The position numbers and the translations under genes are program-made. The notes under the pieces were generated by a model that was not told the origin of the DNA, ran no database searches, and saw nothing but the letters and a program-made list of their open reading frames with translations. Positions 1-64,000 of a stretch of 64,000 nucleotides of DNA are shown in pieces. Within the stretch, counting starts at the first letter, position 1. Every line of letters starts with the position of its first letter. Origin of the DNA: Promicromonospora soli (GTDB taxonomy: Bacteria; Actinomycetota; Actinomycetes; Actinomycetales; Cellulomonadaceae); assembly GCF_014653785.1 (NCBI RefSeq), contig NZ_BNAS01000001.1:977898-1041897 (forward strand), given 5' to 3'.

Positions 1-917
1 TTGACCTTCTCCGGCCAGTCGATGATCTCCAGGTCGTCGATCAGGCGGTCGGCGTAGGCGGTGATGCGCATCTTCCACTGGCGCAGGTTCTTGGTGAACA
101 CCGGGAAGTTGCCGCGCTCGGACCGGCCTTCGCTGGTGACCTCCTCGTTCGCCAGCACGGTGCCGAGGCCGGGCGCCCAGTTCACCGGCGAGGAGTCCAC
201 GTAGGCCAGCCGCTGCGCGTCCACGACGTCGCGCTGCTGCTCGTCGCTGAGCGCCGCCCAGACGACGCCGCCCGCGTTGTCTCCCTCGTGGCCGGGCACC
301 GGTCGCGTGCCCGAGGCCAGCTCGTCGCGCAGCTCGGAGATCCGGCGGGCACGCCCGCGCCCGCCGTCGGGCTGCTCCGCGTCCTCGTCGTACCAGGACT
401 CGAAGATCTGCAGGAAGATCCACTGCGTCCAGCGGACGTACTCGGGGTCGATCGTCGCGAACGAACGGCGCGGGTCGTGCGCCAGGCCCGCCCGCCGCAG
501 CTGCCGCCTGTACGTGACCATGTTGCGCTCGGTCACGAGGCGCGGGTGCTCGCCCGTCTGCACGGCGTACTGCTCGGCCGGCAGGCCGAACGCGTCGAAG
601 CCCATGGTGTGCAGCACGTTGTCGCCGCACATGCGCCGGAACCGGCCCACCACGTCGGTCGCGATGAAGCCCAGCGGGTGCCCGACATGCAGCCCCGCGC
701 CCGAGGGGTACGGGAACATGTCCATGATGAAGTACGGCTCGCCCTTGGCCGGGCTCCCGCCCGGCCCCGTAAGTCGCCCCTGCGGGTTCGCCGCATGGAA
801 CGTACCCCGCTCCTCCCAGACGTCCTGCCAGCGCAGCTCGATCTGCTGCGCGAGGGCGGGGGTGTAACGGAAACGGGGCTCGTCAGAAGACGTGGCGCGC
901 TCGGGTGCGTCGGGCAT
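1..917 (-). CDS. leuS: Leucyl-tRNA synthetase, N-terminal part (runs off window start)
   Basis: Charges tRNA-Leu with leucine in the cytoplasm. The visible 305 codons read from an ATG at 917 into a class I synthetase catalytic domain. The frame has the [20 protein letters not shown] stretch followed by the HIGH-type signature HVGH (residues 77-80), then the conserved [13 protein letters not shown] and [14 protein letters not shown] blocks and the start of the editing-domain side. The KMSKS loop and C-terminal domains lie outside the window. The gene diverges from the phosphodiesterase at 1045, leaving 127 bp for both promoters. It is a housekeeping gene and is truncated only by the window edge. 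Confidence 0.97.
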
Positions 918-1044
918 GGTCACCCGCCCGAGTCTACCGACCGGCCGGGTACCTGGCCCTCGGTCGTCCACAGGCACGAAGGTTCATCCGACATTCGCCC
1001 GCGCCTCCCCCGAAGTTCTTCCTCGGGTACTGGAATTGCCTTCC

Positions 1045-2355
1045 ATGTTGCCCTCGTTGCGAAAGCTGCTCGCCGCCAGCATCGCCGCCACCGTCGTGTG
1101 GACGGCCTCGACCGCCGCCGCCGCGCCGCAGCCCGACGGCGACGCCGGGCCCGCGGGCAACGGCCCCGCGGACCACGTCGTCTTCCTGGCCCTCGACGGG
1201 TTCGACGCCGAGTACCTGGACCTGGTCCGCTCCGGGGAGGCGCCCATGCCGAACCTGCGCCGGCTCCTGCGCCACGGCAGCGTCACCACCTCGACCGGCG
1301 TGATGACCTCGATCACCAACCCGTCCTGGTCGTCCGTGGCGACCGGCGCATGGCCCGAGACCCACCGCAATACCGCCTACTGGTTCGACCCCGCGACGAA
1401 CACCGCCCGCGGCCAGCAGCGCGACCTCGCCGTGCCCACCATCGCGCAGTCGGTCCGGGAGCAGGGCGGCAGCGTGTTCTCCGCGCAGTGGTTCATCCTG
1501 CAGAACTACGGCGTCACCTTCGGCGACCCCGACGGCCTCTACACGCAGCCGGGCGGCGACTGCGCCCGCCGCACCGACGACGCCGTCGCCGTGCTGCGCG
1601 GCGAGCCCGTCAGCTCGGGCGGGCAGCTTGTCACCATGAACGGCATTCCCGAGCTGATGACGGTCTACTGCGACGTGCTCGACGCGATCGGGCACGAGGG
1701 TGGCGACGTCGACCCGCGCATCCCCGGTGCGCTGACGGAGATCGACCGGCAGATCGGCCGCATCGTGGCGGCTACCAAGGAGGCGGGCGTCTACGGCGGC
1801 ACCGCGTTCGTCATCACCGGCGACCACGGCATGACCACCTTCGACAAAGGCTTCGGCGCGGAGGGTCTCGCCGCGATCGAGGCGGCCGGCTTCACGCCGC
1901 AGGTCCTCACCAGCGGCCAGACGCCGGCGCCCGGCACCGATGTCGCGATAGTCGTCGGCGGCGTCGCGAACGTGCAGCTCATCGGCGAGCGGGCGGGCGA
2001 CCCGTCCGCCGTCGGCCGGCTGAAGGCGGCGCTGGAGGCCCTGCCGCAGGTGCGGAACGTGTTCGACAAGGCGGACCAGGCCCGCATGCACATGAGCCCG
2101 AGCTACGGCGACCTGCTGGTCGAGCCCGAGCCGGGCTGGTCGTTCGGCGCCACGCCCGACGGCCCGGCCGGGCGGCACGGCGCGACGACGGAGCTGCGCG
2201 TCCCGCTGTTCCTGGCCGGCGCGGGCGTCATCCCGGGCGCGCACCCGCGCGGCCCCCGCCACATCGACATCGCGCCGACGATCTCGGCACTGCTGGGCTA
2301 CGCGCCGCCGTCGGGCAGCGAGGGCCGGACGCTGCGCGAGTCGCTACGCCGCTGA
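1045..2355 (+). CDS. Secreted alkaline-phosphatase-superfamily phosphodiesterase (nucleotide pyrophosphatase type)
   Basis: 436-residue exported hydrolase of the type I phosphodiesterase/nucleotide pyrophosphatase family. The start chosen is the ATG that opens a signal peptide (positively charged MLPSLRK, hydrophobic core, cleavage near TAAAA); the frame is open upstream to 892 but that part lacks family similarity. Metal-site motifs are in the usual order: VVFLALDGFD, the nucleophile region SITNPSWSSVATG, FVITGDHGM, and the C-terminal IDIAPTISALLG that follows the last His ligand (PRHIDIAP). The substrate cannot be read from the sequence; nucleotides or phosphodiesters are typical for the family. 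No strong Shine-Dalgarno is visible, so initiation may be leaderless or weak. Confidence 0.85.
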   Translation: MLPSLRKLLAASIAATVVWTASTAAAAPQPDGDAGPAGNGPADHVVFLALDGFDAEYLDLVRSGEAPMPNLRRLLRHGSVTTSTGVMTSITNPSWSSVATGAWPETHRNTAYWFDPATNTARGQQRDLAVPTIAQSVREQGGSVFSAQWFILQNYGVTFGDPDGLYTQPGGDCARRTDDAVAVLRGEPVSSGGQLVTMNGIPELMTVYCDVLDAIGHEGGDVDPRIPGALTEIDRQIGRIVAATKEAGVYGGTAFVITGDHGMTTFDKGFGAEGLAAIEAAGFTPQVLTSGQTPAPGTDVAIVVGGVANVQLIGERAGDPSAVGRLKAALEALPQVRNVFDKADQARMHMSPSYGDLLVEPEPGWSFGATPDGPAGRHGATTELRVPLFLAGAGVIPGAHPRGPRHIDIAPTISALLGYAPPSGSEGRTLRESLRR

Positions 2356-2369
2356 CGTCACGACACGCG

Positions 2370-3029
2370 TCAGAACGACGCGACCAGGTCCGCGCCCACC
2401 GCGAGCATCAGCCACGCCACGGCCGCGACGTAGCCGATGGCAAGGATGAGGCCGCTGTTGGCGACCATCGCGTTCCGCAGCCCCGCGCCCACAGGCAGGT
2501 CGCCGGACTGCACGCCCCGCACCAGCTGGTACCAGAGGAGCGGCCACATGATGACCCACACGACCATGCAGTAGGGGCACAGCGCCACGATCGTGTAGAA
2601 GCTGGTCCACATCAGGAAGAACACGAGCGCCTGACCCAGCACGGTCCCGGCCAGCAGGGACATCCAGTACCAGCGCGGCAGGCGGGTGCCGAGCAGCAGC
2701 ATCACGCCCGTCGTGATGACGACGGGGAACGCCGCCACGCCCAGGTAGGGGTTGGGGAAGCCGAGCAGCGCGCCCTGCCACGACGACATCGCGGCGCCGC
2801 AGTCGACGAACAGGTTGATGCTGCAGGACGCCGTCCGGTCCGGGTCGAGGAGCTTGAGGTACTTCTCCCAGGCCAGGGCGAACGAGGCGGCGAAGCCGAT
2901 GCCGCCCAGCACCACCAGGAGCAGCCCCATGGTCCGCGCGCCGAACGGCGAACGGCCAGGCGATGCGACGTCGTTCTGGCCGCTGGTCGAGCTGTCCGAC
3001 GACGTCGTGGTCGCCCCGGTCTCAGTCAC
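2370..3029 (-). CDS. Vitamin K epoxide reductase (VKOR) family membrane protein
   Basis: 219-residue integral membrane thiol oxidoreductase. VKOR homologues in actinobacteria reoxidise a DsbA-like protein and pass electrons to quinone, which drives disulfide formation outside the membrane. The sequence has a disordered N-terminus (about 30 residues) and about five membrane helices. The loop cysteine pair is C69 and C77, followed by the conserved Ser at 82/83, and the quinone-side CPYC centre is at residues 151-154. No fused thioredoxin domain is present. It lies 46 bp downstream of the MFS gene on the same strand, so the two may be co-transcribed. Confidence 0.92.
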   Translation of the reverse strand: MTETGATTTSSDSSTSGQNDVASPGRSPFGARTMGLLLVVLGGIGFAASFALAWEKYLKLLDPDRTASCSINLFVDCGAAMSSWQGALLGFPNPYLGVAAFPVVITTGVMLLLGTRLPRWYWMSLLAGTVLGQALVFFLMWTSFYTIVALCPYCMVVWVIMWPLLWYQLVRGVQSGDLPVGAGLRNAMVANSGLILAIGYVAAVAWLMLAVGADLVASF

Positions 3030-3075
3030 GTGCCCAACGCTACCGGCGCTGTCTGGGACATTGCTGAGTCGGAGG

Positions 3076-4314
3076 TCACAGTGTTGTCTCCGCCGGCTGG
3101 TGGACGACCCGCTGCCGCCCGAACGCCAGGATCATGCCGAGCCCGAGCACGGTGACCACGACACCGGCCCAGGCCGGCGCCAGGTAGCCCCAGCCGGCGT
3201 CGATGACGACGCCGCCCAGGAACGCTCCGGCGCCGTTGGCCACGTTGAGCCCGGCATGGCACAGCGCCGCACCGAGCGACGGCGCGCCGGGCGACAGGTC
3301 CATGAGGCGCGTCTGGAACGCGAGGCCGAGGATCTGCGACGTGACACCGAGCAGGAACAGCGAGATCAGGGCCGGCACCACGGAGGCGCCGGTGAGGGCG
3401 AACAGCACCAGCGACACCGCCGTCGCGACGAAGCCCGTCAGCACCGCGCGCAGCACGCCGCGGTCGGCGAGCCGCCCGCCGATCTGCGTACCCACCGTCA
3501 TGCCGACGCCGAACAGGGCGAGGACCCAGGGCACGGCGCCGCCGGGCAGGCCGGTGACGCCGGTCATGGTGGGGGCCACGTAGGTGTAGACGGCGAACAT
3601 GCCGCCGAAGCCGATGGCGCCCGCCCCGAACGCGAACCAGAGCGGCGCGTTCCGTAGGGTCGCCAGCTCGGTCCGCACCATGCGGCCGGCGCCGCCCGCG
3701 CCCGCCGGGACGAGCCGCCACAGCCCGAGCAGCGTCACGAGCCCGAGCGCGCCGATGAGCACGTAGGAGGTGCGCCAGCCAAAGGCCTGCCCCACCCACG
3801 TGGACAGCGGCACGCCCACGACGTTCGCGATGGTCAGCCCCGTCATCATCGTCGCGACGGCCCGCCCGCGCTGGGCGGGCCCGGCGACGGCGGCGCCCAC
3901 CGCGGCACCGACGCCGAAGAACGCGCCGTGCGGCAACCCGGCCAAGAACCGGCCGGCCACGAGCCAGCCGATGTCCGGCGCCGCGGCGGACAGCACGTTC
4001 GCGACGGTGTAGGCGCCCATCAGCGCCAGCAGCAGGCGCTTGCGCGACATCCGCGCCGCTGCCACGGTCAGCAGCGGCGCGCCGACGACGACGCCGAGCG
4101 CGTACGCCGCGATGGTGTATCCCACCTGCGGGTCCGTCGCCCCGAGGTCGGCGCCGACGTCGGGCAGCAGGCCCATCGCGGCGAACTCCGTGGTGCCGAT
4201 GGTGAAACCGCCGACGGCCAGCGCCAGGAGCGCGGGTGCCGCACGGCGCATAGAGCCGGGTGGGGTCGCCTCGTCCGGGGCGGTCGGGGCATGGGGCGGG
4301 GAGCTGGCCACCAT
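3076..4314 (-). CDS. MFS transporter, DHA1-type drug/sugar efflux
   Basis: 412-residue twelve-helix major facilitator. The N-terminal GGFTIGTTEFAAMGLLPDV is typical of the AraJ/YdhP-like DHA1 efflux group. Motif A is degenerate (VAAARMSRKRLL) and the helix 5 motif reads ANVVGVPLSTWVGQAFGWR. A good ribosome site (CTGGAGATCACC before ATG) supports the start at 4314 over the internal Met at residue 22. It follows the MntR-like regulator by 78 bp and precedes the VKOR gene. The substrate is unknown. Linkage to a metal regulator raises, but does not prove, a link to metal or oxidative stress. Confidence 0.88.
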   Translation of the reverse strand: MVASSPPHAPTAPDEATPPGSMRRAAPALLALAVGGFTIGTTEFAAMGLLPDVGADLGATDPQVGYTIAAYALGVVVGAPLLTVAAARMSRKRLLLALMGAYTVANVLSAAAPDIGWLVAGRFLAGLPHGAFFGVGAAVGAAVAGPAQRGRAVATMMTGLTIANVVGVPLSTWVGQAFGWRTSYVLIGALGLVTLLGLWRLVPAGAGGAGRMVRTELATLRNAPLWFAFGAGAIGFGGMFAVYTYVAPTMTGVTGLPGGAVPWVLALFGVGMTVGTQIGGRLADRGVLRAVLTGFVATAVSLVLFALTGASVVPALISLFLLGVTSQILGLAFQTRLMDLSPGAPSLGAALCHAGLNVANGAGAFLGGVVIDAGWGYLAPAWAGVVVTVLGLGMILAFGRQRVVHQPAETTL

Positions 4315-4392
4315 GGTGATCTCCAGGGGTGTCGTATCGATTCGGGGCGACCGTCGACGACACCGGCGACGAGCTAGGGAACGGGGAGCAGA

Positions 4393-5145
4393 CTACTCCT
4401 GCGCCACCCATACGCGGGAGGCTGCCAGCAGGCCGAGATCGGCAACCCGCTCGACCTCTCCGGGCGGCCCGTCCGGGGCGGAGGCGTCCGCCGCGCCGTC
4501 CTGATCCTGTCGAGGGCTCGGGCAGGTCCAGGACACGGCGACCGTGCCGGCGAACTCGCGGCGCGTGGTGACCTCGATCCGCATGTCCAGGTCCAGGCCG
4601 AGCTCGGCCAGGTAGCGCAGGGCCTCGGGGTCGGCGTCGGAGATCCGGACCACCGTGCCGGCGTCGCCCGCATGCATCGAAGACAGCGGTACCGCGTCGG
4701 GCCGCACCACCGTGCCGTCCGCGGACGGGATCGGGTCGCCGTGCGGGTCGCGCGACGGGTTCCCCAGGCGCTCGGCCATGCGCTCCACGAAGACGTCCGA
4801 GACCGCGTGCTCCAGCACCTCGGCCTCGTCGTGCACCTCGTCCCAGCCGTAGCCGAGCTGGCTGACGAGGAACGTCTCCAGGAGCCGGTGGCGGCGCACC
4901 ATCATGAGCGCGAGACGGCGGCCGTCGTCGGTCAGCCGGATCGCGCCGTACCGCTCATGCTCCAGCAGGCCCTGCCCGGACAGGCGGCGCACCGTCTCGG
5001 ACACGGTGGAAGCGCCCACCCCGAGCCGGTCGGCGAGGTGCTTGGTGGTCACCTTCTCGTCCGACCACTCCTGGGCCGACCACACAGCCTTCAGGTAGTC
5101 CTGGGCGACTGGCGTCAGCTCGGTCGGGTCGGTAGCGATCTCCAC
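4393..5145 (-). CDS. DtxR/MntR-family metal-dependent repressor
   Basis: 250-residue regulator: winged HTH (residues 12-75, with LADRLGVGASTVSETVRRL), dimerisation and metal-binding helices (75-125), and a C-terminal FeoA/SH3-like domain (from about 150). The residue equivalent to DtxR Met10 is D16, and the position equivalent to Cys102 is E109, followed by E112 and H113, with H86, E90 and H105 also present. This D/E/E/H set is that of manganese-responsive MntR rather than iron-responsive DtxR/IdeR. The SH3-like domain carries a low-complexity insert (about 205-232) encoded partly by a repeat element at 4501-4525. The GTG start lies 9 bp after the metallophosphoesterase stop, suggesting one transcript. 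Confidence 0.88.
   Translation of the reverse strand: MEIATDPTELTPVAQDYLKAVWSAQEWSDEKVTTKHLADRLGVGASTVSETVRRLSGQGLLEHERYGAIRLTDDGRRLALMMVRRHRLLETFLVSQLGYGWDEVHDEAEVLEHAVSDVFVERMAERLGNPSRDPHGDPIPSADGTVVRPDAVPLSSMHAGDAGTVVRISDADPEALRYLAELGLDLDMRIEVTTRREFAGTVAVSWTCPSPRQDQDGAADASAPDGPPGEVERVADLGLLAASRVWVAQE
4501..4525. repeat. Interspersed repeat fragment inside the DtxR-like gene
   Basis: 25-bp CTGATCC...GTCGA...CAG sequence, 20/25 identical to 55247-55271 in the GH95 gene and related to the GTCGA-rich repeat family at 34134-34173. It encodes part of the unstructured insert in the C-terminal domain. Confidence 0.5.
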
Positions 5146-5154
5146 GCCCCGAGC

Positions 5155-6840
5155 CTAGTTGCCGGACGGCGACGACGTCGGCGTCCGGCCGGTGCCCGGA
5201 CCCTGCGCCCCGTCGGCGCTCCCGCCGGGCACCTCGTCGGGCACCTCGTCCGGCAACGGGACAGGCGGAGGGATCGGCTGCCGCTCGCTCACGAACGCCT
5301 CCGCCTCCGGCGTGACCTCGACGAGCTGCCAGTCCACGAACCGGCGCCGCTCCGGGTCGAACCGCAGGACGGTCATCTCGGAGGAGTCGCGCAGCGGGCC
5401 CACCGACGCGTTTCCGTGCGTCGCGCCGGCGGTGCTCGCGTTCACGTACCGCACGCCGTAACCCATGACTTCCGGCCCGATCCGCTTGTGCATGTGCCCC
5501 GAGACCTGGAAGGGCACGCAGCCCGACTCCAGAGCGGCGTCGCCGACGACGGGCTGGTGCACCAGCAGCAGGTCCACCCGCTCCTCGGCGGTGAACCCGC
5601 CGAGCCCCGCCTCTCCCGCGGCGTCGCACGCGACGTCCCGCAGGCGCTCGCCGGCCTCCTCGGGCGTCTCCTCGCGCGCGGTCACCGTGCCGCCGCCGAT
5701 CCGCGTCTCCAGCGGGTCGCGGTCGCCGAGGATCCGCACGCCCTCCACCTCGACCACGTCACCGTCGAGGACGATCTGGCGGTTCGCCAGCTCCGTGGCC
5801 GTCGTCAGGCGCGAGTCGTGGTTGCCGTCCGCCACGACGAACGGCACGCCGTCGGGAACCGCTGACGCGAACGAGTCCACGCAGACCGACTCCACGCTCG
5901 TCCCGTTGATGGTCGTGTCCCCCGCATTGAGCATGACGTCGGGCGCCACCCGGTCGGCGAGGTCGCGGAGCAGCGGCGTCATGCCGGTGTTGCAGTGCAG
6001 GTCGGCCACCACGAGGAAGGTCACGTAGTCGGTGGCCTCCGCGTCCTCCGTCGCCGGGGTGCCCTGCGCGCTCTCGGCCGCCTCCTGCGCGGCGGCCCGC
6101 GCGTCCCACGCCTCGAGCAGGTTCTCCCGCGCCCCCGCGTAGAACACCTCGTTGGCCTGGTAGGTCTCCACCAGCTGCCCGCTGTAGGTGTCGATCACGC
6201 CCGCGAGCCGGCCCGTGATGCGCGCGCCCTCCAGTGCGGTCCCCTCGAACACCGCCGACGCGGGCAGCGTCGCCCGTTCCTCGGGAGGCGAGCTCGCCGT
6301 GGCGGTCGCGGCCACCAGCACGACGACGAGCACCACACCGGTGATCTCCCAGGTCCGGGGAACGAGCACGCGGGCGAGCTCCCGCCGTCGGGCAGCGCCC
6401 AGCAGGGCCCGCAGGCCGAAGCCGGCCGCGACCACCACCAGCGCCGCCGCGCCCGCCCCGCGGGCCGCGTCCCAGAAGAGCGCCCAGGCCACGGTGCGCA
6501 CCGTCTGCTGCGGGCTGTCGAAGAACTGCAGGTAGCCGTCGAGGTCTCCCGCCAGTGCGTCGAAGCTGGCCGCGTCCACGGCCGCGAGGTCGGCAGGGAT
6601 CTCGTGCACCGTGATCCGGATGCCGAGGGTGAGCGGCAGCGGGGAGTCGGTGACGACGGTGCCGAGCGGGCCGAGGTCGGCGACCAGCTCGTCGTCCGCG
6701 GTAACTGCGTAGGTGGCCTCGTGCGGGCCGAGGCTGAGGTCGGCCCGCGCCGTCGTGATGCCGAACGCCAGGCACACGAGAGCTGCGGCCACACCGGCAA
6801 GGGTCCAGCGCAGCCAGGGGGAAGGAGTGGAACGGCTCAT
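5155..6840 (-). CDS. Membrane-anchored metallophosphoesterase
   Basis: 561-residue calcineurin-like phosphoesterase. An N-terminal hydrophobic segment (about 10-30) and two membrane segments (about 140-165 and 185-205) precede a catalytic domain from about 290. The five dinuclear-metal motifs are visible in order: VVADLHCN, NAGDTT, DGNHDS, LLLVHQPV and VSGHMHKR. The tail after about 520 is Pro-rich. The start is the ATG at 6840, which opens the hydrophobic segment; longer frames upstream lack similarity. The substrate is unknown. The gene is 9 bp upstream of the MntR-like regulator and probably in its operon, and such phosphoesterases often use Mn, so a manganese link is plausible inference. 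Confidence 0.85.
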   Translation of the reverse strand: MSRSTPSPWLRWTLAGVAAALVCLAFGITTARADLSLGPHEATYAVTADDELVADLGPLGTVVTDSPLPLTLGIRITVHEIPADLAAVDAASFDALAGDLDGYLQFFDSPQQTVRTVAWALFWDAARGAGAAALVVVAAGFGLRALLGAARRRELARVLVPRTWEITGVVLVVVLVAATATASSPPEERATLPASAVFEGTALEGARITGRLAGVIDTYSGQLVETYQANEVFYAGARENLLEAWDARAAAQEAAESAQGTPATEDAEATDYVTFLVVADLHCNTGMTPLLRDLADRVAPDVMLNAGDTTINGTSVESVCVDSFASAVPDGVPFVVADGNHDSRLTTATELANRQIVLDGDVVEVEGVRILGDRDPLETRIGGGTVTAREETPEEAGERLRDVACDAAGEAGLGGFTAEERVDLLLVHQPVVGDAALESGCVPFQVSGHMHKRIGPEVMGYGVRYVNASTAGATHGNASVGPLRDSSEMTVLRFDPERRRFVDWQLVEVTPEAEAFVSERQPIPPPVPLPDEVPDEVPGGSADGAQGPGTGRTPTSSPSGN

Positions 6841-6947
6841 CGGCTCTACCTTGTCATGCCGCGTCGCAAGGGTGAATTCCCTCGTCGCCGAGCGGGGCTT
6901 GGGGCGGCACGATGGGCTCATGTTCGCGTGATCCGGGCGGCGGTGCG

Positions 6948-7664
6948 TCAGGCCAGCAACGGCCCCAGCTCGACGGCGGCGGGCGTGAGCCGGGCGTCGA
7001 TCTCGGCCACACCGGGCATCCGGTCCTGGAGCGCTACGACGACGAGGCCTGCGACCGCCTGGCCGAGCTCGTCGAGGACGGTGACGCCGATGGCGGTCCA
7101 TCTGTCGGCCACGCGGACGGCCGACGGCGCTCCGGCGGCCAGCTCGCCGCAGACACCGTCGACTACCTCGCGGACCCCCGGTTCGGGGATGAGCGGGAAG
7201 TCGGGGTCCTCATCGACCACCGTGTGGACCACGCCGTCGAGCCGGACCAGGTGGATCCCACCGCGGAGCCCCGCGCGCAGCCGGTCCAGCACCAGGCGTG
7301 CCGCGAGGGGCGGCCGCGGCGCGGGCGGCGGGAACAGCGCGGCCACCCGGTGGCCGAGCGCGAACCCGCGCAGGTCCGGCAGCCGGACGAGGTACTCGTC
7401 CTCGGTCAACACCTGCACCAGCCGGTACGTCGTCGCGCGGGACAGGCCCAGCGCCGCGGAGATCTCCTGGCCGGTCACGCCGGCCCCGGAGGCGGCGACG
7501 CACTCGAGCACCTGCAGAGCGTGCCGCACGGCGCGAGGCTGACGCCCGCGCAGCTCGTCCTCGCCGACGGCAGCGGCGTCGTCGGCGCTGTCCCCCGCAC
7601 CGCCCGCCACCAACCCGAGGAGCTGTGCGGCGGCCTCCGGGCTGGCAAAGATGGGCCGGCTCAT
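6948..7664 (-). CDS. IclR-family transcriptional regulator
   Basis: 238-residue regulator with a winged HTH (residues about 42-105: AVRHALQVLECVAASGAGVT, then GQEISAALGLSRATTYRLVQ) and a C-terminal effector domain (GGIHLVRLDGVVHTVVDEDP to the end). The first 40 residues are unusual and low complexity. The ATG overlaps the stop of the upstream APC permease as ATGA (7661-7664), so the two are translationally coupled. Its place beside permeases and a copper amine oxidase suggests control of amine uptake and oxidation, probably acting at the divergent promoter region 9218-9479 (inference). Confidence 0.85.
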   Translation of the reverse strand: MSRPIFASPEAAAQLLGLVAGGAGDSADDAAAVGEDELRGRQPRAVRHALQVLECVAASGAGVTGQEISAALGLSRATTYRLVQVLTEDEYLVRLPDLRGFALGHRVAALFPPPAPRPPLAARLVLDRLRAGLRGGIHLVRLDGVVHTVVDEDPDFPLIPEPGVREVVDGVCGELAAGAPSAVRVADRWTAIGVTVLDELGQAVAGLVVVALQDRMPGVAEIDARLTPAAVELGPLLA

Positions 7665-9217
7665 CAGGCGGCCGCCGAACCACCGGACGAGCCCGGACCG
7701 CCGGGATGTCGCGGCGTGCGTGGCGAGGTGCCGTCCGCGCGGCGCCCGGCGCCGAGGAGGTCTGTGACGACGGCCTCGTCGTGCACGCCAAGCCGCGCCG
7801 ATAGGTGGGGGAGGCGCCTGAGCCGGACCAGGCCGGACGTGACGCCGAGGGCCAGCAGTGCCAGGAACGCCCACACACCGGCCTGGCGGAACGTGCCGCT
7901 CTGGACCACGAGCATGACGACGAGCGAGCAGGCCAGCAGCGTCGCGGTGCCCACCGCGAGCAGGACGGGTCGCCAGGTCGCCTCACCGATCCGGCGGAGG
8001 AATGCCGGGACGGCGGCGCAGACCAGCACGTAGGCGGTGATGTACCCGCCCGCCGACACGACGAGGATCACCTGCATCGCGGACCACAGGTCCGCGCCGA
8101 GCAGCACCACCGCGACCGGGACGAGCGTCACCACCGGCATCGTCACCGCCAGTGCCCGGGCGGGGGTGCCGTGCACGCCGTGCGCGACGCCGAACGACCG
8201 CGGCGCCAGCTCCTCGCGCCCCATGGTGAACAGCACGCGCACCAGAGCGGTGGACGAGGCGATGGCACAGGCGAAGAACGACGCAGTGATGCCGACGTCG
8301 AGCACCGGACCCGCCCAGCTCACGCCGTACGCCGCCGCGAGCTCGTTGGCCGGAGAACGGGCGTCGGCGAGGTCGAGACCGAGGCCCGCGTACCCAACGA
8401 GCTGGCTCACCGACGCGCCCAGGTACAGCAGGCCGGACGCTAGCGCGGTCCAGGTGACGGCGCGCGGGACGGCGCGGAACGGGTGCCGTGCCTCCGCGCC
8501 GAGCGTGGCCGCGGACTCGAAGCCCACGAACGCGGTGAGCGCGATCGCGGTGCCGACCGCCACGTCGGCCGGGCCCGTGCCGGGCTCAGGGAGCGCGGCG
8601 CGGACGGCGGCCGCGGGCTCTGCGTGCAGGAGCATCGCGAGCACGAGGACGGCGAGGAGGGCCACGGAGACGACCTCGACGACGAGCGTGACCCGAGCCG
8701 AGCGACGAATGCCGCGCAGGAGCACCCACCACACAGCCGCGCCCATGAGGAGCACGACGACGAGAGCGGGGGCCGCTCCCGAGGCCAGGGCAGGGACGAA
8801 CCGGCCGATCAGGATGTGCGCGTACCAGCCGCCGCCGGCCAGGGCGAACATCGTGATGAACCCGTAGCCCAGCAGCATGGCCACCCCGGTGACCACGCCG
8901 GCGCGCGCTCCGAGGCCGCGCACGACGAACGTGTACAGCGAACCCGTGGCCGCGATGCGCCGGGTGAACTGGTTGACGCAGGCGGCGACCGCGACCGCGA
9001 GGACCAGCGCGACGCCGAGGGCGAGGGCCGTCGACCCGCCGGCCACCGTGGCCACCAGGAGCGGCATGGTCGTCGCGGCGGCCGACGGTGCCACGGCCGA
9101 CAGCGACTGCGCCACCACGTCCGTGAACGGCAGCGAACGACGGGCCAGGCCGTGGACCGGAGAGCGCGTCCCGACGACGGGCCGGCGGGCGCGTACCGGA
9201 GACGTGGGCGTGGTCAT
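7664..9217 (-). CDS. APC-superfamily amino acid/amine permease
   Basis: 517-residue membrane transporter with about twelve helices. The N-terminal helix region (LPFTDVVAQSLSAVAPSAAA) and the TAFVGFESAATLGAEARHPF segment are the typical APC substrate-site and loop signatures. The last 45 residues are hydrophilic and Gly/Ser/Pro-rich. It is transcribed away from the second APC permease at 9480 and overlaps the IclR gene by 4 bp. It probably imports an amine or amino acid feeding the amine oxidase; the exact substrate is not visible. Confidence 0.87.
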   Translation of the reverse strand: MTTPTSPVRARRPVVGTRSPVHGLARRSLPFTDVVAQSLSAVAPSAAATTMPLLVATVAGGSTALALGVALVLAVAVAACVNQFTRRIAATGSLYTFVVRGLGARAGVVTGVAMLLGYGFITMFALAGGGWYAHILIGRFVPALASGAAPALVVVLLMGAAVWWVLLRGIRRSARVTLVVEVVSVALLAVLVLAMLLHAEPAAAVRAALPEPGTGPADVAVGTAIALTAFVGFESAATLGAEARHPFRAVPRAVTWTALASGLLYLGASVSQLVGYAGLGLDLADARSPANELAAAYGVSWAGPVLDVGITASFFACAIASSTALVRVLFTMGREELAPRSFGVAHGVHGTPARALAVTMPVVTLVPVAVVLLGADLWSAMQVILVVSAGGYITAYVLVCAAVPAFLRRIGEATWRPVLLAVGTATLLACSLVVMLVVQSGTFRQAGVWAFLALLALGVTSGLVRLRRLPHLSARLGVHDEAVVTDLLGAGRRADGTSPRTPRHPGGPGSSGGSAAA

Positions 9218-9479
9218 GGGCGCTCCATCCGTCGTCGGGCCGTCGTCCGGCTGAGTGCGCGGGAGCGTAGCAACGGCCTGTTGCGGCGACAGCCGGGCAG
9301 TGTTTCGGCGGTGTGACCCTCAATGAGACACGGGCGCCGACGCCGTCTCGGCCGCCTCCGACCAAGGTTTACGGGCCCGAGACCACGGAGCAATCGCGGC
9401 CCCGGAGCCTGGTGGACGTCACGCTCGACGCCCTGTCCCGCAGCGTGTCCCGCCCCCGTCCCGCCCCCCTGGAGGTCCC
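9218..9479. promoter_or_regulatory. Divergent promoter region of the amine locus
   Basis: 262 bp between the divergent APC permease genes with no gene of its own. It contains a 15-bp inverted repeat, GCAAC-GGCCT-GTTGC, at 9270-9284, a candidate operator for the IclR or another regulator. The ribosome site GGAGG lies just before the ATG at 9480. No clear -35/-10 pair is evident. Confidence 0.4.
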
Positions 9480-10970
9480 ATGTCCGCTCCGATCCGGACC
9501 GGCTCGTCGCCGGCCGACGCCGGCCCCGCCCCCGCGCCGCTCGCGCTCACCGGGAAGCTCGGCCCGCTCGCGATCGTCTTCATGGTGGTCGCCGCAGCGT
9601 CGCCGCTGACCGTCGTCGGCGGCGCCACCCCGCTCGGCATCCTGCTCGGCAACGGCGTCGGGTTCCCCGCCCTCTACGCCGTCTCGGGCGTCGTCCTGCT
9701 GCTGTTCTCGGTGGGCCTGGCGGCCATGACGCGCGTGGTCCCGCGGCCGGGCGCGTTCTTCACGTTCGTCGGCTACGGCCTCGGCCGCCGGGCCGGCCTC
9801 GGCGCCGCCTACCTCGCACTGCTGACGTACACCACCGTCCAGGCCGCGGTGTACGGGTACATCGGATACATCCTGTCGGGCACGTTCGCCCAGCTCGGCC
9901 TGCCGGAGCTGCCCTGGTGGCTGTGGGCCCTGGCGGTCGCCGCGCTCGTGGGCGTGCTCGGCTACCGGCACATCGACCTGTCGTCCAAGGTGTTGGGCGT
10001 CCTTCTCATCGGCGAGATCGGCATCGTGCTGGCGATCGTCGCCGGCGTCGTGATCACCGGTGGTGACCAGGGCCTGTCCCTGGAGCCGTTCGAGCCGGCC
10101 AACGTGTTCTCCGGCTCCCCGGCCGTCGGGCTGACGTTCGCGATCGCCGCCTTCATCGGCTTCGAGGCCACGGCGATCTTCCGCGACGAGGCGCGCGACC
10201 CGGCCCGCACCATCCCGCGCGCCACCTACGCCGCCGTGATCGGCATCACCGTGTTCTACACGCTCGCCTCGTGGGGCCTCGTCATGGCCTGGGGACCCGA
10301 CCACGCCGTCGACGTGGCCGCCACCGACCCGGGCGGGATGATCCTGACGACCACCGCGAAGTACCTCGGCACGGCCGGTGAGGTGGTCATCAACGTCCTG
10401 CTGATCACCAGCATGTTCGCGTGCGTGCTCAGCTTTCACAACGTCATCACGCGCTACCAGCACACGATGGCGAACGCCGGCCTGCTGCCCGGCGCCGTGG
10501 GCGCCGTGCACGCACGGCACCTGTCCCCGCACCTGTCGTCGCTCCTGCAGTCGGCCACCACGGTCGTGCTGGTGGCCGTGTTCGCACTGGCCGGCCTGGA
10601 TCCCGTGCTGGAGGTCTTCACCTGGTTCGCCGGCGTCTCCACGCTCGCCATCGCGATCCTCATGGCCGTCACGAGCCTGGCGGTCATCGTCTGGTTCCGC
10701 CGCACCCGGCAGGACGCGCGGGCCTGGAACACCGTGGTCGCGCCGGCGCTCGGCCTCGTCGGCCTGACCGGAGCGGCGGTCGCGATCGTCGCGTACTTCC
10801 CACTCCTGGTGGGCGACGTGGACGCCGCGGGCAACCAGAGGTTCGGCGTGATCAGCGCCGTCCTGCTCGCCCTCATCGTGCTCAGCCCCGTCGCCGGCTG
10901 GGCGCAGGCCGTCGTCCTGCGCCGCCGCCGACCCGAGACCTACGCCCGCATCACCGAGGCCATCGGCTGA
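9480..10970 (+). CDS. APC-superfamily permease, partner of the amine oxidase
   Basis: 496-residue, roughly twelve-helix transporter. It begins with the characteristic LGPLAIVFMVVAAASPLTVV first helix, followed by GGATPLGILLGNGVGFP, and has FIGFEATAIFRDEARDP after helix 5-6. A strong GGAGG at 7 bp supports the ATG. The copper amine oxidase starts 26 bp after its stop with its own GAGAGGAG site, so the two form an operon: uptake of a primary amine followed by oxidation. It is only distantly similar to the other APC permease in the locus, so the two probably differ in substrate. Confidence 0.9.
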   Translation: MSAPIRTGSSPADAGPAPAPLALTGKLGPLAIVFMVVAAASPLTVVGGATPLGILLGNGVGFPALYAVSGVVLLLFSVGLAAMTRVVPRPGAFFTFVGYGLGRRAGLGAAYLALLTYTTVQAAVYGYIGYILSGTFAQLGLPELPWWLWALAVAALVGVLGYRHIDLSSKVLGVLLIGEIGIVLAIVAGVVITGGDQGLSLEPFEPANVFSGSPAVGLTFAIAAFIGFEATAIFRDEARDPARTIPRATYAAVIGITVFYTLASWGLVMAWGPDHAVDVAATDPGGMILTTTAKYLGTAGEVVINVLLITSMFACVLSFHNVITRYQHTMANAGLLPGAVGAVHARHLSPHLSSLLQSATTVVLVAVFALAGLDPVLEVFTWFAGVSTLAIAILMAVTSLAVIVWFRRTRQDARAWNTVVAPALGLVGLTGAAVAIVAYFPLLVGDVDAAGNQRFGVISAVLLALIVLSPVAGWAQAVVLRRRRPETYARITEAIG

Positions 10971-10996
10971 CGCCGGGCCTTCGAGAGGAGAACATC

Positions 10997-13033
10997 GTGA
11001 CCGCCACGCACACCTTCGCCCCGACCTCCGCCACCACCCATCCGCTGGCCACACTTTCCGCAGACGAGATCACGGCCGCCGCCGCCGTCGTCGGCTCGGC
11101 CGGCCTGGTCGGCGAGACCACGCGTTTCGTCTACGTCGGGCTGCTCGAGGCGCCCAAGGCCGCCGTCCTCGCCTGGGAGGCCGGATCCGGAGCGCTGCCG
11201 CCCCGGCAGGTGCGGGTCCAGCTCCTGGACCTGGCCACCGGCGTCCAGCACGACGCTGTCGTGGACGTGACCGCCGGCGCCCTCGTATCCCAGGAGGTGC
11301 TCGACACCGCGCAGGTGGGCCAGCTGCCCATCCTCGACGAGGAGTTCGAGATCGTCCCCGGGATCGTCGCGGCGTCGCCCGAGTGGCTGGCCGCTCTGGC
11401 CGCGCGCGGCCTGGATCCCGCCACGGTGGTGACCGTGCCGCTGTCGGCGGGCGTCTTCGGCTACGAGGACGAGGTCGGCAAGCGCATGGCCCGCGTCTTC
11501 GGGTTCCGCCAGGACCACGAGGCCGACCACCCGTGGGCGCACCCCGTCGACGGCCTGGTCGCGTACGTGAACCTCACGACGCGCGAGGTCACCCGCGTGA
11601 TCGACCACGCCGTCGTGCCCGTGCCCGCCGAGCACGGCAACTACACCCAGCCCGACCTGGCGGGCACGGCCCGCACCACGCTCAAGCCCATCGAGATCAC
11701 GCAGCCGCAGGGCCCCTCTTTCCAGGTGTCCGACGACGGCCTGGTGACGTGGGAGGGCTGGCAGGTGCGGGTCTCGTTCGACACCCGCGAGGGCCTGGTG
11801 CTGCACCGCATCTCTATCGACGACGCGGGCGAGCAGCGTTCGGTGGCCTACCGGGCGTCGATCTCCGAGATGATCGTGCCCTACGCCGACCCGTCCCCGA
11901 CCCGGTTCTGGCAGAACTACTTCGACACCGGCGAGTACCTGTTCGGCCGGTACGTGAACTCGCTGGAGCTCGGCTGCGACTGCCTGGGCGAGATCCACTA
12001 CCTCGACGCCGTCCTCGCCGACGAGCGTGGCCGCCCCCGCGTCGTCAAGAACGGCATCTGCCTGCACGAGGAGGACTACGGGGTGCTGTGGAAGCACTCG
12101 GACATCTTCACCGGGATCAACGAGACGCGGCGCCAGCGCCGCATGGTCATCTCGTTCTTCACCACCGTGGGCAACTACGACTACGGCTTCTACTGGTATC
12201 TCTACCTGGACGGCACCATCGAGTGCGAGGCCAAGCTCACCGGCTTCCTGTTCGCCTCGGCCTACCCGGGTCCGGGGCCGGACGGCGAGCCGTACCCGTA
12301 CGCGTCCGAGGTCGCCCCGGGCCTTGGCGCCCCGTACCACCAGCACCTGTTCTCGGCCCGGCTCGACCTGGACGTGGACGGCACAGCCAACGCCGTCGAC
12401 GAGGTCGAGGCGGTGCGCGTGCCGGTGAGCGAGGGAAATCCGTTCGGCAACGCGTTCACCGCCAAGCGCACGCGCCTGACGTCGGAGGCCGGCGCCGCAC
12501 GCCGGGCCGACGGGTCGGTGGGCCGCACCTGGCACATCAGCTCGACGGAACGCACCAACCGCCTCGGGCGTCCGACGGCGTACGCGCTGCACGCGCAGGA
12601 GTCCCCGACCCTGCTGGCCGCCGACGACTCCTCGGTCGCGTCGCGCGCCGCGTTCGCCACCCAGCACGTGTGGGTCACGCAGTTCGCCGACGACGAGCGG
12701 TATGCCGCGGGCACCTACGTGAACCAGCACGCCGGGGGCGCCGGCCTGCCCGAGTGGCAGGCGCAGGACCGGCCGCTGGACGGGCAGGACGTGGTGCTGT
12801 GGCACACCTTCGGGCTCACGCACTTCCCGCGGCCCGAGGACTGGCCGGTCATGCCCGTGGACTACGCCGGCTTCAAGCTGACGCCCTACGGGTTCTTCGA
12901 CCGGAACCCCACGCTGAGCGTGCCTGCCTCGGCTTCGGCGCACTGCACACCGGCAGCGGAGTCCGGTGCGGCGGCACGGTGCTGCGGCGGAGCGCACGGC
13001 GACGGGCCCTGCCCGCACCACGACGGGGCCTGA
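10997..13033 (+). CDS. Copper-containing primary amine oxidase (TPQ enzyme)
   Basis: 678-residue quinoenzyme that oxidises primary amines to aldehydes, with release of ammonia and peroxide. Two N-terminal D2/D3 domains (about 20-210) precede the catalytic super-barrel. The topaquinone precursor is Y394 in VGNYDYG, the catalytic base is D310 in YFDTGEYLFG, and the copper ligands are H448 and H450 (YHQHLF) and H609 (LTHFPRPEDWPVMP). Spacing matches the bacterial phenethylamine/histamine oxidase group. The GTG start has a GAGAGGAG site. The last 30 residues are rich in Cys and His (four of each), more than expected for the family, and could bind copper. It is predicted to be cytoplasmic because no signal peptide is present. 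Confidence 0.95.
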   Translation: MTATHTFAPTSATTHPLATLSADEITAAAAVVGSAGLVGETTRFVYVGLLEAPKAAVLAWEAGSGALPPRQVRVQLLDLATGVQHDAVVDVTAGALVSQEVLDTAQVGQLPILDEEFEIVPGIVAASPEWLAALAARGLDPATVVTVPLSAGVFGYEDEVGKRMARVFGFRQDHEADHPWAHPVDGLVAYVNLTTREVTRVIDHAVVPVPAEHGNYTQPDLAGTARTTLKPIEITQPQGPSFQVSDDGLVTWEGWQVRVSFDTREGLVLHRISIDDAGEQRSVAYRASISEMIVPYADPSPTRFWQNYFDTGEYLFGRYVNSLELGCDCLGEIHYLDAVLADERGRPRVVKNGICLHEEDYGVLWKHSDIFTGINETRRQRRMVISFFTTVGNYDYGFYWYLYLDGTIECEAKLTGFLFASAYPGPGPDGEPYPYASEVAPGLGAPYHQHLFSARLDLDVDGTANAVDEVEAVRVPVSEGNPFGNAFTAKRTRLTSEAGAARRADGSVGRTWHISSTERTNRLGRPTAYALHAQESPTLLAADDSSVASRAAFATQHVWVTQFADDERYAAGTYVNQHAGGAGLPEWQAQDRPLDGQDVVLWHTFGLTHFPRPEDWPVMPVDYAGFKLTPYGFFDRNPTLSVPASASAHCTPAAESGAAARCCGGAHGDGPCPHHDGA

Positions 13034-13035
13034 GC

Positions 13036-13551
13036 GTGGGGCTGCTCCACGCCCTCGCCCTCGGGCCGGCAGTGCTCGCTGTCGCGTGCACCCCGGCCCG
13101 CGGGCGGGGCGGCCGCGCCGCCGTCGCGACCGGGCTGCTCATGCTCGTCGCGATGGCCGACGTGGCGTTTGTCCCCGCCGGGGTGCCGGACCTGGTCTGG
13201 TCAGCGGTACTGCTCGCCGCCGCGGTCGCCCTGGCCGGGTTGCTCCGGCACAGGGCGCCCGACGGCGGCGAGAACCACCCCGGACACCGGCTGCACGTGG
13301 GCTGCCTGCTCGCGATGGCGGTCCTCATAGCGGCCATGGCGGGGCCGGGCGCGGCGGGCCCAGGCGCGGCGTCGCCAGGTCACCACCACGGCGCGGACTC
13401 CCTCACCGTGCTCGGGCTGGGGGCAGCCGCGGCGTTCGTCGTCGCGAGCTGCGTGGTCGCCGCAGGTGCTAGACGGCGGACGGTGGACCGCGTCGGTGCC
13501 CTTGCCGGCGCGGGCTCGGCGGCGCTCATGGCGGCGGCCGTCGTCGCTTGA
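13036..13551 (+). CDS. Small His-rich membrane protein, possibly DUF5134-like
   Basis: 171-residue protein with about five hydrophobic segments. A GTG start lies 2 bp after the amine oxidase stop, so translation is coupled. His clusters sit in the loops (ENHPGHRLHVG near 75-85 and PGHHHGAD near 115), along with several Met residues. I do not recognise the family with certainty; size and pattern recall DUF5134 actinobacterial membrane proteins. Its tight linkage to a copper enzyme suggests a role in copper delivery or storage, but that is inference. Confidence 0.6.
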   Translation: MGLLHALALGPAVLAVACTPARGRGGRAAVATGLLMLVAMADVAFVPAGVPDLVWSAVLLAAAVALAGLLRHRAPDGGENHPGHRLHVGCLLAMAVLIAAMAGPGAAGPGAASPGHHHGADSLTVLGLGAAAAFVVASCVVAAGARRRTVDRVGALAGAGSAALMAAAVVA

Positions 13552-13598
13552 GAGACGTTCGGAAGGAGCCGCCCTGGGCCCTTGCCCGGCACTCTCTC

Positions 13599-14408
13599 CT
13601 AGCCCGTCTTGCGGCCGCGGGACTTCTTCGCGTCCGCGACGCTGCGCTTGAGCGCCTCCATGAGGTCGACGACCTCGGCGCCCTCGCCCTCCTCGGCCGC
13701 CTCGCCGAACGTCGCCGCCGTGTCGACCGCCTCGCCCGCCTCCAGCTTCGCGTCGACGAGCTTGCGCAGCTGGACCTGGTACTCGTCCTCGTAGTCCTCG
13801 GGCGTGAAGTCCGCCTCGAAGCTGCTGACGAGCTGGGCCGACATCGTGAGCTCCTTGTCGGTGACTTTCGCGGGCTCGTCGAGGGACGGGAACGCCGCCT
13901 CGCGGACCTCGTCGGCCCACAGGAGCGTCTGCAGCACGAGCACCTCGTCGCGCACCCGCAGCGCCGCCAGCCGCGTGCGCTGCCGCAGCGCGAACTTCAC
14001 GACGGCGGTGCGGTCGGTCTCCTCCAGCGTGCGGCGCAGCAGCACGTACGCCTTCGTGGACTTGGAGTCGGGCTCCAGGTAGTACGTCCGGTCGAACATG
14101 ATCGGGTCGATCTGCTCGCTCGGCACGAACTCGACCACCGAGATCTCGCGGTCACGTTCGGCGGGGAGCTCCGAGAGATCCTTCTTGGTGAGCACGACGG
14201 TGCGCTCGCCGTCGTCGTAGGCGCGGTCGATGTGCTCGTACGGCACTTCCTTGCCGTCGACCTCGCACACGCGCTTGTACCGGATACGTCCGCCGTCGGC
14301 GTCGTGCACCTGGTGTAGCGGCACGTCATGGTCCTCGGTCGCGCTGTACAGCTTGACCGGGACGTTGACGAGGCCGAAGGTCACGGCACCCTTCCAGATC
14401 GCCCTCAT
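13599..14408 (-). CDS. ku: Ku DNA end-binding protein
   Basis: 269-residue bacterial Ku that forms a homodimeric ring on double-strand ends and recruits LigD. The sequence starts with the invariant MRAIWKGAVTFGLVNVPVKL, continues through the beta-barrel core (ISVVEFVPSEQIDPIMFDRTYYLEP) and ends with a short basic tail (KSRGRKTG) that in other Ku proteins helps DNA binding and LigD stimulation. It is full length. A glutaredoxin gene 79 bp upstream on the same strand separates it from ligD. Confidence 0.97.
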   Translation of the reverse strand: MRAIWKGAVTFGLVNVPVKLYSATEDHDVPLHQVHDADGGRIRYKRVCEVDGKEVPYEHIDRAYDDGERTVVLTKKDLSELPAERDREISVVEFVPSEQIDPIMFDRTYYLEPDSKSTKAYVLLRRTLEETDRTAVVKFALRQRTRLAALRVRDEVLVLQTLLWADEVREAAFPSLDEPAKVTDKELTMSAQLVSSFEADFTPEDYEDEYQVQLRKLVDAKLEAGEAVDTAATFGEAAEEGEGAEVVDLMEALKRSVADAKKSRGRKTG

Positions 14409-14487
14409 GCTTCTATGGTGCGCCCCAAGCGCACTACATGCCCAGGGTTCGGTCCCCGCTGAAGCGTCGCGCCGGCCGCGGCCGGTG

Positions 14488-14811
14488 TCAGAGTCCCGAG
14501 CGGTCCAGCTTCGCGCAGAGCTCCGCGTTGGTGGGCTCCACGAGCTGCTCGCCGTCGGGGAACACGAGGACCGGGATGGTCTTCCGCCCGGTCAGCGCCT
14601 CGGCCTCGTCGGCCCGGGCGGGATGCGCGGCGAGGTCCACGTAGACGTAGTCGACGCGGCGCACGTCGAGCACTGCCTTGCTGCGCCTGCAGTCGCGGCA
14701 CCACTCGGCGCCATAGACGGTGAGCCGCTCCGGCCGGTCGATCGAGGGGGCCTCGCCGGCGGCCTTCACCGGGGCCACGAGCAGATCGATTGCGATGTCA
14801 TCCGAAATCAC
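14488..14811 (-). CDS. Glutaredoxin-like thiol protein
   Basis: 107-residue protein with a thioredoxin fold: beta strand ERLTVYGAEW followed by a CRDC active site, then YVYVDLAAH, the cis-Pro region KTIPVLVFPDG and a final helix. The GTG at 14811 is the likely start because the region upstream is repetitive; initiation a little further in cannot be excluded. The family includes mycoredoxin-like proteins that reduce mycothiolated targets, though the CxxC here is CRDC. It sits inside the NHEJ locus between ku and ligD, on the ku strand. Confidence 0.8.
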   Translation of the reverse strand: MISDDIAIDLLVAPVKAAGEAPSIDRPERLTVYGAEWCRDCRRSKAVLDVRRVDYVYVDLAAHPARADEAEALTGRKTIPVLVFPDGEQLVEPTNAELCAKLDRSGL

Positions 14812-14845
14812 CCGCCGGAGCCTAGCGGAGTTCTTGCCCCGCCCA

Positions 14846-14858
14846 TGACACGGTGTCA
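14846..14858. promoter_or_regulatory. 13-bp perfect palindrome upstream of glutaredoxin/ku
   Basis: TGACACGGTGTCA is a 6-1-6 perfect inverted repeat. On the minus strand it overlaps a TTGACA hexamer and lies 35-47 bp upstream of the glutaredoxin start, so it may be a repressor site over a -35 element. No good -10 is seen at the normal distance. Confidence 0.4.
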
Positions 14859-14882
14859 AGTGATTTCGGCGACCTCTGGCGA

Positions 14883-14973
14883 CACGAGGACCTGGCACCA
14901 GGACTGGGCACGAGGACTGGGCACCAGGACTGGGCACGAGGACTGGGCACGAGGACTGGGCACGAGCACCTGA
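14883..14973. repeat. 13-bp tandem repeat array in the ligD upstream region
   Basis: Six full 13-bp units, mostly CACGAGGACTGGG with a G/C variant at position 4, plus a degenerate seventh. The array ends 20 bp before the ligD start. The unit is not a multiple of three and no gene spans it, so it is non-coding. Copy number could vary between strains and alter spacing of the ligD promoter. Confidence 0.85.
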
Positions 14974-14992
14974 CCGGCGGCACGATGGGGTG

Positions 14993-17521
14993 ATGGCGCC
15001 CGCGCAGGAGACAGTCACGGTCGACGGACGCCGCCTGCGGCTGAGCAATCTCGACAAGGTGCTGTACCCGAAGTCGGGGACCACCAAGGGCGAGGTGCTG
15101 CAGTACCTGGCGCAGGTGGCGCACGTGCTGGTGCCGCACGCCGCCAACCGGCCCGCCACGCGCAAGCGGTGGCCGGACGGCACGGGCGGGCAGATGTTCT
15201 TCCAGAAGAACCTCGACGCCTCCACGCCCGACTGGGTCAAGCGGCGGCCGATCCAGCACAAGACCTCGGCCAACGACTACGTGCTGGTCAACGACCTGGC
15301 GACCCTGACCTGGCTGGGCCAGACCGCGACGCTGGAGGTGCACACCCCGCAGTGGCAGTTCGGCCGCACCGGGGCACACCTCGACCCGGACCGCCTCGTG
15401 CTGGACCTCGACCCCGGCCCGGGTGCGGGGCTGCCCGAGTGCGCGCAGGTCGCCCGCTGGGCCCGCGAGATCCTCCAGGGCATGGGCCTGGAGCCGTACC
15501 CCGTGACTTCCGGCTCCAAGGGCATCCACCTGTACGCGGCGCTGGGCAAGGCGCAGGACACCCGGCTCGGCTCGGACGCCGTGTCCGCCGTCGCGCACGA
15601 GCTCGCCCGCTACCTCGAGTCCGAGCATCCCGACCTCGTGGTCAGCGACATGAGCAAGAAGCTGCGCGGGGGCAAGGTCCTGGTCGACTGGTCGCAGAAC
15701 AACGCCAACAAGACGACGATCTCGCCCTACTCCCTGCGCGGGCTCGACCGGCCGTGGGTGGCCGCACCCCGCACCTGGGAGGAGCTGGAGGACCCGGACC
15801 TCGCCCAGCTCGACGCCGACCAGGTGGTCGCCCGCATCGAGGCCGACGGCGACCTCCTCGCGCCCCTGCTGGAGGGTCACCTCTCGGCACTCGAGCCGAC
15901 GCCGGAGCGCCTCGCCACCTTCCAGAAGCTGCAGACCTACCGGACCAAGCGCGACCCCGCAAAGACCCCGGAGCCGTTCGGGCCCGACTCGTCGCGGGCC
16001 GCCCAGCACCGGGGTCAGGAACCGTCGGCCGAGACCCCGGCTTCGACGGGCTCGAGCACCGACGCACCCGGCTTCGTGATCCAGGAGCACCATGCCCGCC
16101 GCCTGCACTGGGACTTCCGCCTGGAACACGACGGGGTGCTCGTCAGCTGGGCGCTCCCCCGCGGCGAGCCCACCGACCCGGGCAAGAACCACCTGGCCGT
16201 GCAGACCGAGGACCACCCGCTGGAGTACGGCTCCTTCGAAGGCGAGATCCCCAGCGGCGAGTACGGGGCCGGCAAGGTCACCATCTGGGACTCCGGCACC
16301 TACGAGCTGGAGAAATGGCTCGACGACGAGGTGATCGTCACCCTCCACTCCGCCGAGCGCGGGTCGCGGCGGCTGGCCCTGATCCACACGGGCGGGGGCG
16401 ACGGAAGGGCAGAGAACAACTGGCTGATCCATCTCATGGCCCCGAAGGGCGCCCCGCCCGCCAAGGCAAGGACCCCCGCGGCGGAACCGCCCAGCGCGGC
16501 CGGCCCGACGTCGGACAAGCTGCGGCCCATGCTCGCCACCGCCGCCGCGACCGGCGAGCTGGCCGACCCCGACGACTGGATGTTCGAGATGAAGTGGGAC
16601 GGGTTCCGCGCCCTCGCGTACATCGAGGACCCTGAGGCGATCCGCCTCGTCAGCCGCTCCGGCCAGGACCTCACCGTCACGTTCCCGGAGCTGGGGGTTC
16701 TCGCGGGCCAGGTCGACCCGGACCGGCTCCCCATGGTGCTCGACGGCGAGATCGTCGCCCTCGACCGCAGCGGCCGCCCCGACTTCCGCCGCCTCCAGCT
16801 GCGCGCGAACCTCCGCAAGGAGCACGACGTCGCACGCGTACGGGCCCGCGTCCAGGTCGACCTCATGCTCTTCGACGTCCTGGTGGCCGACGGCGACGAC
16901 GTCACCGGCCGCACGTACACCGAGCGGCGCGAGCTGCTCGAGTCGCTGGTCACACCACGCGCTCCCGTGCACCTGCCGCCCGCGTTCGACGGCGACCTCG
17001 ACGCCGCGCTGAGCACCTCGCGCTCGCTGCGGCTGGAGGGCGTCGTCGCCAAGCGCCGCACCTCCACGTACGCGAGGCGGCGCTCGCGAGAGTGGCTCAA
17101 GATCAAGCACCAGGCGATGCAGGAGGTGGTGGTCGTGGGCTGGCGGCCAGGCCACGCGAACTCGTCGGTGATGGGGTCGCTGCTCATGGCGGTACCCGAC
17201 GAGGAAGCTCCGGGCCGGGAAGGCCTGCGCTATGTCGGGCGCGTCGGGACGGGCTTCAGCGAGCGCGAGCGCCGGGAGATCACGGAGCAGCTGCGAGGCA
17301 TGGAGCGCAAGACGCCGAGCGCGTCCGGCGTACCCGCGGAGGACTCGAAGGATGCCCGCTGGGTGACGCCCAGGCTGGTGGGCGAGGTGACGTACGCCGA
17401 CTGGGCCGAGGGCCCGGACGGCGCCTCGGGTGAGCGGCGGATGCGGCACTCCGTGTGGCGCGGCTGGCGCCCGGACAAGTCGCCGGAGGACATCCAGGTC
17501 GAGGTCCCCGCTCAGAGCTGA
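14993..17521 (+). CDS. ligD: Multifunctional NHEJ ligase LigD (polymerase, phosphoesterase, ligase)
   Basis: 842-residue enzyme in the mycobacterial order Pol-PE-Lig. The primase-like polymerase domain (about 5-300) has the metal motif LDLDPG (D138, D140). The 3' phosphoesterase domain (about 360-480) starts with HHARRLHWDFRLEHDG. The ATP-dependent ligase domain (about 510-842) has the nucleotidyl Lys K534 in EMKWDGFRAL and a C-terminal OB fold. All three modules appear intact. The Pol-PE linker includes a stretch (about 345-356) encoded by a GTCGA-type repeat. Start is ATG 14993 with GGGG upstream; the in-frame GTG at 14990 is an alternative. It pairs with ku at 13599. Confidence 0.96.
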   Translation: MAPAQETVTVDGRRLRLSNLDKVLYPKSGTTKGEVLQYLAQVAHVLVPHAANRPATRKRWPDGTGGQMFFQKNLDASTPDWVKRRPIQHKTSANDYVLVNDLATLTWLGQTATLEVHTPQWQFGRTGAHLDPDRLVLDLDPGPGAGLPECAQVARWAREILQGMGLEPYPVTSGSKGIHLYAALGKAQDTRLGSDAVSAVAHELARYLESEHPDLVVSDMSKKLRGGKVLVDWSQNNANKTTISPYSLRGLDRPWVAAPRTWEELEDPDLAQLDADQVVARIEADGDLLAPLLEGHLSALEPTPERLATFQKLQTYRTKRDPAKTPEPFGPDSSRAAQHRGQEPSAETPASTGSSTDAPGFVIQEHHARRLHWDFRLEHDGVLVSWALPRGEPTDPGKNHLAVQTEDHPLEYGSFEGEIPSGEYGAGKVTIWDSGTYELEKWLDDEVIVTLHSAERGSRRLALIHTGGGDGRAENNWLIHLMAPKGAPPAKARTPAAEPPSAAGPTSDKLRPMLATAAATGELADPDDWMFEMKWDGFRALAYIEDPEAIRLVSRSGQDLTVTFPELGVLAGQVDPDRLPMVLDGEIVALDRSGRPDFRRLQLRANLRKEHDVARVRARVQVDLMLFDVLVADGDDVTGRTYTERRELLESLVTPRAPVHLPPAFDGDLDAALSTSRSLRLEGVVAKRRTSTYARRRSREWLKIKHQAMQEVVVVGWRPGHANSSVMGSLLMAVPDEEAPGREGLRYVGRVGTGFSERERREITEQLRGMERKTPSASGVPAEDSKDARWVTPRLVGEVTYADWAEGPDGASGERRMRHSVWRGWRPDKSPEDIQVEVPAQS
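16039..16060. repeat. GTCGA-type repeat fragment in the ligD interdomain linker
   Basis: The reverse complement resembles the GGTYGAGCCTGTCGARACC arm found at 34134-34173. It is in frame and encodes ASTGSS, in the linker between polymerase and phosphoesterase domains. Confidence 0.45.
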
Positions 17522-17613
17522 GCGCTTGGCACACTTTTAACTGGAGTGGGCGAAGGTCCCCCGCCTTCCGCGGACTGAGTCGTACGGTGTTGTCCGACGG
17601 ACGGAGGACATAG

Positions 17614-18612
17614 ATGTTCAGAAAGCCCAAGCGTCTGGCCACCTCGACGGCCATCCTTGCCGCGATCACGCTCGCGGCCGTCCCGGCGACAGCGGTCGCC
17701 GCACCCAGCACTCCCAGCAACGTACGCGGCGGACTCCCCGCACAGCAGGTCACCCACGGCCTGCGCGACCCCTTCCCTCTGGGCGTTCTCCCGGACCGGA
17801 TCGAGCTGCCCGACGCCTTCCAGCCCGAGGGCATCACGAATGCCGGCCCGGTCGCGTGGTTCGGCTCGCTGGCCGACGGCGACATCTACCGCGCCAGTCT
17901 CCTGACCGGCGAGGGCGAGGTGATCAGTCAGGGTCCGGGCACGCCGTCGGTGGGACTAACCGTCGACATGCGCGGCCGCCTGTTCGTCGCGGGCGGACCC
18001 ACCGGCGACGCGCGCGTCGTCGACGGGCGCACGGGCGAGGTCCTCGCGACGTACGACTTCGGCGGAGCCTTCGTGAACGACGTGGTCCTCACCGGCGACT
18101 CCGCCTACTTCACCGACTCCGGACGCGCCGTGCTCTACCGCGTCCACCTGGGGCCGGGCGGCGAGCCCACCGGCACGTTCGACGAGGTGGCGCTGCACGG
18201 CGACTGGGAGCAGGTCGACGGGTTCAACGCGAACGGCATCACGACGTCGCCCGGCCGCAGGTCCCTGCTGGTCGTGAACTCCACCACCGGCGGCCTGTAC
18301 CGGGTCGACCCGGACAACGGGCACGCCGACCGCGTGGACCTCGGGGGCGACCTGCTCACCAACGGCGACGGGATGCTCCGCGTCGGCCGCACGCTCTACG
18401 TCGCGCAGAACCTCCTGAACCAGGTGGCGACGGTGCGGCTCGACCGGGCGGCGTCGGACGGGCGGGTGGTGGAGACCCGGACCAGTGACGACTTCGACAC
18501 GCCCACCACCATCGCCCGCTTCGCGGGCGCGCTGTACCTGCCCAACGCCCGGTTCACCACGACGCCGGAGGAGGACACGGAGTACTGGGTCACGCGGCTG
18601 CCGCTGCACTGA
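17614..18612 (+). CDS. Secreted beta-propeller protein, SMP-30/gluconolactonase-like
   Basis: 332-residue protein with a clear signal peptide (MFRKPKR, hydrophobic core, AVAA cleavage region). It then has repeated beta-rich blades of the NHL/SMP-30 kind (GEVISQGPGTPSVGLTVD, RGRLFVAGG, DVVLTGDSAYFTDS, GITTSPGRRSLLVVN, GLYRVDPDNG). Such proteins bind or hydrolyse lactones, or are extracellular scaffolds; metal ligands cannot be assigned with confidence. A strong GGAGG before ATG 17614 supports the start. The gene stands alone between ligD and a quinone reductase gene. Confidence 0.75.
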   Translation: MFRKPKRLATSTAILAAITLAAVPATAVAAPSTPSNVRGGLPAQQVTHGLRDPFPLGVLPDRIELPDAFQPEGITNAGPVAWFGSLADGDIYRASLLTGEGEVISQGPGTPSVGLTVDMRGRLFVAGGPTGDARVVDGRTGEVLATYDFGGAFVNDVVLTGDSAYFTDSGRAVLYRVHLGPGGEPTGTFDEVALHGDWEQVDGFNANGITTSPGRRSLLVVNSTTGGLYRVDPDNGHADRVDLGGDLLTNGDGMLRVGRTLYVAQNLLNQVATVRLDRAASDGRVVETRTSDDFDTPTTIARFAGALYLPNARFTTTPEEDTEYWVTRLPLH

Positions 18613-18656
18613 CCGCTCGGCCGTGCCCTGCCGACGCCCTGCCGACGCCCTGCCCG

Positions 18657-18700
18657 AACCGCCCGGCGGCCGCGGAATACCCGCGTCCGCCGGGCGGGTT
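18657..18700 (+). terminator. GC-rich hairpin, likely terminator of the beta-propeller gene
   Basis: Arms 18657-18669 and 18687-18700 (AACC(C)GCCCGGCGG) pair with one bulged C, and an inner CGCGG/CGCG stem extends the hairpin. There is no T-tract beyond GTTGT. It ends only 9 bp before the next start codon. Confidence 0.6.
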
Positions 18701-18709
18701 GTCGCTGGC

Positions 18710-19633
18710 ATGCGAGCGATCACCTACTCCAGGTTCGGCAGCGCGGACGTCCTCGAGCTCACCGAACAGCCGGACCCGCACATCGGCCCCGACACCCTCG
18801 TGGTGCGCGTCAGGGCGGCGTCGGTCAACCCTGTCGACTGGAAGATCCGCGAGGGCCGGCTGCGGGGCCTCATCGACACGCAGTTCCCGGCGATCCCAGG
18901 CTGGGACGTCGCGGGCGTCGTCGAGCAGGTCGGCCTGGACACCACCGAGTTCCAGGTGGGCGACGAGGTGTACGGCTACGTGCGCAAGGACACCGTGCAG
19001 GGCGGCACGTTCGCCGAGCTCGTCGCCGCGCCCGTCCGCACCCTGGCCCGCAAGCCGTCGTCGCTGAGCTTCGAGGAGGCGGCCGCGGTGCCCCTCGCCG
19101 GCCTCACGGCGTACGAGGCGATCCGACGGGCCGGGGTCAAGGACGGCCAGACGGTGCTGGTGCACGCGGCGGCCGGCGGCGTCGGCGCGTTCGGCGTGCA
19201 GATCGCCAAGGCCCTGGGCGCCCGCGTGATCGGCACCGCGAGCGAGGCGAACCACGAGTTCCTGCGCGGCCTCGGCGCCGAGCCCGTCACCTACGGCGAC
19301 GGCCTGGCGGACCGCGTCCGCGCAGTCGCGCCCGACGGCGTCGACGTCGTCCTCGACTTCGTGGGCGGCGGCGTCGTGGCGGCCGGCGCCGAGATCCTGG
19401 CCGACGGCGGCACCATCGCCTCGATCGCCGACCCCACCGCACGCACCGAGCACGGCGGGCACTACGTCTGGGTGCGCCCCTCGGTCGCGGGCCTCGACGC
19501 GCTCACCGCCCTGTTCGACGCCGGCAAGCTGTCGGTCGAGCTCGCCCAGGTCTTCGACCTGGCCGACGCCGCGGACGCGCACCGGGCCAGCGAGACCGGC
19601 CACACGCGCGGCAAGGTAGTGGTCCGGGTGTGA
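18710..19633 (+). CDS. NADP-dependent zinc-binding-type oxidoreductase (quinone reductase-like)
   Basis: 307-residue medium-chain dehydrogenase of the zinc-independent quinone reductase subgroup. The GroES-like half starts MRAITYSRFGSADVLELTE and has VNPVDWKIREG and the IPGWDVAGVVE motif. The Rossmann half has VLVHAAAGGVGAFGVQIAKA. The structural-zinc Cys cluster is absent, as is normal for this subgroup. The ATG lies 9 bp after a strong hairpin and has no clear Shine-Dalgarno. A long frame upstream lacks similarity and was not used. Likely cytoplasmic NADPH-dependent reduction of quinones or enones. Confidence 0.88.
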   Translation: MRAITYSRFGSADVLELTEQPDPHIGPDTLVVRVRAASVNPVDWKIREGRLRGLIDTQFPAIPGWDVAGVVEQVGLDTTEFQVGDEVYGYVRKDTVQGGTFAELVAAPVRTLARKPSSLSFEEAAAVPLAGLTAYEAIRRAGVKDGQTVLVHAAAGGVGAFGVQIAKALGARVIGTASEANHEFLRGLGAEPVTYGDGLADRVRAVAPDGVDVVLDFVGGGVVAAGAEILADGGTIASIADPTARTEHGGHYVWVRPSVAGLDALTALFDAGKLSVELAQVFDLADAADAHRASETGHTRGKVVVRV

Positions 19634-19646
19634 CGCGTCAGGCGCA

Positions 19647-19710
19647 TGATCGGCAGAACGTCAGGTGATCGGCAGCTCGGAATGCCGATCACCTGACGTT
19701 CTGCCGATCA
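19647..19710. repeat. 64-bp palindromic element, copy A (perfect 28-8-28 hairpin)
   Basis: Arms 19647-19674 and 19683-19710 are perfectly complementary over 28 bp, around the loop GCTCGGAA. Each arm contains TGATCGGCA twice. It lies between the convergent quinone reductase and GNAT genes and can act as a bidirectional terminator. Related copies are at 20750-20813 and 21945-22008. Confidence 0.9.
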
Positions 19711-19726
19711 CTCGGGACATCTCCCG

Positions 19727-20260
19727 TCAGCCGTAGACCGGCGGGTAAGTGATCGCGCCGCGCAGGGTGGGGTCGGCCGGGTCGTAGGCCGGGAGCAGGT
19801 ACACCTGGACCGCATCCGGCGGGGCCCAGTCCGGCACCGGATGGTCCAGCTCGATCCCGTGCTTGCGGGCCGGGACGAAGCCGAGGGCACCGTAGTACTC
19901 CGGGCTGCCCTCCAGCATGACGAACGGCTCGCGGGCCCCCTCGGCGCCGGCCAGGGCGGCCCGCACCAGGGCAGCACCGATACCGCGCCGCTGCCGCTCT
20001 GGGCTGACGGCGAGCGGGGTCAGCATCGCGACTTCGTGCTCGCCCGCGCCGTTGGTGAGGGTGCAGCCGGTGATCATGACATGACCGACCACCTCGCCGT
20101 CGGACACCGCGACCAGCGACGTCTCCGGCCGGTAGATCCACGACGCACGGATCCGGTCCACGCCGTCGGCGACCGTGTCTTCGCCGAAGGCCGCGACCAG
20201 AACCTTCCGGATCGCGGGGAAGTCCACCGGCCGCTCGGGCCGGATCGTCCAGTCGCTCAT
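19727..20260 (-). CDS. GNAT-family N-acetyltransferase (YhbS-like)
   Basis: 177-residue acetyl-CoA-dependent acyltransferase. It has N-terminal WTIRPERPVDFPAIRKVL, the central strand GEVVGHVMIT, and the acetyl-CoA pyrophosphate loop SPERQRRGIGAALV (Q/RxxGxG/A), then YYGALGFVPARKHGI typical of YhbS proteins. The substrate is unknown. The ATG overlaps the stop of the VOC gene by 4 bp (20257-20260), so the pair is translationally coupled. Confidence 0.9.
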   Translation of the reverse strand: MSDWTIRPERPVDFPAIRKVLVAAFGEDTVADGVDRIRASWIYRPETSLVAVSDGEVVGHVMITGCTLTNGAGEHEVAMLTPLAVSPERQRRGIGAALVRAALAGAEGAREPFVMLEGSPEYYGALGFVPARKHGIELDHPVPDWAPPDAVQVYLLPAYDPADPTLRGAITYPPVYG

Positions 20261-20682
20261 GCGTCGGCGGCTCCTGCCGGCGCAGGCTGCTCCGCGACCT
20301 CGGCCGACGAGCGGAGGATGCAGAACTCGTTGCCCTCAGGGTCAGCGAGCGTCACCCAGCCGGTGCCGGGCCCGTACTGCCCGCGCCGATCCGCTACGAC
20401 CGTCGCACCGTGCGCGAGCAGCCGGTCGAGCTCTGGGTCCCGGGCGCCCTCGCGGGGACGCAGGTCGAGGTGCAGGCGGTTTTTCACTGACTTGCTCTCG
20501 GGCACCTCGATGAACAGGACGGTCACACCCTTTCCCTCCGGATCGACGATCATGCACTCGTCGTGACCAGGCAGGTTCGGGTCGTCGGGCACGTCCTGAT
20601 ATCCGAGAACCGGTTTCCACCACTCGGAGAGCAAGTAGGCGTCGGAACAATCCACGGTCAGGTGTGAGACGAAGGAAGCCAC
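20257..20682 (-). CDS. VOC-superfamily (glyoxalase/dioxygenase fold) protein
   Basis: 141-residue two-module VOC protein: FVSHLTVDCSDAYLLSEWWKPV, then LHLDLRPREGARDPELDRLL and GWVTLADPEGNEFCIL. The pattern is that of the large uncharacterised actinobacterial VOC group (glyoxalase-like domain). The GTG at 20682 is preferred because GGAAGG lies 8 bp upstream; an in-frame GTG at 20700 would add six residues. It forms a two-gene unit with the GNAT. No specific reaction can be inferred. Confidence 0.82.
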   Translation of the reverse strand: MASFVSHLTVDCSDAYLLSEWWKPVLGYQDVPDDPNLPGHDECMIVDPEGKGVTVLFIEVPESKSVKNRLHLDLRPREGARDPELDRLLAHGATVVADRRGQYGPGTGWVTLADPEGNEFCILRSSAEVAEQPAPAGAADA

Positions 20683-20749
20683 CAACGGACCCTTCCACAC
20701 GCCGCCCGCCCGGCCAACGGGAATTTCACCGGGCTCGGCCCGGCTCGCG

Positions 20750-20813
20750 TGATCGGCAGGATGTCAGGTGATCGGCAGCTCGAAGTGCCGATCACGAGAC
20801 GTTCTGCCGACCG
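20750..20813. repeat. 64-bp palindromic element, copy B (imperfect)
   Basis: Arms 20750-20777 and 20786-20813 around an 8-bp loop GCTCGAAG, with the same 28-8-28 geometry and TGATCGGCA modules as copy A. The inner TGATCGGCA/TGCCGATCA pairing is intact and the outer part has mismatches. The right arm overlaps the 3' end of the nuclease-like gene. Confidence 0.85.
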
Positions 20814-21763
20814 CTAGGCCGGCCCAGCGGTGGCGGGGGCGGGAGACGCCGGAGCGGGCTCAGACCGGCGCGCACGTCGTCCGGCACGTGGCGAAGGATC
20901 CGGGCAAGTGCGGGACCCGCGCCGTCCGCCGACGTCACACGCACCACCCCCCAGCGCTCCTCCCGGAGATAGTCCTCACGGCGCTTCTCGTCGAACAACG
21001 CACGGTCGGCGTTGTAGCCGGGCCCGAGCGCCCCGGGGACGTACTTGACGCGCCCGTCGAACTCGGCCAGCAGCCGGAACTGCTCCCAGCCCAGGTCGGC
21101 GCGGAACTCACCGTGTGGCGTGCGCACCAGGAGCTGCGTGGTCGGACGAGGTAGACCGGCTCGCAGGACCAAGTACCTCAGCCAGGTCTCCCAGGCCGAC
21201 TCCGCACCCGGGTCCGCGAGCTCGAGCACCAGTAGCGCCTGACGGCGGCCACGCGAGTCACGCCGCGACTTGACCGACTCGATGATGGCGTCGCGATCCA
21301 CCCCGACTGCGAGCGCATGGTCCACGATGACGAGCGCGAGCAGCGGGTGCAAAGAGATGCAGCAGTCGGCCACCGTGCGCGCCGGACTCGTCGTCGCCAC
21401 TCCGTCGACCGTGGTCCGTTCGTGCTCCGGCAGGGTCAGACGATGGCGCGCGATGTCGTCGGCGGATGCCGACGATGCCCGGTAGCTCTGGATGACGTGG
21501 ACTTTTTCCGGCAGCTGCCACAGTCGCAGCCCGTGCAACAACGCGGCGGACTCGTGGCTCACCCACGCGCTGCGGATCTGAGCACCTACCGCGACGATGC
21601 GTGCCAGTGCCCGGCCCTTCCCGTCCTCGAAGCGGTCGCCGGTCGTGGCCCTCCGGCTCCGGTAGGCGCCGCGGCGAAGCTTCTCCACCCTGCTGTCACG
21701 GAGCGCGCGGCGCAGCGCTTCGCGGTTGTGGTCGCGAGCAAGAATGATCCCCGTTTCTTCCAT
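20792..21763 (-). CDS. AbiEi-like/DUF559 nuclease-fold protein
   Basis: 323-residue protein of a type common in actinobacteria. The N-terminal half resembles an AbiEi antitoxin-like winged-helix region (LRRGAYRSR, then the SAWVSHESAALLHGL block). The C-terminal half resembles DUF559/Vsr-type PD-(D/E)xK nucleases: GEFRADLGWEQFRLLAEFDG, with D, E and a downstream Lys in RVKY. No toxin partner gene (AbiEii nucleotidyltransferase) is adjacent. The last 6-7 residues (GRQNVS) are encoded by the right arm of palindromic copy B, so the repeat has replaced or extended the native 3' end. Confidence 0.7.
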   Translation of the reverse strand: MEETGIILARDHNREALRRALRDSRVEKLRRGAYRSRRATTGDRFEDGKGRALARIVAVGAQIRSAWVSHESAALLHGLRLWQLPEKVHVIQSYRASSASADDIARHRLTLPEHERTTVDGVATTSPARTVADCCISLHPLLALVIVDHALAVGVDRDAIIESVKSRRDSRGRRQALLVLELADPGAESAWETWLRYLVLRAGLPRPTTQLLVRTPHGEFRADLGWEQFRLLAEFDGRVKYVPGALGPGYNADRALFDEKRREDYLREERWGVVRVTSADGAGPALARILRHVPDDVRAGLSPLRRLPPPPPLGRPSGRQNVS

Positions 21764-22031
21764 TCAGAGACGGTCGCTCATGGTCGAGCGCCCATGTGGG
21801 CACCGCCACGTCGCCTGTGCACAAACGCCGGAAGTCCGCGCCTGCGGTCGCGCTCTCTGCCGCTCAGATGCTTGCCGAGGGTCCGGAAGACGCGTCCACG
21901 AACCTTCGAGGACCCCGGCAGGTGATTCGGAGGCAAAGGGCGGGTGGTCGGCAGAGTGTCACGTGTTCGGCAATCCGAGGTACCGATCACCTGACCTTTT
22001 GCCGATCATCCGGCCTGGGCATGCCGCACAC
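21764..22031. other. Intergenic region with palindromic copy C
   Basis: 268 bp upstream of the nuclease-like gene and downstream of the MFS gene. Apart from the 64-bp palindrome at 21945-22008, about 180 bp hold no recognisable gene; a 70-codon minus-strand frame here has no plausible protein features. The promoter of the nuclease-like gene should lie here. Confidence 0.5.
21945..22008. repeat. 64-bp palindromic element, copy C (imperfect)
   Basis: Arms 21945-21972 and 21981-22008 around the loop ATCCGAGG, with the same 28-8-28 geometry as copies A and B. Modules are TGGTCGGCA and TGTTCGGCA on the left and TACCGATCA and TGCCGATCA on the right. It ends 23 bp from the MFS stop codon and may terminate that gene. 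Confidence 0.85.
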
Positions 22032-23420
22032 CTAGGTCGGTTTGACCAGAGCCTCGTTCGGATCGACCCCGCGGACGTTCCGGATGCCCACCAGGGACAG
22101 CACTCCGCCGAGGAAGAGCAGGACCGCCGTCACGATCAGCGCCCGGTGGAAAGTCGCGACGTCGAGCACCCCGCCGGTGATGACTCCCGCGAACGCCACG
22201 GTCACCAGCCCGGCTACGCGCGCCACGGCGTTGTTCACCGCGGAGCCGATGCCGGCGTCGTGCCTCGGGACGGCGCCCAGGATGGCCGCCGTCAGGGGGG
22301 CCACCGTGATCGCGAGGCCGAGCCCGAACACGAGCTGACCGGGCAGCACCTGTGTGGGGTAGTGGGCGGTCTCGTCCATCGCGAGCATGAGGAGGAACCC
22401 CACGCCGGCCACGATCGGTCCCACCGTCATGAACAGCCGGGCCCCGTACCGGCCCGAGAGCGTGCCGAACCACGCGGACAGCGCGATCATCGCGAAGGTC
22501 GTCGGCAGCTGCGCCACCCCGGACGCGGTGGCGGAGTACCCGGCGACCTGCTGCAGGAACAGCGTGAGCACGAAGCCGCCCAGCGAGAGCGCCCCGTAGA
22601 TCGCGAAGGTGGCGAGGTTGCCCCATGCGAAGTTGCGCGCCTCGAACAGGCGCAGCGGCAGCATCGGGTCGGCCGCCCGCCGCTCGTAGAGCACGAACGC
22701 CACCAGCATCGTTGCGCCCGCGAGGATGGACACCAGGATGACCGGCGAGGTCCACCCCAGCCGCTCCCCCTCGATGAGCCCGAACACCAGGCCCGCGAGG
22801 CCGAACGCGGCCAGCGCCGCACCCGGGATGTCGATCCGCCGGCCCTGCTCGCCCTCCGCGGCGGGCACGCCGCGCAGCAGCCAGAGGGTCACGGCGATGA
22901 CGGGCACGTTGATCCAGAACACCCAGCGCCACGACGCGAAGTCGACCAGCATGCCGCCGACGAACGGGCCGACGATCAGCGCGGCGGTCGTCCACGAGGT
23001 CCACCGGCCGATCGCACGGGCCTGCGCCTCGCCGTCGAACGTCGCGACGATCAGGGCCAGGGAGCTCGGCACCAGCAGGGCGCCCGCCACCCCCTGCAGG
23101 GCGCGGGCGATGACGAGGACGGGGCCGGTCGGCGCTACCGCGCACAGCACGGAGGCGACCGCGAACCCCGCTAGCCCTACCGCCAGCACCCGGCGGCGCC
23201 CGTAGACGTCCGACACCGAGCCGGCCACGAGCATCAGCGCACCGAGGGTCACCAGGTACGCGTCCACCACCCACTGCTGCAGTGCCAGCCCGTCCACGCC
23301 CGGACCCCCGAGGTCCCGAGCGATCGCGGGCAGGGCGACGCTCACCACCGTGCCGTCGAGGAACGACACGAAGGATCCGAGGATCGCGACGAGCAGCACC
23401 CGTCCCTGAAGCGTGGTCAC
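22032..23420 (-). CDS. MFS transporter, DHA2 (EmrB/QacA) drug efflux family
   Basis: 462-residue, fourteen-helix proton-coupled exporter. Hallmarks are motif D1 near the start (LGSFVSFLDGTVVSVALPAI), WVVDAYLVTLGALMLVAGSVSD followed by YGRRRVL (motif A), and motif C-like VGPFVGGMLVD. The GTG at 23420 starts the first helix directly. An in-frame GTG at 23429 is possible, and the open frame continuing far upstream is not coding. The substrate is unknown; such pumps export cationic or hydrophobic drugs. Confidence 0.88.
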   Translation of the reverse strand: MTTLQGRVLLVAILGSFVSFLDGTVVSVALPAIARDLGGPGVDGLALQQWVVDAYLVTLGALMLVAGSVSDVYGRRRVLAVGLAGFAVASVLCAVAPTGPVLVIARALQGVAGALLVPSSLALIVATFDGEAQARAIGRWTSWTTAALIVGPFVGGMLVDFASWRWVFWINVPVIAVTLWLLRGVPAAEGEQGRRIDIPGAALAAFGLAGLVFGLIEGERLGWTSPVILVSILAGATMLVAFVLYERRAADPMLPLRLFEARNFAWGNLATFAIYGALSLGGFVLTLFLQQVAGYSATASGVAQLPTTFAMIALSAWFGTLSGRYGARLFMTVGPIVAGVGFLLMLAMDETAHYPTQVLPGQLVFGLGLAITVAPLTAAILGAVPRHDAGIGSAVNNAVARVAGLVTVAFAGVITGGVLDVATFHRALIVTAVLLFLGGVLSLVGIRNVRGVDPNEALVKPT

Positions 23421-23576
23421 TGGCCACACGTTATGCCCAGCCACCGACAGTCGTCGCGCGGTTGCCGACGATCCGGACGCGGAGCGGAGCAGCGGGCTCA
23501 GGCGCCATGAACAGAGCCTGAACCCGTTCGCCAAATCGCTCGCGAGCGTCACTGACCGTTGCCTAGGGTCGCTTGC

Positions 23577-24800
23577 ATGAGCCCCACCGTGCGCCGCATC
23601 GAGTACGCCGACCAGCCGGACTACACCCGCCTGGGCCGCGAGGCGTTCGGCGCGCCCGCGGCGGGCAACCCCGTCCCGACCCGCGAGGAGTGGGATGCGG
23701 CCGGCTTCCGCGAGTGGGGCGCGTTCGACGGCGACGGTCTCGCCGCGCGCCTGCGGGTCTACGGGTTCACGTCGTGGTTCCACGGCGCGCAGGTTCCGAC
23801 GGCGGGCGTCGCGGGCGTCGCGGTCGAGCCGGAGCGGCGCGGGTCCGGCCACCTCGCGCGCCTCTTCGCCGCCGCCTTCGACGAGGCGCGCGAGCGCGGC
23901 GAGAAGATCTCCACGCTCTACCCGAGCGCGCCGGGCATCTACCGCGGCCTGGGCTACGAGGTGGTCGGCTCGTTCGACGACGTCGACGTCCCGCTGCAGA
24001 ACCTGAGCCGAGTCGCCGCGCCCGCCGGCGTCATGACCCGCCGGGCGACCGTCGCCGACCATGACGCGATAGTCGCCGTCCACCGCACGTGGGCCGCCGC
24101 GCAGAACGGGCCGATCTCGCGCGCCGAGAAGCCGTTCTGGACGCCGCCGGAGAAGTTCTTCGCCGACTACTCGGGCGTCACGCTCGCCATCGACGCGGGC
24201 GGCTCGGCGGGGCCAGCAGGCGACGTGGTCGGCTTCGTGAGCTGGATCCGCGGCGAGGGATACACGCCCGCCACGACGGTCATGGAGGTCGATGACCTCA
24301 TCGCCCTGACGCCCGGCGCCGCCCGCGCCCTCTGGCGCACCATCGGCAGCTTCTCGACGGTGGTCGGCACGGCGCGGGTGTCGACGTCGGGCCTGGATCC
24401 CGCGTGGCTCGTGCTGCCCGATCTCACCTCGACGGTGCACGCCGCCCACCCCTACATGCTGCGGATCCTGGACGTGGCCGGCGCGCTCGACGACCTGGGG
24501 TCGCCGCTCGAGGGAGAGCGCGTCCCGTTCGCCGTCCGCGGCGGGCAGGATCTCACCGGCGCCTGGACGCTCACGGTGTCCGACGGCGTCACGCACCTCG
24601 AGCGGGACGTCGTCGCGCTCGAGGACGCACACCACGAGCGGCCGGTGCTGAGCCCGAACGGGCTCGCGCTGCTGTACGCGGGAGCGCAGTCGGCGTCGAA
24701 CCTGCGCATCGCGGGCCACCTGACGGGCGCGCCCGGCCACGACGCCGTCCTGACGGCGCTCTTCGCGGGCTGCCAGGTCCACGTCCGCGACTACTTCTGA
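23577..24800 (+). CDS. Eis-like GNAT acetyltransferase
   Basis: 407-residue protein with the three-part Eis layout: N-terminal GNAT (acetyl-CoA loop VEPERRGSGHLARLF, then ISTLYPSAPGIYRGLGYEVVG), a second degenerate GNAT domain, and a C-terminal SCP2-like domain ending in a Phe carboxylate (RDYF). In Eis the terminal carboxylate acts in catalysis, and this protein also ends in Phe. Mycobacterial Eis acetylates lysines and aminoglycosides; activity here is inferred. The ATG at 23577 is preferred over the upstream TTG. Divergent from the DHA2 pump. Confidence 0.88.
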   Translation: MSPTVRRIEYADQPDYTRLGREAFGAPAAGNPVPTREEWDAAGFREWGAFDGDGLAARLRVYGFTSWFHGAQVPTAGVAGVAVEPERRGSGHLARLFAAAFDEARERGEKISTLYPSAPGIYRGLGYEVVGSFDDVDVPLQNLSRVAAPAGVMTRRATVADHDAIVAVHRTWAAAQNGPISRAEKPFWTPPEKFFADYSGVTLAIDAGGSAGPAGDVVGFVSWIRGEGYTPATTVMEVDDLIALTPGAARALWRTIGSFSTVVGTARVSTSGLDPAWLVLPDLTSTVHAAHPYMLRILDVAGALDDLGSPLEGERVPFAVRGGQDLTGAWTLTVSDGVTHLERDVVALEDAHHERPVLSPNGLALLYAGAQSASNLRIAGHLTGAPGHDAVLTALFAGCQVHVRDYF

Positions 24801-24827
24801 CCCCGCACCTGGGCGCACCAGCCTTTG

Positions 24828-24886
24828 TTGTGGGCGTGACCGTTGCGACTATCTGCCCGCTTTAGGCGCAACGATCGCGCCCACAA
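24828..24886. repeat. Long hairpin, 20-bp arms
   Basis: Arms 24828-24847 and 24867-24886 match at 18 of 20 positions (TTGTGGGCG...CGTTGCG) around a 19-base loop. It lies between the Eis-like gene and the SCO4848-family gene on the same strand, and ends about 22 bp before the next start. It is a likely terminator without a U-tract. Confidence 0.75.
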
Positions 24887-24907
24887 GGAGAGCCCATACT
24901 TGGGCGC

Positions 24908-25126
24908 GTGGATATTCCTGTCGCCTGGTCCGTCGTGCTCATCGTCACCGCCGCGTGGAACCTGCTGATCTGGCCGCGGTTCTGGCAGCGCATCGTCGCG
25001 GATCCCCGGTCGCGCGACGCCGACGGCCGGGCCACGAAGTTCCTCACGGTGCACGCCGTCCTGATCGCGGTCTCGCTCGCCCTCGGCCTCGCGGTTGGCG
25101 TGCTGGGCGTGCTCACGCTCGTCTGA
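24908..25126 (+). CDS. SCO4848-family small membrane protein
   Basis: 72-residue protein with two membrane helices (about 5-22 and 45-70). It has the conserved AAWNLLIWPRFWQRIVADPRS loop and FLTVHAVLIAVSLALGLAVGVLG helix of the actinobacterial SCO4848 family. Its function is unknown in any species I can recall. GTG start; the TetR gene follows 68 bp downstream and probably has its own promoter. Confidence 0.85.
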   Translation: MDIPVAWSVVLIVTAAWNLLIWPRFWQRIVADPRSRDADGRATKFLTVHAVLIAVSLALGLAVGVLGVLTLV

Positions 25127-25166
25127 ACTACCCATCCGACGCTTCCCGGCAAAAATCGGTTGCCGC

Positions 25167-25186
25167 CATACCTGGAGGTAGGTATG
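25167..25186. promoter_or_regulatory. Probable operator of the TetR/PNPOx operon
   Basis: CATACCTGGAGGTAGGTATG has 7-bp half-sites CATACCT/AGGTATG separated by 6 bp. It ends 8 bp before the TetR start codon, so autorepression by the TetR protein is the simplest reading. Confidence 0.65.
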
Positions 25187-25194
25187 GTGCGGGC

Positions 25195-25755
25195 ATGAGC
25201 ACGACTACCGCCCGCGACCGCCTCGTGGGCGCCGCACAGGACCTCTTCGCTGCCCAGGGCGTCGGGGCAACGAGCCCGCGCGCGGTGCTGGCCGCATCCG
25301 GCGTCGGACAGGGCAGCCTGTACCACCACTTCCCGACCAAGCACGACCTCGCAGTCGCCGCGATCGGCGCCACCGTGGACGACGCGCTCGCCCGGGCGAT
25401 GCGCACGCTGCGCAGCGACTCCCCAGCGATCACGCGCCTCGTCGCTTACCTCGAGCGGCCGCGCGACGCCCTGGCCGGCTGCAAGGTCGGGCGCCTAACC
25501 TCCGACCAGGCGGTGATGGACGACGACGGCCTGCACGACGTGCTCACCGCCTACTTCGTGCGGCTGCTCGGCGTCACCACCGACGTCTTCCGTGAGACCG
25601 GCCTGCCCGACGACGTCGCCCGCGACCGCGCGCACGCCGCCATCGCGATCATCCAGGGCGGGTACGTACTCGCCCGCGCCACGCAGGACCCGGATGCGCT
25701 GGCCGCTGCGGTGCGCGGCTTCGTCGGCCTGCTGGCCCCGAAGGAGAACACGTGA
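25195..25755 (+). CDS. TetR-family repressor (LmrA/YxaF-like)
   Basis: 186-residue regulator. The N-terminal HTH (ARDRLVGAAQDLFAAQGVGA, then SGVGQGSLYHHFPTKHDLAVAAI) includes the family YHHF recognition motif. The C-terminal ligand domain contains a Cys (AGCKVGRLTSD), as in the LmrA/YxaF group, some of which sense drugs, flavonoids or electrophiles. It overlaps the PNPOx gene by 4 bp (GTGA) and sits just downstream of a palindromic operator, so it probably represses itself, the oxidase and perhaps the downstream isomerase-like gene. Confidence 0.87.
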   Translation: MSTTTARDRLVGAAQDLFAAQGVGATSPRAVLAASGVGQGSLYHHFPTKHDLAVAAIGATVDDALARAMRTLRSDSPAITRLVAYLERPRDALAGCKVGRLTSDQAVMDDDGLHDVLTAYFVRLLGVTTDVFRETGLPDDVARDRAHAAIAIIQGGYVLARATQDPDALAAAVRGFVGLLAPKENT

Positions 25756-26405
25756 CCTTCCGCGAGCGCTTGCGCGCGCTGCCCGCCTTCGCCCGCCCCG
25801 GGCTCCCGGTCCTCGACACGGAGGCGGTGCCGCCCACCCCGCACGAGCTCTTCGTGACCTGGATCAGCGAGGCCATCGACGCCGGTGTGCTCGCCCCGCA
25901 AGCGGCGATCCTCTCGACCGCCGACGCCGCCGGGCACGTCCACGCGCGCACCCTGCTGCTCAAGGACGTGACCGCGGACGGCTGGTGGTTCGCTTCGCAG
26001 TCGACGGGTCCGAAGGGCCGCGACCTGGCGGCCAACCCGCACGCCGCGATGACGTTCTTCTGGCCTGAGCTGGGCCGCCAGGTCAAGGTCACAGGCAGCG
26101 CGGCGTCGGCCGGGCCGGAAGCGAGCCGGGCGGACTTCCTCGCGCGGTCCGACGTCTCGCGCGCCGCAGGCCTGGTGAACCACCAGAGCGAGCCGCTCGC
26201 CTCCCTGGCGGAGTACGAGCGCGCGTTCGCCGAGGCGCTGCGCGCCGTCACCGCCGACCCGGAGCTCGCCGCTCCGGACTGGACCGCCTACATCCTGACC
26301 CCCACCGAGGTCGAGTTCTGGCAGGCGCCGGACGACGGCCCGCACACGCGCCTGCGGTACCGGGCGGAGGCCGACGGCTGGGCCACCGGCCTGATGTGGC
26401 CATGA
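25752..26405 (+). CDS. Pyridoxamine 5'-phosphate oxidase-family flavoprotein
   Basis: 217-residue split-barrel FMN protein. It has the PdxH-like elements AAILSTADAAGHVHARTLLLKDV, FASQSTGPKGRDLAANPHAAM, FFWPELGRQVKVTGSA and the dimer-arm RSDVSRAAGLVNHQSEPL segment. The C-terminal region (VEFWQAPDDGPHTRLRYR) resembles PdxH, but the usual terminal RLSP motif is replaced by GLMWP. It may be a PLP-salvage oxidase or a paralogue reducing other substrates. The GTG start overlaps the TetR stop. Confidence 0.8.
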   Translation: MTFRERLRALPAFARPGLPVLDTEAVPPTPHELFVTWISEAIDAGVLAPQAAILSTADAAGHVHARTLLLKDVTADGWWFASQSTGPKGRDLAANPHAAMTFFWPELGRQVKVTGSAASAGPEASRADFLARSDVSRAAGLVNHQSEPLASLAEYERAFAEALRAVTADPELAAPDWTAYILTPTEVEFWQAPDDGPHTRLRYRAEADGWATGLMWP

Positions 26406-26422
26406 CAAACGAAGGGACATCC

Positions 26423-27094
26423 ATGAGCACGAGCACCGACCAGATCCCCCATGCCCTCGCCGACTCGACGGCGGGGCTGGACGCGCTGCTGGCCGCCGTC
26501 GGGCAGCTGACCGACGAGGCCCTCGCCGGGCCGTCGGCCCTGGAGGGCTGGACCCGCGGGCATGTGCTGTCCCACATCGCGGGGGTGGGCGGCGCGATGC
26601 TCCGGCAGGCGCAGGCCGCCGCGCGCGGCGAGGTGGTGCCCGTCTACGGGAGCCAGGACACCCGCAACGCCGAGATCGAGGCCGGTTCCGGCCGCACGGC
26701 CGTCGAGCACCTAGCGGTCCTGGAGGGCCTTCGCGACGAGATGGCGCAGGCCTGGCCCGAGCCCGGTTCGCCGCTCTGGGACGCACCGAGCGGCTACCGC
26801 GGCGGGCCGCTGTCTGGCTGCCTGCTGGGCTGGTGGCGCGAGCTGCGGATCCACTCGGTCGATGCGCTCGCCGGCACGCTCCAGGAGGTCGGCTACGAGA
26901 CGTGGGACGACGCCCTCGGTGCCCACCTGCGCGAGTTCCTCGCGATCCGGCTCCCCGCCGGCGTGGCCGTGGACGACGTCGAGGGCGACCCGCGCGACGT
27001 CACCGCATGGCTCGCAGGGCGGGTCCCGGCGACGCCGCTGGCGGGCGACCTGCCCGAGCTCGGGCCGTGGCCGTCCGCCGTCCCAGCGAGGTGA
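26423..27094 (+). CDS. DinB/maleylpyruvate isomerase-like (mycothiol-dependent) protein
   Basis: 223-residue protein of the TIGR03083/MDMPI-N family. The helical metal-binding domain has the motif GWTRGHVLSHIAGVGGAM (first His ligand), a central Glu-rich helix and WWRELRIHSVDAL (last His ligand). It is like actinobacterial maleylpyruvate isomerases that use mycothiol. The real substrate is unknown. GAAGGGA 7 bp before ATG 26423 fixes the start. It follows the PNPOx gene by 17 bp and may be in that operon. Confidence 0.8.
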   Translation: MSTSTDQIPHALADSTAGLDALLAAVGQLTDEALAGPSALEGWTRGHVLSHIAGVGGAMLRQAQAAARGEVVPVYGSQDTRNAEIEAGSGRTAVEHLAVLEGLRDEMAQAWPEPGSPLWDAPSGYRGGPLSGCLLGWWRELRIHSVDALAGTLQEVGYETWDDALGAHLREFLAIRLPAGVAVDDVEGDPRDVTAWLAGRVPATPLAGDLPELGPWPSAVPAR

Positions 27095-27197
27095 AAAGCG
27101 GGCGCGACCAGCGGAGTGAGGGAGGTCACGGCACGCGGCACGTGATTCGCGCCACAACGCTCGTGCCACTTTTCACAAGCCCGCTAAGGTTTCTGAC

Positions 27198-28691
27198 GTG
27201 ACTTCTTACCTCCAGACAGCCCCGCGTCCCTCCGAAGAGGTCGACGTCGCGCTGATCGGCGGAGGGATCATGAGCGCCACGCTCGGCGCGCTGCTCACGA
27301 TCCTCGAGCCGACCTGGCGTATCGGAATCTACGAGCGCCTGGACGAGGTGGCGCTCGAGTCGTCGAACCCGTGGAACAACGCGGGTACCGGCCACGCCGC
27401 GCTCTGCGAGCTGAACTACACGCCGGAGCGCAAGGACGGCTCCGTGGACATCTCCAAGGCGGTGACGATCAACGAGCAGTTCCACACCTCCCGCGAGTTC
27501 TGGAGCCACCTGCTCACCGCCGGCCTGATGGAGGGCACCGACTTCATCAACGTCACGCCGCACATGACGTTCGTGCGCGGCGCGGACAACGTGGACTTCC
27601 TGCAGCGCCGCTACGAGGCGCTGCGCGTGCACCCGCTGTTCAGCGACATGGAGTTCAGCTCCGACCCCGCGGTCATCGGGCAGTGGGCCCCGCTGATGAC
27701 CCTGGACCGCGACGCCGACGAGCCGATCGCCGCCACGCGCGCCGCCGCGGGCACCGACGTCGACTTCGGCTCGCTCACCAAGAAGCTGGTCGACTTCGCC
27801 ACCGCTCACAACACCGAGCTGCACGTGAACCACGAGGTCCGCGGCCTCAAGAAGCTGCGTGACGGCCGGTGGCGCCTCACGCTGCACGACCGCTCCTGGA
27901 ACGCCGGGACCCGCCGCCGCGCCGTCACCGCGAAGTTCGTCTTCGTCGGCGCGGGTGGCGGAGCGCTGCCCCTGCTGCAGGCTTCGGGCATCAAGGAGGC
28001 GCGCGGTTACGGCGGCTTCCCGATCTCGGGCGAGTTCCTGCGCACGTCGGAGCCGGCCGTCGTCGCACAGCACCACGCCAAGGTGTACGGCAAGGCCGAC
28101 GTCGGCGCCCCGCCGATGTCCGTGCCCCACCTGGACACGCGCATCGTCGACGGCAAGCGCTACCTGATGTTCGGCCCGTACGCCGGGTTCAGCCCCAAGT
28201 ACCTCAAGAAGGGCAAGTACCTGGGTCTGATCACGTCGCTGCGCCTGCACAACGTGTTCTCGATGCTGGGTGCGGGCGTGAAGAACCTCGACCTCACCAG
28301 CTACCTGGTGGGCCAGGTCGCGGCCGCCCCGGAGACCAAGTTCCACGAGCTGCAGCGGTTCATGCCGACCGCCCAGCCCGGGGACTGGGAGAGGATCACC
28401 GCCGGCCAGCGTGTCCAGGTGATCAAGTGGGTCAAGGGCAAGGGTGGCGTGCTGGAGTTCGGCACCGAGGTCGTAGCGGCCAAGGACGGCACCATCGCCG
28501 GCCTGCTGGGCGCGTCCCCGGGTGCCTCGACCGCCGTCGCGGCCATGACCGGCCTGCTGGAGCGCTGCTTCCCCGCCAAGTACGACGAGTGGAAGCCGCA
28601 GCTCACCTCGATGATGCCGAGCCTCGGCGGCGTGGACTACGACACCGCGGAGCTCGCGAAGGACGCCGACCGGGTGACTGCGGGAGCCTGA
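27198..28691 (+). CDS. mqo: Malate:quinone oxidoreductase
   Basis: 497-residue peripheral membrane FAD enzyme that oxidises malate to oxaloacetate and passes electrons to the quinone pool, as part of the TCA cycle and respiratory chain. N-terminal FAD fold VDVALIGGGIMSATLGALL; diagnostic blocks ESSNPWNNAGTGHAALCELN, VGAGGGALPLLQASGI, GYGGFPISGEFL and LGASPGASTAV. Full length for the family. GTG start. A very long hairpin begins 2 bp after the stop. Confidence 0.97.
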   Translation: MTSYLQTAPRPSEEVDVALIGGGIMSATLGALLTILEPTWRIGIYERLDEVALESSNPWNNAGTGHAALCELNYTPERKDGSVDISKAVTINEQFHTSREFWSHLLTAGLMEGTDFINVTPHMTFVRGADNVDFLQRRYEALRVHPLFSDMEFSSDPAVIGQWAPLMTLDRDADEPIAATRAAAGTDVDFGSLTKKLVDFATAHNTELHVNHEVRGLKKLRDGRWRLTLHDRSWNAGTRRRAVTAKFVFVGAGGGALPLLQASGIKEARGYGGFPISGEFLRTSEPAVVAQHHAKVYGKADVGAPPMSVPHLDTRIVDGKRYLMFGPYAGFSPKYLKKGKYLGLITSLRLHNVFSMLGAGVKNLDLTSYLVGQVAAAPETKFHELQRFMPTAQPGDWERITAGQRVQVIKWVKGKGGVLEFGTEVVAAKDGTIAGLLGASPGASTAVAAMTGLLERCFPAKYDEWKPQLTSMMPSLGGVDYDTAELAKDADRVTAGA

Positions 28692-28693
28692 CG

Positions 28694-28771
28694 AAGGTCC
28701 GTTCCGAGAACGCGATTGCGCTTGGTTCCGGCCGTGGAACCAAGCGCAATGGCGTTCTGGAAGCGGACCTT
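28694..28771. terminator. Very long bidirectional hairpin between mqo and the acyltransferase genes
   Basis: Arms 28694-28729 and 28736-28771 (36 bases each) pair at about 31 positions around the loop GGCCGT. The inner 15 bp (ATTGCGCTTGGTTCC) are perfect. It separates two convergent genes and carries no U-tract. Confidence 0.8.
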
Positions 28772-28790
28772 CCGTAACGGCCTGCCCCGG

Positions 28791-30206
28791 TCAGCCGCCG
28801 AGCACCGTCAGGCGCTCGGCCCAGCGGTCGAGCAGTGCGTCGACCGTCTCCACCGCGACGTCGGTGCGGGGCATGCGCGCCCGCACCGCGACACCCTCGT
28901 TGGTGCGCGACACCCAGAGCTGCAGGTCGTCGGCCCGAGTGGCGGCCGACACGTGGTGCGCCCGCCGTCCGGCCGCCGCCAAGTGGCCAGGGAGCCGCCG
29001 GTAGTCCAGGTACGAGACCTGGAAGATGTCCACCCGCGGGAACCGCAGCGGCCGCGGCAGCGACTCCACCACCTGTTCGAGCGGCACTGCCGCCAGCTCC
29101 CGCGCGGCCCGGAGGGCCTTGCCCGCGGCGGCGAGCGTCGTGTCCGTGGCGGCTCCGACGCCGACGCCGACAGGGGCGCCCACCTCGATCCGCAGCGGCA
29201 CCGTGGTGGTGTGCCAGCCGATCGTCCGGCGGGCGGTGGCGTCGGCGCGGGTGTGCACCGGCAGGAGCGTGTCCAGGACGGCGGGTCCGCCGAGGTCGGC
29301 GACGGCGCCCGCGAGACTGGCCAGCACGGCGGCCGACGTCGACGCGCCGGCCGCACCCGCGCGCGCGGCGACGGCGTCGGCGGTGGGGGCGTCGGCCAGG
29401 GAGCGCAGCACCGTGCGCTGCGGCACCCGCTCGCCGTCGGGCACGCCGAGCGGCAGCGGGAAGGTGGGCAGCGCCCACCCCCGGTCGCGGAGAAAGCCGT
29501 GCCAGGTCGCGAGCCGAGGGTCGTTGGCGCCGACCAGCTCCGGCCGCGCGGCCGCGGCCGGGTTCAGGGCCTCCACCACCAGAGCGTCCGCGGGCCCATC
29601 CGGCGAGACGGCGGGCACGCCCGCCCCGGCCCGCGCGCCGTAGAGCGCGGCCAGCTCGTCGACGACGACGGTGGTGGACCAGGCGTCGGTGTGCAGGTGA
29701 TCCATGCCGAACACGATCGTCGACCGGTCCGGGCGGCTGATCGCGGCGGGCAGGAACGCCGGGTAACCGAAGGGCGCGCACCGCCGGCTGAGCTCGGCCA
29801 CCAGGTGCGCGCGGGTGGCCTCGACCGTGCTGGTGACGGGGCCGTCGTTGCGCTGCCACACGAGGGTGCCGGGCTCGTGCCGCACCAGGCCGACGCCACC
29901 GGCTGCACCGCCGTCGACGCCGGACGACCCGCCGGGCAGGCGGACCGCCTCGACCGACAGCCCGGCGTGCCGGGCAACCAGATCCCGGAAGGCGGACTCC
30001 AGCGCGCCGAGGTCGACGGGGCCGTCGACGTCGAACGCGGCGGTGATCCACACGCTCGGCTCGCCCGCGTCCGCCCCGAGCAGGTGGTTGCGCTGGTTGT
30101 ACGTCAGCGGTGCCGGGGTCGGCACCCGCCCCGCGCCCGGCATGACGTCCCAGGTGACCACTCGGCCGGGCGCCGGTTCCCAGAGGTCAGCCGAGACGAC
30201 CCGCAC
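28791..30206 (-). CDS. Stand-alone condensation/PapA-like acyltransferase 1
   Basis: 471-residue protein of the condensation (chloramphenicol acetyltransferase-like) superfamily. The active-site motif is DHLHTDAW (H170 to D174), equivalent to HHxxxDG; the Gly is replaced by Ala. A C-terminal block VDIFQVSYLDYRRLPGHL matches the equivalent segments in the two upstream genes (YLDLRRFPG, YVDTRF). N-terminal region LTYNQRNHLL. It overlaps the upstream acyltransferase by 20 bp (30187-30206), so the three minus-strand paralogues are one operon. There are no adenylation or carrier domains nearby, so it probably transfers an acyl group from CoA or ACP to a polyol or sugar. Acceptor unknown. Confidence 0.78.
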   Translation of the reverse strand: MRVVSADLWEPAPGRVVTWDVMPGAGRVPTPAPLTYNQRNHLLGADAGEPSVWITAAFDVDGPVDLGALESAFRDLVARHAGLSVEAVRLPGGSSGVDGGAAGGVGLVRHEPGTLVWQRNDGPVTSTVEATRAHLVAELSRRCAPFGYPAFLPAAISRPDRSTIVFGMDHLHTDAWSTTVVVDELAALYGARAGAGVPAVSPDGPADALVVEALNPAAAARPELVGANDPRLATWHGFLRDRGWALPTFPLPLGVPDGERVPQRTVLRSLADAPTADAVAARAGAAGASTSAAVLASLAGAVADLGGPAVLDTLLPVHTRADATARRTIGWHTTTVPLRIEVGAPVGVGVGAATDTTLAAAGKALRAARELAAVPLEQVVESLPRPLRFPRVDIFQVSYLDYRRLPGHLAAAGRRAHHVSAATRADDLQLWVSRTNEGVAVRARMPRTDVAVETVDALLDRWAERLTVLGG

Positions 30207-31722
30207 CGGTCGCCTCCAGGCGCTCGTCCGGCGCCGCCTCCGTGCCGACCGTCACGGGCACGGCGACCGCCGCCTCGAACGTCGCCGTCAGCTCGGCGAT
30301 GTAGCGGTCCACGGCGGCCTGCGCCGCCGGAGCGTCCGGGGTCTGCGTGACGACGTACAGCCGCTCGTGGTCGCGGTTCACCCAGAGCGAGGCGTTCGCG
30401 GTGCGGCCCTCTCCCGTGAAGTGCAGGCCGCGGTCGTAGGCCGGGCGTCCGACGCCGGGGAACCGCCGCAGGTCCAGGTAGCTGATCAGCTGCGGGCTGC
30501 CGAGGGAGGCCGGGTCGAGGACGCCGCCCGCCAGCATGACGCCGAGCGCGGCGTGCACCGGAACCCTTGCCACCTTCCGGGCCTGCCGGAACGCCGCGTC
30601 CGCGGCCGGCAAGACATCGGTGAACGACGCCGGGACACCGCCGTCGGCCACGGGGAACGTCACCGGCGCGAAGTTGCACAGCCAGCCCTGCGAGGTCTCG
30701 AACCCCGGTCCCCGCGAGCCGACCACGGTGACGCCGAACCAGTCGGCGGCTCCCGTCAGCCGGGCGTCCGTGAGCGCGATCCCGGCGAACACCGCGCCCG
30801 TGAAGCGTACGCCGCGGGCGGCGGCCAGCTCGTCCAGGCGGGCGAGGCCGGCGGCGTCGAGCAGGGTCGCGGAGCGGATCCGCACGGGTGCGGTCTCGCC
30901 GGGCGCCAGGCCGAGGTCCAGCGCGAAGCTGGGCAGCCGGCCGTCGTGCGCGGTCACGGCTTCGGACCAGGCCTGGATCTCGGGGGCGTCCGGCGGGGTC
31001 GCGGCGGCGAGCGCGTGCTCAGCCCGCGCGTGGACGAGGAACGACCCGGCGGTCTCCGGGGCGGGCTCGGGTCCCGACAGGCTCGACCAACGAGGCTCGC
31101 CCGCCCCGCGGACGTCGAGCTCCTCCGCGTACAGCTCCTCGATCTCGCTGAGCACCATCAGCTGCGACGCCCCGTCGGTGAACGCGTGGTCGCAGCCCCA
31201 GAACAGGCTGAACCCCTCGTCGTGGACGACGGCCCCGAGCGCGAACGGCGCCCACGTGTCGGGGCGGCACGCGGCGTCGAAGGTCGCGTTGAGGTGCGTG
31301 GTCACCCACTCGCCCCACGGGAGGCCCGGCCCCGGCGAGAGCGCGGGAACCTCCACGGCCGCGAAGCCGACGGCGTCCGCGGCCACCAGGTGCCGCACGG
31401 GCTCGCCGCCGTCGGTGCAGGCATCGACGTCGAACCACGTGCGCAGGCCCTCGTGCCGGCGCACCAGCCGGGTCAACGCCCGTGCAAGGGCCGCCCCGTC
31501 GAACGCCCCGTCGAGGTGGGTCGCGGTGCCGGTCCAGGCCCTGTGCCGGCCGCCGGACGCGCGGCGCGCCGCATAGGCGCGCAGGTGGTCGCCCTGCAGG
31601 AACGACGGCGGTCCCGGGTCCACCGGGGCCGACGCCGCAGCGGCGAGCGCCTCCGTCGTGGGCCGTACGTGCAGCACCTGTCCGGGCCGCGGGGCCCAGG
31701 TGCCCATGGCGCCGAGAATCAT
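30187..31722 (-). CDS. Stand-alone condensation/PapA-like acyltransferase 2
   Basis: 511-residue condensation-superfamily enzyme with an intact DHAFTDG motif (H179, D183, G184). N-terminal acyl-site region FLQGDHLRAYAARRASGG, RALTRLVRRHEGLRTWF (typical first-lobe helix), C-terminal PQLISYLDLRRFPGVGRPAYD and NASLWVNRDHERLYVVTQ. The ATG at 31722 overlaps the stop of acyltransferase 3 as ATGA, giving strict coupling. It resembles mycobacterial PapA-type acyltransferases that esterify trehalose or polyketide diols. Membership is from motif and fold pattern; substrate is unknown. Confidence 0.8.
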   Translation of the reverse strand: MILGAMGTWAPRPGQVLHVRPTTEALAAAASAPVDPGPPSFLQGDHLRAYAARRASGGRHRAWTGTATHLDGAFDGAALARALTRLVRRHEGLRTWFDVDACTDGGEPVRHLVAADAVGFAAVEVPALSPGPGLPWGEWVTTHLNATFDAACRPDTWAPFALGAVVHDEGFSLFWGCDHAFTDGASQLMVLSEIEELYAEELDVRGAGEPRWSSLSGPEPAPETAGSFLVHARAEHALAAATPPDAPEIQAWSEAVTAHDGRLPSFALDLGLAPGETAPVRIRSATLLDAAGLARLDELAAARGVRFTGAVFAGIALTDARLTGAADWFGVTVVGSRGPGFETSQGWLCNFAPVTFPVADGGVPASFTDVLPAADAAFRQARKVARVPVHAALGVMLAGGVLDPASLGSPQLISYLDLRRFPGVGRPAYDRGLHFTGEGRTANASLWVNRDHERLYVVTQTPDAPAAQAAVDRYIAELTATFEAAVAVPVTVGTEAAPDERLEATGAGRLG

Positions 31723-33164
31723 GCGACAGCCTCTCTCATTTCTGCGGACCCGAAGGCTCGGAAGTAGCCGCGCAGCTCGTCGACCAGCGCGTCCATCGCG
31801 GCGTGCGCCTCGGGTGTGTCCGGGTAGCGGGCGGAGACATTGAGGCCCTCGTGCGTGCGCAGGAACCAGAGGTAGAGCTCGTCGGTGCCATACGCCGGGC
31901 TGCGCAGGGTCCGGGCCGCCCAGGAGGACCAGCGCTCGGCGCCCGGTACGAATCGGGTGTCGACGTAGGACACGGCGAAGTGCGGGCTGTCGGTGATGCC
32001 GCCCAGCTCCGCGATGCGCGCGAACGAGTACCGCACCAGGTTCTTGCCGGCGGAGACCGCCGCGTGCACGCGTTCGACGGCGGCGGTCAGGGCGTGAGAG
32101 TCGATCACCTGGGCCGGCCCGTCCTGCCCGGCCTCCACCTCGCGCAGCACCGGGTCCACGCCGTCGAGGTCGAGGTCCACCGGGCACAGGCCCACGTACC
32201 AGCCGACGGCGGCGGCGTGCTGCGGCGCGTACCTGGTGTGCATCGGCAGCACGAACCGCAGCCGGTCGAGCCCTTGCACCCGGCGCGCGGCGTGCGCGAA
32301 CGCGGCCAGCACCCCGGACTGGGCGGATGCGCCGCGGGCCCGGCTGCGGGCGCTCAGGTCGTCGGTCTGGTCGACGGTGGCGAGCCACGACGACCGGGAG
32401 GCCTGCGGGCGGGCCGCCTCGGCGGCGTCGGCGGCGGGGTGCGTGACGGTGCCGTAGCGAGGGAAGGTGGCGCCGGGCCCGAGGAAGTCGAGCCAGCGGC
32501 GCACGGGCTCGCCGTCGGCGGCGAGCGTCATGGCGAGCTTGCGGTCCTCGGCGGAGAAGTCCACGTGTGAGCCGACCTCCAGCTCGCGCAGCTCGGCGTC
32601 GGGCGCTCCCCGGCGGGCGGCGTCGTACAGCGAGACGATCTCCTCGAACCACAGGAGCTGGGAGTAGGCGTCCATGACCGAGTGGTCGGCGCCGAACGCG
32701 AGCACGAACCAGTCGGCGTCCGGGCCTGGCGCCGGCACGACGCTCGCCATCACGCAGTGTGGCCAGGCGGTGGGCGAGACGTCGGCGAGCAGGCTGGGCA
32801 GCAGGGCGGCGACCTGGCCGGCGGTGAGGTCGCCGACCACCAGGTCCCGGACGGCGACGGCCTCGGCCGGGGCCGTCACCCGCCGCCAGCCCGCCCCTGC
32901 GTCGCGCGTGACGGTGGTGCGCAGCACCTCGTGGCGGCTCACCCACGCGTGGATCGCGCGGCGCAGCGGCTCCGGCTCGTACGGGCCGGGCACGCGCAGC
33001 ACGGAACCGATCCAGGACCCCGGCTCGGAGTCGCGCAGGTGGGCCTCGTGCCCAGGAGACAGGTCTCGCGGGTCCTGCTGCCAGCGTCCGGCGTCGGCCC
33101 GCGGCGTCCAGGACGTCACGGTTCCGGCGGGCAGGTCGTAGGCCGAGAGCTCGGTGTATTCCAT
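31719..33164 (-). CDS. Stand-alone condensation/PapA-like acyltransferase 3 (first gene of operon)
   Basis: 481-residue paralogue with the motif DHSVMDA (H161, D165; Ala for the usual Gly). N-terminal LSPGHEAHLRD and RRAIHAWVSRHEVLRTTV match the condensation first lobe; C-terminal FAVSYVDTRFVPGAERW and DELYLWFLRTHEGLNVSARY match the second. ATG 33164 follows the promoter at 33241-33270 by about 70 bp. It leads the three-gene minus-strand operon and diverges from acyltransferase 4. The three paralogues are strongly diverged from one another, which suggests different acyl donors or acceptor positions on one product. Confidence 0.8.
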   Translation of the reverse strand: MEYTELSAYDLPAGTVTSWTPRADAGRWQQDPRDLSPGHEAHLRDSEPGSWIGSVLRVPGPYEPEPLRRAIHAWVSRHEVLRTTVTRDAGAGWRRVTAPAEAVAVRDLVVGDLTAGQVAALLPSLLADVSPTAWPHCVMASVVPAPGPDADWFVLAFGADHSVMDAYSQLLWFEEIVSLYDAARRGAPDAELRELEVGSHVDFSAEDRKLAMTLAADGEPVRRWLDFLGPGATFPRYGTVTHPAADAAEAARPQASRSSWLATVDQTDDLSARSRARGASAQSGVLAAFAHAARRVQGLDRLRFVLPMHTRYAPQHAAAVGWYVGLCPVDLDLDGVDPVLREVEAGQDGPAQVIDSHALTAAVERVHAAVSAGKNLVRYSFARIAELGGITDSPHFAVSYVDTRFVPGAERWSSWAARTLRSPAYGTDELYLWFLRTHEGLNVSARYPDTPEAHAAMDALVDELRGYFRAFGSAEMREAVA

Positions 33165-33240
33165 GCGGGCGGGTCCCTAGCTCGTTGTGTGGGCACGGCC
33201 AGCACGACGTCGGACGAGTTCCGCGTTCCCCTTGCCGACA

Positions 33241-33270
33241 TTTATACCGGATTCACCGGGTGAAAGTCAG
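33241..33270 (-). promoter_or_regulatory. Promoter with embedded palindromic operator for the acyltransferase operon
   Basis: On the minus strand, CTGACT (33270-33265) and TATAAA (33246-33241) are spaced by 18 bp. The perfect palindrome TTCACCCGGTGAA (33252-33264) fills most of the spacer. A repressor bound there would block RNA polymerase. The site is also placed to affect the divergent gene at 33352. Confidence 0.6.
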
Positions 33271-33311
33271 TCCCCCGCGGATGCCCGGTATGGTCTGGCA
33301 CTTGAAGACGA

Positions 33312-33330
33312 CGGTCCCCGCAAGGGACCG
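33312..33330 (+). other. Leader hairpin upstream of acyltransferase 4
   Basis: CGGTCCC (33312-33318) and GGGACCG (33324-33330) form a 7-bp stem with a CGCAA loop, 21 bp before the GTG start. It may modulate translation or RNA stability. Confidence 0.4.
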
Positions 33331-33351
33331 GAACCGAACGGGGAGACGAGC

Positions 33352-34881
33352 GTGCCGAACCCGCCAGCCGCACTGCGCCTGCAGTTCGCAGACGACATGT
33401 TCCTGCGCCGGCACGACGGCGACGCGAGCCCGGCGGTGAACCAGGTGCTGTGGCGCCTCGACGGGCCGTACGACGCCGACCGCCTGCGCGACCTGGCCGA
33501 ACGCATCGCCGACGGATCGCTGCACCGGCGGGTGGTGCGGACGCGCGTGCCCGGGGCGCGGCACCGGTGGGCGCCCGCGGGGACCCTGCCGGTCCTGGAC
33601 CTCCAGACGGCGGCCGTGGCCGTAGACCGGATCGGGACGTGGGCGCAGGCACAGGCCGACGTGCCGCTCGATCCCGCCCGCGGCCGCTCCTGGCGGCTCG
33701 CCGCGGCGGACATCGCGGGGGGCGCTGACGGCGCGGGCGCGGTGGTCGGCGGCATCGTCTCGCTCACCTGCGCGCATGCGGTGGCCGACGGCGCCGCGCT
33801 GATCGACGCCGTCGTGCGCGCCTCGACGCATGCCGACCCGATAGTCGTGCCGGCGCCCGAGCGCGGGCCGAGGGCGCTGCTCGCGGACGCCGCCGACGCC
33901 GCGGGCCAGGCCGCCGCCGTCGCGCGCTGGGCGCAGGCCAAGGCGCGGGAGACCGCCCGCGAGCGGCTGTCGGCCGAGCGCGCTCCTGCGGTCGAACCTG
34001 CACCGGCGGTCGAACCTGCACCGGCGGTCGAACCTGCACCGGCGGTCGAACACGCTCCAGTGGTCGAGCCCTCTCCGGTGGTCGAGCCCTCTCCGGTGGT
34101 CGAGCCCTCTCCGGTGGTCGAGCCCTCTCCGGTGGTCGAGCCTGTCGAGACCCAGGTTTCGACAGGCTCAACCGGCGAGGCGGACTCAGCCACGGACGAC
34201 GCCGGCTGGCGCGCCCCCGTGCTGCACGTCGAGCTCCCGTCCGACCAGGTGGCCAGAGCCGCGGCCGAGCACGGCGGAACACAGAACACCTGGTTCGTGG
34301 CGTTCCTCGCCCGCCTGGTGCACGCCACCGGCCGGTTCCCGGGCGAGCCCGTCCCCGTCGCGCTGCCCGTGTCCACGCGCGGCCCCGACGACCCGCGCGC
34401 GAACTCGACCAAGATCGCCCGGGTCACGATCCCGGCCGACGTGCTCGCCAAGCGCGACCTCGGCTGGGTCCGGGCAGCCGCCAAGGAGGCATACGCCGCC
34501 GTCGGGGAGGCCGCGCAGGGCGTTGCCCCGGTGCCGCTCGAACTGGTGCAGATGCTGCCCGACACTGTCGTGAGCCGGCTGCCGCAGCCGCCCGTCGCGG
34601 CCGCCCTGGCGTCCAACCTGGGCAAGCCGCCCGAGGGGTACACGCAGGCGCCGGGCGGCTCGGTGCGCGCGGTCGCCACCTTGTCGCACTACCAGGGAGC
34701 CACCGCCGCCGAGCTGCGCGCCGCCGGCGGCGGGCTCGTCGCGTTCTGCACCACCGTGGGCCCGACGACGATGCTCAGCGTCGCCGCCCTCGACCCCGAC
34801 CGGGTGGCCGACGCCGAGACGCTGCGCGCCCTCGTGCTTGCCGAGACGGCCGCCTGGTACCTCCCCGCGGTGCCGTGGTGA
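33352..34881 (+). CDS. WS/DGAT-like stand-alone acyltransferase 4 with repeat-encoded linker
   Basis: 509-residue protein of the condensation superfamily, closer to wax ester synthase/diacylglycerol acyltransferase in pattern: DMFLRRHDG start, VNQVLWRLDGPYD, catalytic AHAVADG (H142, D146, G147), then VPVALPVSTRGPDDPRANST and ALASNLGKPP. Residues about 212-275 are a Pro/Glu/Val-rich spacer made of nine 6-residue units (APAVEP, then SPVVEP) followed by VETQVSTGSTG; it joins the two lobes and is encoded by repeat DNA. The GTG start has GGGAG upstream. It is homologous to acyltransferase 5 at 36413, which lacks the spacer. Confidence 0.78.
   Translation: MPNPPAALRLQFADDMFLRRHDGDASPAVNQVLWRLDGPYDADRLRDLAERIADGSLHRRVVRTRVPGARHRWAPAGTLPVLDLQTAAVAVDRIGTWAQAQADVPLDPARGRSWRLAAADIAGGADGAGAVVGGIVSLTCAHAVADGAALIDAVVRASTHADPIVVPAPERGPRALLADAADAAGQAAAVARWAQAKARETARERLSAERAPAVEPAPAVEPAPAVEPAPAVEHAPVVEPSPVVEPSPVVEPSPVVEPSPVVEPVETQVSTGSTGEADSATDDAGWRAPVLHVELPSDQVARAAAEHGGTQNTWFVAFLARLVHATGRFPGEPVPVALPVSTRGPDDPRANSTKIARVTIPADVLAKRDLGWVRAAAKEAYAAVGEAAQGVAPVPLELVQMLPDTVVSRLPQPPVAAALASNLGKPPEGYTQAPGGSVRAVATLSHYQGATAAELRAAGGGLVAFCTTVGPTTMLSVAALDPDRVADAETLRALVLAETAAWYLPAVPW
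33988..34149. repeat. Nine tandem 18-bp units inside acyltransferase 4
   Basis: Units 1-4 are variants of GCGGTCGAACCTGCACCG and units 5-9 variants of GTGGTCGAGCCCTCTCCG, head to tail without gaps and in frame. The last unit merges into the inverted repeat at 34134-34173. Likely slippage expansion of the GGTCGAGCC core of that repeat. Confidence 0.92.
34134..34173. repeat. Interspersed inverted repeat (GGTCGAGCCTGTCGAGACC type), complete copy
   Basis: Left arm GGTCGAGCCTGTCGAGACC (34134-34152) and right arm GGTTTCGACAGGCTCAACC (34155-34173) pair at 17 of 19 positions with a 2-base loop. It lies in frame within acyltransferase 4. Related sequences occur at 4501, 16039, 41156-41272, 44006, 54138 and 55247. 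Confidence 0.85.
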
Positions 34882-35039
34882 CAGGCGGCTCGGGCGCCTT
34901 CGGCTCAGGCTCCGTTCTTTGGCGGCCGAGCCTGCGCTGCACCTCCGGCTCAGGCTCCGCTTGTTGTCGCCAGAGCCTGCGGTTCCGCTTCGGGCGAGTG
35001 CCTCGTTCCTCGGCCCTCACCCTGCGCTACACCTCCGGC
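34882..35039. repeat. Imperfect direct repeats in the acyltransferase 4/glycosyltransferase gap
   Basis: 158 bp between convergent stops. GCCTGCGCTGCACCTCCGGC near 34931 is repeated as CCCTGCGCTACACCTCCGGC near 35022, and GGCTCAGGCTCCG occurs at about 34900 and 34950. No gene is seen. It probably serves as a termination region. Confidence 0.5.
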
Positions 35040-36344
35040 TCAGCCGCCGCCGGTCCCCTCGATCGCGTCGGCCGCCGCCGCGACCGCCCGGTCGGCGGGC
35101 ACCAGGCGCGAGCCGAGCTCGGCGGCGCGGGCCGCGGTGGCGTCGTCGAGCACCTCGGCCAGCGCCCCGGCGAGCACACCCGGCCGCGTGAGCGTGCTCG
35201 CGCGGCGCGCGACCCCGACCCCGGCGCCGCGCAGCAGCTCGCCCCACATGGGCTGGTCGGCGGAGTACCAGCCGACGACGGCGGGCAGGCCCGCCCGCAG
35301 CACCGCCCCCGTGGTCCCGGCCCCTCCGTGGTGGACGGCGGCGCGGCAGCGGGGCAGCACGGCAGCGTGGTCGACGGCGCCCACGACGCGCACCCGCTTC
35401 TCGTCCGGTCCGGCGTCCGCGCCCCCCGCGCCGCCGGCCGCCGAGAAGTCGTTCCACCCGGCGCTGACCAGAGCCCGCACCCCGAGGTCGGCGCAGGCGG
35501 CGTCGACGGCGGCGAGCAGCGCGGGCGGGTCCGCCACGGGCATCGAGCCGAACCCGACGTAGACGGGTGGGTCGCCGGCGTCCAGCCACGCTTCGAGCCC
35601 GGCGCCGGTACCCGAGCCGGCCTCCCCGAGGCGAGCCCGGGCGTCGTCGTCCAGCGCGAGGAACCCGGTCAGCGGGCGGCGCGGGCCCCATTCGTCAGCG
35701 AGGCCCGGTACGAGCGCGGGGTCGTAGGCCTGGATCTCGACCGCCCCGGCGTCGCGCAGCCGCGTGGGCAGGTGCACGCGGGTGGCGCCCAGGCCGAGCT
35801 CGCCGCGCTGGACGTTCTCCGCCCGGCGGGTCAGGCCCCAGCGCACGCGCTCCCCCAGCGCCCAGACCGCCCGCGTGGCGCCGGGCCCGCGCACGCCGCT
35901 CACGGGCGACACCGTACGGTTGGCCCGCACCGGGCAGTAGTGCAGCGCGGCCATCCGGAGACCGCGCCGCTCGGCCACCGCGGCGGCCACCTCCTGCCCG
36001 AGCAGGCCGGTCACCACGGTGTCGGCGCCGCCGACGTCGTCCAGCAGCGCCAGCAGGCCGGTACGCAGCTCGTCCCAGCCGGCCGCCGCGACGGCGCGCA
36101 GCGCGCGCACCCGGCGCACCGGATGGGCCGATCGCATATCGCGCCGCACCAGGTCGGAGCCGAGCAGGGCCGCGGAGTCGATGCCGAGCGGCACCGGGTC
36201 CAGGCCCAGCCGCTCGGCCAGCGGCACCAGGTTCGGCGCGACGCCGGTCACCACCTCGTGCCCGCGCCGGCGCAGCTCCAGCCCCACCGCGAGGGCCGGC
36301 TGGACATCTCCTCGACTGCCCACCAGGGCCAGAACATGACGCAC
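35040..36344 (-). CDS. Glycosyltransferase, GT1/UGT-like (macrolide/glycolipid type)
   Basis: 434-residue GT-B fold enzyme of the MGT/UGT superfamily. N-terminal MRHVLALVGSRGDVQPALAV matches antibiotic and glycopeptidolipid glycosyltransferases (GSRGDVQP). C-terminal donor-site block AAVHHGGAGTTGAVLRAGLP, then VVGWYSADQPMWGELL, is complete. It is cytoplasmic. It lies tail-to-tail with acyltransferase 4 and head-to-head with acyltransferase 5, so it probably glycosylates the acceptor that these enzymes acylate. Mycobacterial glycolipid loci show a similar pairing of GT1 enzymes and acyltransferases. Confidence 0.9.
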   Translation of the reverse strand: MRHVLALVGSRGDVQPALAVGLELRRRGHEVVTGVAPNLVPLAERLGLDPVPLGIDSAALLGSDLVRRDMRSAHPVRRVRALRAVAAAGWDELRTGLLALLDDVGGADTVVTGLLGQEVAAAVAERRGLRMAALHYCPVRANRTVSPVSGVRGPGATRAVWALGERVRWGLTRRAENVQRGELGLGATRVHLPTRLRDAGAVEIQAYDPALVPGLADEWGPRRPLTGFLALDDDARARLGEAGSGTGAGLEAWLDAGDPPVYVGFGSMPVADPPALLAAVDAACADLGVRALVSAGWNDFSAAGGAGGADAGPDEKRVRVVGAVDHAAVLPRCRAAVHHGGAGTTGAVLRAGLPAVVGWYSADQPMWGELLRGAGVGVARRASTLTRPGVLAGALAEVLDDATAARAAELGSRLVPADRAVAAAADAIEGTGGG

Positions 36345-36412
36345 GCGCGCACTCTACTTACCCGCCACCCACCCCCAGGCCACCCACCCGCCTGCCCCGC
36401 ACCGGAGGCCCC

Positions 36413-37843
36413 GTGACCAGCCCAGCGACCAACCCCGCGGCGACCAACCGCCTCACCTACGACGACGACCTCTTCCTGCGCACCCGCCGCGTGCTCGGCG
36501 TCGCCGTCGTCAACCAGACCGTCTGGCGCCTGCCCGCTCCGCTCGACGGCGACGCCGTGCACGCCCTGCACCGCGGCCTCGCGAACGGCCCCCTCCAGCG
36601 GGTGGTGCGGCCCAGCCGCCTCCCCGGCGCCCGCGCCCGGTGGTCGGCCTCCACCGTGTCGCTCGACCCGGTGGTCGAGACCGCACCGGTGCCCGACGAC
36701 GCCGTCCTCGCCTGGGCGAACCGGCAGGCCCAGGTGCGCCTGGATCCCGAGAACGGCCCCACCTGGGCCCTCGCGGCGGCGCCGACGGCGGCCGGCGGGA
36801 GCCTGCTCAGCTACGTGACGTCGCACGTCGTGGCCGACGGCGGGATGCACATGGGCGCGCTCCAGGCCGCCGTCTCCGCCGCGGCCTCCGGGACCTCTGC
36901 CGACGGGGCCACCGCGGCCGACGCGGGCGGCCCGCCGTCCGAGGTCCAGCGCCTGCCCAAGGAGGGCGAGCGCATCCGCACCGGCCTGGTCGCGGACCTG
37001 CGTGACGCCACAGGCCAGGCGTGGGCGGCGGTCGGCGGCGTGCGTCAGGCGGTCCGGCAGGGTCCGGTGCCGCCGCTCATGGCGCAGCAGTCGGCGGACC
37101 GGCCCAGGCCCGAACCACGCCCCGACGACGCCGAGCTCGCCGACCCGCCGATCGTCGTGGTGGACACGGATGCCAACACCTGGCACCGCGCGGCCCACGC
37201 CGCCGGCGGCACGGCGAACTCCCTGCTCATCGCGGTGTGCACGGAGATCCTGCTCGCCGCCGGCGCGGCGACCGCCGGCATGCCGGTGCGCGTGTCGGTG
37301 CCAGTCAGCCTGCGGGGCAAGGGCGACCTGCGGTCGAACGCCACGTCGGGGGTCTCCATCGCCGTCGACACCACCGTGACGCCCGCGCCCGAGCGCGCAG
37401 GCGTGGTGGCCGACATGGCCCAGATCCGGGCAAGCGCCGCAGCCGAGTTCAGGGGCCTGACCTCCGGCACCCGGGTGGACACCCTGGGCCCGCTGAAGCC
37501 GCTCATGCAGATGGTGCCCGATGCCGTCGCCAAGCGCGCCGCGCGCGACGCCACCGCACCGCTGTGCCTGGCCTCCAACCTGGGCCGGCTGCCCGCGGCG
37601 TTCGCTGCGCCGCTCGGCACTCCGGCCGCCAGCGTGCTCATGCGCGGCATCACCCAGGGACTCACCCGCGGGCGGCTGCGCCAGATGCGGGGCGGCCTGG
37701 ACTCCTGGTGGTCCGAGCACGACGGCGTCGCCACCCTCGCGGTGCTCGGGCTGGACGACGAGCGGCTCGGCGAGCCCGCTCAGGTGCGCGCGGCGATCGA
37801 GAGCGTGTTCGCCCGGCACGGCCTGCCGGTCCGCTTCTGGTAA
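36413..37843 (+). CDS. WS/DGAT-like stand-alone acyltransferase 5
   Basis: 476-residue homologue of acyltransferase 4: LTYDDDLFLRTRRVLGVAVV, catalytic SHVVADGG (H138, D142, G143), VRVSVPVSLRGKGDLRSNAT, LCLASNLGRLPAAFAAPLGT. The VSLRGKGDLRSNATSGVSI block resembles the wax ester synthase C-terminal lobe. GTG start at 36413 with GGAGG 5 bp upstream; starts further upstream lack similarity. It diverges from the glycosyltransferase (68 bp gap) and converges on the ketopantoate-reductase-like gene. Function: O-acyl transfer, inferred. Confidence 0.78.
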   Translation: MTSPATNPAATNRLTYDDDLFLRTRRVLGVAVVNQTVWRLPAPLDGDAVHALHRGLANGPLQRVVRPSRLPGARARWSASTVSLDPVVETAPVPDDAVLAWANRQAQVRLDPENGPTWALAAAPTAAGGSLLSYVTSHVVADGGMHMGALQAAVSAAASGTSADGATAADAGGPPSEVQRLPKEGERIRTGLVADLRDATGQAWAAVGGVRQAVRQGPVPPLMAQQSADRPRPEPRPDDAELADPPIVVVDTDANTWHRAAHAAGGTANSLLIAVCTEILLAAGAATAGMPVRVSVPVSLRGKGDLRSNATSGVSIAVDTTVTPAPERAGVVADMAQIRASAAAEFRGLTSGTRVDTLGPLKPLMQMVPDAVAKRAARDATAPLCLASNLGRLPAAFAAPLGTPAASVLMRGITQGLTRGRLRQMRGGLDSWWSEHDGVATLAVLGLDDERLGEPAQVRAAIESVFARHGLPVRFW

Positions 37844-37855
37844 CCCGGCGCCCGG

Positions 37856-38749
37856 TCAGGCTTTGACCGACGCCGCCAGGCGGTCCACCGTCGACGTCAG
37901 CACGGGCATCACTACCCCGTGCCGCTGACCTGCCCGCAGGATCGCGCCGCCGATCGCGTCGAGCTCGCCCGGCCGCCCCGCCGACAGGTCGGCCTCCAGG
38001 GAGCCGACGGTCTGGGGCGGCAGGGCCGCGAGCAGCTCGCGCAGCTCGTCGCCCGTCGACGGCACGCCCTCGGCCGACGCGACAGCGGCGATCTCGCGCA
38101 GCAGCCCGGCGGTGAGCTCTGGATCGCGGTCCAGCGCCTCCCCGATACCGACCTTCCAGATCGAGGTCAGCAGTGACAGGCCGGCGAGGAACCGCAGCTT
38201 CTTCCAGAGCACCTCTGCCTCCGTCCCGCCGGTGGTCAGCTGGGCGCCCGTGTCGCGCAGGGCGGCGGTCAGGCCGAGGTCCTCCGCCGCGTCCGGCACC
38301 ACGATCGTGAGCAGGTTGAACGAGTGGGTGACCGTCGCGGGGCGCGGGCCGCCCACCGGAGTGCGGCGTGTCTGGCCGGCAACCGTCGCCCCGTAGACAC
38401 GCGCCTCCGGCGCCGCCGCACGGAGCCGGTCCATGTGCTCCACGCCGTTGAGCAGGGCTATCACCTCGGTCGGCGCCGCGTCGCGCAGCAGGCCCGCCGC
38501 CGCGGCGACGCCGTCCGCCTTGACCGCCACCAGGACCCGTGCGCCCCGCGGCACCGTCGTGGAGGCGGGCAGGGGCGCGTGCCAGGCGCCGAAGAGGTCG
38601 GTCACGACGTCGAGCCCGTGCTCGTTGATGTGGGAGGCGGTCGGCTCGCGCGCGACCACCGTGACGTCATGCCCCGCGCGCTGCATCAGGGCGGCCATGA
38701 GGCCGCCGATCGCGCCCGGGCCGATCACGGCGATCGGCGCACCGGTCAT
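37856..38749 (-). CDS. Ketopantoate reductase (ApbA/PanE) family oxidoreductase
   Basis: 297-residue NADPH-dependent reductase. Rossmann motif APIAVIGPGAIGGLMAAL, mid-domain VLVAVKADG, LLNGVEHMDRL, and the catalytic Lys region EVLWKKLRFLAGLSLLTSI. The C-terminal helical domain ends with GELDAIGGAILRAGQRHGV, where the family motif is typically E(L/I)D.(L)NG. It could be PanE for pantothenate synthesis or a paralogue making a 2-hydroxy acid for the neighbouring acyltransferase locus; sequence alone does not decide. Confidence 0.85.
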   Translation of the reverse strand: MTGAPIAVIGPGAIGGLMAALMQRAGHDVTVVAREPTASHINEHGLDVVTDLFGAWHAPLPASTTVPRGARVLVAVKADGVAAAAGLLRDAAPTEVIALLNGVEHMDRLRAAAPEARVYGATVAGQTRRTPVGGPRPATVTHSFNLLTIVVPDAAEDLGLTAALRDTGAQLTTGGTEAEVLWKKLRFLAGLSLLTSIWKVGIGEALDRDPELTAGLLREIAAVASAEGVPSTGDELRELLAALPPQTVGSLEADLSAGRPGELDAIGGAILRAGQRHGVVMPVLTSTVDRLAASVKA

Positions 38750-38792
38750 GCTCTGCCTGGCTGTCGCACGGTCCCGTGGTTCCGCATCCGGC

Positions 38793-39221
38793 TCATGCGG
38801 CCATCCGCACGGGAGGGTGCCCTTTCGGCTGGGGTACGACGCTGGGTGTGCCCGGCTTGCGACGTCGGGTCGTCACGAGAACTCCGACCGACGCCGCCGC
38901 GAACGACAGGGCCCCGAACCCGGTGGACCAGCCGTCCAGGTCGACCGTCAGGGCGAAGACGACGATCGCCGCGACCGGCGGCACCATCCCGACGAGGACC
39001 GACACGCGAGGCAGACCGAGGCCGCGCACCGTCCGCGCCACGGCCCAGCCGACGAGGGCCCAGGTGAGCAGCGCGATCGCCGCACCACCGAAGGAGGCGA
39101 AGAGCTCACCGGCGTTGTGCGCGCCCGTCGGGGGCCCGAAGTAGAAGAGGTCAGTGGTCGCCACAAGCACCAGGAACCCCACGATCGCGACCACTGGGGT
39201 CACGAGAGAGCGTCTCAACAC
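38793..39221 (-). CDS. Four-helix membrane protein of unknown function
   Basis: 142-residue protein with four predicted membrane helices (about 8-23, 42-62, 72-90, 98-117) and a basic, Pro-rich C-terminal tail. I do not recognise the family. The GTG start has a strong GGAGGCGGAG site. A TATAAA at 39274-39269 and CTGACA at 39299-39294 on the minus strand form a possible promoter with a long 19-bp spacer. It lies 43 bp upstream of the reductase gene and may be co-transcribed with it. Confidence 0.65.
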   Translation of the reverse strand: MLRRSLVTPVVAIVGFLVLVATTDLFYFGPPTGAHNAGELFASFGGAAIALLTWALVGWAVARTVRGLGLPRVSVLVGMVPPVAAIVVFALTVDLDGWSTGFGALSFAAASVGVLVTTRRRKPGTPSVVPQPKGHPPVRMAA

Positions 39222-39268
39222 TCCGCCTCCGCACTGAGGGACTACGCCGGACTTTCCAGGCGCGCACC

Positions 39269-39299
39269 TTTATACCAAATCGTTACCACGCGATGTCAG
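39269..39299 (-). promoter_or_regulatory. Possible promoter of the four-helix membrane protein gene
   Basis: Minus-strand CTGACA and TATAAA, spacer 19 bp. The -10 context GGTATAAA is the same as in the acyltransferase promoter at 33241-33270, but no TTCACC palindrome is present. Confidence 0.4.
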
Positions 39300-39364
39300 C
39301 GCGTCACTCTCAATTCACCCACACATGACCACCTGAATGCAAAAGGTACGGTGTCGGGGATCGC

Positions 39365-40762
39365 TCAGAGCGCCTGAACTATCAGCTCGACCTGGTCCTT
39401 CGCGTCCCCGAACAGCATCGCCGTGTTCTCGCGGAAGAACAATGGGTTCTGCACGCCCGCATACCCGGTGGCCATGGACCGCTTGAAGACGACCACCTCT
39501 CGGGCCTGCCACACCTCGAGCACCGGCATGCCGGCGATGGGCGAGGTGGGGTCGTCCTGCGCGGCCGGGTTCACCGTGTCGTTGGCGCCGATCACCAGCA
39601 CGACGTCGGTGCTGGGAAAGTCGTCGTTGATCTCGTCCATGCCGAGCACCTGGTCGTAGGGCACCTTCGCCTCGGCCAGCAGCACGTTCATGTGGCCCGG
39701 CAGCCGGCCGGCCACCGGGTGGATGCCGAACCGCACCGTGGTCCCGCGTGCCGTCAGCTTCGCGACGAGGTCCGCTACGGGGTACTGGGCCTTCGCCACC
39801 GCCATGCCGTAGCCCGGCACCACGATCACCGAACGGGCGGCGATCAGCCGGTCGGCCACCTCGAGCGCCGTCGTCTCCCGGTACGAGCCCGGCTCGGCCG
39901 CGCCGCCCTGCGGCAGGGCCGCCGCGTCCCCGGTGCCGAACCCGCCCAGTATCACGCTCACGAACGAACGGTTCATCGCCCGGCACATGAGGTAGCTGAG
40001 GATCGCACCCGACGACCCGACGAGCGCGCCAGTGATGATGAGCAGGTCGTTGCCGAGCATGAACCCGGCCGCCGCCGCCGCCCACCCCGAGTAGGAGTTC
40101 AGCATCGAGACGACGACGGGCATGTCGCCCCCGCCGATCGCCGCCACCAGGTGCCAGCCCAGGGCCAGCGCGACCGCGGTCATGAGCAGCAGCGGGACCA
40201 GGCCCGACTCGCCGGCCGCGAGGAACCACCACAGCAGTCCCGCGCACGCCACGAGCGCGGCCAGGTTGAGCCAGTTGCGGCCGGGCAGCAGCAGCGGGAA
40301 CGACCGGAGCCGGCCCGACAGCTTCCCGAACGCCACCACGGACCCGGTGAACGTCACGGCACCGATCAGCACGCCGAGGAACACCTCGACGAGGTGCACC
40401 GTGCCGCCCGGGTCGGTCAGGTAGGACCCGAAGCCGACCAGCACCGCCGCCGCGCCGACGAACGAGTGCAGCAGGGCGATCAGCTCGGGCATCTGCGTCA
40501 TCTCGACGGTCCGGGCCCGCCACGTGCCGACCGCCGCGCCCACCAGGAGGACCAGCAGGATCAGGCCGGCCGTCACGCCGACGGGCCGCTCGGACCGGTC
40601 CAGCGCGAGCGCTACCGTGGCCACCAGCGCGAGCCCCATGCCGGTCATGCCGAGCAGCACGCCGCGCCGCGCGGTCTCCTGCTTCGACAGCCCGGCCAGG
40701 GACAGCACGAAGAGCACCGCCGCCACCAGGTACACGGCCTGGACCAGGGACTCGACGGTCAT
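39365..40762 (-). CDS. pntB: Proton-translocating NAD(P) transhydrogenase, beta subunit
   Basis: 465-residue membrane subunit: about nine helices followed by the NADP-binding domain III ([79 protein letters not shown]). It couples hydride transfer from NADH to NADP+ with proton entry and supplies NADPH. The start overlaps the pntA stop as ATGA. Full length and canonical. Confidence 0.97.
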
Positions 40763-42438
40763 CGGGCCCTCCCGCCGGAGGCGCCGCCCCGGGTGGTCGA
40801 GGCCGTCGGGACCGGGCCGCCCCGGTGGAACATCGCGAGCATGCGGTGGGTCACGAGGAACCCGCCGAAGATGTTGATGCTCGCCACCGCCGACGCCAGC
40901 ACGGCCAGCGTGGTGACCACCGGGTCCGACGACCCGATCTGCAGCATCGCCCCGACCAGGATGATCCCGGAGATCGCGTTGGTCTGGGACATGAGCGGGG
41001 TGTGCAGGGCGTGGCTGACGTGCGAGATCACGTAGAACCCAACCACGACGGCGAGCGCCAGCACGGTGAAGTGCGCTGCCTCGTCGGCGGGCGACGACGC
41101 GATGGCCAGCGCGGCCAGCACGGCGCCGAGGCCGATCAGCACGGCGTTCATCACTGGTCGAGCCTTAGCGGGTCGAGCCTGCCGAGACCCGGCCCCCGCA
41201 TGTCGAACCTGCGACCCCGCCCCCGCTGGTCGAGCCGGTCGAGGCCCGGACGAGGTCTCGAGAGGCTGGACCAGCGCGGGCGCCGACACCGCCACCGGGG
41301 GCGGAGGCCACAGCACCTCGCCGTCCCGGGCCACGGTCATGCCGCGCACGACGACGTCGTCCGGATCGAGCGCGAGGCGACCGTCACGCTCCGGCGTGCC
41401 GAGCTGGACGAGGTTGGCCACGGCCGTGCCGAGCAGCTCCGAGGTGTGCCGGGGCATGCGGTCGGGCAGGTCGGTGTAGCCGAGGATCACCACGCCGTTG
41501 GCGGTGACCACCCGCTCCCCCGGCACCGTCAGCTCGCAGTTGCCGCCGCCGGGCGCCGCGAGGTCGACTATCACGCTGCCGGGCCGCATGTTGGCAACCA
41601 TCTCGGCGGTGATCGTGATGGGCGCGGTGCCGCGGACGAGCGCCGTCGTGACGACTATGTCGGCGGTGGCCGTCTCGACGCCGTACGCCCGCAGCGCCGC
41701 CGCCTCCTGGTCGGCGGTGAGCGCCGAGGCGTAACCGTCGGCGCTGACCTGCTGCGCGGCGTCGTCGGCCCGGACCACCGTGGCGCCCATGGACTCGATC
41801 TGCTCCGCGACCTCCGGGCGGACGTCGAAGGCACGCACCTGCGCGCCGAGGCTGCCTGCCGCGCCGATGGCCGCGAGCCCGGCCACGCCGGCGCCGATCA
41901 CGAAGACGTTGGCGGGCGGGGTGGTGCCCGCCGCGGTGACCTGGCCGGAGAACATGCCACCGAACTCGGCGGCGGCCTCGACCACCGCCCGGTACCCCGC
42001 GACGTTCGACAGCGCGCTCAGCACGTCGAGCGACTGCGCCCGGGAGATGCGCGGCACGGCGTCCAGGGCGAGGGCGGTGACCCGGCGGTTGGCGAGCGCC
42101 CGCACCAGGTCGGGGCGCGCAGCGGGGGCGATCTGGGCGATCAGCACGGCCCCGATCCGCAGCCGGTCCGGGCCCCGTGCGCCCGCTCGCAGCCCCGCCG
42201 GCCCGGGCGCGGCCAGCACGTCGGGCGCCCGGGTGACGGCGACGATGTCGGCGGCCCACGCCTCGCCGTCGGGCACGACGGCGGCGCCCGCGGCCTCGTA
42301 CGCCGCGTCGGGGAAGCCCGCCGCAGCCCCGGCGCCCGCCCCGATCGCGACGTCGTAGCCGAGACCGACCAGCCGCGTGGTGGTCGCGGGGGTGGCAGGC
42401 ACGAGCGGCCCGCCGTCGTCCGGTATGCCGATGCGCAT
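40759..42438 (-). CDS. pntA: NAD(P) transhydrogenase alpha subunit, domain I fused to membrane part
   Basis: 559-residue protein. Residues 1-388 are the NAD-binding domain I (MRIGIPDD..., NAD fold [32 protein letters not shown]). Residues 430-559 are the short membrane subunit (three helices, [17 protein letters not shown]). In many actinobacteria these are two genes (pntAA, pntAB); here they are in one frame, joined by residues 389-428 that are encoded by GTCGA-type repeats. M430 (41151) could still be a separate start, but no ribosome site precedes it. AAGGAGGG before ATG 42438 fixes the start. Confidence 0.93.
41156..41272. repeat. Cluster of GTCGA-type repeats in the pntA linker
   Basis: GGTCGAGCCTGCCGAGACC (41171-41189) differs at one base from the arm at 34134. 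Further copies are at 41156-41165 (partial) and 41228-41246, and an inverted copy GGTCTCGAGAGGCTGGACC is at 41254-41272. All are translated in frame as a Pro/Ala/Arg-rich linker. Confidence 0.85.
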
Positions 42439-42503
42439 GTGACCCTCCTTGCTCACGTGCGCAACCTACCGCTCAGGCCGCCTGTCCGGGCGCAACCCGT
42501 TGC

Positions 42504-43781
42504 CTATGCCGAGTCCACCGGCACCGGGAAGGTGACCGGGAGGCTCACCGGCTGGCGGATCCACAGCGTCTGTTCCCAGGCGACGTCGGTGGCGGGGATC
42601 CGCAGGACGACGTCGAGCCGGCGCAGGATGGTCTCGACGGCGATCCGGGCGATCACGCGCGCCGTGCGGGGCGCCGGGCAGGCGTGCGGTCCGGTGCCGA
42701 ACGACACGTGGGCGCGGCTGCCGAGGTGGTCCCAGGGGTCACCGGTGTCCATCCGCGGGTCGGTGTTCGCGGCGTGGACGGCCAGGATGAGCGGGTCGCC
42801 GGCCGCGATGAGCTTGTCGTCCAGCACGATGTCCTGGCGAGCGAAGCGGGGCATGGTGTGGATCGTCGGGGTGGAGCGCCACAGCACCTCGTCCATCGCG
42901 TTGTCCAGGTCGATGCGGCCGCCGTGCAGCCGCCCCGAGAACCGCGAGTCAGTGAGGGTCAGCAGCAGGGTCTGCGCCACCCACGCCGTCAGCGTGAGGT
43001 TGCCCGCGTAGGCCACCGTGAGCAGGGTGTGGGTCACCTCGATGTCCTCGCGCATGTTCGGGTGCGCGACCAGCGAGCTCGCGAGGTCCCGCTTCGGGAG
43101 CGCGCGGCGGTTCGCCACGAGGTCGCCGAGCAACCGGTCGGCCTCCGCCACGGCGGGAGCCGCGTCGGTCCCGCCCGCGGCCATCCGGCGGGTCAGGTCG
43201 AACAGGCGCTGGCCGTCCTCCGGGCCGAACCCGATCATGTCGGCGACGACGAGGAAGGGGATCACCGACGCGTACTCGAGCATCAGGTCCGCGCGGCCGC
43301 GGTCCTCGAACCGGTCGATGAGCAAGTTGCAGAGGGACCGCGCCTTGCCCGCGGTGATGCCTTCGGAGAGCTGCTCGAACGCGTCGTCGAGCGGCTCGCG
43401 CAGGCGCTGCCGCAGCGCGCCGTCGGTGTGGTTGGCGGACAGGCGCTGGTGCGAGGTGAAGGCCGGGCGCAGGCCCGACGTCGTCGGCAGGCCGCCGCGC
43501 GCGTGCCCGTTCCACGTCTGTGGGTTGGTGGAGAAGATGTGCTCGTTGCGCATGACGTCGTAGACGAGCCGCTGCCCCATGACCAGCCAGGCCGGCACAC
43601 CGGGCTCCAGCTCGACGGGGGCAACCTCGCCCCACTCCTGCTCGAGCTCGTCGTAGAACTCGCGCGGTTCGGGCAGTGCCGACGCCCGCACCAGCGGCTT
43701 CAGGTTGGAAAGGCCGCTGAGCCGCAGCGGCCTGGTGCCACGCCAGGGACGCTCCTGGGCGTTCTGCAGGTCATCGAGCAC
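42504..43781 (-). CDS. Cytochrome P450, conservon (CYP157/154)-like
   Basis: 425-residue P450. The heme ligand is C368 in FGTGPHACPAP, and the K-helix ExxR is present (EVLWR, 298-302). The I-helix reads AYAGNLTLT (258-265) and lacks the usual acid-Thr pair of AGxDT/AGxET, so oxygen activation may be unusual. WNGHARGGLPTTSG and the heme motif ending CPAP recall the P450s of Streptomyces conservon (cvn) operons, but no cvnA-D genes are adjacent. GTG start. Redox partners are not nearby. Divergent from an IclR-family regulator. Confidence 0.85.
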   Translation of the reverse strand: MLDDLQNAQERPWRGTRPLRLSGLSNLKPLVRASALPEPREFYDELEQEWGEVAPVELEPGVPAWLVMGQRLVYDVMRNEHIFSTNPQTWNGHARGGLPTTSGLRPAFTSHQRLSANHTDGALRQRLREPLDDAFEQLSEGITAGKARSLCNLLIDRFEDRGRADLMLEYASVIPFLVVADMIGFGPEDGQRLFDLTRRMAAGGTDAAPAVAEADRLLGDLVANRRALPKRDLASSLVAHPNMREDIEVTHTLLTVAYAGNLTLTAWVAQTLLLTLTDSRFSGRLHGGRIDLDNAMDEVLWRSTPTIHTMPRFARQDIVLDDKLIAAGDPLILAVHAANTDPRMDTGDPWDHLGSRAHVSFGTGPHACPAPRTARVIARIAVETILRRLDVVLRIPATDVAWEQTLWIRQPVSLPVTFPVPVDSA

Positions 43782-44080
43782 TGTGGCCGACCCTCTCGGA
43801 GGGGGAAACCGGCCCGCACCGACAGGCCGAAAGCGCGGATAGCACTTGCCGGATATTAGCCTGTTCAGGTAAATTCATTGATTCGCCGTATCTGTGCTAG
43901 CCCTCTTCGATGGCAGAGGGTGAAAACCACACGTTTTGCTGTTCATGGCCATACCCGTGGTTAGCATGGCTTGCGAGGGCACAAACTGTTGCACCCTCGA
44001 TCCACCCTGTCGAGACCCATCGGGACGAGACAACAGTCGAGAAAGACATCGTCGGCCATGCCGGCGAGCAAGGGGGGCAC
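43782..44080. promoter_or_regulatory. Divergent control region, P450/IclR
   Basis: 299 bp with two inverted repeats: CCCTCT(N8)AGAGGG at 43901-43920 and AAAAC-CACAC-GTTTT at 43923-43937. These are candidate regulator sites. A partial GTCGA-type repeat (CCTGTCGAGACC, 44006-44017) is also present. No gene is recognised; the open frame here lacks protein features. Confidence 0.5.
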
Positions 44081-44842
44081 ATGACACTCGACATCGAGCG
44101 GGAACGCCCGGACGACCTGGTGCAGAGTGTCGCTCGCGCCTTCCGCGTCCTGGAGGTCGTCACCCGGACACCGGGTCTGCCGGTGAAGGCGATCGCCCGC
44201 CGCAGCGGCCTCAACCTCTCGACCACGTACCACCTCGTGCGCACGCTCGCCTACGAGGGCTACGTGACCCGGCTCAAGGACGGTACGTACGACGTCGGCG
44301 AGCAGGTGACCCACCGGTTCTACGAGCAGCTCGGCTCGCTCGGCCGCGGTCCCAACACCCGCGAGGTGCTGCGCCACCTCTCCCAGACCACCGGCTACAG
44401 CGCGTACCTGGGCCGCATCAGCGCCGGCCGGGTCGTCGTGGTCGACTACGCAGAGGCCCCCGGTTCGCCGTACCTCGAGGACCTGGAGCGCGGGCTCGAC
44501 GTCTCCGCACACGCCACCGCGCTCGGCAAGGCCCTGCTGCTGGGCATGTCCCGCCGGGAGCGCCACGAGCTGGTGATCGACGCCGGGATGCGCAAGTTCA
44601 CCGCCCGAACCCCCCTCGACCTTCCGCTGCTCGACGCACAGCTCGCCCGCCTGCGGGCCGACTCGGTCGTGGAGGAGCACGGCGAGTTCCGCGACGACAT
44701 CACCTGCGCCGCCCACCTCGTCCCCCGCCGCTCCGGCGACGACACCATGTGGGCCGTCGGGCTGAGCATCCCGGGTGACGTGGTGCCGCAGCACACCCGC
44801 CGGGAGCTGAGCCTGGGCGTGCGAGACCTCGCGCTGGTCTGA
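44081..44842 (+). CDS. IclR-family transcriptional regulator
   Basis: 253-residue regulator. Winged HTH at about 12-75 (VQSVARAFRVLEVVTRTPGL, AIARRSGLNLSTTYHLVRTL) and effector domain beyond (TGYSAYLGRISAGRVVVVDY, LDVSAHATALGKALLLGM, DDITCAAHLVPR). AAGGGGGG precedes ATG 44081; the frame is open upstream to 43910 but lacks similarity there. It probably regulates itself and the divergent P450. The gene ends 8 bp from the convergent diacylglycerol kinase stop. Confidence 0.88.
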   Translation: MTLDIERERPDDLVQSVARAFRVLEVVTRTPGLPVKAIARRSGLNLSTTYHLVRTLAYEGYVTRLKDGTYDVGEQVTHRFYEQLGSLGRGPNTREVLRHLSQTTGYSAYLGRISAGRVVVVDYAEAPGSPYLEDLERGLDVSAHATALGKALLLGMSRRERHELVIDAGMRKFTARTPLDLPLLDAQLARLRADSVVEEHGEFRDDITCAAHLVPRRSGDDTMWAVGLSIPGDVVPQHTRRELSLGVRDLALV

Positions 44843-44850
44843 CCCGGGTC

Positions 44851-45768
44851 TCACGCCGGGACGCAGAGGGTCAGCGCCTCCCGGTGGGCCTCGACGGTCA
44901 CCGGGACGGGTCCCACGTGCTCGCCGTCGGCACACGTGACGAGCCCCGCCGGGGCCTCCAGCCGGATCGCCGACGCCCGCAACGTGGTGACCTCCGGCCG
45001 CTCGACGTGCGTGCCCGCCTTGATGAGCGAGTCGAACGTGAGCAGCTTGAACCGGCCGACGGCCTGCACCAGGGTCACGTCGAGGAGCCCGTCCGTCGGG
45101 TCGGCGTTCGGGCAGATCGGCACGCCCCCGCCGTAGGTCTTGGTGAGGCCGATCGCGAGCATGTAGCCGTCCTGCTCCAGCGACGGCGCACCCGCCGGGT
45201 GCAGCCGGTACCGGAACGTCCGCAGCCGTAGCCACTCGAGGTAGGCGGCGACGAGATACCGGGACGGGCCCGTGGGCCACGTCATGCGGTTGGTGCGTTC
45301 GTTGGTCAGCGAGTCCAGCCCCGCGCACAGCACGGTGACGAAGTGACGCACCGTGCCGTCGTCGGCGGTGATGGTGCCCGTGTCGACGCGGCGGCGGGCG
45401 CCGTCGAGCGCGATGTCGGCAGCGGCCGCGGCGTCGTCCAGCGGGATGCCGTGCTCGCGGGCGAGGTCGTTGCCCGTGCCGCCGGGGACCAGGGCGAGCG
45501 GGATGCCGGACTCCAGCAGCGGCGGCAGCACCGACGAGATGGTCCCGTCGCCCCCGGCCACCACGAGCACGTCAGGGCCCTCGTCGACGGCTCGCCTGCA
45601 GAGCGCGACGGTCTCGTCCTCGCTGGCGCCCCGGTAGACCCTGACGTCGGCGCCCCGGGCCCGTAGCCTCTCGATCGCGATGCGCCCGCCGTCCGCACCC
45701 GCCCCGCGCCCCGACGCGGGGTTCACCAGCACCGCGACGTGACCGGCCCCGCCGGCCCGCTCAGTCAT
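44851..45768 (-). CDS. Diacylglycerol kinase-family lipid kinase (YegS/BmrU type)
   Basis: 305-residue lipid kinase. N-terminal VAVLVNPASGRGAG, catalytic loop VVAGGDGTISSVLPPLL, VPGGTGNDLAREHGIP, and the C-terminal beta-sandwich with LLDVTLVQAVGRFK and VTCADGEHVGPVPVTVE. It phosphorylates diacylglycerol or a related lipid at the membrane surface. It starts 9 bp after the stop of the FAD oxidase, in the same operon. The M. tuberculosis neighbour with the same context is Rv2252. Confidence 0.92.
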   Translation of the reverse strand: MTERAGGAGHVAVLVNPASGRGAGADGGRIAIERLRARGADVRVYRGASEDETVALCRRAVDEGPDVLVVAGGDGTISSVLPPLLESGIPLALVPGGTGNDLAREHGIPLDDAAAAADIALDGARRRVDTGTITADDGTVRHFVTVLCAGLDSLTNERTNRMTWPTGPSRYLVAAYLEWLRLRTFRYRLHPAGAPSLEQDGYMLAIGLTKTYGGGVPICPNADPTDGLLDVTLVQAVGRFKLLTFDSLIKAGTHVERPEVTTLRASAIRLEAPAGLVTCADGEHVGPVPVTVEAHREALTLCVPA

Positions 45769-45777
45769 GTCCGAAAC

Positions 45778-47397
45778 CTACCGGACCGACCGCGGGACGA
45801 GAGCGCCCGGGTTCATGATCCCGGCGGGATCCAGCTCGGCCTGCACCGCCCGGAGCATGCGGATGCCTGCCGAGCCGATCTCCTGCTCGAGCCAGGGCGC
45901 GTGGTCGGCGCCGACGCCGTGGTGGTGGCTGATGGTTCCGCCGGCCGCCATGATCGCGTCGTTCACCCGGGACTTCACCCGGCGCCACGCCTCCAGCGGC
46001 TCGGCGACGAGGCCCGCGATCACCGTGAAGTACAGCGAGGCGCCCGTCGGGTACACGTGGGAGATGTGGCACAGGATGCGGTTCTTCGCGCGCTCCTCCG
46101 CGAGCCCTTCGGCGAGCGCCCCCGTCACCGCTGCCTTGAGCGCGTGCAGGTTCGACCAGGTCGTGGCGGTCTCCAGCGTCTCGCAGAACACGCCGGCCGC
46201 GAGCAGCGCGTCCCGGAGGTACGGCGCCCGGAACCTGCCGTGGTCCCAGGACTCGGCCAGCCTCGCGGCGGCGGGCTTGCCGCCCGCCCCGCGCAGCACG
46301 CGGCCGGTGGCCTCGCGGCGTGCCTTCGCCAGCTCGGCGGGCCCCTCGTGCAGCACGACGGCGGAGCAGCCCTTCGTCAGCGCCTTGCCGATGTTGCCGA
46401 CCTGGGCCAGGGACACGGCGGTCTCGTCCTCGTCGGACAGGCGGATCACCGTGGGACCGGTGCCGAGCTGGGCCACGCGGCGCAGCGCGTCCGCGCCGGA
46501 GACGAAGCCGCTGAAGATCCAAGCCTCGAAGAGCCGCGCCTCCGGGACAGGGTGCACGCGCACCCGCACCTGCGTGATCACGCCGAACGTGCCCTCCGAG
46601 CCGAGGAACCAGCGCACCAGGTCGGGCCCGGCCGCGGAGCCGGGCGCCCGGCCCAGGTCGAGCGTGCCCGTGGGCGTCACGACCCGCAGGCCCGTGACCA
46701 TGGCGTCGAACCGCCCGTACCCGGCGGAGTTCTGGCCGGAGGACCGCATCGCCGCGAACCCGCCGAGCGTCGCGAACTCGAAGCTCTGCGGAAAGTGCCC
46801 CAGCTCGAAGCCCAGCTCCGCCAGGGCGGTCTCGGCGGCCGGCGCCGTCGTCCCGGCGTGGAAGGCCGCCTCCTGGGCGACGTCGTCGAACGCGATCAGC
46901 CCGGACAGCCGCCGCAGGTCGAGGCTCACGACGCCGCGGTGCGGACCGGCGTCGGGCTCCAGGCCGCCCGTCACGGCGGTGCCGCCGCCGAACGGAACGA
47001 CCGCGAGGCCACGCTCGCCCGCGATCGCCAGCACCGCTGCGACCTCGTCCTCGGACCCCGGCAGCACGACGGCACCCGGCGCCACCTGCTCCGCCTGCCG
47101 ACGCCGCAGCAGGTCCGGCGTGGACTTGCCGCCGGCGTGCAGCAGGCGGACGTCATGGCCGGCGTCGACGTGGGCCTCGCCGACCGCGTCGGCCAGCGCC
47201 GCCAGGTCGGCGTCGGGCAGGGGCGGGGTGCTGATGGTGACCTCGGCGAGGCGCGGCGCGGGCGGCGGCTTCGGGCTCCGGCCGAGCACGGCCGTGAGCA
47301 GCAGCTTCACGCCGCCCGGGAGCCCGTGCGCCATGGCCGGGTCGCCCCAGCCGTCCCAGCGCATGTCGATGCGCTCGTCCTCCGGCAGCGTGCTCAC
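45778..47397 (-). CDS. FAD-binding oxidase, alkyl-DHAP synthase-like
   Basis: 539-residue VAO/PCMH flavoprotein. FAD domain [53 protein letters not shown] and FLGSEGTFGVITQVRVRVHP. The C-terminal cap ends with SHHHGVGADHAPW, which is characteristic of the alkyldihydroxyacetonephosphate synthase/D-lactate dehydrogenase group. The GTG at 47397 is preferred; the frame upstream overlaps the divergent TetR gene. Its partners (lipid kinase, glycerol-3-phosphate dehydrogenase) suggest a glycerolipid or ether-lipid substrate, but this is unproven. Confidence 0.87.
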   Translation of the reverse strand: MSTLPEDERIDMRWDGWGDPAMAHGLPGGVKLLLTAVLGRSPKPPPAPRLAEVTISTPPLPDADLAALADAVGEAHVDAGHDVRLLHAGGKSTPDLLRRRQAEQVAPGAVVLPGSEDEVAAVLAIAGERGLAVVPFGGGTAVTGGLEPDAGPHRGVVSLDLRRLSGLIAFDDVAQEAAFHAGTTAPAAETALAELGFELGHFPQSFEFATLGGFAAMRSSGQNSAGYGRFDAMVTGLRVVTPTGTLDLGRAPGSAAGPDLVRWFLGSEGTFGVITQVRVRVHPVPEARLFEAWIFSGFVSGADALRRVAQLGTGPTVIRLSDEDETAVSLAQVGNIGKALTKGCSAVVLHEGPAELAKARREATGRVLRGAGGKPAAARLAESWDHGRFRAPYLRDALLAAGVFCETLETATTWSNLHALKAAVTGALAEGLAEERAKNRILCHISHVYPTGASLYFTVIAGLVAEPLEAWRRVKSRVNDAIMAAGGTISHHHGVGADHAPWLEQEIGSAGIRMLRAVQAELDPAGIMNPGALVPRSVR

Positions 47398-47485
47398 GCG
47401 CGTCCCCCGTCTCCGTGTCGTGCAGTGATCGGGCGGGACCGGGTTCTTGGCCGCCCGCGTGGCTCGCGTTACAGTCTTACACAAG
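47398..47485. promoter_or_regulatory. Divergent promoter, FAD oxidase/TetR
   Basis: 88 bp region. A widely spaced inverted repeat, GCGTTAC (47466-47472) and GTAACGC (47496-47502), flanks the TetR start codon and is a possible operator for that repressor. Confidence 0.45.
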
Positions 47486-48106
47486 ATGACAATTCGTAAC
47501 GCACCCCCCGAGGCGCTCTCGCCGACGTCGGGCGGCCCGGACAGCACCCCTGACCGCACCGAGGCGCGACTGCTGGAGGCCGCCTCGGAGCTCGTCGCCA
47601 CCCGCGGCACGCGCGGCCTGTCCATCGCCGAGCTCGCCCGGGTCGCCGGCGTCTCCCGCCCCACGGTCTATCGCCGCTGGGAGTCCGCCGACGACGTGCT
47701 CCGCGCCCTCATCGGGCACCGCGCACAGCAGGTGATCACCGCCATCGGCCCCCAGGCCGCCGACCGGGCCGCCATCGTCGACAAGGTGGTCCGGTTCGGC
47801 GAGCTGTTCCACGCCGACCCGGTGTTCGGGCGCCTCCTGGACGCCGAGCCCGAGGTCTTCACCCGGTACGCGTTCCAGCGGATCGGGCGGTCGCAGCGCG
47901 TCATCCTCGAGTGGCTCGCCGCCAACATCACGGCCGCCCAGCGGGGCGGCACCGTCCGGGCCGGGTCCGCCACGGACCTGGCGGTGATGGTCCTGCTCAT
48001 CTCCCAGTCGGCGGTGCTCTCCCACAAGACGGTCACCACGGTGATCGACCCCGGCGCCCTGCGCACCGAGCTCGCGCACGCCCTCGACGGTTACCTCCGT
48101 CCCTGA
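47486..48106 (+). CDS. TetR-family regulator
   Basis: 206-residue repressor: HTH TEARLLEAASELVATRGTRG, LSIAELARVAGVSRPTVYRRW; C-terminal TetR_C domain. ATG at 47486. It sits between the divergent FAD oxidase/kinase operon and glpD (44 bp downstream), matching the position of Rv2250c in M. tuberculosis. It probably controls both directions in response to a lipid or glycerol metabolite (inference). Confidence 0.88.
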   Translation: MTIRNAPPEALSPTSGGPDSTPDRTEARLLEAASELVATRGTRGLSIAELARVAGVSRPTVYRRWESADDVLRALIGHRAQQVITAIGPQAADRAAIVDKVVRFGELFHADPVFGRLLDAEPEVFTRYAFQRIGRSQRVILEWLAANITAAQRGGTVRAGSATDLAVMVLLISQSAVLSHKTVTTVIDPGALRTELAHALDGYLRP

Positions 48107-48150
48107 CCCGGACGTCCCACCCGCGGTGTCCCCCACCGGAAGCAGGACCG

Positions 48151-49731
48151 ATGCAGAGCACCGCCCTCACCGCCCGACGCCGCGAGCGCGAGCTCGACGA
48201 GCTCGCCTCCGAGACGGTCGACCTGCTCGTGGTAGGCGGCGGGGTGACCGGCACCGGCGTGGCGCTCGACGCCGCCGCACGCGGCCTGTCCGTGGCCCTC
48301 GTCGAGGCGCGCGACCTGGCGTGGGGCACCTCCCGGTGGAGCTCCAAGCTGGCGCACGGCGGCCTGCGGTACCTGGCCACGGGCGACGTCGGCGTGGCCC
48401 GCGAGAGCGCGCGCGAACGGCACGTCCTGATGACGCGCACCGCGCCGCACCTGGTGCGGGCGCTGCCGCAGGTGCTGCCGCTCACGCCCGGCGTGGGGCG
48501 GCGGAAGAGCATCACGGTGAGCATCGGACTCGGCCTCGGCGACCTGCTGCGGCGCGACGCCGGGACGTCGTCCCTGGTGCTGCCCGCACCGCGCCTCGCC
48601 CGGGCGGGCGAGGCGGCGCGGCTCGCGCCCGCGGTCTCCCGCGAGCACCTGCACGGGGCGTGGATCGCCCACGACGGCCAGCTGGTCGACGACGCCCGGC
48701 TCGTCGTCGCGCTGGCCCGCACCGCCGCCGGGCGCGGGGCGAAGATCCTGACGCGCGTCCGGGCCACGGAGCTGCGGGCGGACGGCGCCACCCTCGAGGA
48801 CGCGCTCACCGGCGCCGGCCTGACCGTGCGCGCCCGCGTGGTTGTGAACGCGACGGGCGTGTGGGCCGGGACGGTGGACCCGTCCGTACGGCTGCGGCCC
48901 AGCCGCGGCACGCACGTGGTGGTGCCCGCCGCCCGGCTGGGCGACCCGGCCGGCGCGCTCATGGTGCCGGTGCCCGGCGCCGGCTCGCGGTATGTCTTCG
49001 CGCTGCCGGCCCAGCTTGGCCGCGTGGTCATCGGCCTCACCGACGAGGAGGCGCCCGGCCCCGTCCCGGACGTGCCGGTGCCCACACAGCCCGAGATCGA
49101 CTTCCTGCTCCGCACCGTCTCCCTCGTGCTGGACCGCCCCCTGCTGCCCGAAGACGTCGTGGGCGCCTTCGCGGGGCTGCGGCCTCTGGTGGACTCGGTG
49201 GGGGCGGGCGCGCGGGGCGTGACGTCCGACGTCTCGCGCAGGCACCTCGTGAACGTGTCGACGTCGACGGGCGCGGTGAACGTGCTGGGCGGCAAGCTGA
49301 CGACCTACCGGGCCATGGCCGAGGACGCCGTGGACCTGGCGGTCAAGCACGCGGGGCTCACCGCGGGTCCGTGCTGGACGGCCGACCTGCCTTTGGTGGG
49401 GGCGCCGCCGCTCCTCGGTGCGCCTTCGACCAGCGGGGGACCGCTCGCCGCGCGGTACGGCACCGAGGCCGCTCAGGTGCTGGCGGCGGCCACCCTGCCC
49501 GGCGCAGCGTCCGCCGTCGGACAGGGCATCGAGAACACGGGGCACCTGGACATCACGCGAGCCGAGATCGAGTGGGCGGTGACGCACGAGGGCGCGCTCG
49601 ACGCGGACGACGTGCTGGACCGGCGCACCCGCATCGGCCTGGTCCCGGCGGACCGGGCGGCGGTGGGCGCCGTCGTGGAGGAGCTGGTCGGCGAAGTCCT
49701 CGGAGAAACCGGAAGAACGTCCACATACTGA
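48151..49731 (+). CDS. glpD: Glycerol-3-phosphate dehydrogenase, FAD-dependent
   Basis: 526-residue peripheral membrane flavoenzyme that oxidises glycerol 3-phosphate to DHAP and feeds quinone. FAD fold VDLLVVGGGVTGTGVALDAAARG, WGTSRWSSKLAHGGLRYL, VVNATGVWAG, RPSRGTHVVVPA, VFALPAQLGRVVIGLTDEE and FAGLRPLV; C-terminal LPLVGAP and EIEWAVTHEGALDADDVL. Full length for the actinobacterial GlpD1 type. Downstream of the TetR gene by 44 bp, so likely one transcript with it. Confidence 0.93.
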   Translation: MQSTALTARRRERELDELASETVDLLVVGGGVTGTGVALDAAARGLSVALVEARDLAWGTSRWSSKLAHGGLRYLATGDVGVARESARERHVLMTRTAPHLVRALPQVLPLTPGVGRRKSITVSIGLGLGDLLRRDAGTSSLVLPAPRLARAGEAARLAPAVSREHLHGAWIAHDGQLVDDARLVVALARTAAGRGAKILTRVRATELRADGATLEDALTGAGLTVRARVVVNATGVWAGTVDPSVRLRPSRGTHVVVPAARLGDPAGALMVPVPGAGSRYVFALPAQLGRVVIGLTDEEAPGPVPDVPVPTQPEIDFLLRTVSLVLDRPLLPEDVVGAFAGLRPLVDSVGAGARGVTSDVSRRHLVNVSTSTGAVNVLGGKLTTYRAMAEDAVDLAVKHAGLTAGPCWTADLPLVGAPPLLGAPSTSGGPLAARYGTEAAQVLAAATLPGAASAVGQGIENTGHLDITRAEIEWAVTHEGALDADDVLDRRTRIGLVPADRAAVGAVVEELVGEVLGETGRTSTY

Positions 49732-49738
49732 TCACCTT

Positions 49739-49766
49739 TTCCGATCGGAACAGTGTGCTTTAGATT
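49739..49766 (+). promoter_or_regulatory. Promoter and palindromic operator of the sulfate importer operon
   Basis: The perfect 12-bp palindrome TTCCGATCGGAA (49739-49750) overlaps the -35 position relative to a TAGATT -10 (49761-49766). A short leader hairpin CCGCGG-CA-CCGCGG (49789-49802) follows. Consistent with repression in sulfur-replete cells. Confidence 0.5.
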
Positions 49767-49822
49767 CCTCCCACTGCAGGCAAGCTACCCGCGGCACCGC
49801 GGGGCGTAGAGAGGCATCAACC

Positions 49823-50848
49823 ATGAAGAAGCTCAAGCCGACGGCTTATCTCGCTGCGGGCACCGCGGCACTCCTGATGCTCACCACCGCCTGCACCAGC
49901 GCTTCGGCCGGCGGGGCCGGCGGGGACGGCGAGGTCATCAACATCGTCGGGTTCGCCGTCCCCGAGGCCGCCAACCAGGCCATCGCCGCCAAGTTCCAGG
50001 AGACCGAGGCCGGGCAGGGCGTGACGTTCTCCGGCTCGTACGGCGCCTCGGGCGACCAGAGCCGCAAGGTCGAGGCCGGTGCCGACGCCGACTACGTGCA
50101 CTTCTCGATCGAGCCGGACGTCACCCGTCTGGTGGACGCCGGCCTCGTCGCAGAGGACTGGAACGCTGGCCCGACCAACGGCATCGTCTCGGACTCCGTC
50201 GTGGTGCTGGTGGTCCCCGAGGGCAACCCCAAGGGCATCGAGGACTGGGACGACCTGGTCGGCGACGACGTCAAGGTGATAACCGCCGACCCGGCCAGCT
50301 CCGGTGCCGCGAAGTGGAACGTCCTGGCGGCCTACAGCCAGGCGATCGCCGCGGGCCAGTCCGAGGAGGAGGCGCACGAGTACCTGACCCAGCTCTTCGC
50401 GAACGTCTCGCAGTGGGCCGGCAGCGGCCGCGAGGCGACCGAGGCGTTCGACAAGGGCGTCGGCGACGTGCTGATCACCTACGAGAACGAGGCGATCCTG
50501 GCGCGCCAGAGCGGCAAGGCGTACGACTACATCGTGCCGGACAACACGTTTCTGATCGAGAACCCGGGCACCATCCTGGAGGATGCCACCCCCGCCGCGA
50601 AGCCGTGGCTGGACTTCGTCCTGAGCGAGGAGGGCCAGACGGAGTTCGTGAAGAAGGGCTTCCGGCCCGTCATCGACGGTCTGAGCGACGTCGAGGTCGA
50701 GGGTGCGAACGACCCGGCCGACCCGTTCCCCACCCCGGCGAACCTCGGCACCGTCGCGGATCTGGGCGGCTGGTCCGAGATCAACGCGAAGTGGTTCGAC
50801 GACGGCGCCCTGTTCTCCCAGCTGTACGACGAGGCCACGCAAAAGTGA
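49823..50848 (+). CDS. Sulfate ABC transporter substrate-binding lipoprotein
   Basis: 341-residue binding protein anchored by a lipobox (LLMLTTAC, Cys24). The mature part has the Sbp/CysP pattern VINIVGFAVPEAANQAIAAK, GSYGASGDQSRKVEAGADAD, SIEPDVTRLVDAGLV, NPKGIEDWDDL, ITADPASSGAAKWN and GDVLITYENEA. It binds sulfate or thiosulfate outside the membrane and feeds CysTWA. The stop overlaps the cysT start (GTGA). GAGAGG precedes the ATG. Confidence 0.94.
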   Translation: MKKLKPTAYLAAGTAALLMLTTACTSASAGGAGGDGEVINIVGFAVPEAANQAIAAKFQETEAGQGVTFSGSYGASGDQSRKVEAGADADYVHFSIEPDVTRLVDAGLVAEDWNAGPTNGIVSDSVVVLVVPEGNPKGIEDWDDLVGDDVKVITADPASSGAAKWNVLAAYSQAIAAGQSEEEAHEYLTQLFANVSQWAGSGREATEAFDKGVGDVLITYENEAILARQSGKAYDYIVPDNTFLIENPGTILEDATPAAKPWLDFVLSEEGQTEFVKKGFRPVIDGLSDVEVEGANDPADPFPTPANLGTVADLGGWSEINAKWFDDGALFSQLYDEATQK

Positions 50849-51690
50849 CCGTGGCCACCGCTACCGTGACGGGACCGGCGCGTACGCGCCGGTCCCGTCC
50901 GGCCAGCAACCTCACCGCGGCGTCGGGCCTTGGCCTCGGCGTCGCGGTGCTCTGGCTCAGCATCCTCGTGCTGATCCCGCTGATCGCCGTGGTCGTCGCC
51001 GCCCTGGAGGGCGGCGTCGGCACGTTCTGGGCGGCCCTCACCGACCCGCAGACATTCGCCGCGCTGCGGCTGACCGTCCTCGAGGCGCTCGGCGTCACGG
51101 CGCTCAACGTCGTCGTCGGCACGCTCATCGCCTGGGTGCTCGTCCGCGACGAGTTCCCGGGCAAGCGGGTCCTCGACGTCGTGATCGACATCCCGTTCGC
51201 GCTGCCGACGATCGTGGCCGGCCTGGTGCTGCTCAGCCTGTACGGACCCGCCAGCCCGGTCGGGATCAACCTCGTCAACACCCAGCAGGGCATCTTCCTG
51301 GCACTGGCGTTCGTGACCCTGCCCTTCGTGGTCCGTACCGTGCAGCCCGTGCTGCTCGAGCTCGACGTCGACGCGGAGGAGGCCGCCGCGTCGCTGGGCG
51401 CCGGACGGCTGACGACCTTCCGCCGGATCATCCTGCCGAGCCTCCTGCCCGCGATCACCGCGGGCGCCTCGCTCGCGTTCGCCCGTGCGATCAGCGAGTT
51501 CGGCTCCCTCGTGCTGATCTCCGGCAACACGCCGTACGAGACCGAGGTCGCCTCGCTCAAGATCCTCAAGTTCATCGAGGGCGACAACCAGGCGCAGGCG
51601 GCGGCCGTGGCGACCCTGCTCCTGCTGGTGGCCGTCGTCGTCATCGTGGCGCTCGACCTGATCTCCCGGAGGGTGGCACGCCGTGGCTGA
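50845..51690 (+). CDS. cysT: Sulfate ABC transporter permease CysT
   Basis: 281-residue permease with six helices. Conserved VLIPLIAVVVAALEGG, PFALPTIVAGLVLLSLYGP, the EAA loop AEEAAASLGAGRLTTFRRIILPSLLPAI and ARAISEFGSLVLISGN. GTG 50845 overlaps the binding-protein stop; another GTG two codons on is possible. Overlaps cysW by 8 bp. Confidence 0.95.
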   Translation: MTVATATVTGPARTRRSRPASNLTAASGLGLGVAVLWLSILVLIPLIAVVVAALEGGVGTFWAALTDPQTFAALRLTVLEALGVTALNVVVGTLIAWVLVRDEFPGKRVLDVVIDIPFALPTIVAGLVLLSLYGPASPVGINLVNTQQGIFLALAFVTLPFVVRTVQPVLLELDVDAEEAAASLGAGRLTTFRRIILPSLLPAITAGASLAFARAISEFGSLVLISGNTPYETEVASLKILKFIEGDNQAQAAAVATLLLLVAVVVIVALDLISRRVARRG

Positions 51691-52531
51691 CCAGAACCGC
51701 ACCCGGACGCAGCGCGGACCGGTCACCCTGGTGCTGCGCTTCGTCGTGATCGCCTACGTGTTCGTGCTCGTGATCTGGCCGGTCTCCGTGGTCGTCCAAC
51801 GCACGTTCGCGCCGTTGAACGGCCAGGAGGGCGGCTTCGGTGCCTTCGTCGCCCGGCTCTCGGACCCTGCCGTGGTGTACGCCTTCAGCCTCACCGGGAC
51901 CATCACCTTCTGGGCGGTACTGATCAACACGGTGTTCGGCGTCGGGGTCTCCCTGCTGCTGGTGCGCTACCGGTTCCCGGGACGGCGCGTCCTGTCGGTG
52001 CTGGTCGACCTGCCGATGTCGGTCTCGCCGGTAGTGGTCGGCCTCGCGCTCGTGCTGGCCTACAGCACCGGGTCGGGCTGGTTCGGCGAGTCCCTGGCCT
52101 CGATCGGCATCAACGTCATCTTCTCCACGCCGGGCCTCATCATGGCGACGGCGTTCATCAGCCTGCCGTTCGTGATCCGCGAGGTGGTGCCGGTGCTCGA
52201 GGAGATCGGCACGGAGTCCGAGCAGGCAGCTCTCAGCCTCGGCGCCTCGGGGTGGCAGACCTTCTGGCGCATCACCCTGCCGAGCATCAGGTCGGCCGTG
52301 CTCTACGGCGTCGTACTGAGCATCGCCCGCGCCCTGGGCGAGTTCGGCGCGGTCAAGATCGTCAGCCAGGGCGCGGCCTTCAACGGCGAGACGGCGACCC
52401 TGCTCATCCAGAACCGCTACGGGAACTTCGACGAGTCCACGGCGTACGCCGCGGCCTTCGTGCTCGTGGTGGCCGCCGTCCTCGCGATCGTCGTCGTGAA
52501 CCTGATCCGCAAGCCCGAAGGAAGCACATGA
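51683..52531 (+). CDS. cysW: Sulfate ABC transporter permease CysW
   Basis: 282-residue partner permease. [43 protein letters not shown] loop [20 protein letters not shown], then [14 protein letters not shown]. Overlaps cysT by 8 bp and cysA by 4 bp (ATGA), so the whole importer is translated as a coupled unit. Confidence 0.95.
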
Positions 52532-53478
52532 GCATCGAGATCCGCGGCGTCGCCAAGCGGTACGGCGACTTCACCGCGCTCGAAAACATCGACCTGAGCA
52601 TCCCGACCGGTCAGCTGACCGCGCTGCTCGGCCCCAGCGGCGGCGGGAAGTCCACGCTGCTGCGCATCATCGCCGGGCTGGAGACCACCGACTCCGGCAC
52701 CGTCGAGATCGAGGGCACGGAAGCGACGCACCTGCCCCCGCAGAAGCGCAACGTCGGCTTCGTGTTCCAGCACTACGCGGTCTTCAAGCACCTCACGGTG
52801 GCGCGCAACGTCGCCTTCGGCCTGGAGATCCGCAAGCGGCCCAAGGCGGAGATCAAGGAGCGGGTCGCCGAGCTGCTCGAGCTGGTGCACCTGTCGCAGT
52901 TCGCCGAGCGGCTGCCCGCGCAGCTGTCCGGCGGCCAGCGCCAGCGCATGGCGCTCGCCCGCGCCCTGGCCGTCGAACCGACGGTGCTGCTGCTCGACGA
53001 GCCGTTCGGCGCCCTGGACGCGAAGGTCCGCAAGGAGCTGCGCGACTGGCTGCGCCGGCTGCACGACGACGTGCACGTGACCACGGTATTCGTCACCCAC
53101 GACCAGGAGGAGGCCCTCGAGGTCGCCGACAAGATCGTGGTGATCAACCAGGGCCGGATCGAGCAGATCGGCACGCCCGACGAGCTGTACGACGAGCCCG
53201 CCAATGAGTTCGTCGCCGGATTCCTCGGGCCGGTCACCGAGCTCGACGGGCGGACCGTCCGCCCGCACGACATCGACGTGCACCGGGAGGCCGTCCCCGG
53301 CGCCGTCGTCGGCAGCGTCGCCCGCGTCCTACGCGTCGGGTTCGAGGTTCGGCTCAGCGTCCTGCCCGACGGCGGCGCGCCCGCCTCCCGCGCGGTCCAG
53401 GTCACCCTGACCCGCGCGCACGCCCGGGACCTCACTGCCGGGACCAAGGTCTGGCTGACGCCCGCCGACCGCGGGTGA
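52528..53478 (+). CDS. cysA: Sulfate ABC transporter ATPase CysA
   Basis: 316-residue ATPase. Walker [11 protein letters not shown]-loop [11 protein letters not shown], signature [15 protein letters not shown], Walker [14 protein letters not shown]-loop VTHDQEEA. A short regulatory TOBE-like tail ([14 protein letters not shown] to the end) follows. The last 150 bp are overlapped antisense by the PAP2 phosphatase gene. No sulfate-assimilation genes are adjacent. Confidence 0.95.
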
Positions 53479-54213
53479 ACGGCCCCGCAGCACCGACAGC
53501 GCCACCATGCAGGCGATGAACCCGAGCAGCCAGCCGCCGGGGATGTCGCTCAGCCAGTGGTAGTCCAGCCACGACATGAGCGCGCCCGCGATCATCACGA
53601 TCACGGCGACCACGGGGATCAGCTTCCGCAGCCGGCTGATGCTCGGGTTGAGCCCGCCGTGGGCGAACAGCAGGCAGAGGATGAAGAAGCCCGTGAAGAA
53701 CGTGTTCGCCGCGTGGCCCGAGGGAAACGCCTGGCCGCCCGCGTTCAGCACGTCCATGTTGTGGTGCGGGCCGGTGCGGCCGAGGCCGAACTTGGTGGCG
53801 TAACCGATCGACGCGATGGTCGCGAGGCCCGCGAGCACGGCCAGCACCGGCCGACGGGTCAAGAGGTTCCGGAGCGAGCCGGGGCCGCCCTGCTTCCGTG
53901 CCACGTAGAGCGCCGCGCCGCCCACCGCCGGGATGGTGAACATGCGCTCGCCCGTGATGCTCGCGACGACGTCGAGGAAGGTCTTCTCCCAGCCCACGGG
54001 GTGGTTCGCGTCCACGTAGTAGTGGAACTGCCAGTCCCAGGCGATGAACGGGCCGCGGACGACCACCTGCCAGATGAGGAAGGCGAACACCGCTGCCGCG
54101 ATGACGGCGGCGACCACGGAGCTGCGCCAGGTCGGACGGGTCGACGGGTCGAGCGGAGTCCCCGTCGAAGGTGACTCCACGCGCGTTACATCCCTGCCTT
54201 CTGATTGCGCCAT
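53329..54213 (-). CDS. PAP2-family phosphatase with tail antisense to cysA
   Basis: 294-residue lipid phosphatase with about six helices. The three PAP2 motifs are [15 protein letters not shown] and [14 protein letters not shown]. Likely substrates are phosphatidate, undecaprenyl pyrophosphate or related lipids. Residues 1-28 include [16 protein letters not shown], encoded by a GTCGA-type repeat region (54138-54180). Residues 246-294 form an atypical Gly/Pro/Arg-rich tail translated from the antisense strand of cysA; family members usually end soon after the last helix (near ALSVLRGR), so the native stop seems lost. Confidence 0.85.
54138..54180. repeat. GTCGA-type repeat fragment in the PAP2 N-terminus
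   Basis: Contains an inner inverted repeat GGAGTC/GACTCC (54155-54160, 54173-54178) and GTCGA cores. It is in frame and encodes [11 protein letters not shown] in the cytosolic N-terminal tail. Confidence 0.4.
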
Positions 54214-54296
54214 CGAGCCGATCCTACGGTTTCAGGGTGAATACTCGGTACCAGAAATGTATCCAGCAGGCGCTGTGAGTAACGATCTCGGCACGT

Positions 54297-56705
54297 TCAC
54301 ACCGGCCCTGGGACGACCGTATACCTCTCGCCCACAGCAGTGTCCCAGGCCAGGCGCACGCGGCCGGACGCCGCCGGCTGAACCAGGACGGTCGCGACAG
54401 CCCGCCCGGCCGCGTCCCGGACGACGGGAGACGTGCCCAGCGTCACCTCCACGATCACCCGTCGGCCACCGGCCGTGAGCGTGGCTTCGGTCAGCCGGCC
54501 GTCGCGCCAGACGACGTCGACCACGTGCCCGCCGCGGCAGCGCAGCCCTCGCGCGTGACCCGCGGACCAGGACGGCGGCAGCGTGGGCAGCAGGCTGACG
54601 GCGTCGTCGTGGCTCTGCACCAGCAGCTCCGCGACCCCCGCCGTCGCGCCCAGGTTGCCGTCGATCTGGAACACCCAGCCCTCGGGCAGCCAGTCGGCCG
54701 GGTGCAGGTCGAGGAGCGAGGCGGAGCTGAGGTCCTCGATCAGGATGCGCAGCGAGCGCTCAGCGAGCGCCGGGTCGCGCAGCCGCGCGGCCAGGCACAG
54801 GATCCAGGCCTGGCTCCAGCCCGTGTAGCCAGACCCTTGCTCGAGGCGCAGCGTCAGAGCCTTGCGCGCGGCCTCGAAGTCCTCGGGCGTGCGGGTCTCG
54901 GTGATGCGCGTGCCCGGGTACAAGCCGTACAGGTGCGAGAGGTGCCGGTGGCCCGGTTCGCCGGGCGTCCGCTCCGTCGCGTACTCGAGCAGGTCCCCGC
55001 CCGGGCCCACCTGGACCGGGCGCAGGCGCCCCAGGGCGTCGCGCGCCCGGTCGGCGAGCAGAGAGTCCGACGTCGGAGCGCCGTCCTCGGCCGGCAGCGC
55101 GAGGAACCGGCTCAGCACCTCGGCGGCGAGCTCCTGGTCCATGGCGCAACCGGCGTCGACGGCGTACTCGTGCCCGTCGATCACGAACGAGTGCTCGGGG
55201 GACGACGACGGGCTCACGACCAGGACGCCCGCGCCGTCGCGCTGCCCTGATCCGGTCGAAGGATCGACCAGCATGTCGAGCGTGTGCTCGACGGCCGCCC
55301 GGTGGACGTGGCGCGCGGCCTTGCCCGGCCCGGTGCCGGCTTCGGGGCCGAAGTCGAGGTGGTCTCCGAGGTGCGCGGCGAGCCAGGGCAGCGCCGACGG
55401 CCAGCTCGACCACTTCGGCTCGCCCCCGACGGGCGCGGTGAACCGCCACAGGTCGGTGTTGTGGTGCACTGCCGAGCCGCGCGTGCCGTAGAAGTCGCGA
55501 GCGGTGGGCCGTCCGGCGTCGGCCAGGTCGGTGACCAGGTCGAACAGGGGCTCGGCGAGGTCGGCGAGGCCCGTGGGCTCGGCGGGCCAGTAGGCCATGG
55601 GCACGTTGATGTTCGTGGTCCAGTTGGAGTTCCAGGGCGGCAGCGGGTCCGCGTTCCAGATGCCCTGCAGGTTCAGGGGCTGCGTGCCCGGCCGGGACCC
55701 CGCGATCATCAGGTAGCGCCCCAGGTGGAAGTACCGCTCGGCCGCCGCGGCGGCCGGGTCGCCGGACGCCGAGAGGTCCAGGTCGGCCCGGTCGTAGAAG
55801 GACCGGTGGTCGCGCTCGTGCTCGTCGCGCAGGTCTGCCGTGGTGCGGGCACGGGCGGCCTCTACGCGGGCGCGGGCGAGGGCGGTCAGGGAGGCGACGT
55901 CGGCACTCGGGCGCTCCCCCGGCCCCCGGAATCCGCACTCCGCGGCGACGAGCAGGCGTGCGCTGTCACCGGTCCGCTCGACGCAGGCCACCACGGCGAA
56001 CCCCATCCCGGCGGGCACCGCGCCGGTGGCGTCCGGGATGTCGTCGGCGTAGCGCACCCTGTCGTCGGGACCTGGGCTGACGAGCGCGGGGACGCGGCCG
56101 GTCACGACGGTCCAGCGGACGCCGTCCTGCTCCTCCTCGGTGACGGTTGCCGGGTGGTGGAGCTCGAACCCGGCGCCATGCGCTTCAGCGTGCGTGGACG
56201 TGGCGACCAGGACACCGGCTGGGGCCGAGACGAACACGTCGAGCCCGGCCTCGGCGCCCTCGTTCGGGCCGTCCGCGTTGTCCGGGCCGTCCGCGCCGTA
56301 CCGCACCGACGCGACCGCGCGGCGCAGGTCCAGGGTGCGCCGGTAGCCGGTGACGCGCTCCGGCGTCGGGCCGTATGCCCAGGTCAGACTGGCGAGCGGC
56401 TGGTACGACTGGACCCCGCGGTCCGAGAGGTTCGCGCGGGCGAGTCGGTCGGCCTCGGCGTGGTCGCCGGCGGCGATCGCCTTCCGCAGCAGCACCACGG
56501 TGTCCGGGTCGGGCGGATCGACGAGGGCGCTGTCCGGCCCGCCGGACCACAGGGTGTCGAGGTTGAGGTCCATCACCTCGGTCCCGACGCCTCCGCGCAG
56601 TGCGGCCCCGAGCGTGCCGTTGCCCACGACGAAGCTGTTGATGAATGTGCCGGAGGGTTCCGCCAGCTCGACTCGATGCCGCGTGAGTGCGTCGTTGCTG
56701 CTCAT
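54297..56705 (-). CDS. GH95-family alpha-L-fucosidase/galactosidase
   Basis: 802-residue inverting glycosidase. N-terminal beta domain (FINSFVVGNGTLGAALRGGV, EVMDLNLDTLWSGGP), then the (alpha/alpha)6 barrel with PLNLQGIWNADPLPPWNSNW, TTNINVPMAYWPAEPTGL, HHNTDLWRFTAP and FQIDGNLGATAGVAELLVQS, and a C-terminal beta domain. Cleaves alpha-1,2-linked L-fucose or L-galactose from oligosaccharides such as xyloglucan side chains. There is no signal peptide, so it is cytoplasmic. ATG 56705 is chosen because everything upstream in this frame is antisense-frame noise over the lacI gene. A repeat fragment encodes PSTGSGQ in a surface loop. Confidence 0.92.
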   Translation of the reverse strand: MSSNDALTRHRVELAEPSGTFINSFVVGNGTLGAALRGGVGTEVMDLNLDTLWSGGPDSALVDPPDPDTVVLLRKAIAAGDHAEADRLARANLSDRGVQSYQPLASLTWAYGPTPERVTGYRRTLDLRRAVASVRYGADGPDNADGPNEGAEAGLDVFVSAPAGVLVATSTHAEAHGAGFELHHPATVTEEEQDGVRWTVVTGRVPALVSPGPDDRVRYADDIPDATGAVPAGMGFAVVACVERTGDSARLLVAAECGFRGPGERPSADVASLTALARARVEAARARTTADLRDEHERDHRSFYDRADLDLSASGDPAAAAAERYFHLGRYLMIAGSRPGTQPLNLQGIWNADPLPPWNSNWTTNINVPMAYWPAEPTGLADLAEPLFDLVTDLADAGRPTARDFYGTRGSAVHHNTDLWRFTAPVGGEPKWSSWPSALPWLAAHLGDHLDFGPEAGTGPGKAARHVHRAAVEHTLDMLVDPSTGSGQRDGAGVLVVSPSSSPEHSFVIDGHEYAVDAGCAMDQELAAEVLSRFLALPAEDGAPTSDSLLADRARDALGRLRPVQVGPGGDLLEYATERTPGEPGHRHLSHLYGLYPGTRITETRTPEDFEAARKALTLRLEQGSGYTGWSQAWILCLAARLRDPALAERSLRILIEDLSSASLLDLHPADWLPEGWVFQIDGNLGATAGVAELLVQSHDDAVSLLPTLPPSWSAGHARGLRCRGGHVVDVVWRDGRLTEATLTAGGRRVIVEVTLGTSPVVRDAAGRAVATVLVQPAASGRVRLAWDTAVGERYTVVPGPV
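55247..55271. repeat. Repeat fragment in the GH95 gene
   Basis: 25 bp matching 4501-4525 at 20 positions, with the inner inverted repeat GATCC/GGATC. Encodes DPSTGSGQ between two barrel helices. Confidence 0.5.
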
Positions 56706-56764
56706 GCGGGAGATCCTGCCAGGTCCGCCGCCCCAGGCCCAGCTCGGTCCGGCGCCTGCCCGGC

Positions 56765-57859
56765 TCACGCTCGCGGCGGCGCCGTGCTCTGGCGGATCTT
56801 GAGCTCCACCGGGACCACCTCGTGCAGGTCGTCCTCGTCGCCCGTCGCCTCGGCCGGGCTCGTCTCCGCCAGGCTCACCTCGCCGGCACTCGCGCCGCGC
56901 CCCGCCTCGACCTGCTGGAGGAGCCGGTGCACGAGCCGTCGGCCGATCTCGTCGAAGTCCTGCACCACGGTCGTCAGCGGCGGCCAGAGGTACTCCGCCA
57001 GCAGGATGTCGTCGAAGCCCACCACTGAGACGTCCTCCGGCACAGCGCGCCCAGCCTCGTGCAGGGCCCGAAGCAGGCCGGCCGCCATCTCGTCGTTGGC
57101 GCAGAACACCGCCGTGACGTCCGGGTCCGCGGCGAGCCGGCGTCCGGCGTCGTAGCCGGAGCCTGCCGACCAGTCGCCCTCCACGACCTCGGGCACGGGG
57201 CTGCCCGCCGCGCCGAGGGTGGCGCGCCAGGCCTCCGCCCGCATCTGCGCGGGCGCCGAGTCCGCCGGCCCCGCGACGTGGTGCACCGTGCGGTGCCCCA
57301 GGTCCAGGAGGTGCTGCGTGGCGCTGCGCGCGCCGCCCGCCTGGTCCGCGCCGACCGCGGGGTGGTGCCCCACGAACCGCGAGTCGGACACCACGACCGG
57401 CAGCCGCGGCGGCAGCACCAGCGTGTGCGGCGTCGCGGTCTCGGCACGGATGATCACGAGGCCGTCGATGGCCTGGTGGGAGAGCCGGGTAGCTGCGGCG
57501 GAGACGACGTCGGAGGTCGGGCTGTCGACGTCGATCAGCGTGACCGTGTAGCCCTCGTCGCGCGCGGCCTCGACGACCGCCTCGACCGTCCGGGACTCGC
57601 CGGTGCGGGCGAGCCGGTGGGCGATCATGCCGATGGTCCGGAAGCTGCCGTACCGCAGCGCCCGCGCTGCGGTGTTGGGCGCATAGCCGAGCTCCGCCAT
57701 CGCTGCCAGCACCCGGTCGCGGGTCGTCGGCCGCACGTTGTCCAGGCCCATCGACACCCGCGACACCGTCTGCGTAGACACGCCCGCGAGCGCGGCGACG
57801 TCGGCCAGCGACGGACCTCTGCCCTCCACTGCATCCACCTCCTCGTGATGCTGCGTCAC
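56765..57859 (-). CDS. LacI-family transcriptional regulator
   Basis: 364-residue repressor. HTH SLADVAALAGVSTQTVSRVS (about 17-36) and hinge helix NTAARALRYG, followed by a periplasmic-binding-like sensor (GLVIIRAET, AVFCANDEMAAGLLRAL, VSVVGFDDILLAEYLWPPLT). GTG start. It is 59 bp upstream of the GH95 gene on the same strand. A family-type operator lies 57 bp upstream of its start at 57916-57929. It probably senses a sugar released from the imported oligosaccharide and controls the surrounding glycosidase and transporter genes. Confidence 0.93.
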   Translation of the reverse strand: MTQHHEEVDAVEGRGPSLADVAALAGVSTQTVSRVSMGLDNVRPTTRDRVLAAMAELGYAPNTAARALRYGSFRTIGMIAHRLARTGESRTVEAVVEAARDEGYTVTLIDVDSPTSDVVSAAATRLSHQAIDGLVIIRAETATPHTLVLPPRLPVVVSDSRFVGHHPAVGADQAGGARSATQHLLDLGHRTVHHVAGPADSAPAQMRAEAWRATLGAAGSPVPEVVEGDWSAGSGYDAGRRLAADPDVTAVFCANDEMAAGLLRALHEAGRAVPEDVSVVGFDDILLAEYLWPPLTTVVQDFDEIGRRLVHRLLQQVEAGRGASAGEVSLAETSPAEATGDEDDLHEVVPVELKIRQSTAPPRA

Positions 57860-57915
57860 ACCGGTATGCGCTTGACACCCCGGTCACTCCACGAGCACCC
57901 TAGTCCGAGTCACCA

Positions 57916-57929
57916 TGTTTACGTCAACA
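57916..57929. promoter_or_regulatory. LacI-family operator
   Basis: TGTTTACGTCAACA is a near-perfect 14-bp palindrome centred on ACGT, as expected for LacI/GalR proteins. It lies between lacI and the decayed permease/GH35 side and can control both directions. Confidence 0.7.
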
Positions 57930-57952
57930 CAACTACATGATGACACTACCCC

Positions 57953-58213
57953 GTGAAGGAGCAATTCCCCTTGACCACGCTCGCATCGCCGCCGGCTTGG
58001 CATCACACATTTGGCCGGCTGCGAGGCCGATCCCGCTGGACCGGACGGGGATTCGTCAGCCCGTTCATGACCGTGCTCGCCTTGGTCCGGCGTGCGCCGA
58101 ACGTGTATTGGCGCTACCTGAGCCTGTTCCAGGCCCAGCTCGTGGGCGGCACATCCTTCGTGGGGTTCGACAACTACGCGATGGGCCAGGCTGCACGGGC
58201 TCGACGCCGCTGA
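57953..58213 (+). pseudogene. Decayed sugar ABC permease (MalF-like) remnant
   Basis: 86 codons whose middle (FVSPFMTVLALVRRAPNVYW, then RYLSLFQAQLVGGTSFVGFD and NYAMG) reads like the first helix and following loop of a carbohydrate ABC permease (typical: LSLF...L.GGTSFVGLDNY). The frame then runs into ARARRR and stops, and the remaining five helices are missing. The start and N-terminal 30 codons are also atypical. It is best seen as the remnant of a deleted permease gene of an older transporter operon that once preceded the GH35 gene. Confidence 0.65.
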
Positions 58214-58342
58214 CCGACGGCCTCGCGAGCCGCCGGCCGAACGACCGGTGATGACTGCGGGGGACCTCCCCCGCCGTCGTCACCATCTCCCCGCAGCGCA
58301 ATGCCGCACTGCGGATCCCCATCGCACCCCGAGGAACCACAT

Positions 58343-60166
58343 ATGCCGAAGTTCGACATCGGACCCGAGGACTTCTTGCTCGACGGCGAGCGGATGCAGG
58401 TAGTCAGTGGCGCGCTGCACTACTTCCGCGTGCACCCAGACCAGTGGGCCGACCGCATCCGCAAGGCCCGGCTGATGGGCCTGAACACCATCGAGACATA
58501 CGTGCCGTGGAACTTCCACGCGCCGGAGCCCGGGGTCTTCGATCTCGACGGAAGGCGCGACCTGGGCCGGTTCCTCGACCTGGTGGCCGCCGAGGGCCTG
58601 CACGCCATCGTGCGGCCGGGCCCCTACATCTGCGCGGAGTGGGACGGCGGGGGCCTTCCCGCCTGGCTGCTGGCCGACGACGCCGTCGGCGTGCGCCGCC
58701 ACGAGCCGCTGTTCCTCGCCGCCATCGGAAAGTACTACGCGAACCTGCTGCCGCTGGTGGCCGAGCGTCAGGTGACGCGCGGCGGCCCGGTGCTCATGGT
58801 GCAGGTCGAGAACGAGTACGGCGCATACGGGGATGACCCGGTGCCGGAGCGGCACAGGTACCTGCGCGCGCTCGTGGACCTGGTGCGCGACCAGGGCATC
58901 GACGTCCCGCTGTTCACCTGCGACCAGGCCAACGACGAGATGCTGGCCCGCGGCGGCCTGCCGGAGCTGCACAAGACCGCGACGTTCGGGTCGCGCACGG
59001 CCGAGCGGCTCGAGGTGCTGCGGCGGCACCAGCCGACCGGGCCGCTGATGTGCATGGAGTTCTGGAACGGCTGGTTCGACTCGTGGGGGCTGGAGCACCA
59101 CGTGGCGCCCGCCGAGGCGAACGCAGCCGACCTGGACGACCTGCTCGCGGCCGGCGGTTCCGTCAACCTGTACATGTTCCACGGCGGCACCAACTTCGGG
59201 TTGACCAGCGGCGCGAACGACAAGGGCATCTACCGGCCCATCACGACGTCGTACGACTACGACGCGCCGCTCGCCGAGGACGGAACGCCGACCGCCAAGT
59301 ACTACGCGATGCGCGAGGTGATCGCGCGGCACCTACCGGTGCCTGGCGCCGAGGTCGAGGCTGCTGGTAGCGGCGCGGGGCCCGCGCCGGTGGTCGACGT
59401 CGAACTCTCCGCGCGGGTGCCGCTGCCCGACGCCCTGGCGGGGCTGCTCCGCGACGGGCTGCGCTCGTTCGCGTCGGTGCCCACCACCGACGACCTGCAG
59501 CTGTGGTCGGGCTTCGCGGTCTACCGCACCAGTCTCCGGGCCGACGACGCCGTGCTGAGCGTCGGCGAGGTGCGCGACCGCGCGGTCGTGCTGGTCGACG
59601 GCGAACAGGTCGGCGTGCTCGACCGCGCCTCGCACACGTTCGCCGTCGCGCTCCCGGCGCGCGCGGGCGAGCTCACCCTCCTGGTCGAGGACCAGGGGCG
59701 GGTCAACTACGGGCCGCGGATCGGCGAGCCCAAGGGCCTGATCGGGCCGGTGCGCACCGCCGTGCGGACGCTGGACGAGTGGCAGGCGGGCGCGCTCCGG
59801 ATGGAGGACGCGCCGGCGCTGCTTCGTTCCGCGCTGGATATGGCCGACGCCGGGGGCGCGGCGGCGTCCGACGTCGAACCGGCGGTCGGGGGCGCGGCCG
59901 CGGCGGGTCTGCACCGGGGCACGTTCGACTCGGTCGCCGGGGCGGACCACTTCCTCCGCCTCGACGGCTGGACCAAGGGCCTGGCCTGGGTCAACGGTGA
60001 GCTGCTCGGCCGCTACTGGAGCCTGGGCCCCACGCACACGCTGTACGTCCCGGGCCCGCTGATGCGCGAGGCGGGCAACGAGCTGGTCCTGCTGGAGCTC
60101 CACGGCGCGGCGAGCGCGCGCGCGTCGTTCGTGGCCGCCCCGGCCCTGGGCGTCACGGAACAGTAA
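58343..60166 (+). CDS. GH35-family beta-galactosidase
   Basis: 607-residue retaining glycosidase. TIM barrel with QVVSGALHYFRVHPDQWADR, IETYVPWNFHAPEPG and VRPGPYICAEWDGGGLPAWL; acid/base E158 in VENEYGAYG and nucleophile E239 in MEFWNGWFD. Jelly-roll domains follow, ending KGLAWVNGELLGRYWSLGPT. It removes terminal beta-galactose from oligosaccharides. No signal peptide, so it acts in the cytoplasm on imported sugars. CGAGGAA precedes ATG 58343. The gene follows the permease remnant and is convergent with the ABC transporter genes. Confidence 0.94.
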   Translation: MPKFDIGPEDFLLDGERMQVVSGALHYFRVHPDQWADRIRKARLMGLNTIETYVPWNFHAPEPGVFDLDGRRDLGRFLDLVAAEGLHAIVRPGPYICAEWDGGGLPAWLLADDAVGVRRHEPLFLAAIGKYYANLLPLVAERQVTRGGPVLMVQVENEYGAYGDDPVPERHRYLRALVDLVRDQGIDVPLFTCDQANDEMLARGGLPELHKTATFGSRTAERLEVLRRHQPTGPLMCMEFWNGWFDSWGLEHHVAPAEANAADLDDLLAAGGSVNLYMFHGGTNFGLTSGANDKGIYRPITTSYDYDAPLAEDGTPTAKYYAMREVIARHLPVPGAEVEAAGSGAGPAPVVDVELSARVPLPDALAGLLRDGLRSFASVPTTDDLQLWSGFAVYRTSLRADDAVLSVGEVRDRAVVLVDGEQVGVLDRASHTFAVALPARAGELTLLVEDQGRVNYGPRIGEPKGLIGPVRTAVRTLDEWQAGALRMEDAPALLRSALDMADAGGAAASDVEPAVGGAAAAGLHRGTFDSVAGADHFLRLDGWTKGLAWVNGELLGRYWSLGPTHTLYVPGPLMREAGNELVLLELHGAASARASFVAAPALGVTEQ

Positions 60167-60177
60167 GGCGGCGCCGT

Positions 60178-60262
60178 CGAACGTAGGCTCGGTCGCTCCA
60201 CAACGGGCTTTGGAACGACCGACCCTACGTTCGGCGTCATGGAGCGACAAGGCCTACGTTCG
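60178..60262. terminator. Three-armed hairpin between GH35 and the ABC permease genes
   Basis: Arms 60178-60200 and 60211-60233 (23 bases, 21 paired) form a hairpin. A third segment at 60240-60262 repeats the right arm (19 of 23) and could pair with the left arm instead. It lies just after the GH35 stop, between convergent genes. Confidence 0.75.
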
Positions 60263-60477
60263 ACCTCGGCAGGTAGCCGTCACCGAAGGCGACCACGCCC
60301 GTCTCCCCGGGGGACATGCCCCCTGGCGCAGGTGCCAGGTCTGCTGAAGAACGTCCACCCTGGCCCCGTCTGATTCACCCTGGCTGAACTGTTCGGGACA
60401 GCCCGCAGGCGCCAGGCACAGCCGAACCCAGTTCAGCGCACCCGGCACCTGGTACCGGTACATCATGAGAGCCGCCG
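60263..60477. other. Structured intergenic stretch without a gene
   Basis: It contains several inverted repeats: GGGGG/CCCCC near 60309-60323, CTGGC/GCCAG near 60323-60338, and a longer pair at 60383-60396 with 60422-60437 (GCTGAACTG/CAGTTCAGC). A 70-codon minus-strand frame here does not look like a protein. It could be a 3' regulatory RNA or an old repeat. Confidence 0.4.
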
Positions 60478-60546
60478 GACCTGCCCGCGGCTCACCCGCC
60501 GACCTGCTCGCGGCTCAGCACTTGACCTGCTCGCCCCTCAGCCCTT
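60478..60546. repeat. Three 23-bp tandem repeats at the 3' end of the permease gene
   Basis: Units 60478-60500, 60501-60523 and 60524-60546 begin GACCTGC(C/T)CGC and each contains a CTCA. The last unit includes the stop codon and final codons of the permease at 60538, so the gene end has been tandemly duplicated. Confidence 0.75.
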
Positions 60547-61473
60547 GACCGAGCCGAGCATCACGCCCGAGACGAAGTACCGCTGTACGAAGGGGTATAC
60601 GCACAGGATCGGGACGATCGTGAGGATCATCGTCACGGCCTGGATGTTCGCGGAGATCGCCGCTGTCGTCGTCCCCGCGGCCGCGGCCCCCTCTGACGCG
60701 GTGGTCGATGCGCCCGCGATGAGGTTGCGCAGGAAGAGCGTGACGGGGAAGAGCTCCTGCTTGTCGAGGTACAGGAACGCTGCGAACCAGTCGTTCCAGT
60801 ACGCGACCGAGTAGAACAGGACCATCGTGGCGATGACGGGCTTCGACAGCGGCAGCACGATCCTGCAGAAGATGCCGAACCAGCCCAGCCCGTCGATCTG
60901 CGCGGCCTCCTCGAGCTCCCGGGGCAGGCTCTCGAAGAAGGCCTTCATCACCAGCAGGTTGAACACCGAGATCGCTCCCGGCAGGATCACGGCCCACATG
61001 GTGTTCTTCATGCCGAGGGCCGAGATCAGCACGTAGTTGGGGACGATGCCGCCGTTGAAGAACATCGTGAAGACGGCGATCCCGATGAGGAACCCACGGC
61101 CCCGCAGGTGCGGCTTGGAGATCGCGTAGGCGAACGTCGTCGTGAGGACCATCGCGATGGTGGTTCCGAGGAAGGTGTACAGCACCGTGTTGCCGTACGC
61201 GCTCCAGAACGTCCCGTTCTGCGCTACAGCCCCGTAGGTGTCGAGGTTGAACCCGACCGGCCACACGTTGACCAGGCCGGCCTTGATCGCGCCGGGGCTG
61301 GAGAACGACTGGGCGATCACGGTCACGAACGGATAGAGCATCACCGCGCACACCAGCAGGAGCACGACCGTGTTGACGGCCGTGAAGGCCCGGTAGCCCC
61401 TGGTGTCGCGCGGGCCGACCGATGTGCCCGAGCCGACCGAGACGGCCGGGACGGTCATGGCGTTCTGGGTCAC
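60538..61473 (-). CDS. Carbohydrate ABC permease, YtcP/MalG-like
   Basis: 311-residue permease with six helices. N-terminal VLLLVCAVMLYPFVTVIAQS, FTMFFNGGIVPNYVLISALG (diagnostic of the YtcP/LplC group) and the EAA loop LEEAAQIDGLGWFGIFCRIV, with LPLSKPVI after it. The GTG at 61473 overlaps the stop of the upstream permease as GTGA. The last codons lie in a tandem-repeat unit. With the LplB-like permease it imports di- or oligosaccharides; this subfamily carries plant-wall oligosaccharides in other Gram-positives. Confidence 0.92.
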   Translation of the reverse strand: MTQNAMTVPAVSVGSGTSVGPRDTRGYRAFTAVNTVVLLLVCAVMLYPFVTVIAQSFSSPGAIKAGLVNVWPVGFNLDTYGAVAQNGTFWSAYGNTVLYTFLGTTIAMVLTTTFAYAISKPHLRGRGFLIGIAVFTMFFNGGIVPNYVLISALGMKNTMWAVILPGAISVFNLLVMKAFFESLPRELEEAAQIDGLGWFGIFCRIVLPLSKPVIATMVLFYSVAYWNDWFAAFLYLDKQELFPVTLFLRNLIAGASTTASEGAAAAGTTTAAISANIQAVTMILTIVPILCVYPFVQRYFVSGVMLGSVKG

Positions 61474-62471
61474 CACAGGCTTGCTCCCGTCATTCGTCGC
61501 GAGATGAAGTTGGCCGACAGCACCATGACGAGCCCGATGCAGGCCTGGAACAGCCCGATCGCCGCCGCATAGCTGAGGTTGTTGGACACCAGGCCGACGC
61601 GGTACAGGTACGTCGAGATGACGTCGCCCGTGGCGTAGGTCAGCGGGCTGTAGAGGAGGAGGACCTTCTCGAACCCGACGTTGAGGAAGGTCCCGATGTT
61701 GAGGATCAGCAGCGTGATCATGGTGGGCCGGATGCCGGGCAGGGTGACATGCCACGTCTGCCGCCACCGGTTGGCGCCGTCGATCCGGGCGGCCTCGTAG
61801 AGCGAGGCATCGACGGTCGTCAGCGCGGCGAGGTACAGGATGGTTCCCCACCCGAGGGTCTGCCACACCTCGGACCCGACGTAGATCGCGCGGAACCACT
61901 CCGGCCGCTGCAGGAACGGAACGGCTTCCCCGCCCAGGGCCTCGGCGATCTGGTTGACGGTGCCCTGCAGCGACAGGAGCTGCATGACCATGCCGGCGAC
62001 GATCACGACGGAGAGGAAGTGCGGCAGGTACGAGATCGACTGGACCACCCTCTTGAACGCCTTCTTGCGTACCTCGTTGAGCAGGAGCGCCAGGACGATG
62101 GGCAGCGGGAAGCCGACGATCAGCGTGAGCAACCCGATGATGGCGGTATTGCCGAACACATGCCAGAACATCGGGTCGTTGATGAACATGTCGATGTAGA
62201 GCGTCCCGACCCATTCCTCGCCGAAGATGCTGCCGCCCGGCCGGAACCGGCGGAACGCGATGATGTTCCCCACCATCGGGCCGTAGCGGAAGATCAGGAG
62301 GAACACGACCGGCAGCACGGCCATCAGGTAGAGGGCGCCGTCGCGCCGCCACACATCCCGCCACGGCACCTTGTACCCGTGGCTGCCCCGTGCACCGGTG
62401 TTCCACCGCCGTCGGCCGACGGCCGGTTCCGCGACCAGCCCCGCGGGTTCACGCTCACGTGTGACGCTCAT
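61470..62471 (-). CDS. Carbohydrate ABC permease, LplB/MalF-like
   Basis: 333-residue permease. A 40-residue basic N-terminus precedes ALYLMAVLPVVFLLIFRYGP and MVGNIIAFRRFRPGGSIFG, a block typical of the LplB family, then VVQSISYLPHFLSVVIVAGM and the EAA loop YEAARIDGANRWRQTWHVTL. It forms the transmembrane channel with the YtcP-like permease. No ATPase gene is nearby; a shared MsiK-type ATPase elsewhere is usual in actinobacteria. Confidence 0.93.
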   Translation of the reverse strand: MSVTREREPAGLVAEPAVGRRRWNTGARGSHGYKVPWRDVWRRDGALYLMAVLPVVFLLIFRYGPMVGNIIAFRRFRPGGSIFGEEWVGTLYIDMFINDPMFWHVFGNTAIIGLLTLIVGFPLPIVLALLLNEVRKKAFKRVVQSISYLPHFLSVVIVAGMVMQLLSLQGTVNQIAEALGGEAVPFLQRPEWFRAIYVGSEVWQTLGWGTILYLAALTTVDASLYEAARIDGANRWRQTWHVTLPGIRPTMITLLILNIGTFLNVGFEKVLLLYSPLTYATGDVISTYLYRVGLVSNNLSYAAAIGLFQACIGLVMVLSANFISRRMTGASLW

Positions 62472-62491
62472 GTCTCACCCCTTCGTGAGGC

Positions 62492-62526
62492 CTGGTGGGC
62501 CGGCGGCCTGGCCGCCGGCCCACCAG
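62492..62526 (-). terminator. Intercistronic hairpin between binding protein and permease genes
   Basis: Perfect 15-bp arms CTGGTGGGCCGGCGG and its complement (62492-62506, 62512-62526) around a 5-base loop. Located between the binding-protein stop (62544) and the permease start (62471). Such structures commonly give partial termination or protect the upstream message, so that binding protein exceeds permease. Confidence 0.75.
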
Positions 62527-62543
62527 TCAGATGTCCGACCGGA

Positions 62544-64000
62544 CTAGCTGTTGCTCTCGGCGAAGCGCTGGTGGGCGCCGTTGACGAGGTCCAGGTACCC
62601 CTGGAGGTTCTGGCCCTCGAGCTCGGCGACGTACGCGTCCCACTCGCTGAGGTCACGCTCGCCGAGGATGAACTTGAGCGTGTTGGTGTTGACGGTGTCC
62701 GTGAGCGTCGTCGTCAGGAGCGAGGCCTGCTCGAGCTCCGCCTCGTTCAGCGGCGCGGGCGGGAACGGGTCGCGCGGCGTCCTCGTCGAGAGCACCGAGT
62801 CGATGTACTCCACGAACTGGGGCGAGTTGTAGGACTCCTTGAGGGCCCTGGACTCGGTGGAGCCCGCGAGGACCTGCGAAGAGAAGCCCAGGTCCTTCTC
62901 GATGTCCGTGGGCGCGTCAGGGTTGATGTTGAACCCGTCGAGCGAGTAGTCGGGCTCGAGGGTGAACTTCCCGTCGTCGGACTTCGTGTACGTCTCGCCC
63001 TCGACGCCCCAGCGCAGCATCTCGCGGGCGTCGGGGCTGTAGTACAGCCAGTCCAGGAACTGCAGCATGGCGATGAAGTGCGGGTCGTCCTTGGCCTCGG
63101 AGTTCACCATGAAGCCGTTCCAGAAGTTGCGCGGCTCGACGACCTGGCCGGCCTCGCCGCCCGGCGGCGCGATCTGGACGACCTCGTGGTTGCCCTTGCC
63201 CTCGGTCTCGTCGAGCGCCGTCGAGAACTCCTGCACCGTGCCGTTCGAGCCGGAGGCGGCGAAGACGTTGCCGGCGGCGAACTTCTCGGTGACCGTCCCG
63301 CTGCCGTCGTTGGTGGCGGTGAAAGACTCGGGGTCGAGCAGCCCGTCCTCCACGAGCCCGTGGAAGTACTCGACCATGTCCCGGTAGCCGTCGGACGTGC
63401 CGGCGTAGACGAACTCGCCGGACTCCTCGTCGAAGAACGTGCCGTCGCCGAAGCCCCAGCCGGCCCTGGTCCCGAAGGCGTGCGAGGCGTAGTTGAGCAT
63501 CGACGCGCCCTCGAAGCCGTCGGCCAGGGGGTAGCTGTCGGGGTACTTCGCCTTGATCTTCTCGAGCCCCACGCGCAGCTCGTCCCAGGTCTCCGGGAGG
63601 GGCGCGCCGACCTCGTCGAACACGTCCTTGCGCACCAGGAGCGTGAAGACCGGGACCGAGACCTCTTGCAGGCCGGGCATCATGTAGTACTTACCGTCCG
63701 CCTGGCGCAGGTTGTCGATCATCGGGCGCAGGTCCCACTCCTCCACGTACTTCTGGAAGTTGGGCATGTACTCCTCGTAGTCGCTGAGCGGCAGCACGGC
63801 GCCCGACGCCGCGAAGCTCTTCTCCTCGCCCGTGTAGACGAGCGGGATGATGTACGGCGCGTCACCGGCGCTGAGGAGGAGGCTGCGCTTCTCCACCGCA
63901 TCGCTGAACGGGATGTTGGTCAGCTCGAGCGAGACGTTCGTCCGCTCCTCGATCTCGTCGAACAGCTGCCAGGAGTCCTTGACCGGGAGCTCCGGCCAGT
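62544..64000 (-). CDS. Extracellular sugar-binding protein of the ABC importer (5' end outside window)
   Basis: At least 485 residues of a LplA-type solute-binding protein. The visible N-terminal part begins WPELPVKDSWQLFDEIEERT, and the frame continues unbroken to the window edge, so the Met-start at 63896 is not the real one. Features are DAPYIIPLVYTGEEKSFAAS, GKYYMMPGLQEVSVPVFTLL, DGFEGASMLNYASHAFGTRA, FWNGFMVNSEAKDDPHFIAM and LQFLDWLYYSPDAREMLRWG. The signal peptide and lipobox lie beyond the window. It is the first gene of the importer operon and is followed by a strong hairpin and two permeases. Confidence 0.92.
   Translation of the reverse strand, partial: WPELPVKDSWQLFDEIEERTNVSLELTNIPFSDAVEKRSLLLSAGDAPYIIPLVYTGEEKSFAASGAVLPLSDYEEYMPNFQKYVEEWDLRPMIDNLRQADGKYYMMPGLQEVSVPVFTLLVRKDVFDEVGAPLPETWDELRVGLEKIKAKYPDSYPLADGFEGASMLNYASHAFGTRAGWGFGDGTFFDEESGEFVYAGTSDGYRDMVEYFHGLVEDGLLDPESFTATNDGSGTVTEKFAAGNVFAASGSNGTVQEFSTALDETEGKGNHEVVQIAPPGGEAGQVVEPRNFWNGFMVNSEAKDDPHFIAMLQFLDWLYYSPDAREMLRWGVEGETYTKSDDGKFTLEPDYSLDGFNINPDAPTDIEKDLGFSSQVLAGSTESRALKESYNSPQFVEYIDSVLSTRTPRDPFPPAPLNEAELEQASLLTTTLTDTVNTNTLKFILGERDLSEWDAYVAELEGQNLQGYLDLVNGAHQRFAESNS

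Follow-up and report, generated by a model that had tools for sequence, protein, structure and literature searches.

The window, a 64,000-nucleotide stretch of Promicromonospora soli DNA, contains a block of genes located between mqo and a gene for a small membrane protein. The features are laid out as follows.

27198..28691, plus strand: mqo, left flank, outside the block (Mqo, E 6e-214)
28791..30206, minus strand: C3, predicted PapA-type stand-alone acyltransferase, 471 aa, H170-D174 (PF00668, 36.7 bits)
30187..31722, minus strand: C2, predicted PapA-type stand-alone acyltransferase, 511 aa, H179-D183 (PF00668, 33.5 bits)
31719..33164, minus strand: C1, predicted PapA-type stand-alone acyltransferase, 481 aa, H161-D165
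33352..34881, plus strand: W1, acyltransferase-like, of a family without a Pfam match, 509 aa, H142-D146-G147
33975..34142, plus strand: 18-bp tandem repeat, 9.3 copies, coding for the W1 linker
35040..36344, minus strand: GT1-type glycosyltransferase, an optional part, 434 aa, HHGGAGTT (EryCIII-like_C and Glyco_transf_28 over cut-off)
36413..37843, plus strand: W2, acyltransferase-like, of the W1 family, 476 aa, H138-D142-G143
37856..38749, minus strand: PanE-like reductase, located in the insertion block without being a stable part (ApbA over cut-off)
38793..39221, minus strand: small membrane protein (142 aa), right flank, outside the block

Residues of C2, W1 and W2 are counted from the gene starts given here. 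The five acyltransferase-type genes lie where an earlier note on this DNA had placed them and carry HxxxD at the histidines it had named (H170, H179, H161, H142 and H138). The three C genes overlap, as it had also described: the C1 stop and the C2 start share ATGA, and C2 and C3 have 20 bp in common. In G002 and G003, genomes without the block, mqo directly adjoins the membrane gene; between the end of the mqo match and this gene, 243 bp and 117 bp intervene in the two block-free genomes. The locus is an insertion block between mqo and the small-membrane-protein gene, and this block is probably a portable module.

Relatives were surveyed in 394 genomes of the host's class, 58 of which gave matches, weak partial ones included. 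The three C and two W genes are kept together in 18 complete loci from several genera, and all five are under purifying selection, two congener comparisons having given pN/pS values of 0.17-0.41. When matched rows 300-1000 aa long are considered, 70 of 70 C-type sequences and 63 of 64 W-type sequences retain HxxxD, the exception being a fragment of a frame-split gene; the motif is therefore not a chance occurrence. Trees were built from 41 C rows and 47 W rows, with near-identical loci thinned such that 10 of the 18 complete loci were included, and with rows no longer than 300 aa and a single C row of more than 1000 aa left out. Long branches were flagged in both trees, and the C tree carries a warning of possibly false joins.

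C1, C2 and C3 all match PF00668 over the cut-off, the first check proposed for their assignment to the PapA/condensation type, and for each of them the best match in the PDB was PapA2. The E-values were 1e-9 for C1, compared to 5e-7 for a type II C enzyme, and 9e-20 for C3, compared to 8e-9 for Txo1; for C2, PapA2 (E 6e-35, residues 6-482) was the only match with an E-value of 0.1 or lower. When C1, the only C protein modelled, was compared by structure, PapA2 was again the best match, 9 Z units over the best NRPS domain listed, and the two proteins share a stand-alone C-type fold over the whole length, at an identity of only about 20%. As the closest relative of solved structure is PapA2, for C1-C3 by sequence and for C1 also by structure, the best matches of C1-C3 are not to NRPS condensation domains, and the PapA/condensation-type assignment was borne out.

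The PF00668 matches of all three proteins would also suit NRPS-like condensation enzymes that act on carrier-bound substrates encoded elsewhere. We consider this extremely unlikely, given both the margin of PapA2 over NRPS domains for C1 and the rest of the genome. Searches of the genome with PF00668 returned three matches, all at the locus; PF00550 returned two, both lone ACPs in short frames (85 and 108 aa); and PF00109 returned one full match, beside one of the PF00550 carriers, and four partial matches of 40-60 positions. These searches found neither an NRPS nor a modular PKS, at the locus or elsewhere in the genome, in agreement with what had been claimed from the window, and the genes scanned within and around the block included no PKS or MmpL. 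Because the genome has no further PF00668 protein and its only carriers are two short lone ones, we rejected the reading of the C proteins as NRPS condensation domains. Collectively, these sequence and structure comparisons support the prediction that C1-C3 act as stand-alone acyltransferases and do not belong to an NRPS.

In PapA2, the acceptor contacts are P171, T307, T324 and S384, as determined by docking (PMC6996325). With positions placed by eye, S384 is retained in C2, C3 and 7 of 13 C1 rows, the remaining six having T, and T324 only in C3, while P171 and T307 are changed in the C proteins. An NCBIfam search gave no name over cut-off for C1-C3 or for W1 and W2; its PapA5 model, for which the cut-off is 396 bits, scored C1 and C2 at 21-27 bits and did not list C3. 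These scores bear on the possibility that the acceptor is not a sugar and that the products of the module are polyol, diol or wax-type esters, with the glycosyltransferase capping only some of them. As C1-C3 resemble PapA2, which has a sugar acceptor, over PapA5, we regard this alternative as unlikely, and the PF03007 search described below also speaks against it.

W1 and W2 are paralogues with 33% identity, and HxxxDG, a motif of the HHxxxDG type, is invariant in 22 of 22 W1/W2 sequences. The W1 linker is repetitive and variable, and it is missing from the Nocardioides W1 rows. The two proteins had been described as WS/DGAT-like, and this stands in part: the fold of W2 is of the WS/DGAT type and HxxxDG is common to W1, W2 and the PF03007 wax ester synthases, but neither protein has a Pfam or NCBIfam WS/DGAT match. 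No Pfam family was over cut-off for either, neither PF03007 nor PF06974 gave them a match with an E-value of 1 or lower, and the single protein found by PF03007 in the genome is neither W1 nor W2 and is encoded elsewhere. We therefore rejected W1 and W2 as Pfam WS/DGAT proteins. The best structural match of W2 was AzeD, a dehydratase, which counts against the interpretation favoured below and raises the possibility, in our view very unlikely, that W1 and W2 are dehydratases or helper proteins of this fold and not acyltransferases.

W genes also differ from WS/DGAT genes in that they often lie beside PapA-type genes. Among 20 W neighbourhoods fetched, chosen mainly from strong matches, 12 contained a stand-alone C-type gene and one (L075) a C-type match within one very long frame. 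The remaining seven had no C-type gene, a further point against the favoured interpretation; W genes are therefore able to work without PapA partners.

The earlier note had interleaved a GT1 glycosyltransferase and a PanE-like reductase with the acyltransferases. Both genes are real, and HHGGAGTT is present in the former, but their place in the locus is looser than it had supposed. The glycosyltransferase is in a single frame in 11 of the 18 complete loci and absent from six, whose genomes have no close copy of it at another site. In these six loci, the five acyltransferases must therefore obtain their acceptor without it; it is an optional part of the module, and we rejected it as an obligatory one. 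Within Promicromonospora, P. umidemergens lacks it and P. panici and P. sukumoe have it. The reductase is incidental: it occurs in 4 of the 8 Promicromonospora loci having all five acyltransferases and was not seen in the fetched stretch of six Nocardioides loci, and we rejected it as a part of the locus.

GT1 enzymes of this type attach sugars to hydrophobic aglycones, and the PDB relatives of this one include GtfB, a sterol 3-beta-glucosyltransferase and the oleandomycin glycosyltransferase. The five enzymes and the glycosyltransferase could thus tailor a hydrophobic secondary metabolite made by genes elsewhere, such as a carotenoid or terpenoid, into an acylated glycoside. We judge this quite unlikely, since the three C and two W genes are kept in 18 loci of several genera and the glycosyltransferase is not, and since five acylations per glycosyl unit are hard to place in the 6 of 18 loci where sugar addition is missing.

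We favour, with moderate confidence, the reading of the block as a portable glycolipid acylation module, in which the PapA-type C1-C3 acylate a sugar, with trehalose as the leading candidate, W1 and W2 add chains, and the glycosyltransferase is optional. We infer that C1-C3 would use the HxxxD histidine to transfer acyl chains from acyl-CoA to the hydroxyl groups of a small sugar. Among possible acceptors, trehalose is the most likely, judging from family likeness. C1, C2 and C3 would probably each serve a different hydroxyl or chain, and W1 and W2, as distant relatives of the same fold, probably attach further chains to the lipid intermediate. Where the glycosyltransferase is present, it may add a sugar afterwards, as in lipooligosaccharides (LOS). 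Of the multiply acylated glycoside first proposed, a multiply acylated sugar lipid persists as the best reading, without an obligatory glycosyltransferase or a reductase.

Several observations speak against this reading. For trehalose, the PapA2 acceptor contacts are retained only in part, as described above. The block contains no trehalose or nucleotide-sugar gene and, unlike the Nocardioides loci and L065, L068 and L069, no exporter. P. thailandica carries the full locus (L029), yet the accessible text on this species reports it without the unidentified lipids.

Polyacylated trehaloses and LOS have mostly been studied in mycobacteria. C1-C3 have HxxxD in common with PapA1, PapA2, PapA3 and PapA4 of mycobacterial acyltrehaloses, sulfolipid and LOS, and C-type relatives are located in glycolipid-like loci. 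Here, in contrast, three papA-type genes stand in tandem, the block has no PKS or MmpL, and acceptor-contact residues differ. Mycobacterial LOS loci (pks5, papA4, glycosyltransferases, MmpL) share the combination of PapA and glycosyltransferase, whereas the window's block has three PapA, two W, one optional glycosyltransferase and no PKS or MmpL; the relatives L081 and L082 combine PKS, PapA and glycosyltransferase with W genes. A five-gene locus was not described among the open-access literature matches listed. The statement that no such locus is known was nearly right, but two precedents are in print. According to the accessible text of each source, PapA4 is required for mycobacterial LOS (PMC5706390), and contig 9 of Rhodococcus sp. 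I2R (JAHUTG000000000) has three tandem papA genes (1461, 1431 and 1404 bp) with a fourth about 1.5 kb on, candidate glycolipid genes with a function proposed from BLAST only (PMC8396431). Compared by its published description, this layout is nearly that of L067; the papA table in the accessible text names no W or GT genes there (PMC8396431).

The presence of similar blocks in other actinomycetes suggests a glycolipid pathway that resembles the mycobacterial one without its usual polyketide and export genes. A bolder version, which we put forward tentatively and consider rather doubtful, is that the five co-inherited enzymes form a self-contained position code, each fixed for one hydroxyl or chain, and would provide actinomycetes that lack mycolic acids with a new class of sugar lipid bearing several (up to five) acyl groups; mycobacterial loci would then be the same older kit with polyketide chains, glycosylation and MmpL export added. 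A compact, PKS-free, five-enzyme version in soil bacteria would allow PapA regiochemistry to be resolved enzyme by enzyme, the W family, without a Pfam match here, would gain a function, and genes could be assigned to the unidentified glycolipid spots of actinomycete taxonomy. It would also bear on the origin of the mycobacterial outer lipids.

The block lies between mqo and a gene for a 142-aa membrane protein, in a genome of 5.38 Mb on 20 contigs. It comprises seven genes, and its G+C content (0.74-0.77) exceeds that of most of the window.

27198-28691, mqo, one flank of the block
28791-30206, minus strand, C3, PapA-type stand-alone acyltransferase gene
30187-31722, minus strand, C2, of the same type
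31719-33164, minus strand, C1, of the same type
33352-34881, plus strand, W1, acyltransferase-like gene without Pfam match
33975-34142, 18-bp tandem repeat, 9.3 copies, encoding a variable linker in W1
35040-36344, minus strand, GT, GT1-type glycosyltransferase gene enclosed by W1 and W2
36413-37843, plus strand, W2, acyltransferase-like gene without Pfam match
37856-38749, PanE-like reductase gene, next after W2
38793-39221, membrane protein gene (142 aa), other flank

C1, C2 and C3 overlap head to tail. Family and motifs of the acyltransferases, and the folds of C1 and W2, are established; the HxxxD histidines of all five proteins, re-read from the genes, lie where the earlier note had placed them. 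A dispersed sequence, GGTCGAGCCTGTCGAGAC (34134-34173), adjoins the W1 repeat and occurs in 11 copies in the window with at most three mismatches, against 1.47 expected. Elsewhere in the window, adjoining pntAB-like transhydrogenase genes, 42504-43781 encodes a protein of 425 aa whose C-terminal part matches P450 above the Pfam cut-off; matches to relatives occur in 8 Promicromonospora stretches.

The earlier note had reported no NRPS or PKS. Across the whole genome, the PF00668 profile matched three genes, namely C1, C2 and C3. PF00550 gave two matches, both in frames of only 85 and 108 aa, and PF00109 gave one full match, adjoining one of these two carriers, plus four partial matches of 40-60 model positions each. 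The absence of NRPS or PKS therefore holds genome-wide, within the reach of these three profiles. The sole PF03007 (WS/DGAT) match in the genome lies far away from the block (G000:C1:31654-32274).

At full length, C1 shares 86-91% identity with seven named loci of Promicromonospora, which points to this genus as that of the genome; C1 and W2 are each present in 11 of 13 genomes there. Scanning named genomes returned 15 loci, nine from Promicromonospora (two being pieces of one genome) and six from Nocardioides. The synteny survey that the earlier note had proposed showed that the five-gene set recurs: 18 of 40 stretches examined, from Promicromonospora, Nocardioides and families f34 and f11, contain three C genes together with two W genes.

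Census of the 40 stretches
Complete, Promicromonospora, 8: window, L028, L029, L030, L033, L034, L093, L094
Complete, Nocardioides, 6: L035-L040
Complete, family f34, 2: L065, L066 (W1 of L066 split over two frames)
Complete, f11 genus g87, 2: L067, L070
Remaining 22, cut by contig ends, 4: L031, L032, L041, L042
Remaining 22, empty sites, 2: L091, L092
Remaining 22, C-type gene and at least one W gene in other numbers, 8: L068, L069, L071, L072, L074, L076, L081, L082
Remaining 22, W but no stand-alone C gene, 8

Across the class, a profile search matched the W family in 18 of 138 genera and, at genome level, in 58 of 394; both counts include weak, partial matches. A C-type gene was absent from 7 of 20 fetched W neighbourhoods, chosen mainly from strong matches, which argues against a fixed C-W partnership.

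Protein trees cover 10 of the 18 complete loci; for the others, gene order and kinship come from separate locus comparisons. The C genes form three clades (100/100, 100/99 and 100/99), each including Promicromonospora, Nocardioides, f34 and the f11 genera g87 and g91, and C1-C2-C3 order is identical across these lineages. W1 and W2 each have a clade of their own (99/91 and 89/87), in which Promicromonospora, Nocardioides, f34 and L067 are represented; the pair of W genes from L070 clusters together outside both, and the single W gene of L068 belongs to the W2 clade. Promicromonospora and Nocardioides are closest to each other in the C2, W1 and W2 clades and weakly so in C1 (92/70), and the C3 clade gives no resolution of their relation. 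Tested PapA genes of genus g22 fall in the C2 clade (99/96). Judged from sequence, the five acyltransferase genes appear to be one old unit.

In two genomes of the same genus (G002, G003), matches to mqo and the membrane protein gene are separated by 243 and 117 bp, and the stretch lacks any match to C, W or GT; the block is therefore present or absent as a whole. It is portable, and some of its parts are optional. The glycosyltransferase that the earlier note placed at the centre is present in the window and intact, as a single frame, in 11 of the 18 complete loci, spans two frames in one (L093) and is missing from six (L028, L035, L037, L038, L065, L066). These six genomes have no close GT copy at another site: the best relative elsewhere in the genome of P. 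umidemergens (L028) is 36% identical, and none was found at E 1e-20 elsewhere in the other five GT-less genomes. The PanE-like reductase, also listed there, belongs to the block in the window but to only four of eight Promicromonospora loci (window, L030, L034, L094); none was seen in the fetched stretches of six Nocardioides loci, of which L039 ends 1 kb past W2, and G002 and G003 carry a 62% relative elsewhere. The split GT of G008 (L093:11411-12735) and split W1 of G038 (L066:10160-11496), in two frames each, reflect either gene decay or sequencing error. Compared with P. panici and P. sukumoe, pN/pS was 0.17-0.41 for the five acyltransferases and GT, and 0.16-0.21 for mqo.

In five Nocardioides loci (L035-L038 and L040), ORF listing places, next to W2, an alpha/beta hydrolase (Hydrolase_4; L036 copy domain-scanned) that might transesterify the product; ABC-2 permease genes lie past C3 in five Nocardioides loci (ORF listing; one copy domain-scanned). 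Within the block, L065, L068 and L069 carry an ABC ATPase whose C-terminal part has a DrrA-like match, above the cut-off in L069 only. In L067 (L067:376-12486, from an f11 genome) the block is flanked by a carboxyltransferase-maf stretch and, on the other side, by sufE, and a fourth C-type match follows; acyl-CoA carboxylase genes at so short a distance may hint at the acyl donor. Nearly the same layout as in L067 is described for a papA cluster of Rhodococcus sp. I2R, where tabulated starts and lengths give three tandem papA genes (gaps of 17 and 3 bp) and a fourth 1.5 kb on, the four being BLAST-based candidates for new succinic trehalose-type glycolipids (PMC8396431). Genus g22 probably represents mycobacteria. 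There, one strand of L081 reads PKS-PapA-W-W, with GT and a Sap-like protein gene on the opposite strand, L082 reads PKS-PapA-W-W-W-GT-MMPL, and L071 holds PapA, W genes and MMPL; polyacylated glycolipid loci are built from such sets.

In the open-access literature searched, we found no description of the five-gene locus. Disruption of papA4 in M. marinum abolished trehalose-based LOS (PMC5706390). PMC13274763 reports three unidentified glycolipids and iso/anteiso-C15 fatty acids in Promicromonospora noduliphila and lists P. thailandica as without the unidentified lipids; as a species, P. thailandica carries the full locus (L029).

Since a third of the complete loci have no GT, the acceptor cannot need it; trehalose, or another preformed sugar, would be consistent with this. 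Acyl donor, acceptor, step order and export we infer: C1-C3 would acylate such a sugar from acyl-CoA, W1 and W2 would contribute further chains, and GT, where retained, would extend the product, which is most likely a multiply acylated sugar lipid.
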